Shown here piece after piece: positions 1 through 64,000 of a stretch of DNA of 64,000 nt; position 1 is the first letter of the stretch; each line of letters opens with the position of its first letter. Under the pieces are notes generated by a model. It saw only the letters and a program-made list of their open reading frames with translations, was not told where the DNA came from and made no database searches. The position numbers and the translations under genes are program-made. The DNA comes from Cytidiella melzeri (Eukaryota; Basidiomycota; Agaricomycetes; Polyporales; Irpicaceae), in NCBI GenBank assembly GCA_022592445.1, contig JABYQR010000031.1, forward strand, positions 124,001 to 188,000, in the 5' to 3' direction.

Positions 1-1138
1 AGCTTGAAGGTGGCATAGCGTCGCCCTGATCAATCGTGAACCATTCAGCTTCGTAACATGAAGAAAGGACACTGACTTGGTAGAGCGTCCATCTGTGTCG
101 TGGCTTGTATCAAGTTCTTGATCAACGCCTGCATACAGTTCAGACCCCGGCAGACAGTAGCAGGTTGGAGTACATACTTTGAGGCTACGCTTTACCTCAC
201 CCAGCGTAGGCACTCTCCCTCTCTTCGTGGCGTTAGATACGGGATCCGATCGTTTCGCATCTCCTGCGAGAGAAAGTTTCATAAGATCGTCACCTAGCGA
301 CATGACAGGTACAGAGATGTCTGTTCCCGGAATATTGTAGTACTGAGAAGACAGTGAGTGGGTGTCATCGATCCGTGTACGTTGACGTACTCGAAAATTG
401 AAAGTGTATGCTTCTACAATGCTGTAAACATAAAAATGAGGAGGGGCCTCGTATATGCGCATATATTGGGCAATACTTGTTTGGATCATCATTGTCCTAA
501 ATGTAATGCACATTGAACTCATCTAAACACGACGATATAGAAGCCAGACTCACCAGATATATGGCAAAAATGAAGCTGCGAAGGTACTGCTTCTGCAGTG
601 CGTCAAATATTCCATTTTCCTGCACCACAATGTGTGAGTCTCAGCGAGAATTCACTTGGATCATGCACATACTAGGTAATCTAGCAATTTGTCGGCTTCC
701 TCTGTGTAGCCCCGAGAGACAGTCATGATCTTGAAGCCGCTGACGTTGCGCTTCGAGCTATCGCTGGCAAAGGATCCACTGAAAGAGGGAGCAGAAGACT
801 GGCTCTCGGCGTTGGATGAAGTTAGATAGCCTGTATGCGGAGATCTTAATGACTGTCGAAGCAACCAAGGGCCAACGTACTCTCGGAGAAATTATCAGAG
901 GGTAGCAAATTTCTTGCGTAAATAGGTTGAGCTATCATTAACACATACATGATTTCGTTGCTAGCTCACCTGAGGTAAGTGATGCACCCCAGCCCAGCAC
1001 GAAGGAGCGTCTGTATAGACTGTAGGCTTTGCTGTGCCGTCAATACCTCCTACACGCAGTTTTCAGTACAACCCTTCACTTCCTAATTAATATGAATCAA
1101 ACATGGGTCTGATCTGTTCTTGACTCTTGAGCTTGCAT
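1..1138 (-). CDS. HOP1: HORMA-domain meiotic chromosome-axis protein, Hop1-like (3' part outside window)
   Basis: Hop1-type HORMA proteins coat meiotic chromosome axes and promote inter-homologue recombination. The visible exons are 1138-1103, 1049-970, 912-881, 830-673, 619-554, 496-477 (20 nt), 421-391, 342-178, 128-77 and 25-1, and they join in one frame. Recognisable HORMA stretches are LLRAGLGCITYLR, LLPSDNFSE, GFKIMTVSRGYTEEADKLL, LRSFIFAIYL, NIVEAYTFNF, YYNIPGTD and VPVMSLGDDLMKLS. The start at 1138 was chosen because a 12-codon exon joins in phase to the first conserved exon; its donor (GTTTGA) is weak, so the start is the least certain part. The gene is divergent from TRS23. The C-terminal half, where a zinc finger or closure motif might lie, is outside the window, so Hop1 cannot be separated from other HORMADs. 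Confidence 0.85.
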
Positions 1139-1315
1139 TGCTCGAGCTGAAGTGGGATATTTGTGAGAGGACAACGACGCGAAATCTCAGGCTGGGATTT
1201 GGTCGCGTCTTGTGCGATTTTGATCTCCGCTCTAACTCCGATAACGCGTTGAAGCACGTGTGCGCGTCCTCTCATGATTCATCATCTGCCCGGAAAGCAG
1301 TCAACAGCCTATGCC
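1139..1315. promoter_or_regulatory. Short shared promoter of HOP1 and TRS23
   Basis: The 177 bp between the two divergent start codons must hold both promoters and leaders if both starts are right. I see no clear TATA box. This is inferred from gene arrangement only. Confidence 0.4.
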
Positions 1316-1881
1316 ATGGCAATCTTCGGTCTTTGGGTTCGCAGATTTTAGCTTTGGGGAACAATTTGCTGTGCTTACTCCAGTGCAGGTTATCAACAAA
1401 GCCGGAGGGCTAGTATACCAGAAGAACTGTGGAGGTTACATCAATCAATAATATTGAGCTCGAGAACCCAGCTAATGCAGTCTGTACAGACGGCCTCCCT
1501 GGGCTCACATCAAACGAGTACCTAGTTCTAGCTGGTACCCTTCACGGCATCCATGCTATCACAAGCCGTTTGTCTCCTATAGGCTCAAGTTCCGGTGCAC
1601 AGACCATCGAAGGCGAATCTTTCAAAATGACCATCCTCCTCACCGCGACAGGTAAGTAGTACTGCGCACAATCAGCAGATTGTCTGCTAATAGCACCCAT
1701 CACTGCTTTAGGTACTAAATTTGTGCTCCTAACCTCGCCGATAGAGCCTACCGCGGACTCGATCTTAGCAAAGGTATACGAGATATACTCGGATGCGGTC
1801 ATGAAGAATCCTTTCCACACGCCAGAAATGCCCATCCGCTCAGAAGGGTTCGACTCTCGCATTACTGCTCTCATCGGATAG
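1316..1881 (+). CDS. TRS23: TRAPP complex subunit Trs23/TRAPPC4
   Basis: Trs23 is a core sybindin-like longin-fold subunit of the TRAPP tether, which acts as an exchange factor for Ypt1/Rab1 at the Golgi. The exons are 1316-1336, 1389-1434, 1490-1651 and 1712-1881, giving 132 aa. The N-terminus [19 protein letters not shown], the block [20 protein letters not shown] and the C-terminal block [13 protein letters not shown] followed by EMPIR are typical of the family. The first exon is only seven codons. The donor of intron 2 (GTTACA) is weak, and an alternative acceptor at 1480 would add three residues before DGLPGL. The gene ends 181 bp from the convergent glutaminyl cyclase-like gene. Confidence 0.85.
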
Positions 1882-2061
1882 GCGGTATCCTAACGAAATT
1901 AGCATGTCCCCACCGAACTACACCTGACTGTGCATTCACCAGACCACGGATTCCAGATACAATAACCGCCGACGAATAAATTACGCATTTCTACTTGTCG
2001 CATACTGCTACCAATTAGGGTCTCGCTGATCAGGTTGCATCGAGGTGAGGTTCCACGGCTA

Positions 2062-3464
2062 CTAAGTGACATACATTGAGAAAACATGCGAGTCTAGACA
2101 GCACAAACCACTCACCAGTTCGTCATGAGCTCTCTTCGAAGTTAATCGAGCCTTTGCTGAGTAATCAGGTCCAAGACCAAGATACTCGCACATGAAAACA
2201 CGAAGGATTAGGTTCCATCGGCGCATAGTATAGATATCCAAAGCCGAGGCATCATCCTACGTACGAATTATGGGTCTTGGAAACATGCTCACAACAATCA
2301 AGAACCAACTGACCTTCAACGTGTGCCAGACCCTTGGGAAAGGAGTCGCGATGATGTGCAGAATATCGACTCCCATCTTTAAGAATGGCAAGTGGTCATC
2401 CTCGACCCCGCCATAATTGTGATCATGGCTTCCTCGTGCCAAAAACCAGCTGCTCCATCTCTGGCCGTCATCGTTGCCGTATGCGAAGGCGCCGCTATCG
2501 CCCAGCCTTTTCTCTACGCTGACCATCTTGTCGAAGAGCCATGCTGTGTTGGTAAAGGACGACCGGATGAGAGGATGAGGTGCGCCCAGCAGATCAAGGA
2601 GTATAAGATGCTCGATGGTAGATAACTCTGTCTCCCAGCCAGAGGTGACTAACCTCCGTTTTGAATTGGGAGTGATGTAGGTTGAGGACCATGTTTGTGC
2701 CAAGTTTCTGGACATGATGAATATTTACTCATTCGCCGTCAGAAGTGCACTAAATACCTGGCCCCGTATATGGAATCAGTCGCCGTCCAGTCCTTGAAAG
2801 CCTCTTCACCGTCGAAAAACACCAGCTGCAAGGTCGTATCCACCAGATCTTCATCCTCGTCGTCCATATCGTCGTCTTCATCAGCCAATCGCGCCATTCG
2901 ATACTCCAATCGGGTGTTCAACGCCTCCGCCAGATCCAACATGAAGGCGCAAGGTGCAGCAGAGTCAGTCGCGCCTACAAACTACTACTGTCGGCTTCAA
3001 TCTCAATGATGGACAAAGCTCGATGAGTGACACACCTGGTTCGCCGGATAGCTCGAGAAGTATTTGCTATCAAAGTGCGCCGAAAGAATGACTCTCCTCG
3101 AGGCTTCGGGGTCTTTGGTAGCGATAATGTTCGCCATCCGTTTGATGCCATACGGTGTGCTGGCGTTGAACGAGTCAGTTTCGATATGCCAGTTCAGCGC
3201 CTTGAGTGAGGAAATGATGTATTCCCGTACGAAAGTATTGTTCGCGGTATCAGGGGCCCTGGGGATGAGTATTTTGGAAAGATGAGAGGAGGGGTTGTAT
3301 GGATCGATGTTGCGCACTGGGTCCGGACTGGCGATGAGAGAAGCTATGGCGTCCTGCGATAGGTGCTTAAAGTCTCGCTGGCCTAGTCGAGAAGCCTGCT
3401 GTGAGGGTAACGGCAAGGAGAGAAACAGGCACAGCATGAGCAGATACGCTGCCCAGCTGTGCAT
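2062..3464 (-). CDS. Secreted glutaminyl-peptide cyclotransferase-like M28 metalloenzyme
   Basis: The family converts N-terminal glutamine of peptides to pyroglutamate using one zinc ion in an M28-peptidase fold. The exons are 3464-3036, 2981-2758, 2707-2314 and 2256-2062, giving 413 aa. A signal peptide-like hydrophobic N-terminus (AAYLLMLCLFLSLPLP) follows the chosen ATG; an upstream in-frame codon would bury it. The zinc-site motifs are all present: the Asp in FVGATDSAAP, the Glu in FFDGEEAFKDW and the His in EDDHLPFL. The TPFPRVWHT block near the C-terminus is also typical of glutaminyl cyclases. A Glu/Asp-rich insert (residues about 160-175) is not usual. The enzyme probably acts in the secretory pathway or outside the cell (inference). 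It is divergent from NAR1, with 232 bp between the starts. Confidence 0.85.
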
Positions 3465-3696
3465 GGTCCGTTGACCACGCCATGTCAGAGGATGACTAGC
3501 AGTCTGACAGACCATCGTTGTCGCTGTGACGTTCGTCGCCGGCCTCAGGATTGTCAATGAATAACTCCGCACGTGATAGCTGATGGTACTTTTCCAGGAG
3601 CGCTACCAAGTGCCTCGACCCGACCTCGTTAGAGCACAGTCACGGTCAAACTCCGTCCTCACCCTCCCTCTTTCTTTCCCACTGACTACCACGACG

Positions 3697-5759
3697 ATGG
3701 CTTTCTCTGGGGCTCTGGTACGTGGCAGCTGCGTCTTCTCCTTCTCTTTGTTGACCATTTTCTATGCTGTAGACGTTGACCGACCTCAATGATTTCATCA
3801 CACCTTCACAAGCTTGCATCAAACCCGTAGAGCAGACGAATGCTCCAGCCAAGCATCAAGATGAGGGGCTAGCTTCAGTAAGCTACCTACACGCATTTCT
3901 GAGGTTACGCGTCTAACCTTTTGTTTAGACAGAAATACGAGTAGATTCCGCAGGTGCATACTATGAAGTGTCAACGGATGGTCTGAAATCACAAACTGGA
4001 GCACAACAGAAGCTGCAGACAGCAGATATCAGCTTGAATGATTGCCTTGCTTGCAGGTGCGTGTATTTATGCCAAGTGCCTCCCAAGGGGACATGTATTG
4101 AACGGCGGATTAGCGGTTGCATTACCTCCGCAGAGTCTGTACTCATCAGCATGCAGTCTCATACCGAGGTGCTCAATTTTCTCGCGAACAACCCTGAGGA
4201 CATCTGCGTCTCACACAAAATTCCGGTACTGTCTATAGCCCCTCAAAGTCTTGCGTCCCTCGCTGCTTCCATATCCTCCTCCTCGAGCACCCCTGCTCCA
4301 CTACCATTGCACCGGATCCTACGCAGGGTCGAAGCTTTCTGCAAGAAGATACTAGGCTTTGAGCATGTCTTTGACACTACCTTTGCTCGTCACCTCGCTC
4401 TGCAAGAACATGTGCGAGAGTTTCGCGAACGCAAGAGCGCACAGGGTCAGCTGCCGATGCTCGCGAGTGCATGTCCTGGATGGGTATGCTACGCAGAGAA
4501 GACACACTCGGAAATGCTGCCATTCATCAGTCGCACGAAGAGCCCTCAGCAGGTTATGGGCACATTGGTGAAAGAATGGATGGCGTCGAAATGGCATCGA
4601 AGGTACGCATGTGATTGGTCGCTCCCCTATTGGCTGTCAATACTGCTAAAGTTGGTATCGTCCTAGTCCGAGTCAGATCTACCACGTCACTGTCATGCCG
4701 TGCTACGACAAGAAACTTGAGGCCTCGAGGCAAGATTTCTACAACGACGTCTACTCCACGCGGGACGTGGACTGTGTGATCACGACAGGCGAGCTCGAAC
4801 TCATGATGCGCGAGAAGAACTGGGACCTATCGATTGCCGTCGAAGGTGAAACCGATACAGATGAACATGTCTCGCAAGTCCATCCTGTTACCCCCGAGGG
4901 CGACGATATCCATCTCCCCGAGCTAATCAACCATCCAGGCACAAGCTCTGGATCCTACCTGCACTCTCTCATCAGAACCGTCGTGCAGGACCATCCGCGT
5001 GCTCTCGATCTGAGCGTGCGCAGCGTGCGTTCGTCGGATTACGAAGAATACACCTTGAGCGATCGATCTTCGGGTGAGGTTGTCTTCAAGGGGGCTAAGT
5101 GTTACGGGTTCCGGAACTTGCAAAACCTCGTGCGCAAGGTGGGCCGGGATGCGGGAGTGCAGGTCGGACGCGGTGCGGCGGGGAGGTTGGATGCTATGCG
5201 GGGGCGGGCCGTCAAGGCAAGGAAAGGTGAAGGTCGCGGAGGCTCGGTGGACAAGACGTATGACTACGTCGAGGTCATGGCCTGCCCCGGTGGATGCGTT
5301 AATGGTGGTGGTCAACTCCGGCCGGCTGCGAAAGCTCAGAGGACGATGACGGACGAGGAAGGTTTCAAGAGGGATTGGGAGTCATCTGGGGTGAAGCTTG
5401 ATGGAGAGGAAATTGGCAACGTCCAAGGCCAATCGGGAAAGTGGGGTGACAAGGAGTGGACGAAGAAGGTGGAGGTCGTTTACTGGCATGAACTTCCTAC
5501 TCCGCCTCCGTCTCCCACACCCGAGGGAGACGGTGATTCCGAGATACTGCTGAGCCACCTCGTGGATGCGAAGCATCAGGTGGCCGATGAATTCGCTATG
5601 CGTGTTCTTACAGAGACGTGCCAGCCAGCCGGAGATGAGAGCGTTGTGTCATGGACCGATAGCATGGATGAGGCGGCGGAGACAAGACGTCGGGCTCTTT
5701 TCAGGACACAGTATCGCGCGGTGGAAAGCGAGGTCATTGGATTGGCTGTAAAGTGGTAA
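3697..5759 (+). CDS. NAR1: Cytosolic Fe-S cluster assembly factor Nar1 (iron-only hydrogenase-like)
   Basis: Nar1 binds two 4Fe-4S clusters and passes clusters to cytosolic and nuclear apoproteins as part of the CIA machinery. The exons are 3697-3717, 3773-3877, 3929-4056, 4114-4602 and 4667-5759, giving 611 aa. The N-terminus MAFSGAL...SQACIKP and the cluster ligand motif CLACSGCITSAE, which is split by the third intron, identify the family. Further hallmarks are SACPGWVCYAEK, VTVMPCYDKKLEASR, VMACPGGCVNGGGQ and the conserved C-terminal tail ending in VKW. The central part has an acidic, basic and Gly-rich insertion (about residues 400-450), which makes it longer than the roughly 490 aa of yeast Nar1. 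Every intron keeps frame, so the model is firm. Confidence 0.93.
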
Positions 5760-6012
5760 CATGAGTGCCAGTTTCGGTGTATGTTGCTTTGGGAGACAGA
5801 CAGGATAGATTAGCATAGTATGTGTATTTATTCTGATTAGATAATCTAATATGGTTTGAAAGGAAGAAATACATGGCAGATGCGTGGAATAGATAGGACG
5901 TGTGAAAATGAGGGAGATCAACCAGGATACAAGTGGTGTAGGTAGCCATAGTAGGGAATAATGCCGGATTATGGATAGGTGAATTAAATTACGATCGGCG
6001 ACGCGAAGCTGG

Positions 6013-6301
6013 TTATCGTCGGCGAGCCATGCCACCGCGTTGGTCGTACCAGAATGGCTTGCATGAGTCGCAGAACTCGGACCTTACGGCCACAATCTTC
6101 TCTGAGGCGTCGGGGCCGAGGAACTGCGTTGACCACAGCCTGAGCACTTCTGCTGCTGAGGAACGACGACTGCCGTACTCACCTTTTCATGAAAGTCACA
6201 GTCAGAGCAGGGTAGGCGATGTCTTTGCGAGTGGACACAGGACGCTTTGCCGCAGTCAATCTTGCGCAGTTGTTTGGTCTGAGGGGACGAGCGTTCATCA
6301 T
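6013..6301 (-). CDS. Small putative mitochondrial protein, possibly ribosomal protein bL31m-like
   Basis: Two exons (6301-6183 and 6139-6013) give an 81-aa basic protein starting MMNARPLRPNNCARL, which looks like a mitochondrial presequence. The mature part contains RKDIAYPALTVTFMKRLW, then FLGPDASEKIVAVRSEFC, and ends CDSCKPFWYDQRGGMARRR. The KDI start, the single CxxC and the following PFW loosely recall bacterial L31 (KDIHP...C-x-x-C-HPF), so a mitochondrial large-subunit protein is possible, but this is a weak analogy. The 43-nt intron has good GTGAGT and CAG ends and is needed to hold the frame. I chose the first of two adjacent ATGs. I cannot name the family with confidence. Confidence 0.55.
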
Positions 6302-7110
6302 GGCGAGGAAGGGAAAGGTTAATTTTGAAACTACTCACAATGACATAGTGCTGCAAGCGCAACGGATTGACGTCAAATCAGCGAGAGTCAAGAGGCAGGG
6401 AGAGCGACGCACCCCGCATGCATACTGCATGCCCTCGCTGGTAGTCGGTCAGTGATAGTAGAGATGAGAGACTGGCAAGGCTCACGTTTCCAGATTGCAC
6501 ATACTGGGGTCGTTGCGAGAGATGGATGGGGTAGGTTGACAAAGACGGAGGTCGGGACAGGGGCCAAGTTGGGGGGTCGATCAGCCGTAGGAGTGAGCAA
6601 AGGCTTTATAGGCGAGCGGACAAAGACAGAAGAAATGACGACCCGCCGGTGAAAGTGTAGTGTCACGTGCGTTATACTGGCCTTTGATAAGAAATCAGCG
6701 GGCAATTCAAGGCGGCCAGCGATGGGGCGATACCGGAACCAGGATGGGTGCAAGACTAGCTGCAGATTCTTCGGGTTTGAGGCCCAAGTATTTGCGCGTA
6801 ACAGTGTTCTGGCACAAGGATGTAGGAATGCCAGAGGAGTATGCCCAACAACAGCTGGCCATCCTTTGTTACCCGGCACGCAAAGTAATGTCCAGACAAG
6901 CCCCCAATGGGACCTTGCGCACCCCGGGGCTGCTCGACGGCTTCGGACGACGGAACTCGGATGGCGTTCAATATCGATTAGATCAATGCTATGTTACATA
7001 ATCGCCATCACAAGCAACCTCAGCTCCGCGCGGGGGAGTCTCAATCGGAGATGACATGCCCTGCCGTACGCTGATTGGCGCACCTCGCGCCGCCCACGTC
7101 CCGCGCAGCG
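6302..7110. other. Intergenic region between the small mitochondrial gene and TLG2
   Basis: This 0.8-kb stretch separates two divergent genes and should contain both promoters. A CRE-like TGACGTCA is at 6368-6375. A 163-codon open frame on the minus strand (6388-6879) has no recognisable motif and is probably chance. Confidence 0.4.
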
Positions 7111-8625
7111 ATGTCTTCATCCTCCACCACGACACCGACAACTCGCTCCAGGACACTGCTCTTTTTGTCGTTCAGGGACTCCCGCGCAAGCTCATCTCGC
7201 TTTCGCCGCTCCCGTATCGCGCAGCACTATCAAGACACGCTAGGCGAAGACGAGGAGGACCGTCTCATCAATCCCGATGCGGCTCACGTTGCAATAGACG
7301 CAGACTTGCCCCCGCAGTGGTAGGTGTCCGTGGCTCACCAGTATTTGGTGCACTAATGTTGACGCGACGCTGGTCCTAGGGCCCACCTTGCAACTCAAGT
7401 AGAGGACATCCTGGTTGGTACTCAGGCGAAAAGTAAGTCCGCTTACTCGTTATACCCTCAGAACTTCGCCGAATTGAACTCATTCAAGTCCGCCTCGGCT
7501 ACTGTAGTGACTTCTCTCGACAAACTACACGCCAAGCACGCCCTGCCTGGTTTTGCGGACCGCTCGGCAGAGGAGAGGGAGATCGAGGTAGCCACGAATG
7601 AAGTGACAAAGGTGCGCGACCTGCCCGCCATGTGCTAGACTGTACTAGGCCGACAGCTAGATTCATTGTCACAGGATTTCCGCAGGTGCCATGGCCTTAT
7701 ACAGCAGATTGGCTTGTCACCAGACCATGCCTTCCCTCCCTCTCAGTCGCAGCATCAGGCATTGGCAGCGAAGAACGTCCAGAGAGGTCTCGCTGCAAAG
7801 GTCCAGGAACTCAGTTCTACCTTCCGGAAGAAGCAGCGCGTCTACATGGAAAGTCAGTACTGTATCTTGGACTCCAACTCATTGGCTGCCAATTGAAAGC
7901 GATGGTGGATACGTGGACGCTAACAATTCTGTCTTATTAAGAACTGCAAGGTCATGCGATCAAGAATCAGGACTTACTTATAGCATCGGGCGCCATATCC
8001 TCTCGCGGTTCTGAAGGCCTGTCTGCCGTTGATGACGATGTTGAAGCCGCTGTATGTCGAACAGCTCAAATCGGTTCTTCTTCGGATTATTGTGCTGACC
8101 TCGACGCACTATTTCCCAGTCACGAAGTGGTGCGCTCACCCAGGATTTGCTGGCACCTGATGTGGATCTGCATAGGCGGGATCGGGAATTGAATGAGATT
8201 GCAAAGTCCATCGCTCAGCTGGCCGAGTTATTCAAGGACCTTTCGGTGCTAGTCATTGACCAGGGCACGCTGCTTGATAGCGTCGAGTACAATATTGAAC
8301 AGACTGCGGTTCACATGTCGGACGCGGTAAAGGAGCTTGATATGGCAACGCAGTGCGTCTTCGTTGCCATTGGCGAACTGTCGCTCTCTTTGCTGATCAT
8401 TTCCTCCTTTCCGACAGATATCAAAGGAATACGGGTAGACGGAATTGCATCTTCCTCCTGATACTCGTCATCATTCTCCTTATTCTTGTACTGATATTCA
8501 AGCCAAAACGACACCATTCTGCCTCTCCTGTCGACCAACATCCGTCAAACACATCTCTACCTGACATTATCTCGACTTCGCTATCAGAGTCTACGACGCT
8601 AATACGACGACGGCCTTCGGGATGA
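7111..8625 (+). CDS. TLG2: t-SNARE of the Golgi/endosome, Tlg2/syntaxin-16 family
   Basis: Tlg2 is the Qa-SNARE for fusion of endosome-derived vesicles with the trans-Golgi. The exons are 7111-7319, 7380-7432, 7508-7611, 7675-7852, 7942-8051, 8120-8352 and 8418-8625, giving 364 aa. The family signature TRSRTLLFLSFRDSRASS is at the N-terminus, and LDKLHAKHALPGF lies in the Habc region. The SNARE helix runs from about REIELNEIAKSIAQL-type sequence (RELNEIAKSIAQLAELFKD) through VIDQGTLLDSVEYNIEQT, with the central glutamine of a Q-SNARE. A tail-anchor helix (CIFLLILVIILLILVLIF) is followed by about 45 luminal residues. The start at 7111 is favoured over an upstream in-frame codon because homologues begin just before TRSRTLL. 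Confidence 0.9.
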
Positions 8626-9042
8626 GACAGGCTTCATTGTGTCCTATTTATTATGCAGGAACATACTTGTATTTTAATCTTAATTGTTTAGCTTGGATAG
8701 AGTCGTATACATATCTACCTACGTTATTTCGGAGGCGCCACTCGAGTACGGAATTTGTGATCTGGGCATAGCATGATCGGTTGTCATTGATCTATAGAGT
8801 AAAATGACGCTAAGCGGCTGCTGTTCCTGCTTTATCTGTAACACTGTGCTCTATAGCTCGTCGTCAATACCCTCGTTGGTCTATGCATCCTGGTTGGACC
8901 TCGTAGCAGCACTATACACGGCTTGCTCACCAACAATTCATCCGCCGTTACCCACTCGAGAGAGACACTGACCCGCCATCCTTGGCACTGCTTTTTTCCC
9001 ATTCCGAGAGACATTAGTTTTAGTCTGCCAGCACTACCTTCA
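8626..9042. other. Intergenic region before the MscS channel gene
   Basis: About 0.4 kb holds the TLG2 3' flank and the promoter or leader of the next gene. A pyrimidine-rich stretch near 8980-9040 precedes the start codon. I see no further gene. Confidence 0.4.
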
Positions 9043-12000
9043 ATGGCCTCACACTACCCTCAAGAGGACCACGAAAGACAAGCGACAGGCCAGCTCTCAC
9101 CTACAGGCTCGACCCACTCCGACTCGCCACTCAACCAGCATATGCCATCGCCTCCAACACTCTCGTATCCACCGACGATGCCCCGCGCCCAGTCGAGCCC
9201 TGTGGTGACGACGGGCAGTAGCAGCAGCAGCAGAAAAAGCAGGCACGTCCGTTTGGAGACCAACGATCGCAACGAGCGTCCACCGGGGTGCGACTCTGAC
9301 CGGTCAAAGTCGATGCCTAACCCTCCGCCGTTCCACACGTCGGAGAGCAGGAGCGGCAGCTGGGATATGCTGGCTGGGATCAGGAAGTGGGAGCAGTCGT
9401 ACGAAGAGTTTGACACGCGGAACGCGAGCGCGGCGCATTTGCAGTTCGCGTCTGGGGATATGCCTCAGAACAAGGCGAGTATTTTGGTTTTATTGTCAAT
9501 GTTGAATTTCATGTTTTGACCGCTGCAATTTGCGCTCTTTTGGTGTTGCAGTTTGCCAAGTTTTACAACTATCTGCTGAACGTGTCGATTGTGACCCGCT
9601 GGTTTTTGTTCATTGTGCCCGTGATGGGAATCATCTGGATTCCTGGAATTGTAGGGCTCACGACAGTTCCTACAGCCACTATTTGGGGCGTAAAACTTGT
9701 GTGGTGGAGCATTTGGCTGACTGTTGTCTGGGGTGGCAAGTACACTTTATTTTCTGTGTGTTCTGTCGAAATAATCTAAGTCGTTCATGGACGCGTATCA
9801 GGATGGTGGGGATCGTTGGCAATATCGTAAGTAACTCGTTGATACACCAGTCAAGGCATGAATAATGGACAAGACCATACTTCCTGTAGCATGATGCTTC
9901 CCCGCTTGGCGCGTATGACCTTGGGCTTGGTTGCAGTCGGCGCGCGCCGCTACATCGACTGGCTCGAGGTCCTGTACCGATATGTCGCGCTCGCCGGTTG
10001 GACGCTAGTCGTTTGGATTTCCTACCAGCCCTTGATTCTCACTCGACAAGAAAGCAACGCGTCCACTGGGAGCAAAGACGTCGTCAACCTTCTCTCGAAG
10101 CTCTTCTTTGCCATCTTCATATGCGCCGTTGTCCTGCTAGCTGAGAAGTTTGCTATCCAATGGATTGCTGGCAAGTTCCACGAGAGATCCTACGCCGGTA
10201 CGCCCTCTCTCTCTCCCTCTCCCTCTGTGCCATGTGGGCAACTTGCGCTCGTACTCACGCGTCATGAACACAGAGCGCATTGCCCAACAAAGAATCGCGT
10301 TGAACGTTCTAGCAAACCTGTATCGCCACTCGTCAGACATACCCGGCCGTTCGGATACCCTCAAAGACGGCCCCGCTGACAAGCGCACGACGATGGATCC
10401 AAGAAAATTCTTCAAAAGGGCGCTGAAAGGTGTGAGGGTGGTGGCTACCACCACGACGACCGCTCTTGGGACGGTCGCGTCGGAAATCGCAGGTAGCTCT
10501 GTATTACAGCCCAACTCTCCACAAGCCAAAGTTCAGACTGCTCTGGAGTCGGCGAACAAGTCGCGTCTAGTATGTTTGATACTCTTTATTCATTTGTGTT
10601 TATGGTGAATGCTGATTGATCCGCGACAGCTGGCCCGCCGTCTTTATTACTCGTTCGCCAAACCGCATGCGGAGTACTTGGTAGTTCAGGACATCGCTCG
10701 TTATTTCCCTACCATGGAGGACGCAGAAATTGCGTTTACGATCTTTGACAAGGACATGAACGGCGATGTCACGCGGGATGAGATGGAATTGGCATGCATG
10801 TAAGCGACTGTTGCAGTGCAAGTCAACCCAGCTGCTCACCCAGTTTATCTCACCACAGGGAAATCCACCGTGAACAGCTATCTATCGAACACTCGATGCA
10901 GGACCTGGACAGCGCTGTAGGCAGGTTGGACAATATTCTGATGAGCGTATATGTCGTTGTCGCAGTGCTTATTATCGCAGTAGCCCTTGTGAGTACTCCA
11001 TGTGATAGAGAGGTCGCTATTACTTTCTAATACCTCTTGGCACCAGGAAGCGCAATTGGTCACTCTCATCACCGGCGCTGGCAGTTTGTTCCTCGGTACG
11101 TAACAGTCCTGACAACTGTGTCATCATGTTTTATAAGATCTACTCACCACGCATAACAGGTCTAAGTTGGCTCATTGGCGGTTCTCTGGCAGAAGTCCTC
11201 ACTTCGATCATCTTTCTATTCGTGAAACATCCTTACGACGTCGGTGACCGCGTCTCCATCGACAGTCTCACGTACACAGTCAAAGAAATCAGACTGCTCA
11301 GTACGATCTTCTTGGACTCTAGCTCTTGCTATGTGCAATCACCAAATGTCGTGCTGAGCACAAAGGTGAGAGCTCGCTGCTTGCGCTGATAGATTTGCAG
11401 CTGACTCTGTTCCAATTTTTCTATCCGATTGAAGAACATTGAGAATATGCGGCGCAGTCCTCAGGTGATAACCATTCGCTGCTCTGTGATCAACGAATGG
11501 ATTTGATTTGACACATTGTCTAGATGTCGGAGCCCTTTACTTTTGACGTGGTGTGTGACTTTGATCACTAAATGCCCCGGACATGAGCTGATCATTATTG
11601 TCGCCCAGTCCTTCTCTACTAGCTTTGAACAAATCGAGAGGCTCCGCGAACTGATGATTTCGTTCTTGAACTCCGAGAGACGCGACTTCCTGCCGCAATT
11701 CGATGTTTTCGTAGTCGGTTCGTCTTTCTCTTTTTTTTTCCCGGCTCGCTTAACTATTTCTCGCTCATTCTCTCAATCCGCGCACGCTGTCATAGATATT
11801 CCTGGACAAGAAAAGATGACACTCAAAGCGGACATCAAGTACAAGAGCAACTGGCAACAAGGCGCTTTGAAAAGTACTACATACCTTTCTCCTTCCTTTT
11901 ATTACTGTTCTCCCTCGTATACTCACGAAAGCATTTTCGCAGCAAAACGTCGCAACAAGTGGATCTGTGCCTTGAAGCTGTCATTGGCAAAAGTCAAGAT

Positions 12001-12542
12001 CTTCGGTCCTGCGGGAGATCCCAACGCGAAGGCTGGGCCGACGCCATACACGCTTGTTCCTTACGAACACGTCCCGCAGGACTCGGCGGCGCATCCAACA
12101 AACGGGTCCATGAGCTCGCTCTCTGAGCCTCGCATTCCTGAAGCCTGGACGTTCTCTGATCACAACGCTGTCATGTGTACGCAGTTTCCTCGTCGTTGTG
12201 TTTGACTTTCTGGTTCGGTGGGGATGTGAACTAAACAATGTGTGTTTTTACTGCAGTTGACGCCTCTCAAGATGTGTTTGGCGAGGCAGACGAGGTTCGT
12301 TTGTGCATCGATATACTAATATTTCGACATTGGCTAATATATTCTGCTTCTTATCCTTCTTTCAGCTCAACATGTCGAATCCACGACGGGCTCCGACGAA
12401 CAACGCACAGAGCTTCCGTCAGCGACCTCCGCCTATGACGATGCCGTCGACGTCGACACTGCCATCACCATTTGGGGGAGGAGGATCCGTAGAAGAAATT
12501 GAATTACGAACGCCCCGAGGCAAGGATACCTTCCACTCATGA
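9043..12542 (+). CDS. MscS-family mechanosensitive ion channel with EF-hand (fungal Msy1-like)
   Basis: Fungal MscS channels of this type sit in ER or other internal membranes and adjust calcium under hypo-osmotic shock (family knowledge). Sixteen exons give 830 aa: 9043-9474, 9552-9735, 9802-9826, 9890-10197, 10274-10569, 10630-10799, 10859-10988, 11047-11095, 11160-11365, 11435-11464, 11524-11550, 11609-11717, 11796-11873, 11943-12176, 12257-12294 and 12366-12542. The order is a disordered Ser-rich N-terminus (about 1-140), several membrane helices starting at FYNYLLNVSIVTRWFLFIVP, one EF-hand loop (DKDMNGDVTRDE), the MscS pore and beta domain (GLSWLIGGSLAEV, HPYDVGDRVSI, YTVKEIRLLSTIFLD) and a C-terminal beta region. 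Introns 1 and 2 appear to be GC-AG. Exons 3, 10 and 11 are only 25, 30 and 27 nt. For intron 2, a GT donor 4 nt upstream would remove one Gly. Confidence 0.9.
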
Positions 12543-12799
12543 TATCCTCTACAGGGAGAGAAACGCTTTCAATATCTGCATCACATAATATAGGTCATCA
12601 TCTTACTGCTGATTTATTGTCTACACTTATACACACGCACACTCCTATCGGCCTCGATTTACCGCGCAACTTTCACTGAAGTCGCTATGCGCATACGGCG
12701 CCTTAGATAGAGTAATTACAACGTGGACTACGTAGAGTAGAGTACACGAATTCTGCGCCTGGAGCGCGAAAACCGCGTACATATATTTGTAGAGGAATC

Positions 12800-14403
12800 C
12801 TAGACATTCCAACCACCCGCCTGTGTTGAAGGGCTTCCCCACCCAGTCGCTGCAGCATTGTTACTAGGGCTACCCCACCCAGTAGCGGCTGGGGGGTTGT
12901 TGCTGTTACTAGGACTGCCCCATGTACTACCTGTGGTCGACCCGGCAGGAGTAGGCCCCCAGGAATTACCAACCGGCGGGCTTCCCCAGGCGTTGGTCCT
13001 CCTAGCAGCGGACCCCGCTGGGCTTCCACCCCAGGCGTTGGTTGTAGCAGCAACGGCACTTGGACTCCATCCTCCGCCGGCACGAGGGCTTGCGTTTCCC
13101 CAGGACGTCTGGTTACCCCACGTAGCTGCTGCGGGTGCGCCGTTGGGTTGCGACCCGTTTGGTTGCAAGCTGTGGTTGTCGTTTTGTAGCCCGTCAAGTT
13201 CAGGGCCAGACTTCAAGCCGACTATGAGGCTGGCTAATTTTGTCTGGAGCTCTGACAGACCCTGCGTAAATTAGAACAGATGTGTAAGCTGACGATGCGT
13301 TGACGGAGGAAGATGTGAAGTACTCTCATGACCACCTCCTGTGGTGTCAGACTCCCGACTGTTTCCACTTGCATGTAAAACTTGTTTGGCTTGGCCGTGA
13401 AGTCGAAGGGTTCATCGTCTCTGGACGGCTCTTCTTCCTTTGCATTCTCACTGAGTGGCCACTCTGATTTTTCGTCTTGTTCGTACCAGTAGGAGGTATG
13501 TCTCAGCTTGTTGTAAGGATCGTACTCGAAGCCGACGGCGGAGCATGGGGACCATTTTGCGTGCTCTTTCGCTAGGCCCTGTGAGAGAATGCTTTAAATC
13601 GCTTGGGAGAATACCGGTGGCACATGGACTTCACGTACTTTCTTGGCGATACACCGTGCCTTGATCTCCTGTCCATTTCCAATGCGACATATAAGGATCG
13701 GTTGAGTGAGCGGGTCGTCTGTTAAACCCATTGAGAGCTACTTGGGGACATGGAAACAAAGAAGTCAAATGTGGACCACGCACCTTTGCCGACCGGGAGT
13801 CCAAACCCTTCGACACGCTTTCCCAGCTCTTCTCCTGCGTCGCCCTCGTCGACACCATATGTCGCGGACGGTTCCAGGTGGTTGCTCGTAACGTCAATCT
13901 TGGCAAATTGCGTTTCACACTTGATTTGCAGTGTCAAGACAACAGAGCAGTATGCACAATACGAAGAGCATGTGCAGTCCTAAAGGAATAGAAATCAGGT
14001 CTTCTGTTGCCTCGGAGGAGAAAAGGGACGCGGATACTCTTGTATAGCGTATCGAGTCGTCGCAGTTTGTACTGAGAAGCGGAATCATCCCGAGCCTGTG
14101 CGCGATGAACTCGTCTGAGAGGTAGCTAGTGTTGGTGTCGATCTCGACAAGGTCGATCGCTACAATGTCTGTAAGCAGCCTAGAAGCAGGGAGATATTAT
14201 GAGCACGCACCGACCGTCGGCAGGTCCGCCATACAAACCCGACGAACGGAGTTCGCTAGCCTGCAATGCACGCCCCATTAGAGAGGCCAACTTGTTAAGA
14301 TCGACCACAGTACGTACGCCATGTCAACATTTTCCAGGACAAAGTTGACCCTGTCTTTCTTCAGCTCTCGTATGCGCACCACGGGTTCTGCTTCCTGGGC
14401 CAT
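12800..14403 (-). CDS. RPB3: RNA polymerase II subunit Rpb3 with a WG/GW-rich C-terminal tail
   Basis: Rpb3 pairs with Rpb11 as the alpha-like assembly platform of RNA polymerase II in the nucleus. The exons are 14403-14318, 14260-14211, 14159-14038, 13979-13784, 13718-13639, 13578-13324 and 13261-12800, giving 416 aa. Core motifs are [51 protein letters not shown], the zinc loop [21 protein letters not shown] and [17 protein letters not shown]. Yeast Rpb3 is about 318 aa; most of the extra length here is a low-complexity tail (roughly the last 110 residues). That tail has ten Trp, each next to Gly, in units such as [16 protein letters not shown] and NSWGPTP. Such repeats resemble Argonaute hooks (see findings). 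The 3' end converges on the channel gene. Confidence 0.93.
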
Positions 14404-14559
14404 GACCTTGACTGGATGAATGTCGCGGTGAAGCAGAGTATGGTGGCTGAGAGACGGAGATGGACTAGACGCTCTCGATATTCGACATTCCCCCGGCGTC
14501 TCGTTGATTGTAGTTTCGCTTGTCTACTTACTTCACAACATATACTTGAACACCGTCAA

Positions 14560-14617
14560 TTCGTGTTACGATATGACAGACATATGCAGACTGACATTTC
14601 GTGTTACGATATGACAG
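14560..14617. repeat. Two exact 20-bp direct repeats upstream of RPB3
   Basis: TTCGTGTTACGATATGACAG occurs at 14560-14579 and again at 14598-14617, with starts 38 bp apart. It lies about 160-215 bp upstream of the RPB3 start and about 100-150 bp upstream of the TATA box on the plus strand. It may be a factor-binding site pair (inference). Confidence 0.7.
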
Positions 14618-14710
14618 TGTTCGTCTCGCGATTCGACGCATTTGGTCAATACCGACCCCCAATAATCTCGGCTAGCTATAACAGTCGACCCGCCTAGCTT
14701 GCCCGCAACG

Positions 14711-14718
14711 TATATAAT
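14711..14718 (+). promoter_or_regulatory. TATA box ahead of the tandem-module region
   Basis: TATATAAT stands alone in a GC-balanced stretch, on the plus strand, about 100 bp before the first TTGCGCGCAGTG module. It would place a transcription start near 14740. No protein gene follows within 3 kb. Confidence 0.5.
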
Positions 14719-15372
14719 CTGTCGCAGCCTCACAAGAACTAGCTCTACTGCTTTCCTCCTTACCACCACCTCTCCTTCCTGCATCCACACGGCTGGTACT
14801 TGTCGTCAAGCTTCTCATATCAAGACCATCCTTGCGCGCAGTGTCCTCAAGACTAGGAGGATTAAGACCTTCCGCTCAAGCTTCAAGACCATGGGTACTA
14901 GTTAAGGTATGGCTGGAAGGTCGTCGTGGGATGTGTTGTTAGGGGAGTCATGACCCTGTTTGAGCCTCGCATGCCCTTCGCTCGTCCAGCCTTCCATGAT
15001 TACTGTTTGACGCAATGTGTGTTCGCTCACCTCTCTGCTGCCCTACCGAGCTTTGTAGGTACGAGTCGGGCGTCGCGTCTGGCCAAAGAGGGTATCTATG
15101 TGGAGATGGGAGCCGCACGAGTGAGACTGAGGCCTGATCACCCGATGATGTCGAGCTGGGGCGGCGAGGTCGGTGTTCGGTATCTTCTCTCTGCACGCTC
15201 AAGCTTTACCATTTTCTGCTCACGGCGTTTGTCATCATTCCATACTCACTTGCCCTTTTGCCATTCTAGTTCTTCTTATCGCCTTCAGTATGCAAGGTAA
15301 GTACTGATCACCATACCTTTTCATCACATCTCACAGACGTGTTTGATTCAGGCATAGCAAAGAGCCAGCCCT

Positions 15373-15393
15373 GGGGGGGGGGGGGGGGGGGGG
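15373..15393 (+). repeat. Homopolymer tract of 21 G
   Basis: An uninterrupted run of G lies 13 bp before the first stem-loop module. It could form a G-quadruplex in RNA or DNA. Its exact length is unreliable because such runs are prone to sequencing and assembly error. Confidence 0.8.
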
Positions 15394-15405
15394 AATGGAT
15401 GCACG

Positions 15406-16855
15406 GTAGGTCGATAAGTAGCTTCGAGGGCGTGACCCAACTCCTGCTTTCGGATGCATTTCTCTTTTCCCCTTCTATCTTTTGTTCGGCGTGCTGTTGT
15501 TCTACTTATTCCCTTTCTCTTACTCACCAGCACGTCTAAGTGTCTTCAAGTCGCGCGCAGTGTATCAATTCAAGACCGAAGTGCCGATGGACTTGAAGGT
15601 AAGCCGAATATGCAGCTTTGAGGGCTCCATGACCCAACTCCTGCTTTCGGATGCATTTCTACGGCAATATACTGCTTGGCATTTACTTATACTGTTCTCT
15701 ATTTGAACATCAAGCCTTCAAGTCGCGCGCAGTGCATGAATAGTCAAGACCGAAATGCCGATGGACTTCAGCGGTATGCCGAATATGCAGTTTCGAGGGC
15801 TCCATGACCCAACTCCTGCATTCGGATGTATTTCTCTCGTACCCTTCGTCGCACTTGATTCAGTGTCTTACGCGCTGTACCGCCTTTTGTTCCATTGATG
15901 TCCTTCTTCATCCCAGAGTGCGCTGGTCTTCAAGCGGCGTGCAGTGCATGTCAAGAGCGATCGAACTAACGGTAGGCCGAATAAGCTGTTTTGAGGGCTC
16001 CATGACCCAACTCCTGCTTTTCGGATGCTCTTGCCCTTCGACCTTGTATTTCGCATGCTGTACCGCCTCTTGATTTACATATGCCCTTTCTTCTGCTCAT
16101 CAGCACGTCAAATGTCTTCAAGTCGCGCGCAGTGTATGAAGAGTCAAGACCGAAGTGCCGATGGACCTCGACGGTAGGCCGAATGAGCAGTTTCGAGGGC
16201 TCCATGACCCGACTCCTGCTTTTCGGGAGTATGTGATATCTTTCTAACCACCAGTTATCTCCCGCACGAGTATGTATTGCCTTCCGTTTTACTCAGTCTT
16301 TTTCTATGCGCATAGTTTCATCAAGTAGGTCGTGCAAAACAACAAGGTTTGTAAGGCTCTTGCATTCTTGTTGCTACTGATTAATATTCTCAACAGGATG
16401 CCAAGTACAGCATCTCGAAGCCGCGTGCACTGCACCAAGAATACGCCTCAAGCCAGCAGAGCCGAGCGTACTGAACGGTAGGCTGGATGAGCAGCTTTGA
16501 GGACTCATGATCCAACTCCTGCTCTCTGGACCACTTCGCTATTGTTTGCTGCTACATGTGCTCGCTATCAATGTTCCGCCGTTCCTTGTTCATGTTCATG
16601 CGTATGGTCGCTCTGATTACCTCAGTTATGCACAGCTTATGCTCTGACTAATATAGAGCTTCCGAAGGTGAGTAGCAGTGACGTTGGTTAGTATCATGCT
16701 TTTCTGATTATGGTTGACTCGTACAGGGTCTTTGCCGGGTCGAAGTCGCGCGCAGTGTTTCAAGAACAGCCCAGACCGAATGAGCCGAGGGCTAACTCAC
16801 GTAGGCAGGACGAACAGTTTCGAGGGCATCCATGAGCCCAACTCCTGTTTTCCTG
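15406..16855 (+). repeat. Seven copies of a GT-initiated stem-loop element with co-varying arms
   Basis: The copies lie at 15406-15453, 15599-15650, 15774-15825, 15972-16024, 16174-16226, 16478-16529 and 16801-16855. Spacing is about 175-320 bp. Each starts with a 5' splice-site-like GT. Copy 5 shows the plan: outer arm CCGAA with TTCGG, a 2-nt bulge, second arm AGCAG with CTGCT, then an inner GGG with CCC around a loop containing TCCATGA. Copy 3 changes the second arm to TGCAG with CTGCA. Copy 7 changes the outer arm to CAGGA with TCCTG, the second to AACAG with CTGTT and the inner to GGGC with GCCC. Copy 6 changes the inner arm to GGA with TCC. Copy 4 has a partly mismatched second arm. The pairings were found by eye. 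Confidence 0.75.
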
Positions 16856-16979
16856 AGTATCACTTCTCTCACACCCCACCTCGGGATGTTGTTACCTCTC
16901 TCCTCTTTCCCCTGCATCCTCTTTGCTTAAGGGCGTTGGTTGCTCAACACTGAATAGTTTTGTATTTTTGTTCCGCAGG

Positions 16980-17881
16980 CGTAAGTAGGCGGAGAGCAAT
17001 AGCGATGACGGGAGAAAGCCCGGATGCAGGACGGAGGTCTGGCCAGCCTCCGGCTTTGTATTCATGGTTGACTCCTGTCATGAAAGCGCCAAAAAGCGTA
17101 AGTCGCTCTGGTACACGGGGCATTCACCATGAGCTAACTCGCCTACAAAGAGCACAGGGAAGAATATCTTCGACCTAGCAAGTCACGTGTCTGTCGTGCA
17201 GTGTCGTTGCTTTTTTTCTTTCGCCTGCGAGAGAAGCTGCTAGGCCGTTCTCGCGTGCGGACTGTGGTCCTTCATGCGTAAAACACTGCTTACAGCCGTA
17301 GTGTTCGAGGATCAAAATCCGGCACTCAAGTGTCTATCTGTTGTTGGTCATCGCGCACCGTACGCACAGAATTTCCGCAGTTAGTGGTGAAGTTGTCGAC
17401 CTGCAACATCCCCCGGCTCAGACATCCGCTATGTTTCTATATTATGACATCCACTTCTAGTAGCGAAAGTAATTTACGAAAATGTAGTGCAATGTTGAAA
17501 CGGGCTGCGCTACAAAGCTCTTGTCTGGATGATTTAGCAAACGAAACACACAACTTACATTAATCAATAGAATACGAGAGAGTATACATACAGTTAATAA
17601 TATATTCTACAAATCAGAGAATACATACTTGGGCAAGCTCCATGCTACACTGTAGACTTTTGTGTTCTCAGCGTGCCTCGGCACCCTGTGCGAAGCAGGT
17701 TATTCCTTTCACAACGCATAGGCTGAATGTAACAACCGCTCAAGGGCGTAGCTGGTGTTCTACCCAGGTGCAAACAGCAACCAGAAGAAGAAAGCGCTCC
17801 ATAGATGCCATCCTCAGCCTCTCACTTGCGCTGTCCAGAAGCGCAGTAAAGCTTGGGTATTTCGATGGCGGGGTGTTAAAG
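16980..17881. other. Region without a recognisable gene
   Basis: After the last module acceptor the sequence shows no further copy of the stem-loop and no convincing exon. It becomes AT-rich at 17440-17640, which probably belongs to the 3' flank of the convergent coiled-coil gene. Confidence 0.4.
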
Positions 17882-20067
17882 TTACGTATTGTCTAAATGA
17901 CGGTCGTCCAACATTGACCAGCCACCGAAGACGTCCTCTGGTTCCGTCGGGGGATAGGCAGACGGGAATCCCTCGGAGGGAGGCTTGCTCGGCAAGCGGA
18001 GGGAGGGTAGAAGAGGTGACATAACGATGGGCGACGAAAGTGGTGAGCGGATCGAAGAGTTTGTGATACTCGACATGCTTGATATGCTCAGTCCCGGCGT
18101 AGCTGGCCATGATCTCTCGGAGAATGTAGACGTGGACATGGACATGGCGGTGGAGACACGGGTGTCGTCTTCGTCTTCGATGTCAGTTTGGATGACCTCA
18201 ACCTCCTGTTCGTCATCCGTCAACTTGACCTCCTCATCTTCTTCCTCTGTTTCCTCCTCCTCCTCCGGGAAAGGCTCTCCTGGCCGCTCATATGCATGTA
18301 GCTGCCTTCTGAGCTGCTTCTGCGTGCCTCTAGATTCTTTGAGCAAGTGTTCGGACCGGACGAGTTCTGCAGCGAGGAAGCTATATGCTGACTCGAGGAC
18401 ATCGAATGATATTTCCAGCGTCTCGTACTTGTCTTCGTAGTTCCGAAGAGCTTCTGCGAGCATGCACTCCAAATCATCCGAGACCTTCTTCTGTGCCTCC
18501 AGCGCCTTGACTCGGCTAGCCAGACGGTCCTTGTCCAGCCCTTCGGCTTGGGCACGACCAAGACGTGCTACTCGTCGCTCATAACGCTTGACGCACTTGG
18601 ACAGTTGCTCGCGGAGGGATGTGATCTCTGCTTGGGCGGTTGACAGCTCGCCTTCGTACATATTGCGCGCGCATTGCGACTCGACGTGTACAAAGGACAA
18701 GTCTTCGGCAAGACATTCGCGGAGCTGTGTACAGCAACCCCTTCGTGGCGTCCCCTGAGCAGCTAGACGTGTAGCTTCTGCGGACTTCAATTCGAATTCG
18801 TTCTGAATACGCTCAAGCTTGGCCTGGAATGATCGTCATGAGCAGGTGAGGCTTAGAACAGTCGGGGAACAAACTGACCTTGAATTCGCTTTCATCGACA
18901 CCAGCAAGTGCGATACGCTGGAGCCAAGTGTTCCTCTGACTCGTGTGCTCTACTTCTTGGTCTTGAAGTTGTTGCTTGAGAGACGCGTTTTCATGATGCA
19001 CTTGCTGCAAAGATGTCCGATATCCAGCTTCGACCTCGACCAGCCGTTTTTCCAGAGAGTTTCGGTGGATATCATGGACGCTCCCGTCTTCGAAAAGCCG
19101 AAGTTTGAGCGACTCGTTCTCCAGCCTCAACGCATCTAGTTGACGGTGCAATTCCGATAGGGAGGCAGAATGAGCGGAACGCTGTTCGATGAGGGTCGCT
19201 GAATGCTGCAGGAGCTGCTTCTTCAGGTCGGCGTTCTCCCTTCGATATTGTCTGACCAAATCCTCGCATTTCATCTGTCGTCACATGTCAGTCTATGACT
19301 ATCAGCGTGAGAAATATGTGGGGAGGTCACACACCGTAATCGATGCCTGCTCCGTCTCGAGAAATTGTACAGCGCGCTCCAGAGACTCTTGCTCATGCTC
19401 AAATGCTTTCAGGCGACATTCCTGTTCGTAGAACTGCTGCTTCGCGTGTCGATCCAGTATTGTGTTGTTGGATTTGAATTGCTCATTTGCGGTCGTGAGA
19501 TTGTCGTTATCAGCCTTGAGCTGCCTGTTCTGGGACTTGCAGAGCTCTAGATCACGTGATGTGGAGCTAAGGGTGATGTTTTGACGGTCGAAAAGGCCGC
19601 TTTGCTCCTGCAGAGGTAGATTGTCATATTTGTGACGTTGAGCGATAAGTTGTAGAAGGAGCCAGAGATATGGGGGATGTCAAAGTGCGAGAGAGAACAC
19701 TCACCCTGAGCTGAGTCTGGAGCGCCTCACACTTCTGTATCACCTTGTTCAGCTTCTCCACTGCATGGTGATACTTCTGCAGCTGATAGGTTTGAGCGCG
19801 GCGTTCACGGCTCCGTTCGAGCTTGAGAGACCTCAGCCACTGCCACAGCTTGGCACGACGGGCGAAGACGACTGGGAGTTGGCGGCAGAGGAGCAGCACA
19901 AAAAACGCGAGCACCACCGTGACGACAAGGATCGGCAGTGGACTTGGTTCGCTCTCCAACGCGTGCCATGCTACCACGGGGCGTGGCTGCCTGCGAAGGT
20001 GGTAGACCTCTGAGAACTTGAAGGGCGAAAGGAATCGATGGGGTATACGGTTGTATGCTGTAGACAT
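17882..20067 (-). CDS. Membrane-anchored coiled-coil protein, unknown family
   Basis: Four exons (20067-19705, 19607-19335, 19274-18879, 18823-17882) give 657 aa. A short N-terminal segment is followed by one membrane helix (LPILVVTVVLAFFVLLLCRQL, about residues 42-62). Next comes a long heptad-like region rich in Lys, Glu, Gln and Arg (about 75-500), read here as a cytosolic coiled coil. The C-terminal part has an acidic tract of about 25 residues (EEEEETEEEDEEVKL) and then a Ser/Pro-rich stretch ending DVFGGWSMLDDRHLDNT. I do not recognise a catalytic motif. The layout would suit a tether, golgin-like or nuclear-envelope protein, but this is only inference from shape. All four joins are in phase 0 and have good splice sites. 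Confidence 0.8.
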
Positions 20068-20733
20068 GGTGGTGGGCGTAAGTTGATTTGAAAAACGCGT
20101 ACAAGTCGAGGGGCATATATACACACTTGTGTAAGTTTCTATCGAGATGCGAGGCTGTCGAGGTCAAGGGTTGCTCTCGTGAGCTGCGAACAAAGCACGG
20201 GCTTCGAGCCAAGCAACGCACCGTGGACGTTCGGTTCATCCTGGGTGTCATGTTTGAGGCATCATGGCGAGGGCGAGCGTGTCTAAGCATTAATGCGTCA
20301 AGAGGCGGTCAATGGTCATAGCATGGGGGAGAGCATGCAGAGTTGAGTGCAGAGGTGAGAGGTGGAGGTTGCAATGAAAACGGCACGGTTACCACGAGGC
20401 CCACCCGGAGCTATATCGCCCGCAACCGCAGAGGTCACTCTCAAAAATGTCGGTGAGACATTCCAGCTTGCGTTGTTTTTTTTGAAGCGAACGATGTACT
20501 TTACATATAGCAAGGAATGTACAGCCCACAACGAATTCGAAGTCGTCAACAAGAACAACAGGCAAAGTTTGTCGACACCGGCTATAACGCGGCAGGCGCC
20601 CGGGTGATCGTGTGCGAGAATGTGAGCATCGTGCCGGATGCATTCGCACATCGTTGGACATGATGAGCTCGCTCTCATAAAAGCCCTACTCTCAACGTAC
20701 GCTGCCACTTCCACGTGCGCCTACAGGTGAAGC
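20068..20733. other. Divergent promoter region between the coiled-coil gene and HEM15
   Basis: About 0.67 kb separates the two start codons. I see no clear TATA box. A 132-codon minus-strand open frame (20316-20714) has no recognisable motif and is read as chance. Confidence 0.4.
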
Positions 20734-22194
20734 ATGCACTCATCATCGGCGTCGCGTGCGTCAGCAGCGGTCACCCGCTCGCTGCGTCGACCTCTGGCGA
20801 CGCTCAACAATGCACACACGGCAGGAAAGAGGTGAGTTGTATTACTGCTACAGCTGCACGTCGGTATGAGTAAACTGACTTGTCGACAGCCCTACAGGTA
20901 TGCTGCAGTGACACGCGTATATGCCACACAAGTGAACTGACAGAGGCAATAAATAGCCATTGTGATGATGAACATGGGCGGGCCGTCGACTGTACGCAGG
21001 ACACTCAGTCTTAGTCGATCCTCTACAAGCACGCTGACCGCCCTCCACAGGTAGCGGAGACCCACGACTTCCTCAAGAACCTCTTCTCGGACGGAGACCT
21101 CATCCCTCTCCCCTTCCAGTCGATTCTTGCGCCGTGGATAGCACGCCGACGTACGCCCAAGATCGAAAAGCAATACACTGACATTGGTGGAGGTTCCCCT
21201 ATCCTGAAATACACACGGTTGCAAGGCGAGCGTATGGCTGCACTGTTGGATGAACTACATCCCGCGACCGCACCTCACAAAGCCTACGTCGCCTTCCGGT
21301 ACGCGCAGCCTCTGACGCACGAGACCGCAAAGGAGCTCAGGCGCGACGGCGTCAAGCGTGCTGTGGCATTTACCCAGTATCCGCAGTACAGTTGCAGCAC
21401 AACAGGAAGTAGTCTCAACGAGCTGTACCGGAAAGGCAAGGCTGGGGAGTTGGGCGAGGGTGTCGAGTGGAGTGTGATAGATCGGTGGGGGACCCATCCT
21501 GGCTTTGTCGAGGTATGTGGGCACTCTGCGACTGTTTGCCGAGGCACAGCTCACGTACGCTGTGCAGGCAATGGCTCAAAACGTAGAACGTGCCCTCGAA
21601 AAGTTTCCGGAAGATACGCGACACGAGGTGGTCATCCTCTTCTCTGCACACTCCCTGCCCATGTCAGTGGTTAACCGTGGTGATCCGTACGTTTCCGAGG
21701 TGGCAGCATCTGTATCCGCCGTCATGGATAGACTGAAGCACTCGAACCCATACCGGCTTGTCTGGCAATCGCAGGTCGGTCCATCTCAGTGGATGGGAAT
21801 GCAGACGGGCGATGCTATCAAGGGTCTCGCCAAGATAGGCCGTAAGAAGGCCGTCCTCGTTCCGATAGCCTTCACGAGCGATCACATCGAGACGTTGTAT
21901 GAGCTTGACCTTGAGTATGTCAAGGAAGGCGAAGAGGTCCGTCTCACAGTCTCTATACAGGATCAAAGTCTCATCGGACCCATATAGCTCGGCGTTGAGA
22001 TCCAACGAGCTGAGGCGTTGAACGATTCACCAGTGTTCATTCGCGCATTGGCTGATCTAGCTTCCACTCATCTACGCGATTACGCCACAGGCCGCATCGG
22101 TCCCACCAGTCTACAGATGGGTCTGAGATGTCCTGGGTGCACGAACGCTACTTGTGGCACACAGAAGACTTGGTTTGCGCGTGGCGGTCGGTAA
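20734..22194 (+). CDS. HEM15: Ferrochelatase (heme synthase)
   Basis: Ferrochelatase inserts Fe2+ into protoporphyrin IX at the inner mitochondrial membrane, the last step of heme synthesis. Exons 20734-20831, 20890-20897, 20957-20991, 21051-21512, 21568-21936 and 21988-22194 give 392 aa. The first 30 residues (Ser, Arg and Ala rich) look like a mitochondrial presequence. Then come [37 protein letters not shown], the active-site region [13 protein letters not shown] with its conserved His, and [14 protein letters not shown]. The C-terminal CPGC plus TC in [16 protein letters not shown] supplies Cys ligands of the 2Fe-2S cluster found in fungal and animal enzymes. Exon 2 is only 8 nt, yet removing it breaks the frame. 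The product would supply heme to enzymes such as the peroxidase farther along (inference). Confidence 0.93.
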
Positions 22195-22447
22195 CAAGGA
22201 GGGCCTTTGTTGATAGTTTGCCTCAGTCTGTACATACCACTGTCGATTTTAGAGTACAGTTGTACGTAAACTATCTGCACTCTTGCGCAGTTGAGTGTGT
22301 CTGGACCAAGCATATGAAGCAGTGCGACGTTGTTTGCGTCGTATCTTTCGACTTTGAAGATTACCTCTGATCATACGAGGATAAAGTACTAGCGCTGAGT
22401 GTTAAATGCCTGCTTGAGCGATCGTGCCTGTACCATAATCTTCCGCC

Positions 22448-24400
22448 ATGACCACAGTCTCATCGCCGGGCAAGGTACTGCTAGCTGGTGGCTATCTCGT
22501 CCTCGACCCCCAATACTCAGGAATAGTCGTCTCGACGAGCTCGAGGTTCTACACAGTGGTGTCGGACGCGGTAGATTCCCTGCGTGGGAGCTCCCCGATC
22601 CAGATTCGTGTGCGATCGCCACAGTTTGTAGACGCGACTTGGATTTACCTGGTGCACGTCGACGACGTGGTCGTGCGCGTCGAGCAGCTTGCAGATGAGT
22701 GCGTCTTCGAGGTCTGTAATGAGCTGTGTATGGGGATGCTCACTTTCTATTTCTGTGGGTTATCCAGCATCACGACAACGAGCACAAGGAACAAGTTCGT
22801 GCAACTGGCCATCGAGCGCGTTCTGCTCCTCGCACTGGAAACCAAGGGCGCGTCTTCCCTTCGAGAGCAGCTAGCCTCCGGCTATGACATTGTAATAGCT
22901 GGAGACAACGATTTCTACTCCCAAAGAGCACAGGTTAGTATCTCCTCTTGCATATGCGCGGGCGAGAATTTTATCCATTTGCTCTTCCCTAGCTCGCATC
23001 CCGGAATCTACAACCCAACCTCGCGTCGCTCTCCCAACTCTCACCATTCTTACACACCGGCGTTCGCCTAGCAGAAGTCCACAAGACCGGCATGGGCTCG
23101 TCAGCTGCGCTGATCACGTCCCTCGTGTCTGCTCTCCTCCTCCACCTCGGGATCATCTCCAAAGACTCTTTCGACACCGAAGGCGGGTCGGGATCGGCCA
23201 GTGAAGGCCGAAAGTTAGCACACAACGTCGCGCAGTATATTCATTGCCTGGCGCAAGGGAAAGTAGGCTCCGGCTTCGACGTCTCGTCAGCAGTATTTGG
23301 CAGTCAACTCTACACTCGCTTCGACCCGCAGGTAATCCAGCCTCTGATGGAAGATAATCCGGTAAGCCTTGATTTTACTTTTGAAGCACCTTTGTCTACT
23401 GTACTCTCGGGAGCGCTGCGGTGGCTTATGTACAAAGGCTACAACCGGATTCTGGAGCTGACGGTTCCTCTTCCGCTAGGGATCTGTACAGTCCCTCACC
23501 CGAATACTCTCTCCATCAAATCCCGCATGGGACTATCGCGTCGAACCGTTCAAGCTTCCTCCACAAACTAGGCTGATGCTCGCTGATGTTGACGCCGGAA
23601 GTGACACACCCTCACTTGTCGGAAAGGTTTTGAGATGGAGGAAAGAGAAAAGCACAGAAGGTTTGTGCCCGATTCGCTCCGAAGTCCCTTTTCATCAACG
23701 TTGGAATTTTGCGAAATAGCTAACGCGCTCTGGGACACCCTGAACAAGCTCAATCAGACCCTCGCCAAGACGCTGCTCCAGTTGTCTGAACTGGCCGCAG
23801 AGGATCCAGAAGACTACTCAAAGGTCATCAAGTATCTCGCTAGTCTTCAAAGCGTACAGTGGCTAGCCCACCCCGCTATCCCACCAAGTCAGATGCGGTT
23901 GATCAAGAGCTTCGTAGAGACACGCGGTTTATCAGAGGTGAAGATTATTTCAAGTCCCACCTTCTCGCAATAGCCGACCATCAAGCTTATACTTGTGTAG
24001 GATATACGCGCGAATATGCGTCAGATGGGCCATCTGTCGGGTGTACCAATTGAGCCACCAGAACAGACAGACTTGCTCGACGCGTGTATCGCTGTTGCAG
24101 GTGTCATCAGCGGCGGGGTACCAGGAGGTGAGAGAGAAAACACATTTGTCCCAGTGCGCATCTCTCCCTTTGATAGCTGACGATCGCCGTGTAGCTGGTG
24201 GATATGACGCAATATGGTTACTCGTTTTTGAGCCAGAGAATACCTCTGATACCACTCAATTGCCCTCGACGCGGGTGGAGGCCGTTTGGTCCTCATGGAG
24301 AAACTTGGACGTTTCGCCGCTTTCGGCTGCCGAGAGTGTTGCCAAGGGTGTACGAGTAGAGGATTTGGCGAGTATCAAAGGTCTCAAGGAGATTCTGTAG
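22448..24400 (+). CDS. ERG8: Phosphomevalonate kinase
   Basis: Erg8 phosphorylates mevalonate-5-phosphate in the cytosol, a step toward isoprenoids and ergosterol. Exons 22448-22698, 22768-22933, 22993-23361, 23492-23660, 23720-23937, 24001-24127 and 24195-24400 give 501 aa. GHMP-kinase landmarks are SSPGKVLLAGGYLVLD at the N-terminus, the ATP-binding loop KTGMGSSAALITSL, the block GSGFDVSSAVFGS and LADVDAGSDTPSLVGKVL. The C-terminal GGVPGAGGYDAIWLL is the GHMP C-domain motif. The donor in exon 1 (GA before GTGCGT) was chosen because the alternative at 22712 breaks frame. The intron at 23362-23491 is the longest at 130 nt. The gene lies 253 bp downstream of HEM15 on the same strand. Confidence 0.92.
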
Positions 24401-24572
24401 CTTTATCCTGCAGATCTAGAGTGACACCTGAGTGCTATGGAATGAAGGGTGCGATGCCATATTGAATACCGGAGGCGTCGTTCTGTCAATGCAGCGCGAT
24501 AGTATGTTATATATTAGTTTCGCTGTCCTCCCTGTTCACGTATACATAACTTGCAATCGCCTCGAGCAATTA

Positions 24573-26760
24573 TCAAGCGCAGATCTTTGCAGCGCCTTCC
24601 TGCGTCCACACCTTTCCCAACGCGAGGTAAAGCGATATGGACATGACTATCACTCCAAATGTGGCACATACGACTGGTCCTAACTTGTTTCTTGAGTACC
24701 ATGGTGAGCCCGGGTCTGCTAATTTGAGGTAGCATGCGGCCGGGAAGATGAAGGCAAGTGCTGTTGCTGATGCTCCGCCTGTGATCTCGAGCATCACGCC
24801 GAGGTCACATGTGATGAGGGATACTTGTGAACAAATGAGCCAGACGAAAGGGTAAGAAAAAGCCGTTGTTCTCACAAGTCATGGAGGACAGCAGAATCGA
24901 AGAAGTGAATAAAACATGTCGCTGCATGCTAAATGCTTCGTGCGAGAAGAAATATTGTTCTATGACCTGAGTATACCGTATCGCGCAAGGTGAGATTCCC
25001 ATATGACAAGAGTTCAGCATTGAGACTCACCTCTCTGCAGACAAACAGCTCTAACGGTAGGGTAGTGAACATGTTGAGGCCGAAACAAAACCGGGCAACG
25101 TTGATCAAGGTATCGTTCTATCAGGCTCCAGTCAGCGGCTTGACATCGCTGTAAAAAGCGAAACAAAAATGGACATGCCGAAGAGAAATTATTGAGGATA
25201 TTGCCCTGGGTCTTGTTGGTGAATACGAGATATCCAGATATTGCTAACGTGCAACAGGCGACCAACGACATCAGTGTCGATATATGTGTGACCTTTGCGA
25301 ACCGGTCCAAAGTCGGCGTTCGCAGGCTGCCATAGATAAGTAAAGAGTTGTGATGGCATACGAAAGCAAAGCTGATGACCCCAATAGCTTGAAAAACGCC
25401 AGAACCAAGAAACGTAAACCGCTGGTTCGGGTCGCCCTTGAGCTCGGGGGTGACGTTTGGACTTTCGATGAGAACCGAAGTTACGATGATCACCATGCCG
25501 ATTAGTGCCAGGCCAGAAGCACGAGAAAGTTTGTGGATGTCGCGGTAAAGGGAGAGCGGGTAGGAGACGCAGACGGTGCAAAGTGATATGACGAACTGGC
25601 GGTTTGTGAGAAGGGATAGCACGGGAATGGTATATAAATTCGGGAATACGGAACGTATCACTTGAGGTATTGTGTCGCCTGAACGAAGAAAGGTTAATCA
25701 GGGAGGTTTATGGTGCCTTAGTACTCACCGATGATGATGCCGAACGCGCACATTCCTGCTTCGCATTTAGTAATATTTTCGTGTAGCATTTGTGGAACAT
25801 ACCTCCAAAAGCAAATGCAAACTGAAAGAACGAAACCGCCGCACGTCCACTGGGTCCAAAACAGTGGTTCATGATCTCGATGTAAGAGTTCCGCCCACTT
25901 AGCTTGGCGTTCACTACAATTAGTCGGATCGTCCAGTCTGTCACGCCACACAAGACCACCAGTAGTAGAATGCCGGTGAAGAACCCAGCTTGTCGGACAG
26001 CATAAGGTAATCCTGTGGACGCTATCATGATCAGCATATTCGGGAAGCAACAATCAAGCAAAGGCTGTCACCTATAATGCCTGCATACAAGCGCATGAGC
26101 AATTACCACAGATTATCAAAGTGCCAACAAATTTCACCTGCTCCTAGGATCGAATTCGCCATGTTTGCTATCGAATCGAACAGGTTTCCTCCAGCAGTCC
26201 TCTTTGCCGCTAGTTCTTCCAAGTCTACCGTCTCCCCCGACTCTTCGAACATGCCCCTGTTTTCTAGCTGTAGAGTACCATCGACACTCCTCCGCGCTGA
26301 TGCAGAGTCCAGGAGCCCGACGAGAAGAGGCATTGCCTGCTGACGATCCTGTCGTGAGCGAGGCGACTGCTGCTCTGTTCGGAGCTGTGATATTGCTGTA
26401 TCATCCAGGTCATCTGAGTCGAGTTCAAATTCTAACAATGAAGTGGGTTTGCGAGCATAGTTTTCGGAATTCACAGACGACTTACTTACCAGCTTCTCTA
26501 CTTTCCGTCGTTGATCGTAGCGGTGCAGCAAAAACTTGGACCTCTTCCTGGAAGTGTACATTGCGTGAAGGCTTTGGTCGGGCGGTGTCAACAGGGTCTA
26601 ATGCAGATGCCTCCTCATAGCCTTCCTCTTCATCGTCTTCTACGTTGAACAAGAGGTCGCTGTTCTCCTCATGCAGGTCTTCTTGAGAGCCATTCAGGAG
26701 CGGCTGCCGTGTTGAGCTTTCGCCATCGATCTCGCGTTCACGCCTATTTCTTCCGAGCAT
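24573..26760 (-). CDS. Vacuolar amino-acid transporter, AVT-like (Aa_trans family)
   Basis: Proteins of this AAAP subfamily move neutral or other amino acids across the vacuolar membrane. Nine exons (26760-26490, 26431-26138, 26080-26072, 26012-25803, 25755-25729, 25678-25179, 25117-25031, 24966-24876, 24823-24573) give 579 aa. A long acidic, probably cytosolic N-terminus (about 1-185) precedes about ten or eleven membrane helices. Family landmarks are NMANSILGAGIIGLPYAVRQ in the first helix, NSYIEIMNHCFG, CVSYPLSLYRDIHKLSR, GVISFAFVCHHNSLLIYGSL and LSLITCDLGVMLEITGG. The codons for GII are supplied by a 9-nt exon. The intron at 25178-25118 appears to use a GC donor (TCG then GCATGT) because no GT donor keeps frame. 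The substrate cannot be told from sequence. Confidence 0.9.
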
Positions 26761-27104
26761 AAGATTGCGTCGCTATTTCATCAACGTATGAAAGGATATC
26801 AAACAAGCCAGAGGACGAGTGTGTGGATGGAGGTACAGTATGCAGTGCGGTGGGAAACAGGCGCTCAGTGTTTCTGACCTTGACGCGGGCAACTTGCCAG
26901 TCGTCGCTGCAAAAGCTCTTGTTTTCACCATCGCCTTGAAGGTCTGACCATTCTCTTGCGCCGCTCTCTACACTCCCCACAGTGAGCCAGCTTAACCTTG
27001 GAGCAACGCTTACGAGACTGAAACGCTTACAAGACTAGAGTGGTTCGTGCGACTGCATTCCATCTACCACTGCGGGCTGGCACCCATTCCTTCACCTTTG
27101 CATC
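26761..27104. other. Divergent promoter region, transporter and PL14-type lyase genes
   Basis: These 344 bp lie between two divergent start codons. The minus-strand open frame 26744-26980 has no convincing start and overlaps the transporter ATG, so it is treated as leader. No clear TATA box is visible. Confidence 0.4.
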
Positions 27105-28368
27105 ATGAAGAGAACGACACTCGCAGCTGCCCTATCTTTGGTGCAATTTGGATACTCCTACGCTCAATTGACCTCTCCGACGGCACTCGCGTCGCAATAC
27201 TCTTTGACTACAAGCACCAGCATACCTTTTCCTACCGCTACCCTCTCCAACGCCGACACACAATCCTTCATCACCTCTGGCTGGTCCCTGAGCAAAGGGC
27301 GTATTCAAAATGGAGCAGATGATCTTGCCTTTGTAGATGACCCCTTCCCCAATGCGCCCGTTCCCGGAAGTACTGCTCCCTCAGGTCCTGTTCTGGAGGT
27401 AACATACCCTCAGGGCAGCTTCTCCGGAGATACTGGCGGCGCACAATTCTATACTCTTTGGAACACGAGCGATGGATCTCAGTTCCACTCTATGCTGCTC
27501 ACCTACGAAGTTGCGTTCGACACAAACTTTCAATTTGTCAAGGGAGGGAAGCTGCCCGGAGTAAGAGGCGGACCTGCTCCGGATGGGTGTTCTGGAGGAA
27601 ATGCATCGACAGGATCCAACTGCTTTAGCTCCCGTGTCATGTGGAGGACGAGTGGTGCGGGCGAAGGTGAGTGGACCTGAGCCAGCGCATGACGATCACT
27701 AATTATGAGTGTAGTATACGCGTACCTGCCCGAAACGAACCAGTTATGCTCCCAGGCCAATTTCTTGTGTAACGACGATGGATTTGGAACAAGTATAGAT
27801 CGTGGCGCGTTCAGCTTCTTGACAGGCCAGTGAGTGCATGTGACATATTCACCGTGGTCGCTCGCTGATCCAACAACTGCTAGATGGAGTCAGGTAACCA
27901 TGCTTGTCAGACTGAACAATCCTTTGAACACCGCAAGTGGAGAAATATCGCTCTAGTACGCCGACCGTGTCGTTGATGACTGTTCCTCAGCTTATATTAT
28001 TTTTCCAGCTTCAATAACGTCAAGGCGATTGATGAGAAAACTGTACAGCTTCGTACGAGCGACGCCATAGATATTGGTGGTCTCTATTTCTCGTGAGCGT
28101 TTTGTGTGAACGTCAACCAAACACGCATTAATCACAAGGAACCAGGACCTTTTTCGGAGGCAGCGACGACTCTTGGGCTACACCTAAGACAGTGCATACC
28201 TACTTCCGCAATATCCAGATGTTCGGCAGTTCGTCGTCCTCCAATCTCACAGGACCGGTTGTCAGCAAGGCACTCCCGATAGGTCTCGGCGATATTACGA
28301 GCTGGCTCCTCAGCATTGTTTCATCAGTTGGCTTTGCTTTCCTCGGAGGGTTCGTCATGTTCTGGTGA
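27105..28368 (+). CDS. Secreted polysaccharide lyase family 14-like protein
   Basis: Fungal PL14-type proteins have a beta-jelly-roll fold and are related to lyases that cleave uronic-acid-containing polysaccharides by beta-elimination; the substrate of the fungal group is not settled here. Exons 27105-27666, 27715-27829, 27884-27955, 28009-28092 and 28146-28368 give 351 aa. MKRTTLAAALSLVQFGYSYA is a signal peptide. Motifs that match my memory of the group are VKGGKLPGVRGG, SRVMWRTSGAGEVYAYLP, DRGAFSFLTGQWSQ, YFNNVKAID and FFGGSDDSWATPK. The C-terminal 30 residues end in a hydrophobic run (SWLLSIVSSVGFAFLGGF), suggesting a GPI signal or a membrane anchor. Cell-wall or extracellular location is inferred. 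All exon joins hold frame. Confidence 0.8.
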
Positions 28369-28540
28369 CGAGAATTGTATACCTTACCATGTCATTATTA
28401 CCTTGGACTTATCATGTTTGATATAGACGGCACCGCGCGACTTGTGGACACTGTCATCTCGTACCTTGGATGATGTGTCTGATCGATTCTGCATATGAGA
28501 GTCGACTCTCTGAACAATGTCACAAGCTCGCAGCGTATAC

Positions 28541-28800
28541 TGGAGACTGAACTCCGGATTCGTGGTGCTGCGCCCCCAAGTTATTCACCCTCAATGAGGT
28601 ACGGTCGTTTAGCTCGGCATCAATGCATGAATGACTCTTGTCTGTTATACATCCCATGTTCTCAATATATACAGTGAGAAGTTAGAACAGTAGGCTCTAG
28701 TGGCACCGAGTACGTGCGTTGTGCTCGGGGCAGTGGCAGGTGCTCCCTCGCTGCACCCATGTAAGCCCACGGGACCATTGTCTATCGAGCTGTGTTATAT
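28541..28800. repeat. Diverged copy A of a dispersed repeat
   Basis: Two blocks, about 28552-28615 (containing GGATTCGTGGTGCTGCGCC) and 28728-28800 (containing GTAAGCCCACGGGACCATT), resemble blocks of the same order at about 33067-33130 and 33480-33560. The intervening lengths differ. The copies are too diverged to define ends by eye. Confidence 0.45.
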
Positions 28801-28894
28801 CTCGAAGGTGCTACATGATGCATGAAGAATGACCAGGGCTAGTACGCCGGATTTTGAGAATCCGGCCGGCCTGGCAGCAGCGGCTGGCCACAAT

Positions 28895-28900
28895 TATATA
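28895..28900 (+). promoter_or_regulatory. TATA box of the NTPase-nuclease gene
   Basis: TATATA within AATTATATAAGCAGCC lies 126 bp before the start codon. A start site about 25-30 bp downstream would begin the transcript at or just before the hairpin described next. Confidence 0.5.
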
Positions 28901-28926
28901 AGCAGCCAAAATCGTAAGTCCCGCAG

Positions 28927-29006
28927 AGGTAAGGGGTTGTGGGCAAAGTGGGAACTTCCAACGTCCAACTGTTGTAAGTTCCCACTTTGCCCGCAACCCC
29001 TTACCT
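28927..29006. repeat. 29-bp inverted repeat (long hairpin) in the presumed 5' leader
   Basis: Arms 28927-28955 and 28978-29006 are complementary over 29 bp with one G-T pair (GTTGTGGGC against GCCCGCAAC) and a 22-nt loop. The end of the hairpin is 19 nt before the ATG of the next gene. If transcribed, it would be a very stable stem in the leader. Confidence 0.85.
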
Positions 29007-29025
29007 AGAACTTGCACCTCACTTC

Positions 29026-31983
29026 ATGGCTTCAATGGCGTCGTTACAAGACACTGCCATGCCTGATGCTCATGCAGACGTCGGCGGCCTTGGTCACGGT
29101 CTTGTTCCCTCGGAATCAGCTACCGTCGAGTTCATCCACGACACGCCGTCAAGCAACACATTCGTCATTATTGCCAAGGTCTGTTATAAGGACGTGAGGA
29201 ACAACACTGGCGCTGCTCGGCTCGATGCAGCGTTCAGACTCCGCCGATTTTTCTGTCATCTTACTTTAACAGAACTTCCGCCACCACTCGCGCCCCTTTT
29301 CTTCAAAGACGGCAGTGGAGAAAAGTACGAAGTGAGGCGCGAAGAAGAACTGGCTGCTATCTGCGATGAACGTCCCGACCTTGACCACGACCCGGATGGC
29401 AACGAGGGACTGGGGCACGTCCTGAGTTATGCCTGCAATCGAGGTACGTAGGCCCTTGACCCCACTCACCCCAGACTGAATTTTTTGCCTAGATCCAGTT
29501 CAAGGCAGAGCCGAGTGCATCACTGAGTAAGTTATTGTGTGCCTCTCCGTGTACATTCCAGTTAACCTGTCTCCAGCAATGCTCAAGAGAGGGCAGAGGC
29601 TCGTCTTCTTGCAAATGCTTTTACTCGCCAGTCTGAAGGTCAGGCTTTGGACCGGCTCAGGTCTGCCTTGGACACACTCGAAAAACTCTACGTCGACACA
29701 GAGCACTATGGTCGCAGTCTTCCGATTGTGCAGTCAAGCGGAACAGGGAAATCGAAACTCGTGAAAGACTTGGCAAGGAGGGTGAGAATCATGCCACACT
29801 CAAAAGAGAGTCCCACTCACAATATCGAACAGGTGGCATTAATCAGTGTATGTCTTCGTCAAGGAAAGTCGCCCTTTGGTGGATGGCCTCCGGGCGACCT
29901 CCCTGTTTGGCAATTTTTGATTGAGGAAATTGGTTACGAGGTAAGGAGCATTCATATTGATCTGAAGGGCATGGTTGACATTCGATATACTAGGCTGAAG
30001 TGAGATTCGCAGCCTGGTTGGGTGCTGTTTATCATTTACTCAGCATCCACCTCGAATCGTGCCCCCTTGGTGCAAGCCCTGAACAACTCACTGGCTGCTT
30101 CCCTGACACTTACGAGTTCAATACAACTTCTCTTCCGTCAGCTCGCTTCAAGGCGTTTGATGCTGTGTCAAGGCATGCGCGGGAAATGCTCAAAACAAAC
30201 AGTACTCAGTTAGCCACTGCGTTCCGGAACGCAGAAAAAAGTCAGAACCAGCACCTGGACGAAGATTTGCTGGACGATGTTTACGTCATGTTCTGCCTTA
30301 AGCCGGCTCTCAAGGTTTCGCAACAGCTCTTGGATCGCCAACATACTCGACTTATCATTGCATTTGATGAATGCTGCTCCCTCAACGTCTCAGAGGCTTC
30401 CCGTAATCCAATGTCGCTGCTTCCTATCTGGAGAGTAACGAAGGCAGCAGACCGCCACTTCAGCAAGAACGACCTGTTTCATTTTTGGCATTTCTTTATG
30501 GACACAAACTTGAGTGTGTCTTCGCTTGTGCCTCCAAGCGGGAGGTTGGCACCGTCAGCAAGACTAGTTCAAACTCTCACTCCTCTCCCTCCTTTTACCT
30601 TCCTCGGCTTTGATCAAATGTCAGGCAAACCATCGAGCACACCGAAGGGCGCGTTATGCCTCAGCAAGGTAAAGCTCATGGGCCGCCCGGTATGTCATGT
30701 TCAAGTCTCAATAGCTTAGATTTTTCACAACAGTCGGTCAGCTTTGGAGCACCATACCCAACATGACAATCATGGAAACCGCGAAATGGAAGCTTTTTAG
30801 TCACACCAAAATGCTGCACATGGAGAAAGACCATGTTTTTGCGGCTTTTGCGCTCCGCCTTTCTCTTGATATTGCAGAGACAGCCGTTGCTTCGACACTG
30901 GCCACAGACGCAGTGAAATCGCACATGCGCATCCTGGTTAACGTCTACCAGCAGAAATTTGTCGTCACTTCTGCACCTTCAGAGCCCATTCTGGCTCTGG
31001 CAGCGGCAGATGCCCTCAATGCAAGGATTCCTTCGGGTGACAGTGTCATGGATGTCGACGAATACACTTTAAATCCAGCGTATCAGGAAGCGGTTGGTAC
31101 ACTCTTTGACAAGCTCGTTGTATCCGGTCTTGTGGTTGATAAGGGCGGTAACGGAGAACTCATAGCGCGGCTTCTCTTGACTCTTTCCCGGGATCGCGCC
31201 ATCATGCAGCAACATAACTGTCTTATATCGGGCGATTACCTGGTTCACACGGTGTCTTTGCACGAGTTTCTCTGCACATTACTTCCACCGAACATCTTTG
31301 CCCAGCACGCTGACTTCGTCAAGCATGCAAAGAAGAAACACCTCAACTTTACCCATTTCGTCACCCTGAAATGCAATATTCATGATCTAGGCATCAAGCT
31401 CCTGCGAAATGCCTGGGAACGAGGAGTTGCGTTCCAATGCTGTCTCAATCAGCCGGTAGTGGATCTGGTCCTCGTGACTTACTCTGGTTCGCTCTCGGAG
31501 CCCTGGAATGACGACAAGTTTGGAACAGTAGCAATCCAGGTCAAGAACCGGGGACAAGCGGCCTCCGCAGAACTGGTTCGAAGCCTAGCGGGTCCGACCA
31601 TCGACCACGGGAAACGCCCTGTCAACGAGGTCGTACTCTTTATGGATTTAGGAACCTCTAGTGCGTTCCAACCTTCAAAGATTCGTCCTTCGTCATCAGG
31701 GAATCCAAGGATAGACATCACCTACCAGCCTGCACTGGTAGCAAGATCCGCAAATGACGCCTCAAGTTGGGCTGGTTATCTCGCACAGTCCTCTGAACCC
31801 GACCGCTGGTGCATAAATGTTCGAGGCAGCGGTGTTGATGTCTATCCGGTATGGGGACCGTTGGAAGGTCGGGTGATAGAGGTATTGAGTGCGTTGCGTA
31901 AAGTAGAACCCATATATGCAGCGGAGTATGCGCAGCAACTAGAAGAGCTAAAATGTGGACTTGACGAGTCGGATATGTACTAG
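29026..31983 (+). CDS. P-loop NTPase fused to a PD-(D/E)XK nuclease-like domain (Crinkler-type architecture)
   Basis: Exons 29026-29443, 29493-29526, 29577-29781, 29833-29940, 29994-30689 and 30742-31983 give 900 aa. Residues 1-150 are an unrecognised header. A Walker A motif (QSSGTGKSK, about 202-210) and a Walker B-like LIIAFDE (about 375-381) mark a P-loop NTPase. The C-terminal third has GELIARLL, then QPVVDLVLV (Asp about 728) and VAIQVKN (Lys about 755), the order E, D, QxK of restriction-endonuclease-like folds. I recall NTPase plus such nuclease fusions as a large family in Agaricomycetes and as the architecture described for Crinkler (CR) effectors; the link rests on motif order only. 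A role in conflict or self-recognition is inference. The gene is flanked by repeats and has a hairpin leader. Confidence 0.75.
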
Positions 31984-32115
31984 TATTAATTGCACACGCA
32001 GAGGAGTAGATGGGCAACAATCCAGATGGGAATAACATGACATCGTAGTTCTGGTTCGCCGATCTTAGACAGCGGCGACAGTCATGAAAGTTTGACAGGT
32101 AGACATATGGTCGAT

Positions 32116-32245
32116 TGTAACCCTGGCGCGGGTTAGCACAGTGCTCGGAACAGCATATATACTCCGATAAGACTGAGATAATAACATCTCAGTTAAACTG
32201 CCTTTTGGCGTAACGGTTATGACGTCGGAGTTCAGATCGCTTACA
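32116..32245. repeat. 130-bp direct repeat, first copy
   Basis: This block recurs 311 bp downstream at 32427-32556 with a single difference (GGCGTAACGG here, GGCGTAATGG there). The near identity implies a recent duplication. The two copies diverge immediately after TTACA. Confidence 0.9.
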
Positions 32246-32299
32246 CTAACTGAGATGTTTCGGGTTGCAGGTCAGGGGTTCAACCCTGGCTGGGGGCAA
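32199..32299 (+). tRNA. tRNA-like sequence, possibly an intron-containing tRNA or tRNA-derived SINE head
   Basis: TGGCGTAACGG (32206-32216) fits an A box and GGTTCAACCC (32277-32286) fits a B box of RNA polymerase III promoters. The seven bases before the A box (TGCCTTT) can pair with GGGGGCA at 32292-32298 using three G-T pairs, and a D-arm GCGT with ACGT can form. I cannot fold a normal anticodon arm. The second repeat copy keeps the A box but loses the B box. A decayed tRNA or a SINE is therefore as likely as a functional gene. Confidence 0.3.
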
Positions 32300-32426
32300 C
32301 TTGCAAGGGGTTACACCCTTGGGGTGGCATATATCACAAATCCCCAATAGACAACCCAGAGCAGCCCTCATACTGTCCGAGAGAAACTCCGGAGGGTGGG
32401 ATTAAAGTGTCTATAACGGGGAGGAG

Positions 32427-32556
32427 TGTAACCCTGGCGCGGGTTAGCACAGTGCTCGGAACAGCATATATACTCCGATAAGACTGAGATAATAACATCT
32501 CAGTTAAACTGCCTTTTGGCGTAATGGTTATGACGTCGGAGTTCAGATCGCTTACA
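32427..32556. repeat. 130-bp direct repeat, second copy
   Basis: It matches 32116-32245 at 129 of 130 positions. Downstream of it the sequence is unrelated to that after the first copy, so the B-box half is missing. Confidence 0.9.
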
Positions 32557-33059
32557 TCGATCCATGTTTCATCGCGAGAATTGGCTGCCATTGGAATAGC
32601 ACGGTGAGTCAGACATTGTTGAGGAAATATACACTATACTGAGGCATCACACGCAAGACGAAAAAGCTGAACATCGGTGCAAGGGTGTATTTGAAGAGTA
32701 ACTCGACTCGGAGTAAGCTGGAAAGGTCCGCGGCGGACTGTTGCGTATTCTGCCAGGGTGACTGGCTTCGTGTTCGTGTTGAAGGCAAGTTGTCGGTTTA
32801 ATGTGACACTACATTACAAATATTCAACACACCTCTGGCACTGTAAGTACAGCGCAACATACCGCCATGGGGTCGTGACTTACATAAGCGCAATATCGGA
32901 CTTAACCGGGCGGGCTCAGGAGGTGAGGATCAACTAGTAAGTGTAGCAAAGCGTAACGTGTTGTAGGGCTGATAGCTTCGTAGTCCGCAATGGCGACTGC
33001 AATTCTTCATCTTAGTGTAATCGACGAACAATGTCAATGTGCAAGTTCGCGGCCCAAAC

Positions 33060-33560
33060 CGGATAATGGGGATAATGGATTCGTGCGGCTGCGCCACCAA
33101 GTTTTTTAATTTCCTGATGAGGTAACGACGGTTAGTCCGCCAGAGTCAGCAGCTCCGACTACAACTCCGATCTTCATTGCATAGTCCAGACTTGATGATG
33201 ATACAGTTAAGTCATGGTGCTCACCATGAAGGAGCATTCGTCTCACGGCTACATTGGCTCAGTGCATCCGTCTGCGTCCCGTGGGACGCTCCTCATGCGT
33301 AAGTCTATTCTAGTAGCTGTGCCTCCTGTTGATTCACGTTGGTGTTCTGAAGCCTTTTCTCATACGACATAGTTTTAGAGTTGTGGGCGTTATCAGGCTC
33401 TAAAATTATATGGGAACCAAGAACGGCCGGCATTCTTATGCAGGTTTTGGCGCCGATGACGCTCACTTAGTCCGTTCGTTGAGCTTGAGCCAGTGGCATC
33501 AGACTCGGTGTTCGCTCGCTGCATTCGTGTAAGCCCGCACAACCATTCTTACTCGAGCTA
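33060..33560. repeat. Diverged copy B of the dispersed repeat
   Basis: Blocks at about 33067-33130 (GGATTCGTGCGGCTGCGCCA) and 33480-33560 (GTAAGCCCGCACAACCATT) resemble those near 28.5-28.8 kb in the same order. The region has no gene that I can support. Confidence 0.45.
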
Positions 33561-36531
<2,971 letters not shown>

Positions 36532-37006
36532 GATAACCGAAGATTTGGCCGGCTTGTATATATCGCAGGCATGATCACTCGTACCGCCCACCGCTCCATC
36601 ACTCTAAACAGTAACTTGACATGTTCTTTTGTATGTGTTTGAGCTTCCGTAGGTATCCTTCTGGTCTCAGACCGCTTGATATCTCACAACTATGACCATC
36701 TAAGAGAGAGAATGAAGTGTAGAAATCCTTGATAAGTAGCAGGACAGTGTCAATGATACACGAATGAGGAAGAGTTTCATGGTACATGATACAGCACTAA
36801 GGAGAGCATACGATTCGTTTGGCAAGCAAAAAAAAGGGGACTTCAAGATTTGCGCTGAGCTGAGGGTGAAGACTGTACAAATAATTGAAGAGACGATTGC
36901 TTCCGTACGGCGAGGAAAAATTGAGGATTGCGAGCGAAGTAATCGGAAAGAGCGTACGACCAATACATCGGCCGAGGGATATCATGGGGAGGGGCTGGGC
37001 GAAGTA
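36532..37006. other. Convergent intergenic region
   Basis: This stretch holds the 3' flanks of the peroxidase and RING genes. I see no gene in it. Confidence 0.4.
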
Positions 37007-39008
37007 TTATGAACTGCCAGGCGGAGAATTTCGTCCACCACGACGCCGTTTCTTCTTTGCAGAATTCTCAGCAATCTCCACTGGCCGCTGGCAGACAGGA
37101 CAACGCCCAGACACGTCGGTCAACCACGGATCTACGCATGTTTTCTGCAAAACGAGGTGAGATACGCTGACGGTCGCGGATTACATGAGCACATACATGG
37201 AAAACGTGTCCGCAAGCGAGTAATCGGAGTGGCTGCGGCCCTTCACCAGCATCCTCGAGTTTCAGCCTGTCGATGTCTGCCTCAGTCACCTCATCTACTT
37301 GGACCTCCTGTACTAAGCTATCAGGGTGAGCGGAAGATGGGATAGGCTTCGGTTCCACGGGTTTTTCCTTGTCGGCTGGCACACCTTCCTTCGGCTTATC
37401 CTTTCTCTCCGGCTCATCAAAGTCCATAAGACATATGGCACAAGCAGCACGATGACCCTCCAGTCTCACAAAAGGGTATTCTCCAGAAACCCAATTATCT
37501 TCCCACGTTTGGATCTCGCCGTCAGAGTCTCCTCCTTTGCGCTTCATAGCTTTCCCGTTAGCAGGAGTCTTTTTCGATCGCCGGAGGAAAGCAAATCTAA
37601 ACCTTCGCGTGCGCTCGGTAGGCTTGATTGGAGAGATCGGAGGATATAGGTGTGCAGGTGAAGGAACAGAAATAAGGGATTTGGCATCCTTGGTGCCGTC
37701 TTCTTCAGGAGGTGGGGGAATATACAGCACGAGCGGTATCTGATCAACGACAGACTTTGGGATCTTCTTGATATCGGCATGAACTTCCCCGGCACGCTGA
37801 ATTGGATGTCGACCAATACAGAGCAGAACAATGTTGTAGATAAGCTGTAGAAGGCTGGCTTTGAGTTGCCGTTGTTTGGACATCAGCGGATTTTTATACG
37901 CACGAAAAGCACCGGGCCCACAATGAAGATGACCAGGCCAATAAGAACGATCTCGAGCAGCATCAGATAGAGTATGCATAGAATGCCGAAGGTGAGCCAC
38001 CACAAGTGTGGGGAAGAATGACGGCACGTAGTGACGGATGAATATTCGAAGACGTGGGCCGCCAAAAACCACACCATTGAGAGGGTATTGCTCAGGATAT
38101 TGAGCCTATATTAAAAGCTTAGTCAATGTACACAAGGCTTTGAAGCAGACCCACACACCGTCTGAATAGATGTGTACGAGGGAGTGAGTTTTCAGGATTT
38201 GCGTTGTCGCCCTGTCCTTCAACGCGCGTTGACGCGGGTTGAGTACTGCCCTGCCTGTCAAGAGCACCAGTATTTGGTCGTCCAGCCTCAGTGTCTCCAG
38301 ATGAGCCACTTCTACGCTCCCTGTCGTGGCATGAGCATTAACGTCAGGCGAGTCTCAGTCCCGAACTTACATTTGCCGCAGTGTAACATTTCTGCGCCAA
38401 TCCCAATACCCCGTTAGGCAAACTAACGCAACCCGTACAAGCCAGATAGAGTTCCAAACGCCCAATGGCTTCAAGCATGCATCCCACTCGCTGAGTCCAG
38501 GGACCGTCGGACTTTCGCGATGCGACGCGATGACGAGTAACGTAACGACGACCACGTACTGCACAAGTCCAAAACCTAAACTCCACACCATGTTCAAAAG
38601 CTGGCTCCTGGCTTTCGCATCTGGCCCTGCAAGACCAAAGAACACTAGAAGTTTGCCCTTGAAACCTGCAGGCACAGGACGAGTTCGAGTTTGCCGGTGT
38701 CTGGGTGGACGAAGTGGGAGTTGCGCTTGCGTTTGGATTTGACCATCTGTAAAGCTTGGGACAGCAGAGTCACGCACAATGGCATCGCGCGCATGTGCGG
38801 GAATAGGAGCAGCGATTGTCCTCCGCGGACTGTCGACGCTTTGGAGGTGGGACACGCGTACATTTCTCGGAGTCTGGTCTGTAGAGATTCGAAGGTTGCC
38901 TCGATGTCGAGGGGGCCTCGTAGAAGATCCCTCTAGGTCAAGATCTCCTGTAGAACGCACCCTGCGCAGTGCACGCTCGAGTTGGGTCGTCAAGTCGTCT
39001 TGCTCCAT
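37007..39008 (-). CDS. Membrane RING-H2 protein, probable E3 ubiquitin ligase
   Basis: Five exons (39008-38371, 38320-38159, 38105-37904, 37844-37197, 37144-37007) give 595 aa. After a disordered Arg/Pro-rich N-terminus there are about four hydrophobic helices: LVQYVVVVTLLVIAS, IWLVRVALVCLTGYW, LTFGILCILYLMLLEIVLIG plus the next run, and LIYNIVLLCIG. The C-terminal RING-H2 starts CAICLMDF and continues after a roughly 75-residue Pro/Glu/Lys-rich insert with ACGHVFHKTCVDPWL and GRCPVCQRPV. It thus has all eight ligands (C-C-C-H-H-C-C-C), with an unusually long first loop. It would recruit E2 enzymes at a membrane; the organelle and the targets cannot be told. The last exon begins inside the RING, after GHVFH. 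Confidence 0.85.
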
Positions 39009-40098
39009 GGCTATAGTGGTGGGAGAGACTGAGGATGACTCGCGCCTCGCCTGAACCTCCTGTCCTCAGGCTCTTATTTGGAAACCTCGAAGGGCTCAAT
39101 CGATGTTGGAGGGTATGAGCTGCAAGGACTACCCACGCTGAGACCGCGGTGGCCTTAGTGTTTGTTGTTGTATAGCTTCCTTGCACAGGAATCCAATCAC
39201 ACGAAAAACATATCCTGGGCCATCGAGCCAACAAAGATGAGGAATATGGGCGTTGAAGGCGAGAGGCGGTGTAAGCGTTCAGAAGCGTATCGCATACTTA
39301 CCGCCCAAATGAGACCCGGACCGTCAGCTCCGGCTCAGCGAGCGAGCGTCGCCGCCGAGCGCGATGAATCAGGAATAGTGAAATCAAACTTTAGGCCATA
39401 GTGGATTTAGGGATTTCCAAAAGTCCTCACCAGTCTATTGCAAACAATTTTCAAGGTGATTGCATGATCAAGGCGCACAGATATGTACAGAAATGCTTAG
39501 GAAATGGGGAATCCAGTGGCAGTCACGAACGTCGTTCAAAACCAAAGACACATTTTACGTAGATACGATTACAACGCGTTACGAAAGGAAGATGACGGTT
39601 AACTACAGGAAGGAAAGTCATCTCAACTTGTCTACTACGGCGCAGGTTGTGTCTTGCCTTAGAGGTCCTGATTCTCTTCTTTGGCCACGACTCTCTTGCC
39701 GCCTCCTGCCTTTTAAAGAAGGTGGACCAGGCGTCTGCCAGGAACGAGACTAACGTATAACAGTCTCTGAAACACCTACTGCAAGAAAGGGGTGAGCCCA
39801 ACACAGCCGAGCATATGATTCGGGGCTGCTCAGACGTAACTAACGTGTGCTTTACAGGGGCTCAACATGCCGACCATAGTAACCTGCCTCATCCGAATAT
39901 CTTTCACATCAGCTAGTATATAACCCCCCTCAGGCCACCATCCCAGTAGCTCCAGGTTTCCATCTCTCCAAGCGCAGGTCGGTGAGTGTGTATTTGCTCA
40001 CATTTCACTCACGTCGGTCACCCTACTAAAATGCTCTTACAGCTACAGCTCACTATCTTCCCAATCGCGGCCTTTCAACATCTGGTATTCTTGCTTTC
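39009..40098. other. Intergenic region with the promoter of the proline-rich protein gene
   Basis: About 1.1 kb separates the divergent RING gene and the secreted-protein gene. TATATAA at 39917-39923 is the likely core promoter of the latter, and an intron in the leader is possible after about 39980. I see no other gene. Confidence 0.45.
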
Positions 40099-43000
40099 AT
40101 GCGTTTCTCCACCCCTCTCGTGTTGTTCGTCGCCATTCTCATTGGCGAGCTCCATACGGTGACCGTGTCTGCCGTCCCCTATCCCCATTCCTCCGGCAAC
40201 TTAGAGGGACACAGCACGAGCAATAACACAGTCCCCCCATCCTCTGTTCTCACCACAGTCTCAGAACTCCACTACAAGAGGTCAAAGTAAGTACTTACAT
40301 TTCGAATGGTATTGTGAGTGAAAGGTGTGTTCGACTATATTAAATTAGACGCTCAACGTACGGGCGCTGTAGTTACCGTATATAAGACTAAAACTGATCA
40401 ATGCAACGACACGCACTTTTGATCCCCAACTTCCACTGTGTGATCCCTCTCAGACTCGCTCTCTCAACGCTCTCCACTACTTTCATAGCCTTCTAACAGG
40501 TTATGAGCCCCGGATAAGCTCACTACCTCACTCATATTACTATCTGCACTCACTCTCTGCCCGCTGGTGGTTAATCCGCCGCGTGCCCACTAGTTGATGA
40601 GCTCTGATCCTACTGATCAGCCTCAACCTCGTCGTTCTACGCGCGAACGAAAACAAACCGACTTTCTTCGAGGCACTATCCCTCGTACAACTCGCAGGAG
40701 ACGTACCCCGGTCTTCACTCCTACTCCTACTCCTCCTCCTGCTCCTACCCCTCTTCAACAACCAACAATGTCTTCCGCTTCTCGCGCTGTTACCCCAGGG
40801 CCTGCACCTTCCGACGACGCTCCCAACGTCGCTTCTACCTCTGCCGTCGTCGACCATCCCACTGCCCGCAACACGGCATCACGTCGAGTCTCAGCTCCTC
40901 CCTCTGATCGCCGTCGCACTCCTTTCGACACACTCCGCGACGACTTCGCCCGTCGTCACACCACTAAGCCATCGTCGGACGATAGTGACGATCCTATGGA
41001 CGACGATGAGGCGCACGAAAGGCGAAGGGGCAAACTGCCCAGAGCCCGTCGTGCACCGTCCCCCTCGCCATCTGGCCCCACTGACTCTGCGCGAGCAGTG
41101 TCGTCCCTCCTTTCCGTGCCTCCAAAGCACGACGTGGAGTATACTATGTCGCTTAGCGACGTCCACAAAGCCTTCGCAGACGTTGGCAAACTTACAGGTC
41201 CTGATACCTGGCCGATGTGGAAATTCCGCGTCGATACTGCGATGTCGACCATCGTCGACTTCTATAGCTACAGGGGTGGTCTTACCATTCCTCAAGAGGT
41301 CCAACGGGCCGTCTTCAACGTCCTGGCTGGACACATCGCAGACTCTGTGATGGCCAACTATCTCAACGAGACCGCGCCGCACAGACTCATGGAGAAACTC
41401 TCCGAACGGTTCGAGCCGACTTCCACTATGTCGGACGCGAACGAAATCTTCCAACTTTTCTCCCTCCGCCGTCCTGTCCACGAAATGGACAAACTACTCG
41501 ACGACGCGCACAACTTGTACTCGAAGATTCTGTCCAAGGGTATCGAATTCCCCCAACACATCTTCTACTCCGCCCTCGTCGGCATCATTCCCCCCGCCTA
41601 TGCGCATACTCGCGCTAGCTACGAGGCTGGCGTGCGTTCCCGTACTCCCGCGGGCGAGAAGTACGACTACAATCCCATTTCTCTGAGCGTCGAGCTCCGC
41701 CGCGACTTTCATAGTTGGCGACTCGCTCATCCACTTGACCGCTCTCGGTCCAAGGGTTCGTCAACCCTTGTTCCTCGCGATAGGCCCGCTGGTGGTTCAT
41801 CCGCCGCGTCGCCAGCAGTCGACAAACGTGTCAAACGTCCGGCGAAAGCCACTTCCTCCGCTCGTGCGGCCGCCGCTCCTTACTCGAAGGAGAAGTCCGT
41901 TCGTGACACTTCGAAGATGAAGTGTTACAACTGCAACGAGACAGGCCACACGACGCCTACTTGCCCTTCGCCCTGGACAGAGAAGTCCAAGGAGGCGATG
42001 AAGAGGAAGGGTATCACCCGGAAGTCTGTTGCTGCTGGTGCCAAGGGCAAAGCTGCCACTGCCGCCGCTGCTGTTGCTACTCCCGCTGTTGCTGGTCCGT
42101 CGACAACTACTCCTCGTCGCAACCAGAGCGCGTGGGTGTCGGCTCTCTCTGAGTCCGACGTCACTATGCACGTAAGTACTTCACTTACTACTACCACTTT
42201 TCATACTCTGCTTCCGCTGTATGCGACTTCGTCAACAGACGAGTCGGTACATATTCTTGATACTGGCGCGACTATACACTGTACGCCGTATCGAGACTTA
42301 CTTTTCAATGTCCACTCCGTACCAACTATCGTACTGACTGTTGCCAACTCAGAACAACTAGTTTTGAAACTCGCTGGTGACATGGTACTCGAGGTGGAAC
42401 AGGAAAGTGGTAAGCTTACTGAACTCCTGCTAAAGAACGTCTACTTCAACTCAACTCTACCTTTTACTTTAATCAGCGTTGGAAAATTGGACTCTGATTA
42501 TCGTTTTACCTTTTATCACAATCTTTGTACTATATACGACTCGAACTCGACTTGTGTGGCTGTTGTTAGAAAATCAAATGATTTATACACGCTATCATCA
42601 ACTCGAGTGACTTCTTTAGCAAGCGTGCATAGAACTGGCATTACTTTACTTGAACTACATAAAAAACTCGGTCATCTCAGTTACTTCATGATCAAGAAAC
42701 TACTTCAAACTTCGTCAATCATCACTGATCATATAACTGACCATACTGAAACTCCGTGTGAGGATTGTTTACTTAACAATATCCATCGCAATACTGTACC
42801 CAAACTTCGTTCTTCATCATTAGCTGAAGCTTTCGGAGATCACTTTCATATCGACATCTTTGGGCCTCTACCCACAGCGTCGATTACTGGTAAACACAAA
42901 TACTGGTTGACTATCGTCGACGATGCTACTAGATGGTTAGTACTTGCACCACTAGTTACTAAAGATGACGCCTATACTCAATGGGTCATTTTCTCTACTG

Positions 43001-45849
43001 AACTTTTGACGCAATATGGTATTCGTGTCAAGATACTTCAAGCCGATAACGACGGTGTCTTTACCAGTAAAGCTATGACTGCTTACTTGAAAACTCAAGG
43101 AACTATACTACGTCTTACTGTACATGATACTCCTCAGCAAAACGGTGTTGCTGAGCGTGTACATCAAACTATTATGAACTTGATTCGAGTAAACCTGCAT
43201 ACTGCATCTTTACCAAATCGACTATGGTGGTACGCTGCATTATACGCGATGTATGTGTACAATCGTTCTCCTCGTACTATACTTAACTACAAAACTCCTT
43301 ACTTTAAGCGATATGGCACAGACATTAACCTTGATGGACTTCAAGTCTTCGGTCAGCCGTGCATTGTATACGACGAATATCGCACAAATAAACTAGCATC
43401 TAAGGGTAAAAGGGGAGTCTGGATAGGCTTCGCTGAACACTCTAAAGGTCACTACGTTTACTTCGGACAACGTGTTGGAGTTGAACGTAACTTGCAATTC
43501 GTTGACTCTACGATACGAATTGAAGGGGAGAAAGAACCAAATGTCGAAAAACTTACTACTGAAAAACAACTTGAACTTGAGGACAACCCTCACATAGAAC
43601 CAATGGAAATCGACGAGCCTGACCCTACTGGTCCAAGGCGTTCCAACAGAACTCCTCAACTATCGCGTAAAGCTCGTGGACTAAACTACAACGAAGTAGA
43701 CACTAACATTGCTTTCTACTTAACTGAGTTTAACGCTTACTATGCTGAGGACGTCGGTGACCCTGTCACTTTCAAAGATGTACTCAATCACCCTCTCAAA
43801 GACGATTGGTTTAAGTCTATGAAACTTGAGGTTGATACACTAGAACAACTCGGCACTTGGGAATACTGTATCCCACCGCCAAATGCCAATATTACTGGTT
43901 CTCGCTTCGTCTACAAGACTAAGTACGAACATGGCAAAGTTACTAAACTCAAGTCAAGACTTGTTGCGCAAGGATACTCTCAGCGCGATGGTATTGATTA
44001 CTATGCAAACGACTTGTTCGCTCCAGTCGCGCGCATGAGTTCTATGCGACTCATACTTACACTTGCGGCTTCACTACACTTCGAGATTAACCAACTCGAT
44101 GTTAAGTCCGCTTACTTATACGGTAAAATTAACGATGATGAAGATCTTTATCTTCGCCCGCCGCCTGGCGACTTACTGCCCAACTTGCCTAAGGGCTGGG
44201 TACTTAAACTACGCAAAACTATCTATGGCCTTAAACAAGCCGGACGTCGCTGGTACAAGGTACTATGCGATATACTTTTCCAACTTGGACTTAAGCGTTC
44301 AGACTATGATAACGCTGTCTTCTACCTTTATAGGGGAGAAAAACTAATACTTATACTCGCTGTTCATGTCGACGATATTACTCTCTGTACTATCACTTCT
44401 GTCGTCGCTGAACAATTTGAGATAGCACTTAGACAACATGTCGAGGTAACAAACGGTGGCACTATCCACTGGATGCTTGGCATGGAAATCGATTACGACA
44501 AAGCCTCTGGTGTTATCAAGCTTCGTCAACGCGATTATATCCAAACTATACTTAAACGAAACAACTTTGACCATGATCATACACGCCGTACGCCTATGAT
44601 ACACGAGCACAACTTAGCCCCCCGTGACTCGAAAGAACCTCGTCAGGACGCTGACGCTATTAAACAATACATGTCTTTAGTCGGTGGTTTACGATACGTT
44701 GCTGACTGTACTCGACCAGACGTTGCATACTGCACTGGTCAACTTGCACGATACTTAGCTGACCCTTCTAAGGAACACTTCGCTGCAGCTAAACAGTGTT
44801 ACCTATACTTGAAGGGAACGTGCGATTACTGGCTTGTCCTAGGAAACCAAGCAACTACTACTAATACTTCACTTGTCGGATACGCTGATTCTGACGGTAT
44901 GACTACATACGGCAATAAACCAATAATGGGCTACACCTTCACATATAATGACTCGCTTATCTCTTGGTCAAGTAAGCGTGGTTCACTTGTAACACTATCG
45001 GTCACCGAAGCCGAATTATATGCCTTAGCGCATGCGTCAACTGAAGCTATATATCTAAAAGCACTCATTGACGAACTACTTAACTCTACTATGGACCCTG
45101 TCAAAATGTATACTGACAGTGCATCAACTATTGCCATTGTTAGCTCACCTGACGAGCAACATTCGCAACGAACTAAACACTTCGAGATTCGTAAGAATTT
45201 CATCAGCGATCGTGTACTCAAGAAGTATATAACTATTCATCACATATCTTCTAACGATCAACGTGCTGATACACTTACTAAAGCACTACCTCTCGAAAAA
45301 CTCAAGCACTTCAATGAACTACTTCATATTCGTGCTTGAAGGGGAGTGTTCGACTATATTAAATTAGACGCTCAACGTACGGGCGCTGTAGTTACCGTAT
45401 ATAAGACTAAAACTGATCAATGCAACGACACGCACTTTTGATCCCCAACTTCCACTGTGTGATCCCTCTCAGACTCGCTCTCTCAACGCTCTCCACTACT
45501 TTCATAGCCTTCTAACAAGGTGTCTCTGACAATTTGATTCAGTCTAAACAACCAATCAATTGCTACTGACTGCAAGTTCAACAAGCGAAGGCTGCAATAT
45601 CAAGCACGTGGTCCTGTTGGTAGCCTGGAAAGTCAGCCAATTAGACAGGTGGCAGCTACGGTTGATTCTGTGGCCGCAAAAGCCCTCCACATTGTCCCTG
45701 GCCGCCCTGCCCCGCCCCCTCCTGTACCGCCTCCCTCTTATGAGAGCAGCTTTCAACCTGGCCGCCCTGCCCCGCCCCCTCCCGAATCGGCCCCCCCTTA
45801 CGTTGCACCTGTCCCGCCTAGGAGAGCACACCCCCAAGAACGCCAATAA
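40099..45849 (+). CDS. Secreted proline-rich protein gene interrupted, in an intron, by a Copia element
   Basis: Exon 1 (40099-40286) encodes a signal peptide (MRFSTPLVLFVAILIGELHT) and ends at a good donor, GTAAGT. The next in-phase exon begins at 45543, after TTTGATTCAG, and runs open to a stop at 45849. Together they give 164 aa. The second exon encodes a Gln/Arg-rich part and then two copies of PGRPAPPPP. Between the exons lies a complete LTR retrotransposon with its target-site duplication, so the intron is 5,256 nt, of which 5,190 nt is the element and 5 nt the second TSD copy. Before insertion the intron would have been about 60 nt. I do not recognise the family; a cell-wall or extracellular role is inferred from the signal peptide. 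That both exons belong to one gene rests on frame, splice sites and composition. Confidence 0.6.
40323..40327. other. Target-site duplication, left copy
   Basis: AGGTG precedes the 5' LTR, and the same 5 bp follows the 3' LTR at 45518-45522. Five base pairs is the usual length for Copia integration. Confidence 0.9.
40328..40498 (+). repeat. 5' LTR
   Basis: It is 171 bp with TG and CA ends. TATATAA at 40379-40385 is the likely element promoter. Confidence 0.95.
40499..40510 (+). promoter_or_regulatory. Primer-binding site of half-tRNA type
   Basis: GGTTATGAGCCC directly follows the 5' LTR. Its complement GGGCTCATAACC matches the anticodon arm of initiator tRNA-Met, with the CAT anticodon inside. 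This is the arrangement known from Drosophila copia, which is primed by a tRNA-Met half molecule rather than by the CCA end. Confidence 0.65.
40597..45339 (+). CDS. Copia Gag-Pol polyprotein
   Basis: A single frame of 1,580 codons starts at the ATG at 40597, two codons into the open frame. After a basic Pro-rich N-terminus comes the Gag region (TWPMWKFRVDTAM), then a zinc knuckle CYNCNETGHTTPTC (about 443-456). The protease motif is DTGA (about 555), and a gag-pre-integrase block is HKKLGHLS. The integrase triad is Asp753, Asp817 and Glu853 with the canonical 35-residue spacing between the last two. The reverse transcriptase has FAPVARMSSMRLIL and HVDD (about 1257-1260), and RNase H has GYADSDG (about 1431). 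No stop or frameshift separates Gag from Pol. Codon use changes sharply near 42165: Gag is GC-rich, while protease to RNase H is AT-rich. Confidence 0.97.
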   Translation: MSSDPTDQPQPRRSTRERKQTDFLRGTIPRTTRRRRTPVFTPTPTPPPAPTPLQQPTMSSASRAVTPGPAPSDDAPNVASTSAVVDHPTARNTASRRVSAPPSDRRRTPFDTLRDDFARRHTTKPSSDDSDDPMDDDEAHERRRGKLPRARRAPSPSPSGPTDSARAVSSLLSVPPKHDVEYTMSLSDVHKAFADVGKLTGPDTWPMWKFRVDTAMSTIVDFYSYRGGLTIPQEVQRAVFNVLAGHIADSVMANYLNETAPHRLMEKLSERFEPTSTMSDANEIFQLFSLRRPVHEMDKLLDDAHNLYSKILSKGIEFPQHIFYSALVGIIPPAYAHTRASYEAGVRSRTPAGEKYDYNPISLSVELRRDFHSWRLAHPLDRSRSKGSSTLVPRDRPAGGSSAASPAVDKRVKRPAKATSSARAAAAPYSKEKSVRDTSKMKCYNCNETGHTTPTCPSPWTEKSKEAMKRKGITRKSVAAGAKGKAATAAAAVATPAVAGPSTTTPRRNQSAWVSALSESDVTMHVSTSLTTTTFHTLLPLYATSSTDESVHILDTGATIHCTPYRDLLFNVHSVPTIVLTVANSEQLVLKLAGDMVLEVEQESGKLTELLLKNVYFNSTLPFTLISVGKLDSDYRFTFYHNLCTIYDSNSTCVAVVRKSNDLYTLSSTRVTSLASVHRTGITLLELHKKLGHLSYFMIKKLLQTSSIITDHITDHTETPCEDCLLNNIHRNTVPKLRSSSLAEAFGDHFHIDIFGPLPTASITGKHKYWLTIVDDATRWLVLAPLVTKDDAYTQWVIFSTELLTQYGIRVKILQADNDGVFTSKAMTAYLKTQGTILRLTVHDTPQQNGVAERVHQTIMNLIRVNLHTASLPNRLWWYAALYAMYVYNRSPRTILNYKTPYFKRYGTDINLDGLQVFGQPCIVYDEYRTNKLASKGKRGVWIGFAEHSKGHYVYFGQRVGVERNLQFVDSTIRIEGEKEPNVEKLTTEKQLELEDNPHIEPMEIDEPDPTGPRRSNRTPQLSRKARGLNYNEVDTNIAFYLTEFNAYYAEDVGDPVTFKDVLNHPLKDDWFKSMKLEVDTLEQLGTWEYCIPPPNANITGSRFVYKTKYEHGKVTKLKSRLVAQGYSQRDGIDYYANDLFAPVARMSSMRLILTLAASLHFEINQLDVKSAYLYGKINDDEDLYLRPPPGDLLPNLPKGWVLKLRKTIYGLKQAGRRWYKVLCDILFQLGLKRSDYDNAVFYLYRGEKLILILAVHVDDITLCTITSVVAEQFEIALRQHVEVTNGGTIHWMLGMEIDYDKASGVIKLRQRDYIQTILKRNNFDHDHTRRTPMIHEHNLAPRDSKEPRQDADAIKQYMSLVGGLRYVADCTRPDVAYCTGQLARYLADPSKEHFAAAKQCYLYLKGTCDYWLVLGNQATTTNTSLVGYADSDGMTTYGNKPIMGYTFTYNDSLISWSSKRGSLVTLSVTEAELYALAHASTEAIYLKALIDELLNSTMDPVKMYTDSASTIAIVSSPDEQHSQRTKHFEIRKNFISDRVLKKYITIHHISSNDQRADTLTKALPLEKLKHFNELLHIRA
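45339..45346 (+). other. Polypurine tract
   Basis: AAGGGGAG immediately precedes the 3' LTR, the position for plus-strand priming. It overlaps the last base of the Gag-Pol stop codon. Confidence 0.8.
45347..45517 (+). repeat. 3' LTR
   Basis: It is 171 bp and, by eye, identical to the 5' LTR. It is followed by the AGGTG target duplication. Confidence 0.95.
45697..45782 (+). repeat. Two 26-bp direct repeats coding for PGRPAPPPP
   Basis: Identical 26-bp units at 45697-45722 and 45757-45782, with a 60-bp period, lie in phase in exon 2 of the proline-rich gene. The period is a multiple of three, which supports that this exon is or was coding. Confidence 0.85.
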
Positions 45850-45956
45850 ACATTGGCTGTCTTCCTATTCTTACGAGGCCCAGCAGTAATTATGACAGAT
45901 CTTGTCGGTCCCGCGCTCTGTAGTATTCTCTCACTTGCCCGCCGCCATCCCCCTAG

Positions 45957-46361
45957 CTACTTACAATAGCCTTGTATTTTGAATGAAAGAACGCCTCTGA
46001 CTTGCACATCACATCTAGGGTGAGGCATTTGGTGCCTTCGGATGAGAGGTTTTGTATACCCGTCGGTTGCTTTCACCGCTGTCGTTCGCATACGGTTCAA
46101 TTCTCTAAGCATCATCAGTAATTCGTGTGGAGTGGGCTGCTTCACACGGCTGAATCAGTACTGATGTCCTACAATACTAACTAGGTCCTGCTCCAACCCT
46201 TCATGTAAAGGTTGCTTGCAAGGTAGAACGTCCACAACGTACTTTCCAGCGTGAGACTGTGCATACGCAGCATATTCAAGTACGTGTGATGAAGGGTAAA
46301 AAGTTTCAAGAACGCCATCTCTGCGCGGTGCTTTGGGCTTCAGCTGCAGATTTGATAGCAA
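45957..46361 (-). pseudogene. Possible remnant of an unknown protein gene
   Basis: Two adjacent open stretches on the minus strand read like protein: 46361-46155 (containing KPKAPRRDGVLETFYPSSH) and 46145-45957 (containing PTPHELLMMLRELNRMR and HPRCDVQVRGVLSFKIQ). The composition looks coding and the second could follow the first by a short intron, but I find no convincing start or end and no known family. A fragment of a repeated gene family is the simplest reading. The rest of the 45850-46645 gap shows nothing else. Confidence 0.25.
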
Positions 46362-46645
46362 GCGACCGTCGCCTCCATCAATCCTTGATGGGGATGGCCG
46401 GAAAGATTAATAGTACAACAGTACAATACAACATGACCGGGGTAAGGCTCCCCATCTACAGCGGACGGAACGTGGGGCCAGCCTTGTTAGCTACCTGCCG
46501 CAATTCCAGGCTTGAGCACGGCGCTCACGCGAGGAGCTGCTACAATCCTGCCAGAAAACAATACAGAACCTCATACGCTCAGTGAGGAAGAATCAACAAT
46601 ACTTTGGGTGCGGATCGTTTCGTGGCCACGAAAGACTTTTTCGTG

Positions 46646-49442
46646 TTATAGCAGCTTGGTCACAACACCAAGGCCCTACACAGGGGTAAGTCAACACATC
46701 AACCTCATGCGAAGCAACAAAGCGCTCACCTTTGTCTTTCCTTCTCTGAAAAGCAGCTTCATACCTTCTTTGAGAAACTCGGGCTGTGAAATGAACTCAA
46801 ATGTCACTGTGGCCCGATCCCCGGTCCGTAGAATGCCTTGGGGGTTGTCCATGTCGATGATCCGCACAGTCTGTCGGATAGCCTAGACAACCAGGTAAAC
46901 GGGGTACACATGGACGGTTAACACAGGGGAAACTCACCCCACAATGGAGCATAGCCTTGCATCGCCATACTCGTCAGACCATCAAGCAATGCACAGCTTT
47001 CAAGACGCGTACCTGGTAATTCTTCTGCAGGGTAGTGTTGTGACTAGACCCTGGTCAGTACCTTGGTCCAGTAGCAGCGTAACAAGAGCTTACTAAAGAA
47101 TTAAAACCGTTCCTTCGAACTGCCGTGTAGCTTTCGTATTGAAATTCAATCTCTGTACTCCCGCAGCCAACAGTTCACTTACCTCGAGGTTGTGTTTCAG
47201 TTTTATGCACGATCACCTGCCCTTTCCTGATGTTCGCCCGACGTACACGCTTCAACGCAAGTGAGACACTCTGCCCAGCCTCCGCTGAATTGACCGGTGC
47301 TCTGCGTGCATGATTTTAGAGAGTAAATAAGTGTATCTAAATCAGCACTCACCGTTTCCGCTGGATAGTCTTGACGACAGTACTCTCAAACTTGCCGTTG
47401 GAATCGGGCCCGTACATGATAGCCTCCCCTGCTTTTATTCGTCCAGCGTTTAAGATACCATCGACGACCGTCCCAACGTAAGGCACAGACCTACACGTTG
47501 CGCGAACCAGGTCAAAGTTCTATTTATCATAGAGCGAGGTGGTGTTCTAATAAACTTACCAAACTTCAGTGATGCAGTACTACGCAGGCATGAACAAATC
47601 AACAACATATTGGTTCGCAAAGTACTGTGGACGTACCTCAAGAGGCTGGTCAGGCATGAATTTCTCCGTATCACCCTCGCTCGAGGGCAGCAGATTGAGG
47701 AATGTCCGTAGCTATTTATGGCAAGGAAATGCGTAAGAACAAACACTCACGTCACGTTGATGTAAGATTTAGGTTGTCCAGCTGTCACAGTTAATACGGA
47801 GACCCGTAAAAGCTGCACAACCTGACATGACGTCACTCACAAAGTTTAAGCCCTCGCCAGTAACATTGCTCAATTCGAATATAGGGCATAATCTGTCTAT
47901 TTGTCAGTGAACAGTGAGAGATCATTGAGATGAATGCTGACCGCTCTTTCGCAAACACCTCTGCCACTTCTACGGCGCACTCCATAGATTTGACGAAAAC
48001 AGGCTTTTTCCTGAGTTGCTGAGTAAATCACAATGCTTGCAAGAAATCAGGAAGCTTGCCGTACCGACAACCAGGGCTCTTGAGAATCTTTGTAACTTGG
48101 TTAATGGTCTCCGCACGCTTATTTGGCGGAGTCATGTCAATCTGTAGAGCATATTCACGTGAGCACCTGCCTGATGCCACATAGCGTGCCAGATCAACAT
48201 ACCTTCGTTATGCAGACAACCACGGGGACATTCAAAGCCAGCGAAATTGCCAGGTGCTCTTTCGACATACCAATTAAGCCTGCGTTTGCACCTACTATAA
48301 GCACAACACACGAGGGAGCCCCAGAGGTTAGACCGTAGAGAGTCGTCTTCAAGTACCTCTCATGACCAGCGAGATCGATGAAGGAGACTATTTTCGCAGC
48401 CTGGACACATATCGTCTCCCAGCTCATCTTCTCGTGCCGTATCGCCTCCACGTCATTCGAAAGCGTTGCTGTGGGAAGAATGGGCTCGCCATTCGGACCG
48501 AAACCTAATATCTGGAAGCAAGGAAGTATGGGAATACGCCCATGATCATTGTAGGACGGTTACTTACCTCCATACCCACGCTGGATGTTCGACCACTCTC
48601 CACTTCATGTTTATGTCTGAATAGGCTTACTCGTGCCCGTCCTCGACCATCGTCCAAAGCACCTAGGGACCCAGGTTCAGGGATATCCGGTGTGGGTGCA
48701 AGTTATGTATGAGTGCGAACCTCGCGTTAAAACACCTAGGGTTGTTGACTTTCCGCTGTCCACATTACCCACAACTGCACATCGTACCTCTGGAGTCAGA
48801 GTTACGGAAGGCGGTGGCAATCGAAGGAGATATGCGGCGCGACAGGGATCTTGTGTGTGGATATATAATGTCGACATCTATGTGATTTTGTTCGTTATTT
48901 GTGCCAAGAATGAACAGTGAGTAATACCTTGGCACCAAGCTCGTCAGCCGCGACAGCTAATCGTGCGGAGATAGTCTTCAGCTCTTCTGATGACACCGAC
49001 TCTCCAACGGCACCGTCTTCGGCTGTGATGAGTTCCCCTGAGAACAATTGCTCGTGCTGAGGTCGTGAGCCAATTCTGAATATATATTCGCCTCGATTAT
49101 GCGTCAACAGAGCTGCCACTTGATCTCGAGCCTCGTCGCTCTGATCATCTAGGAGTAGAAACTAGGAGTGTACATCCTTTGAGCACTATGGTGGATGGAT
49201 GCACATGAACGCACCTGTATTGAGCACTCGTCTCTCGTCTCAGAAAATGTTGGCTTGCCCTCGAATTCAGTATACGGAGGGGGTGCCTCATTGGTGTCGA
49301 CCCCGGTCGCCTTGCCCTCTGTCTTCTTTGCGTCCTTCTCCTTCGCTTTCACCGCTAGCTCATGCACTTGCGCTCTCTGCTTGAGTACCTCACGGTGATG
49401 TATCTCGTCGATCTCGGTTTGGAATGTCCGTAGGCTGGTCAT
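46646..49442 (-). CDS. GTPBP1/GP-1-like translational GTPase
   Basis: GTPBP1 and GTPBP2 are EF-Tu-like GTPases linked to ribosome rescue and mRNA turnover in animals. Seventeen exons give 613 aa: 49442-49215, 49161-48928, 48877-48721, 48662-48568, 48511-48203, 48141-48065, 48010-47942, 47892-47841, 47711-47637, 47579-47560, 47490-47353, 47301-47183, 47130-47094, 47043-47013, 46955-46938, 46882-46730 and 46675-46646. GTPase motifs are G1 GNVDSGKST, the signature [17 protein letters not shown] (G2), G3 DLAGH and G4 in ITKID. Domain 2 has [12 protein letters not shown], and the C-terminal barrel has [11 protein letters not shown] and [16 protein letters not shown]. Exons of 20 and 18 nt (CITEVW and AMLHCG regions) are required to keep frame. 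The first 75 residues are acidic and Lys-rich. Confidence 0.9.
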
Positions 49443-50083
49443 GATGACGATAGTATGAGGAATAAGGTGCCTTGAGCTGGATTCAGAGACCTTATAGTCG
49501 CAGTTGAGCCGAGTCAGAACCGAGTCAGGTAGGTGCTCAGGCCAAGCTGAATGATTGCGAGGCGAATGTGACTCGCCAACTGGGCCTACTAGTAGCAACT
49601 TCAAGAGTCACAACGTCAATGGACACCAGTGACAGTCCAATACAAGGCTAGCATAGCGCCTCACTCACGAGCTATAGTATTGGTGAACGGGTGTTGTTCT
49701 CGCACACGTCTCGAGGGTCGGCGTTGAGTTGCAGTGCTCAGCACTAGCAGGGCTAGCCATGGTAGTTTCCGCCCTGGCCCCTGAGCTCATTACTGTATGG
49801 CCAGCAACGTGGCCGACCTGCTTATGGGCGCTACAGATGGCGCCTAAAAGCTACCACGACCTGAACACGCCGAGCAGCGACCACAGCTTGCTGGAGGGCG
49901 GGCAACTCGCAAGACCCCAACGAAAGGCTGCCCAAGGGATTCAAAAGTAATAAAGTTATCATATCGATACCCGATACCCCCCACGTCGATCAAAATACAA
50001 CCATCTACTTGAAAGCAGACTTGGACTGGTTTCTCCGAGTGGCACTCAGTCTCCTCACCACACATAATAGACTGCTTGTTATA
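49443..50083. other. Divergent intergenic region
   Basis: About 0.64 kb separates the GTPase and the coiled-coil gene and should hold both promoters. I see no gene. Confidence 0.4.
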
Positions 50084-52149
50084 ATGCATTCTCCAGGACC
50101 CTCCCATATCATAACGATAACCGGGACGGTTGTCGGCCTCTTGGACCCTACGCAGGCGACGCGTTTGCTGAGCGCACCAGGTTCAAGGCTTTCTTTTGCC
50201 ACCTTTCACCCAAGAACTGCCTCCGCTGGTTCGCGACAGCTATCTACTCAGGACGAACTATGTAGTCAGAAACGTGTAGTCATTGAGACCCTTCCCAGTG
50301 GGGAAAACTTTTGGAGATGGGTACCGCGCGCGAAAGGAGTGGATACTGTCGCAGGGGAAGGGACATGGCCCAGAGTTATCAACATCTGCGGGTACGTGAC
50401 ATTCATATCTCTCATCTATGTGGTAGTAACGATCGTTGTTGACTAGCCAAGCTGTCGAGTGCTCGCAAGAGCAATGGGACATTTACAAGCTAGACACCGA
50501 ATATGAGTGCATTGTCCGACCCTCCCCCGAGCTGACCACAATCACGCGTCGAGAACCGCAACAAACAGCTGAATCGACAGAAAGTTTCCCTACGGACATG
50601 AGTCGTCACAAACGGCGCGTCGAAGATGAATTCGAAGACTCCATGCCTCAGACGAAGAAGAAACGCCCCATCCTCGTGGAGACTGAGGTGGAAGGCGATA
50701 GCGACGACGACGACGACACAGACTCAGATGAGGAGGACGCGGTGGAGGAAATGATTATTGACGATGCGATGCCTGGTGTATGGAACGAGAGGAAGAGGCA
50801 GTTTCGCGAGCAGGTGAACAAAAGCAGGAAAAGAAGGAGGGAGAAAACAGCCGCGAAGAGCAGAAAACTCTCCCAGCCAAGAGACCCTCAAGATGCCTCG
50901 GACCTGAGCATGATTGACCTGACAATTGACGAAGCGCAAACCCCAACACCCCCTAATTCTATCACCTCACAGGCATCTACGGCTTTCTCTCAAACGTCCA
51001 CAGCCTTTTCCCAGACTTCAGCGCCATCGAACATGCATTCCACCGGTTCTCAGAAGCATGCCACACACTTCTTTGTCAAACGTTCTGCTGAACCTGCTGA
51101 AGCACAAGTCGCTCCGACCAAACGCACTCGTACGCGCTCCCCTTCACCCACGTTTGCCAAGAAGTTCCACCCTGAGATGAAAGAAGTGTACAAGAGGAAG
51201 AAGCAGGAGCTCCAGAAGTCGAGGATGCGTAAGGGGATGGAGAGGTTGACAAAACGTAAGGAAGCACAGCAACGCGCGTTGGAAGAAGCCATCCGTGCGT
51301 CGGCTCAGCCTACTTTCACTTCTTCGGTTATACAACCCAATGGTAAGTACATTGATTGGTGCATCTGTCACTTTGCTCATAGTCTATCTTGAAGCCGATC
51401 ACATACGGTTTGACCGTACTACGTCCTCACACTCTCCGCCTCAGCGCCCGAACGGCGTGGAGGACCCAATCAGTCTGGAAGAGAAGATCCGGCGCATGGC
51501 CGAAATCAACGCCTACGAGGAGGCTCGTGTTGCAAAGGAGATAGAACGCCAGAGGGCAGAACAAGCTAATCAAGAGAGGCAGCGCAAACAAGAAGAGCTC
51601 CGCGCACGCGAGAAAATTCGGCTTGAAAGGGAGGCCCGAGAGAGAGCAGCAGAGTTGGAGAGGCGGAGACAACTTCAGCAAGAAGAGCAGGAGAGGCGGA
51701 AGAGGGAACAGGAGCGGGAGGAACTTCGAAGAAAGACGCAGCAGCAGCAGGATCGATGGTCGTATGGGCCTTGGACGACACAACGTGCTCTTGAACGGTA
51801 CAAGGTGCTTTCGGAGGCTTTCGACGCCGCCCAGTTCACGCCCGAGAATCCCATCACGTTCTTGACTGTTCCTTGGCCCGTGCTGCACAAGCCGACGAAG
51901 TTTACGATAGAAGACGTCGACTGGGGTGCGGTAGAAGGGTTCTTCAAGGCTGTCCGCTCGCATATGCGTAGCCAGGACTACAATGCTCTCGTCGAGAAGA
52001 GTCATCGCAGGTTTCACCCAGATCGATGGCGTGCGAGAAGAGTATTGCAAAGTGTCCAAGACGACGATTTGAAGGCATGTTTAGAAGTCGCTGCGAACAC
52101 GGTCGCGCAGGCGCTGACTCCGCTATGGAGAGAGGTGAAGAGTTCATGA
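50084..52149 (+). CDS. Nuclear-type coiled-coil protein with J-like HPDRW C-terminus (possibly NFKBIL1-like)
   Basis: Exons 50084-50391, 50447-51342 and 51383-52149 give 656 aa. The N-terminal 150 residues (MHSPGPSHIITITGTVVGLL) are unrecognised. Then comes an acidic, Lys/Arg-rich disordered region with nuclear-localisation-like clusters (KKKRPI, KRKRRRE-like) and SerThr-rich repeats (TAFSQTS). A long charged coiled coil follows (about 430-530, IERQRAEQANQERQRKQEEL). The C-terminal globular part has YGPWTTQRALERYKVL, TFLTVPWPVL and SHRRFHPDRWRARR. The coil followed by a J-domain-like HPDRW resembles the C-terminus of NFKBIL1, a splicing-linked protein, but I lack a search to prove it. Intron 2 is only 40 nt, near the lower limit, yet has GTAAGT and TAG ends and restores frame. 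Confidence 0.7.
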
Positions 52150-52561
52150 TTTATTGGGTTAATACAGGTACGACGTGTGTGGAAGGATATATCAAGTGTA
52201 TTGTTACTGTTTAACCATCTTATTCATTTCTATATTCATCGGTGGCACGTCGGTTGGATTCCCTCGCTTCGGTACGTGCTCTCGTTCCTCTCCATTGCTA
52301 CCAGCGGAGGCATGGCCACTTGTGACCCCCACTCGCTGTTTTTTAATGTGAGTCTAGCTCCTTGTAGATTTGAGCGTTGAATCTTTAGAATGGACACGCA
52401 CTCTCGTTGCAACATTCTCCGAGTCCGACGACCATGGAACAACCTCGCCAATGGGAGGAGCCTGACTTCATCCTCCATTTATCCATCATTCCTCCGATCC
52501 TGTCATATAGTGCAAGACCTAATTTTACGGGCAGCTGAGACACCCTCCTCGAAAAGCGAAC
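52150..52561. other. Intergenic region before the CBM1 gene
   Basis: This stretch of 0.4 kb holds the terminator of the coiled-coil gene and the CBM1 gene promoter. I see no gene. Confidence 0.4.
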
Positions 52562-53395
52562 ATGAAGACCATCGCATTCGTCGCTGTTTTGTCCTGCCTG
52601 ATTCTTAGGGTGGTGGCCCAGGCCCAAGAATGGGGACAGTGTGGCGGGATTGGCTGGTATGTGTGCTTATATTCTACTGGACACTACAGAGAAGTCAATA
52701 CTCCTATAGGAGTGGTGCTACTACCTGTGTCTCGGGTACCGTGTGCACGACACTGAACGCCTGTAGGATACCTTCTTTCGACTGGGGATCGAGACACACG
52801 CTTAACATTTACACACAGACTACTCCCAGTGCATCCCAGGAGCAGCGTCGAGTGTTCCTACTACCTCGTCAGGCGTCACATCCTCTGGTACACCTACGCC
52901 GCCCCCCACGACCACATCTAGTGGTCCCACCCCCACCGGCTCCCAGATCCGCGCCGTCAACGACCCTGTTTTCCACTTCTACCTCCAAGAATACGGTACG
53001 TGCAAAGATTGCCGATAATTTTTACATGCTTGGCTGATTATGGAAACAAAATCATGTCAGAGGGCCAAGTCATGCTCGGCCCAGAGGCGTCTTCAGGTTA
53101 TTTCACGATCAGCGGCGGCACAATCCAGCTAACTGGTGCAACTCCTCTGTTTCTCAATGAAGACACCGCCGCTTCGACGTCGTACAAGCCGCTGACGTTC
53201 AACTCCACTGCCATAACCACTGACTGGCAACTGGAAGGAGACACGATTATTACTACTACTCCGAGAGAGCTCAACTTTATGGCCTGCGCGACTAGCGATG
53301 CCAATTACTACACTGTATCCTTGCAGACGGGCAACGACATGCCAGCGGGCGAGTCGTGCTCGATGCAGTCTCTGCATTTGCCATGTCTTTGTTAA
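52562..53395 (+). CDS. Secreted protein with N-terminal CBM1 cellulose-binding module
   Basis: Four exons (52562-52656, 52710-52762, 52819-52995, 53061-53395) give 219 aa. A signal peptide (MKTIAFVAVLSCLILRVVAQ) is followed by a full family 1 carbohydrate-binding module, WGQCGGIGWSGATTC plus VCTTLNAYYSQC, with the aromatic residues that stack on cellulose and four Cys. A Ser/Thr/Pro linker (about 60-95) leads to a C-terminal domain starting AVNDPVFHFYLQEYEG. It contains GPEASSGYFTISGGTIQL and ends ESCSMQSLHLPCLC. I do not recognise an active site in that domain; similar CBM1 proteins of unknown function occur in wood-decay fungi. It probably acts on or reports cellulose outside the cell. The CBM1 is split over three exons. 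Confidence 0.85.
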
Positions 53396-53753
53396 ACAAC
53401 TGTGTAACATTCTCTTCCGAAACAGCTATATCACTGTGCTATGCAGCTACACTGCCTTTCTGCGACGCGACGCGTCGCAACGCGATCACGTGCTGAGAAA
53501 AGTATGATGTCATGAATGCTAGAGCACGTATCCGGGCTCTGCTCACCCAATGCCGCTGCGCTCGATGTCTGCGGCTTACGAACCTGTGCCATGTCAGAGA
53601 GTGACCCGCCACTAGAGACGAATGAGGAATGAGGAGCGGGGCGCTGGTGCGCAAGTGTACTATATACGGAATACCCGCCTTGGATTCAAGATCACGGCCT
53701 GGCACAGGGGCAACCTGTCGGTTGCTCACTCCGTGCCAGTTCGTCTGATTGAC
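53396..53753 (+). promoter_or_regulatory. Intergenic region with TATA box of the chitinase gene
   Basis: TATATA at 53661-53666 (in GTGTACTATATACGG) lies about 90 bp before the chosen chitinase start. It argues against the upstream in-frame ATG at 53622. No gene is seen in the remaining part. Confidence 0.5.
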
Positions 53754-55470
53754 ATGCCAACTGACGAGCATATATCAACAAGAGACTTTCGACCTGCAAA
53801 AGTTCGTCTGAACCTCTTACCTCTCCACAAAGTCGTCGCAATCTCTGTTGCATTCTGCTTGGTATCCTTAGCCTCGTTCAAAGCCGGCCAGTGGTCAGTA
53901 AAACCACAACCACACTTTCTTCCCGTTCAAAAGCCAGTTCTTGCATCTTCAGGAGCAAATACAGAACTTGAATCTGTTGCAAAGTCACCGTCGGAAGACG
54001 TCGATATGCCTGGCAGTGGAAAGTACAGCGTTGGATAGTGAGTAGTACCGTCTGAGTTGTTGCATGAATCATCTCATACCGCGCATAGCTTTGTGAACTG
54101 GTAATGCAGTTTAGTCTCCTCTATATAGAGCTCTGAGCTCAAATTGAGATACGCAGGGGCATCTATGGGCGCAAATACCCTCCCTCACTGATTCCCGTTC
54201 AAGACTTAACGTACGTGTCTACTCTCTCAATCGACTGGTGAGGGCTAATTGAGAAGCAGACACATTCTATATGCGTTTGCCAACCTGAAAGCCGATACAG
54301 GTGAAGTTGTCTTGTCCGACACATGGGCGGACCAAGAAATCCATTACCCCGGCGATTCGTGGAGCGACACGGGAAAGAACTTGTATGGTAATTTCAAGGC
54401 CATATACAAATTGAAGAAAGAACATCGGCATCTCAAAGTCATACTCTCGATCGGAGGCTGGACTTACTCCAATAACTTCCATCCCATCGTCGTAAATTCA
54501 CAACTGCGAGCGGGATTCGTCGTGTCTGCCATTCGGCTCGTTGAAGATAACGGCCTGGACGGGCTTGACATAGACTATGAATACCCTCAGAACGAACAAC
54601 AAGCGCGAGGCTACGTTGACCTCTTGAGAGAGCTGCGGCACGGTTTAGATGAATATGCACAAAGAAAAGGAGCGAAATATAAGTTCCTCCTCACCGTATG
54701 TTCCCATTGACATTCCGATACCATAGTCATGCTCACGTCCCTCCAGATTGCCGCCCCTTGCGGTCCCGACAGTTACAAGAAGCTGCTTGTACGCGAGATG
54801 GACCAGTATCTCGATTTTTGGAATATGATGGCGTATGACTTCGGTGAGTACGGGCTGCCTCTGACCCTGTCTCGCAATCACCTGACCCACCGACGCAGCG
54901 GGTTCTTGGGACAAGGTAGCGAACCACCAGGCAAATGTCTTTGGAGGTCCGATGAATGCGTCTGAGGCCATCGGGTACTACATCTCTCATGGGGTACCCC
55001 GCGACAAGATCATCATGGGTATTCCGCTCTACGGTCGATCGTTCATGAACACCGATGGACCAGGTACGCCGTTCCAGGGAATTGGCCAGGGAAGCTGGGA
55101 GCAGGGTGTGTATGATTACCGTGCTCTACCTCTTCCTGGCTCGGAAGTCCATCTCGACTCGTATTCAAAGGCAAGCTTTTCGTACAATCCTCGAACGAAG
55201 GAGATGGTCAGCTACGATTCTGAAGAGGTAGGTCGATGGAAAGGCGAGTGGATCAGGAAAGAGGGCTTGGGTGGTAGCATGTTCTGGGAGTTGAGTGGAG
55301 ACAAGGGATCTGAGAGGAAGGAGATGGAGGGTGGACCAGGGAAAGACCCTCAACCTGGCCGGAGTCTGGTGGCAGTGGTCCAAGAGGCCATGGGACCCTT
55401 AGATCAAACGCCGAACTGGTTGCGCTACGAAGGAAGTCAATTTGACAACATGAAAGCAGGCATGGAATGA
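53754..55470 (+). CDS. GH18 chitinase with N-terminal membrane anchor
   Basis: GH18 chitinases hydrolyse beta-1,4 bonds of chitin. Exons 53754-54037, 54089-54100, 54157-54210, 54260-54695, 54747-54843 and 54899-55470 give 484 aa. The N-terminus has about 26 polar residues and then one hydrophobic helix (VVAISVAFCLVSLASF, about 28-43) with no obvious cleavage site, so a type II membrane protein is likely. The barrel starts GYFVNWGIYGRKYPP; the SxGG motif is SIGGWTYS and the catalytic motif is DGLDIDYE with Glu224 as the acid. NMMAYDF and GIPLYGRSF are further hallmarks, and FWELSGDKG lies near the end. Exon 2 is 12 nt, encoding part of FVNW. The last 60 residues are an extra charged tail. A wall-remodelling role at the cell surface is inferred. 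Confidence 0.9.
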
Positions 55471-56649
55471 AGGTTCTGGTATAGCCACCTTTTCTCCAGA
55501 TAGTCAACGCTCTATTCAATGACAGCAGCATCTCCATGCAGGACACATACATAACATAATCTCATTATAGGATTCTATGTGCAGGCCATCGTGTACGTCG
55601 TGCATGTTCTAAACCTACTTTGCTTCAATCTTGCAGCCCCAAACCGTACTCGTACAACTGCTTTGAGGATGGAAACGCAGATAAGCTGTGTGCTCTGTGA
55701 TCTCTGTTACCATTCCCTTGGTGCTCGAATGAACCAGCCGGATATCTTACCCTGCATGACTCGTGTTTCTCCGTAAGTACACGCTGGTTATGTTATCTAT
55801 GCTCAAAAGGTTAACCAGGGTCTGGCGCAGTGGGTCCCCGTGTCCCTCTCATCTCGCAGTCGGCGAGGGATCTGGCGTTCCAATCCAAAAGTCAAGCTCA
55901 AACCGAGGCACTCAACCTGAACCAAGCAACTTTCGTACGCTTCACATTGTATACCGCACGAGTCTTGTTCTGGGACTGAACTGCATCGCTTTCCTTGCAC
56001 GTTGTGCACACGTTTGATAGCTAACTTCCATCGCCCCCGGTCGAAGAGTCAGCATTGTACGCAGGCAATATCGAAACACGTTGAGTCCTCGTTCGGCGTG
56101 CAGACGCGCTACTGAGTCGTCTTCTCGTGCGAAACAAGGAAGTGCCATGTCGTGTTATAGCTCCCTGCGACACTTGTTTCACAGCGCCAGTCCGCCTTGT
56201 GGCCCCTAGCCCTCGATGTTGGCATTGCCACCCTCTGACTGACAGTGACAGCAGGCCGTAAGCCGCTGTACATGTCAAATTATTCATACAACATCTCTTA
56301 CCGCGGAAGCCGCAGATGAACCTCGAACTAAATGATAAGATTTTGAAAGAGAATCACATTCTTGGTTTTGTTAGTACATGCAGTACGCTAGCTATCGTGT
56401 CCAACAGTAGTAAGTACATGAGCAATATATCAGATAAAATAGCACGTAGTACAAGGTATCACATCGTGAACAAGCTCGTGAAGTATCATCATCATGACGT
56501 GAAAGGTTCATTGGTTCCTGGCGAACAACGCACGGCGCCAGGGGCCTAAACCGACTGCGCTGGCTTCATCAGTAGCAGTGCCTCATGCATCTCAAGAATG
56601 CCTCGTGCAGCAGGCGTTCCTGCATAGATCGCGCCCCGGCTCCGGCAAC
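55471..56649. other. Convergent intergenic region without recognised genes
   Basis: About 1.2 kb lies between the chitinase and kinase 3' ends. Only short open frames occur, none with a family motif. The stretch 56310-56470 is AT-rich. Confidence 0.4.
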
Positions 56650-59600
56650 TCACATTGAGATCGCTCGGCCTTTCCCAACCTCATGAGCGCCACGGAGGGT
56701 GGAACGTCCCCGACCGGGTTCTTCGTGGCCATAGGTGTTGGGCTCTGGATCGAAGGCTTTATCCGCCCTCACGTAACTAATCGCGCGAGGACTTTTATGG
56801 GTAAACCCGGCAAAAGCCAACGCTTTGCGCACTTCGAGGATTTCTTGTCCGTGCACTTTATCCCGCAGCAGCGGATCTCGAGTGGCATCCGCAGGTGCGC
56901 CGTTCGCCGGCGCGAGAGGCTTTTCAGTTGCAAAGGGGGTTAGCCAAGATAAGCACAGCAAAAGCGGGTACTTTAGCTGCGTACCTCGGCTGGAATGTCA
57001 TCATCAAAATGACGTGTATCCTCCGGGTTGCGTAATTCAGGTCGGTACGGCGCGGGATACAGATGCATGTCGTCCCAGTCAATACCGCGGAACCAAGGGT
57101 GGGCCTATGCGTCAAAGAATTAGGCTGTACTCGACATCGTGTTCGGAGACAGGACAGAAATTGCTTAGCGTCCTACTTTGATCAAATGCGCGCCGTCCAC
57201 GCTCCCCGACACCCCGGCAGGTGCGATGAAACCGCTCCGCCTTGCTTGTGCGACCAACGCATCGGGCCTGTTGACTGACGCGGAGCTTTGTGACCCGAGT
57301 CGATCCTCCGGTTCGCACAACAGTTGTTCCATGAGGCTAATGCCTTCTCGCGAGACTCTGGGGCGTGGGGGGAACTTGAGCGACTGCTTCCAGTTAAGGA
57401 TCTTCTGCCTCGTTACATGCCGCTGAATGTCACGAGTGACGATGACGATCATGGCACCCGTCATGGTGTAGGTGAGATGATGGCTCGTTCGAAGTGAACA
57501 TAGCACGTACCGAGTTACTGACGAATGGAGGGAAGCTGCGAAAAGCGGTGAGCTAGGGAGTTATTGGAGCTGTGCAGGATGCCTTACCCGTAAAGACACT
57601 CGAACATGATCACGCCAAGACTCCACCAATCGCAGGAGTAAGAGTATCCGTGCCCCCGAATAACCTCGGGCGACACTGATGAAAACGGCAACATCAGCAT
57701 CGATCGACAGTAATTGAGGATAGGGGAGAGCTTACTGTAAGAGTTGGTACCACAGCTGCACACATAGCGGACGGTAGGGTCAATTTTGACTTGTCACGAG
57801 GCAGATTCCACGCACTTACACTGAGTATGCCAACTGTCATTGAGTCAAGGCAGATGTGAGCTTTCATGTCACTTAATTCTGGAAACAGCAGGATCACACC
57901 TTTCTACTGTTCTTTTCCCGCCAGGTGAAGATCCCTCCCTTTCCATCGCCACCCATGAGGCGTTCAACATCCTTTCGATCCATGCGCCTTGTCCTCGTGC
58001 CATCCGCGGGAGAGTTGCGGGATTCCAAATCAATTCCGTACTTGTGGAGAAGGTGTAGACGTTGCTGCTCGTAATCTGCCATTGATTCGAAATGAAACGT
58101 CAGGTCTTTGGAAGGGCAACAAGGGCTCAGGCCAAACATACAGGAGGTATCGTGCGCCCAATGAAGGTCCGTGCTGTACGGGTCCAAACGGGGGAGGCGT
58201 CAGGTTTTTTGACAAGGATTTGCAAAATACAAAAGGCTCACGCAAGACCAAAGTCACTCAGTCTGATATGTCCGTCGGGGGTAAACAAAAAATTCTGACA
58301 GAACATGGAGTCAGTCAAACGATAAGGTGATTTATGAAAGAGAAATGAAAGATAGCTCCGCAGTAGACCCACATCTGGCTTTATGTCACGGTGGATGAAC
58401 CCAAGCTTGTGACACGATTCAATGGCGAGTATCATCTTGGAACAAAAGGTGTTAGCTGGACCGCGCTCCCGACAAAAAGCGCATGTTGCGATAGGCACGA
58501 ACCTCCGCGACATAAAATCGTGCAAAATCTTCTTCAAATATGTCCCGTTCAATCAGCAGATTGAGGAGGTCACCACCGCCCATGTACTCCAGTATCTGGG
58601 GAAATGAAGTGATATATGAGATGGCATCCCAAAGTACAATGTCTATATGTCAAGCCTGGGACTGACTTACAAGATACAAGTGGTCACGGTCTTGAAAACT
58701 ATAGTGAAGTCTGACAATCCATTCAGCCCCTCTCGGGGTGTTCACGAGGGAGGCCGACTTCAAAACGTCTCTTTCAGCGCGAACATGCCCTTCTTGACCT
58801 TTGCGCAACATATCCGTCTTTCTCAGCTAGAATATCAGAAATAAAGGATATTAGCGGATCAAATAAGGAAATGAGCGTGTCAACAAGTTGATGGGTATGC
58901 TTGCCTGCTTCATTGCAAATAGTTGCCCTGTAGAGCGCTCACGTACGAGAGAGACCACGCCGAAGGCTCCTGCGGTGACAATGCAGGGTACCGTCAGCGG
59001 GAAGACTCGGTAGACCGTGAAAACATACCGTGACCAATTGTTTTCAGTTTCACAAACGCAGTGACATCAACCTTCTGCCGGCGTTCTCGAAGATAGTCGG
59101 TCTCATTCTGGCGCCATCTAGAACGCAGATATTCCTTCTGTACTTCACTCAACTGCATGTTGGTCATATCTTTCTCCATCGCAACTCTCCTCTGTTCCCG
59201 CGAAGGCGTGTGACGAAGGAGAGGGAAGTATAGATTTTCGAAATAGATCTTCGCGGCGACTGCCTTCTCCAAGGTAGCCAGGGAAGGTGTGATCGGCCTG
59301 GGGGGTGTGGGGAGAGGACGCGAGGTAGGTGGAGGAGACCTCTCGAGACTCCGGCTACCTGGTCCATCTTCTTCGACGTGCTCATGATGCACAGGGAGAC
59401 CAGCAGCCCATCGTAGAGTAGACCCGCCGGGCTTCCCCAGTTGACCCGGCGTCCTAGGGGAAGTTGGCGTGACAGAGGTAACAGGAACGTTCTCTCTCGC
59501 GGCAGTTGTGATTGTAGATGATGTGGATGAGCTCATGCCATTGACGACGCGGAGAGGTGGCAATTGTCTGTCCGCTGTCAACTGGCTTGGTGTCGGTTTG

Positions 59601-60328
59601 AATGTCCCGACGACCTCATTGACTGCTTTCGCCTGGTTCAACCGCTTGATTTTCTCCTTGATGGGTTCAGCCCATCGCGGGTCTGAATAATAATGAGGAA
59701 GCACTATTGAGAAAGATAAGCACTACGGCTCACCTCCGAGCTTGCCTTGACCCTCTGGTCCCCATCGAGATAGAAGTGCTTCGGCCTGACCAGCATCAGA
59801 GGCATGCACTAGATGCCTAAGTGCGGCATATAGCTGACTGTACTGTTCGCGGATGAATATAACTTACATGAATCGCATCGGTTCGGACACCATGTCCTTA
59901 CTGATCCTCCTTGGTTTCAGGTTTCTTGCTGTGGGAGAAGACGGTGGAGAAGTAAGAGGCGGAGGTTTCGTAGCAGTCTTCGCAGTATTTGGACTATCGG
60001 GCGCGATGTCTTCATACCGCGGACCTGCTACTGGTTCTGGGTCCTGTTGTGGCCAGAAGAAACGCGAAGGAGACGGGGTAGACGGAATCAACGCAAGAAG
60101 ATCATAGAATCCTTTGTGTAACAGTGTTCCGCCTCTTAAAGCAGTGGGTGCGTCGTTGACACTGGTCTGGCTCTCTGGAAAGAGAGGAGAATATGGATAT
60201 GCAGGCGCAAAATTAGAATAGGGCTGGTACGCTCCTGGAAAACCTGGGTGCATATGATCTTCCTCGTCCAATATTCTATAGTCGACATACTTTGGCAGCG
60301 TCGGCAGTGGTCGTCGAGGGACCGCCAT
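56650..60328 (-). CDS. NDR/LATS-family AGC protein kinase
   Basis: NDR kinases work with MOB proteins in morphogenesis or mitotic exit. Seventeen exons give 872 aa: 60328-59868, 59816-59734, 59682-59029, 58969-58905, 58826-58671, 58595-58503, 58435-58373, 58294-58242, 58173-58142, 58075-57900, 57833-57820, 57755-57736, 57675-57588, 57535-57511, 57422-57177, 57104-56985 and 56919-56650. A disordered Pro-rich half (about 1-300) leads to the N-terminal regulatory region [14 protein letters not shown]. The kinase follows: IGHGAFGVV, MKQLRK, HRDIKPDN, SDFGLA, an 80-residue activation-segment insert rich in basic residues, LAYSVCGTNSYMSPE, and a C-terminal hydrophobic-motif-like FAGFTHK. The activation loop differs from both Cbk1 and Dbf2 types, so I leave the subgroup open. 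Exons of 14, 20 and 25 nt and one GC-AG intron (58904-58827) occur. Confidence 0.9.
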
Positions 60329-61516
60329 GGTGGTGAGAGCCGACTGTTGGTCGTCTCCAGAGCGAGCACCACTGGCAGCGCTACCAGGTCGTAGATGATC
60401 GAGTTTGGCAGGAGGTAATCAGCGTGACCCGACGTCACAACTTGACGCGCCCCTCCCACCGTATGCGTGACAGTGACCCGACGCATTCCGCGCCTTTCCT
60501 CCGTACCATCGTCCGAGCTGTAATGAATATTCTCCATCTCCTCCTCTCGTTTCGTAGGAAAGATTAGCGATATGCTGAGCGTTCTGTCCATTCTGGTTCT
60601 CATTTTCAGCCCGTTGCTGCTATAAATTTGGATGATCTTGATCCTCGTTCGTAAGGGTATACCATACTTACGTCTTGCCAGATAGCCTCAGCGATGCAGA
60701 GGTGAAACGCCTGAGCTGTTCGCAGGGCTAAGCGTACCGACAAGGCCCATCCCTAATCAGGACAAACGGCCTGCCATTGGGAGAGCGCGGCCGGCGTTTG
60801 ACCGTCTCGGGCCAGCACGAGCGGGAAGGCGGTGAGTCGACCAAGACTGTGACAAGAAGATGCGCAACTGATTTCTGTCGGTCCCAAAGTCTCTGTGAAA
60901 CCTGAGAGAAACTGTTCCGTCTCTCAGAACCTTTCGTACACGAGGCCAGTGCGGTCCCACTCACGCACGCACGCGATTAAAACGCGGCCGTGGACGTGCA
61001 TCTGCCTCCACAGTTCGATTGCCTTTGCGATGCTATATGTGCGCACAACGCGGGTTCAACACTGTGACACGCTGCCTGTCGTCTGAGTCCTCCAAACAGA
61101 CTCCGCTTCACAACTCTTTCCGCTACCACTCCCTTACCTAGCTTTTACAGCGTACCAGCCCTCGAATCCTCAAATCCCCGGTTTGTACACTCGGTACCCA
61201 TACTCTCTACACGTCTCGCCTCGCGTTAGCCGACCCGCTGCCCCTTTGCCCAAGCATCACAGATTACCATCTTGTCATCCACCCTCTGGCCTCGCACAAC
61301 GTGGCTGCATGCACAGCCATCACAACCTCACTTGGCCAGGAGCACTGTACGGACCATCGGGTCTATCCAACTTGTGTCACAGAAGGCCCTGCACACTTCA
61401 CGGCCGCTCACCTCATGCCGCCAGTGCGATCCAAAGAGTACATAATCGAAGCGGAAAATCTTCCAAGGTCATCATCCAACGAAAGTATCCTACTCTCACT
61501 TAAACTCACTACTACC
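60329..61516. other. Divergent promoter region, kinase and homeodomain genes
   Basis: About 1.2 kb separates the two start codons. Long leaders, possibly with introns, are likely for both genes. I see no independent gene or clear TATA box. Confidence 0.4.
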
Positions 61517-62994
61517 ATGTCCCACGACGATCACTTCCATTATGGGTGTTTTGGAAGGCCTTCTCGACGAAGTCCCGCTGTTGCAGGCAACAACAACAGT
61601 CCTAATAACAATAACGCGAGGCGTGGATTTTTCAGCAGCGGTGGGCGGACCGTGCTCCCTCCTCTTCATCTACCGTTTCGAACCTCACGTTCTCCAGGTT
61701 TGTTCTCGTTTCAGCATCGCAATGCAACATGCACGTTAATTGTTGTTCCAATGCAGCTCCTGACCCAAACTTTGTCACAAATCAGTTTGGTCAACAAGAC
61801 CCAACACAGAATCGCCCTGACTATAACTTACCTGTATACGACGAGTCTGGCTGGCCAGCTAATACCAGTGAGTCCCCACCCCTCTTCATGCACTACTTGA
61901 TGTCCAACCCCTTTGACGCTGCTCTAGCAGTTCATCATCCAGCTGCAGCGACCCAATTCCCAAACGACCCCAGATACTCCACGACGAACCCCAATTATCC
62001 TTCATTGACCTCTAGAATATCGCCCCCCATCCCCTACGACTCACGCACAATGCCCGTGAACACCACTCACCAAGGACAATACTATCCGCAGGCCGGAGAC
62101 ACTACGCCATCGATGATTCCTGGCGCCCACATTCGTTCACCGTCTTCAACAGGATACCCCGCTCACTATACATATGGAAATCAGCCTCAACAGGCATCTT
62201 ATTACCCTGGCTCAGACCCCAGAGCATTAACGTCCGGCATACCTGGGATGCAATATGACCCTACAGGAGCGGCGATCCCCCGTCGTTCCTCGCTGTCGGT
62301 GGATCGTACTGTCCCGTCCCGCCTCTCGCAACACGGGCTCCCATATGCCCGCGCCGCACCTGTCATCCCTTCCTCGTACGACCAAGAATCGATCTCGGAA
62401 CCCGCAATCAAGAAGAAGCGCAAGCGTGCAGGTAAGTCTCTGTGTATTTGACGCTTGCTTGGCCACTAATGTCATTGTCAGATGCCGAACAGCTGAAGGT
62501 TCTGAACGAGACGTACAACCGCACCGCGTTCCCATCGACCGAAGAGCGTAACGACCTCGCAAAGAAACTGGGAATGTCTGCCAGGAGCGTACAAATTTGG
62601 TGAGTCTTTTATACACTTTAACCATCTCATTTCCGAATTTAATATCTCACTGGATGACGTCCTCAGGTTCCAGAACAAACGCCAGGCCATGCGTCAGAGC
62701 ACCCGACAAGCCTCCAATGCGACAGCACCTGTGGCATCTGAGCCATTCACCGCCGGGCCAGCGCCGAGCTCTGCAATGTCGACATCCCCGCCGCCCATAC
62801 AGGGCGGCCCTTACAGCCTCCCACCTGCCGGGCCCATGGGCTCGATCAGCATGGCTGGACAAATGCATGGTAGCCAGCGTCACGACGCCTACCGACCTCC
62901 CATGTCATCTTCACCCCCTAACCAATACCGGGGCCGGAACTACGACGAACGCGATCGGAGGACTCCTCAAAGGTCGCCCAGCCGCACGCGCTAG
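61517..62994 (+). CDS. Homeodomain transcription factor
   Basis: Four exons (61517-61697, 61757-62431, 62482-62599, 62667-62994) give 433 aa if all of exon 2 is coding. The first 300 residues are Pro, Ser, Tyr and Asn rich and lack motifs. The homeodomain starts at KKKRKRADAEQLKVLNETY, continues NRTAFPSTEERNDLAKKLG, and its recognition helix is ARSVQIWFQNKRQAMR, including the invariant W, F, N and R. It is split by two introns, one inside the WF codons. A Pro/Gln/Ser-rich tail ends SPSRTR. It resembles non-mating-type fungal homeodomain regulators (Yox1/Pah1 style) rather than HD1/HD2 mating proteins, as no partner gene is adjacent. Exon 2 contains a possible optional 60-nt intron (see findings). 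Confidence 0.9.
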
Positions 62995-64000
62995 GGTTAT
63001 TTTCTCCCAAGCAGCGAGTCATAGGCGTGCACGCATTACGTGCATGTTCCCGGCAACACCGCCTCTTGTTTTTATATTCCGTATGTCGCGCGGTTGAACC
63101 ATGGTATACGTAAAGTATCTCCATAAGTGATTCCCTCTGCCCTAACTTTGATTATCGCCCAATTGGACGCTTTATCATTATCATCTATTGCCTCCCATCG
63201 TTGTTTCTTTTTCCTTGTTATTGTCGCATTCAACCCCACAGACATCCCTGTTCTATATCGCATCTCTCTCTCTTCTCACCTCCAACGGACTTCCATCAGA
63301 TCATGACCCCCCATTATTCATTCTTATCACCACATCACAATCGTTACCCCCCGCTATGCACATTATACCCTACATTATACCTCACTATTAATCTTTATCC
63401 CTTCATTGCTTCTTGTCGTCGTCCTCGCTATCTCTTTCGCATTATGTAGCTAGTATTTTGGACATTCAATTATCACCTTATCTTATTTAATCCTATTACT
63501 TACCATCTTCGCTTTCATAATAAACCACCCTCCCAGTCGTTTCGCGTTCACGTCGCTATTTTATCAGAATGAACATAAACTTCAGAAAACCCCATACTGC
63601 ATACGTTGTCGTGCCGTCATGCTGAGTTACTAGTCCGCTTCAGCGCGAATCAACGTCTCATTTGTCAATGGTGTGAATCAGTCAATCCGCCTCGCCAATA
63701 CGTCAGATACAACACTTCTCGGCCTCTCTTCTCAAGGGTTTGAGGTGCGTCGAGGCAGGACACGACTCATCTAGCACGTCACTCGCTTCAGGAACGTACG
63801 TAAAACGTGAGCAATGCATGCATTGTCGTGAGAGGTAAAGAGGCAGTACACCGTACTAGTCGTATAACATATCAAAGCAAGCTCACTGCTGCCGAGAGCA
63901 GTGAAACAGATCCCGAGGATTCCATCCTCGAGAGGGATGGCGATAAAAAAGGAATGGACCGAGCCTACGACAGCGTGGATCTATAAATCCACATAAAATA
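62995..64000. other. Right-edge region without a recognised gene
   Basis: The first 550 bp are pyrimidine- and AT-rich and look like a long 3' flank of the homeodomain gene. The last 450 bp show no exon that I can support; part of a gene beyond the window is possible. Confidence 0.35.

Follow-up and report, generated by a model that had tools for sequence, protein, structure and literature searches.

The closest described systems place structured RNA inside introns. Tandem intronic snoRNA host genes, such as SNHG14 with SNORD115/116, are one example, and yeast ribosomal protein genes are another, RPL30 carrying an intron structure of the same sort as RPS14B. The 3′-tailed mirtron miR-1017 of Drosophila is described as also affecting the splicing of its own intron (PMC10853799). 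For fungi, Gao, Jones and Rivas reported 17 conserved structural RNAs in 2021 (PMC8216456), from a screen of five ascomycete genomes whose text states that high-quality annotation of Basidiomycota was unavailable. That covariation screen left the phylum out (PMC8216456), and few of the structured non-coding RNAs of basidiomycetes seem to have been charted. Here we describe 17 copies of one hairpin at three loci of a basidiomycete genome, a compact test case either for introns that make stable RNAs with a 5′ end set by splicing or for folds that gate splicing.

The genome is that of Cytidiella melzeri (Polyporales; 49.7 Mb in 731 contigs), and the stretch of DNA that was analysed, hereafter the window, comprises 64,000 nt (contig JABYQR010000031.1, positions 124,001 to 188,000, forward strand). 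Its positions 15406-16858 hold seven hairpins, here called alpha, with one common pairing plan (Table 1). A preliminary description had read seven repeated elements with a single pairing plan at this place, and so they read: the arms that it quoted are present in the sequence (CCGAA/TTCGG and AGCAG/CTGCT in copy 5, TGCAG/CTGCA in copy 3, GGA/TCC in copy 6, and CAGGA/TCCTG, AACAG/CTGTT and GGGC/GCCC in copy 7), as are the start words GTAGGC (copies 4-7), GTAAGC (copy 2), GTATGC (copy 3) and GTAGGT (copy 1). Its assignment of all seven to one fold holds, with a correction for copy 1, which is degenerate (z −0.25), takes a minimum-energy fold other than the shared plan and lacks the exon motif that precedes the other six copies. 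A run of 21 G (15373-15393) lies just 5′ of copy 1, where the other copies have that motif. Alpha elements are 52-58 nt long. Their stem, whose middle arm has one mismatch each in copies 2 and 4, is interrupted by a 6x5 internal loop with a conserved UUYRA facing RACUC, and ends in only three apical pairs below an apical loop that is mostly CUCCAUGA or CUCAUGA; the loops are strongly conserved, whereas the stems covary. Taken singly, the seven copies have unremarkable folding energies (z −0.25 to −2.04), so that the case for structure rests on covariation.

Table 1. Predicted features of the locus in window coordinates; each alpha row begins at the GT of the donor word, and bit scores are those of the 17-copy model.
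Feature	Position	Strand	Remarks
TATA-like box TATATAA, presumed promoter	14711..14717	+	prediction; lies just 5′ of 14729, where homology to C479 starts
Predicted exon 1, start approximate	14739..14906	+	by-eye gene model; contains the word GCGCGCAGTG
Intron-1 hairpin, apex AGGG-GAGUCAUGA-CCC	14911..14991	+	donor GTATGG adjoining; fold z −1.49
Intron-2 element (beta), GAGGCCUGAUCACCC plus GATGTCG	15129..15153	+	four genome matches, each within one of the three loci; none for the control
Alpha copy 1, degenerate	15406..15457	+	donor GTAGGT; 64.3 bits
Exon motif around TCAAGTCGCGCGCAGTGT	15538..15568	+	family D4, six copies; others at 15710, 15922, 16110, 16408, 16733
Alpha copy 2	15599..15654	+	donor GTAAGC; 83.5 bits
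Alpha copy 3	15774..15829	+	donor GTATGC; 88.5 bits
Alpha copy 4	15972..16027	+	donor GTAGGC; 75.2 bits
Alpha copy 5	16174..16229	+	donor GTAGGC; 76.9 bits
Alpha copy 6	16478..16532	+	donor GTAGGC; 74.2 bits
Alpha copy 7	16801..16858	+	donor GTAGGC; 62 bits
Long hairpin (gamma), apex GAGGU-CUGGCCA-GCCUC	17005..17081	+	near the 3′ end, in predicted late exon 16979-17097

A DNA search of the genome with one unit revealed two further loci, C479 with eight alpha copies and C434 with two, which brings the total to 17. The preliminary description had seen the seven copies of the window, and these two loci, like the related elements that flank the array, lay beyond what it listed. Model R1, built from the 17 alpha copies, gives these copies 62 to 90.4 bits, and the best other match within 115,903 bases reaches 11.1 bits. 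When the genome was searched with patterns of the hairpin core and of three elements near it, matches fell at these three loci only, the core pattern as typed covering 10 of 17 copies, all at two loci; reversed-pattern controls gave no match, except two for the intron-1 apex word, whose three true matches are exact. Alpha does not behave as a dispersed transposon or SINE, being confined to three loci by DNA and short patterns genome-wide and by the model on the fetched places. When stretches of about 10 kb were compared on the plus strand, DNA homology was confined to window positions 14729-17138 for C479 and 14836-17073 for C434; the flanks are without homology and their ORFs, compared by eye, differ among the loci. 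Since the flanking ORFs differ and homology ends at the transcript-like unit, the three loci look like paralogous genes, not alleles of one locus. Two of the copies, b5 and b6, are nearly identical over unit and tail. A public gene model, the hypothetical protein BC835DRAFT_1305558, runs antisense over part of the C479 array (L011:4156-5597) and is probably a spurious prediction. In GTDB genomes the alpha pattern has five matches, to which R1 aligns only near the apex (10.9-13.5 bits) and which look like chance. Alpha and intron-1 patterns have no match in IMG/VR; three matches there to a gamma 17-mer gave nothing by R1, which models alpha, and we call them chance by judgement only.

Covariation was assessed on the 17 copies, from three loci of one species, in a MAFFT alignment in which 94.2% of the cells are standard pairs. 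Under the null, each column kept its number of changes, which were reassigned at random to the branches of a FastTree tree. In the unmodified alignment, the nine middle and inner pairs, a subset that we chose since re-gapping is impossible there, have 10 paired double-change cells against 2.3 expected, and 0 of 2000 null runs were as high. Over all 13 aligned pairs the signal is weaker, the null being as high in 17 of 2000 runs for cells and in 164 of 2000 for pairs. Re-gapping the outer 3′ arm by hand, a step that leans towards the structure, gives 15 cells against 3.3 over 14 pairs, with 0 of 2000 null runs as high for cells and for pairs. Further pair types were not above the null without re-gapping (1175/2000 over all 13 pairs, and 353/2000 and 379/500). 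Sliding the 3′ arms by −3 to +3 left 33-59% standard pairs and a covariation score of 0.036-0.111, against 0.209 unslid. At +1 the double changes (4 pairs and 7 cells) come close to those observed unslid (4 and 9), whereas paired cells make up 58.5% instead of 94.2% and the score is 0.111 instead of 0.209; these double changes probably stem in part from the outer arm, which takes the +1 register in some copies. Pair column 15-51 occurs as A-U, U-A and G-C, and columns 16-50 and 28-39 each occur as G-C and A-U.

Conservation between the loci is graded. Identity amounts to 79-83% for the 17 hairpins (48-49% when shuffled), to 69-70% for 16 exon parts (49-50%), copy 1 being without the motif, and to 46-52% for the 17 intron tails (46-48%), six of which were cut at 150 nt for want of a following exon motif. 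Conservation in the hairpin part of the intron thus exceeds that of the exon. That paired changes on both arms are due to selection on RNA structure had been proposed in the preliminary description; covariation, weaker over 13 pairs, and hairpin-specific conservation between non-syntenic loci both support this view.

Splice sites were picked by eye in the window and in C479, giving models of 13 and 12 exons. Exon 1 measures 168 nt in the window and 172 nt in C479, both starts having been set by us; exon 2 (33 nt) and intron 1 (152 nt) are equally long in the two models, and the predicted hairpin introns span 116-179 nt. Every intron at both loci could be given an acceptor by eye, two of the acceptors in the window being AAG rather than YAG, and a branch-point-like word occurs in 6 of 12 introns of the window and 8 of 11 of C479, counts without a chance baseline. 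On the 5′ side, positions +1 to +3 read GTA and position +5 reads G in each of the 17 alpha copies, with G, A or T at +4, and in the re-gapped alignment the stem begins at +6 of this predicted GTANG donor in 17 of 17. An invariant GTA and G at +5 around a variable +4 is the pattern of a donor, predicted here from the letters. As a prediction, then, the earlier proposal that the fold sits beside a splice donor is supported by these invariant positions, by acceptor-like AGs and by some branch-point-like words. Leaving aside introns 1 and 2, four late or tiny predicted introns without alpha have ordinary donors, GTGAGT (twice), GTAAGT and GTTTGT, against the GTAGGC-like words of the alpha introns. 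An exon hairpin pairing GACCG with the donor was rejected, as it showed one compensatory case by eye and several mismatches and did not appear in RNAalifold.

The spliced models do not look coding. Their longest ATG ORFs, 74 and 73 aa at the two modelled loci, were equalled in 103 and 98 of 300 mononucleotide shuffles, and the exons of b5 and b6 fall 7 nt short; we therefore rejected a protein-coding repeat gene. The three translated frames had no relative outside this genome in a protein database, one C. melzeri protein being matched. The confinement of homology to the transcript-like unit was counted in favour of a non-coding host gene, as were ORFs no longer than expected by chance. The exon word CAAGTCGCGCGCAGTGT, allowing up to two mismatches, has 11 genome matches outside the arrays (on contigs C1, C46, C89, C134, C140, C223, C269, C301, C379, C512 and C579) against 2 for its reversed control, and the model found no hairpin at any of these 11 places (best 8.5 bits). 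On C512, the exon-like words GTCGCGCGCCGTGT and GTCGCGTCCCGTGCAGTG lie close together without a hairpin (L072:1502-1590).

The array is accompanied by other elements that the three loci share. The intron-1 apex word is exact at all three and occurs nowhere else with up to one mismatch (reversed control, 2). Late in C434, a hairpin on the minus strand (L012:3877-3951; z −3.00) has the intron-1 apex in an alpha-like position beside a donor-like GTAGCC, as if elements had been shuffled between introns. Beta is present at all three loci as GAGGCC or GAGGGC followed by UGAUCACCC, with a weak consensus structure. Gamma is the strongest fold (z −4.11; 0 of 200 shuffles of 16978-17100 fold as well), and its apex word is limited to the three loci (control 0); among its 30 consensus pairs, 5 have a double change and 8 are broken or gapped in one of the three sequences. 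A similar apex recurs in introns and in gamma's predicted exon. The loops of the intron-1 hairpin, beta and gamma (14911-14991, 15129-15153 and 17034-17053) contain perfect 6-nt palindromes, the self-complementary words over these and the perfect alpha loops being UCAUGA, UGAUCA and UGGCCA; a random loop of 7-9 nt would hold one with a chance of 3 to 6%. In alpha loops the palindrome is perfect in 3 of 17, reduced to the four letters CAUG in 10 and absent from 4. Between the shorter alpha loop (UCAUGA) and the beta loop (UGAUCA), the difference is a symmetrical C/G swap. The alpha loop also seems to resemble the anticodon loop of initiator tRNA.

Comparison with known RNA classes yielded no assignment. 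In the whole window nothing matches Rfam 15 above the gathering score, and relaxing the E value to 10 brings up no family that all three loci share; the preliminary description's statement that no known fungal RNA family has this plan stands against Rfam 15. Within the first 115 nt of the introns, the C box ([AG]TGATG[AT]; consensus RUGAUGA) occurs in 0 of 17, the D box (CUGA) in 6 of 17 and the two in order in none, which speaks against a box C/D snoRNA. A box H/ACA snoRNA was rejected as well, ACA following the hairpin within 15 nt in 0 of 17 and ANANNA preceding it in 6 of 17, as was a spliced-leader RNA, with an Sm-like word in 1 of 17 and a by-eye acceptor in each modelled intron. No known RNP box was found. 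In the genome assembly, 5.8S rRNA was looked for and not found. Judged by title and opening of the abstract, none of the papers listed describes this element, and a small RNA released from it would be one not previously described.

We consider the best explanation, with a probability of roughly 40%, to be a spliced non-coding host gene whose introns yield a donor-anchored structured small RNA. Transcription would start from the TATA box and each predicted hairpin intron would be spliced out, with the donor fixing where the released RNA begins; debranching would be followed by trimming of the 3′ tail, which is unconserved and includes branch point and pyrimidine tract, and the hairpin would survive because a protein grips the conserved internal and apical loops. 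The dose would depend on how many copies a locus has (7, 8 and 2), and such multiplication fits a trans-acting product needed in amount. This reading is suggested by conservation that declines from hairpin to exon to tail and by paired changes above the tree-aware null, and a trans-acting small RNA is favoured by the graded conservation, the multiplication and the host-gene layout. Against this reading we counted the many double changes kept by the +1 slide, the lack of a known RNP box and the by-eye splice sites. Conservation extends to the exons, moreover, and gamma, the strongest fold, is placed in one of the predicted exons, so that the product may be the host RNA itself. The fixed spacing to the donor also speaks against it, since it suggests a role in splicing.

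Such a role is the core of the main alternative, itself somewhat unlikely, in which the hairpin at +6 controls splicing in cis by competing with U1/U6 at a weak donor, as a protein-dependent switch of the kind known from RPS14B-type intron structures in yeast. The constant donor position in 17 of 17 copies is in its favour, as are the donor-like words within a few bases of the hairpin in intron 1 of the window and in one late C434 copy, and the association of GTAGGC-like donors with alpha while the four introns without it have GTGAGT, GTAAGT or GTTTGT. Among known cases, the intron structures of yeast RPS14B and RPS9A are described as binding their own proteins and lowering expression (PMC12350175), and deletion of the tailed mirtron miR-1017 as causing intron retention (PMC10853799). 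Yet eight repeated switches in one non-coding RNA would have no obvious use, there is no protein product to close a feedback loop, and GUANG itself is unpaired in 7 of the 9 alpha copies that were folded. By analogy with miR-1017, release of a small RNA and control of splicing in cis may both be true.

The hairpins could also act while still in the transcript: an unspliced or partly spliced RNA would be one long scaffold or sponge with many protein-binding hairpins, a layout comparable to the Xist A-repeat and the roX RNAs. Conservation covers the exon motif as well as the hairpin, all three loci have retained the strong exonic hairpin gamma, and the apex shared between introns and gamma's predicted exon agrees with this proposal. 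We nevertheless regard a scaffold as unlikely, given that the donor-type constraint in 17 of 17 copies and the acceptor-like tails suggest removal by splicing. Quite improbable is a new class of splicing-born RNA in which the donor gives the 5′ end of a hairpin RNA made in many copies from three host genes, and in which loop-to-loop contacts between freed hairpins and the host RNA could build a multivalent RNA assembly. The palindrome is perfect in just 3 of 17 alpha loops, which disfavours loop pairing as the main function, and kissing loops were rejected as such.

If the excised introns were 3′-tailed mirtrons, they would be trimmed and diced to microRNA-like RNAs of about 22 nt. The stem lies at +6 of a donor-like word in all 17 copies and by-eye acceptors follow at two loci, which would suit such a layout if the introns are spliced, and an element of 52-58 nt could hold two 22-nt arms. 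We consider this very improbable, however, since a 6x5 internal loop interrupts the stem, only three apical pairs follow it, and the loops are strongly conserved while the stems covary. Nor are sense or complementary sites of the 3′ arm in excess: its most conserved 17 nt have, with up to two mismatches on both strands, 7 genome matches outside the arrays against 10 for the reversed control, and an excess of antisense or microRNA-like targets in the genome was rejected on this count. Fungal mi/milRNAs that lie entirely inside introns of protein-coding genes are, moreover, described as very rare, with Cryptococcus neoformans as the exception (PMC9757828). The weakest proposal, an ordinary repeat whose once-functional unit was duplicated in tandem and is now without selection, draws on the degenerate copy 1, the near-identity of b5 and b6 and the expansion and decay usual in tandem arrays, and is made extremely improbable by paired changes above the tree-aware null and by tails that are near background between loci while the hairpins are not.

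The alpha elements join the RNAs of Gao, Jones and Rivas in being structured fungal RNAs found by covariation, some of those being intronic as well, and differ in that no tandem donor-side hairpin appears among the table rows seen (PMC8216456). They resemble miR-1017 in that the hairpin begins at a 5′ splice site, a predicted one in alpha, with a 3′ tail behind it; unlike miR-1017, they have a large internal loop, a short apical stem, conserved loops and covarying arms, and occur as 17 copies in predicted non-coding genes. As in the RPS14B intron, an intronic RNA structure may gate splicing through a bound protein, whereas alpha lies outside any protein gene and has seven or eight copies at two loci and two at the third. 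From snoRNA host genes, alpha is set apart by the lack of C/D or H/ACA boxes, by touching the donor and by exons that are conserved too; to our knowledge, intron-borne snoRNAs do not normally abut the donor. With these host genes, on the other hand, the locus has in common a host predicted to be spliced and non-coding, tandem exon-intron units, an unconserved intron tail and a single structured element in each intron, those of introns 1 and 2 being of different kinds.
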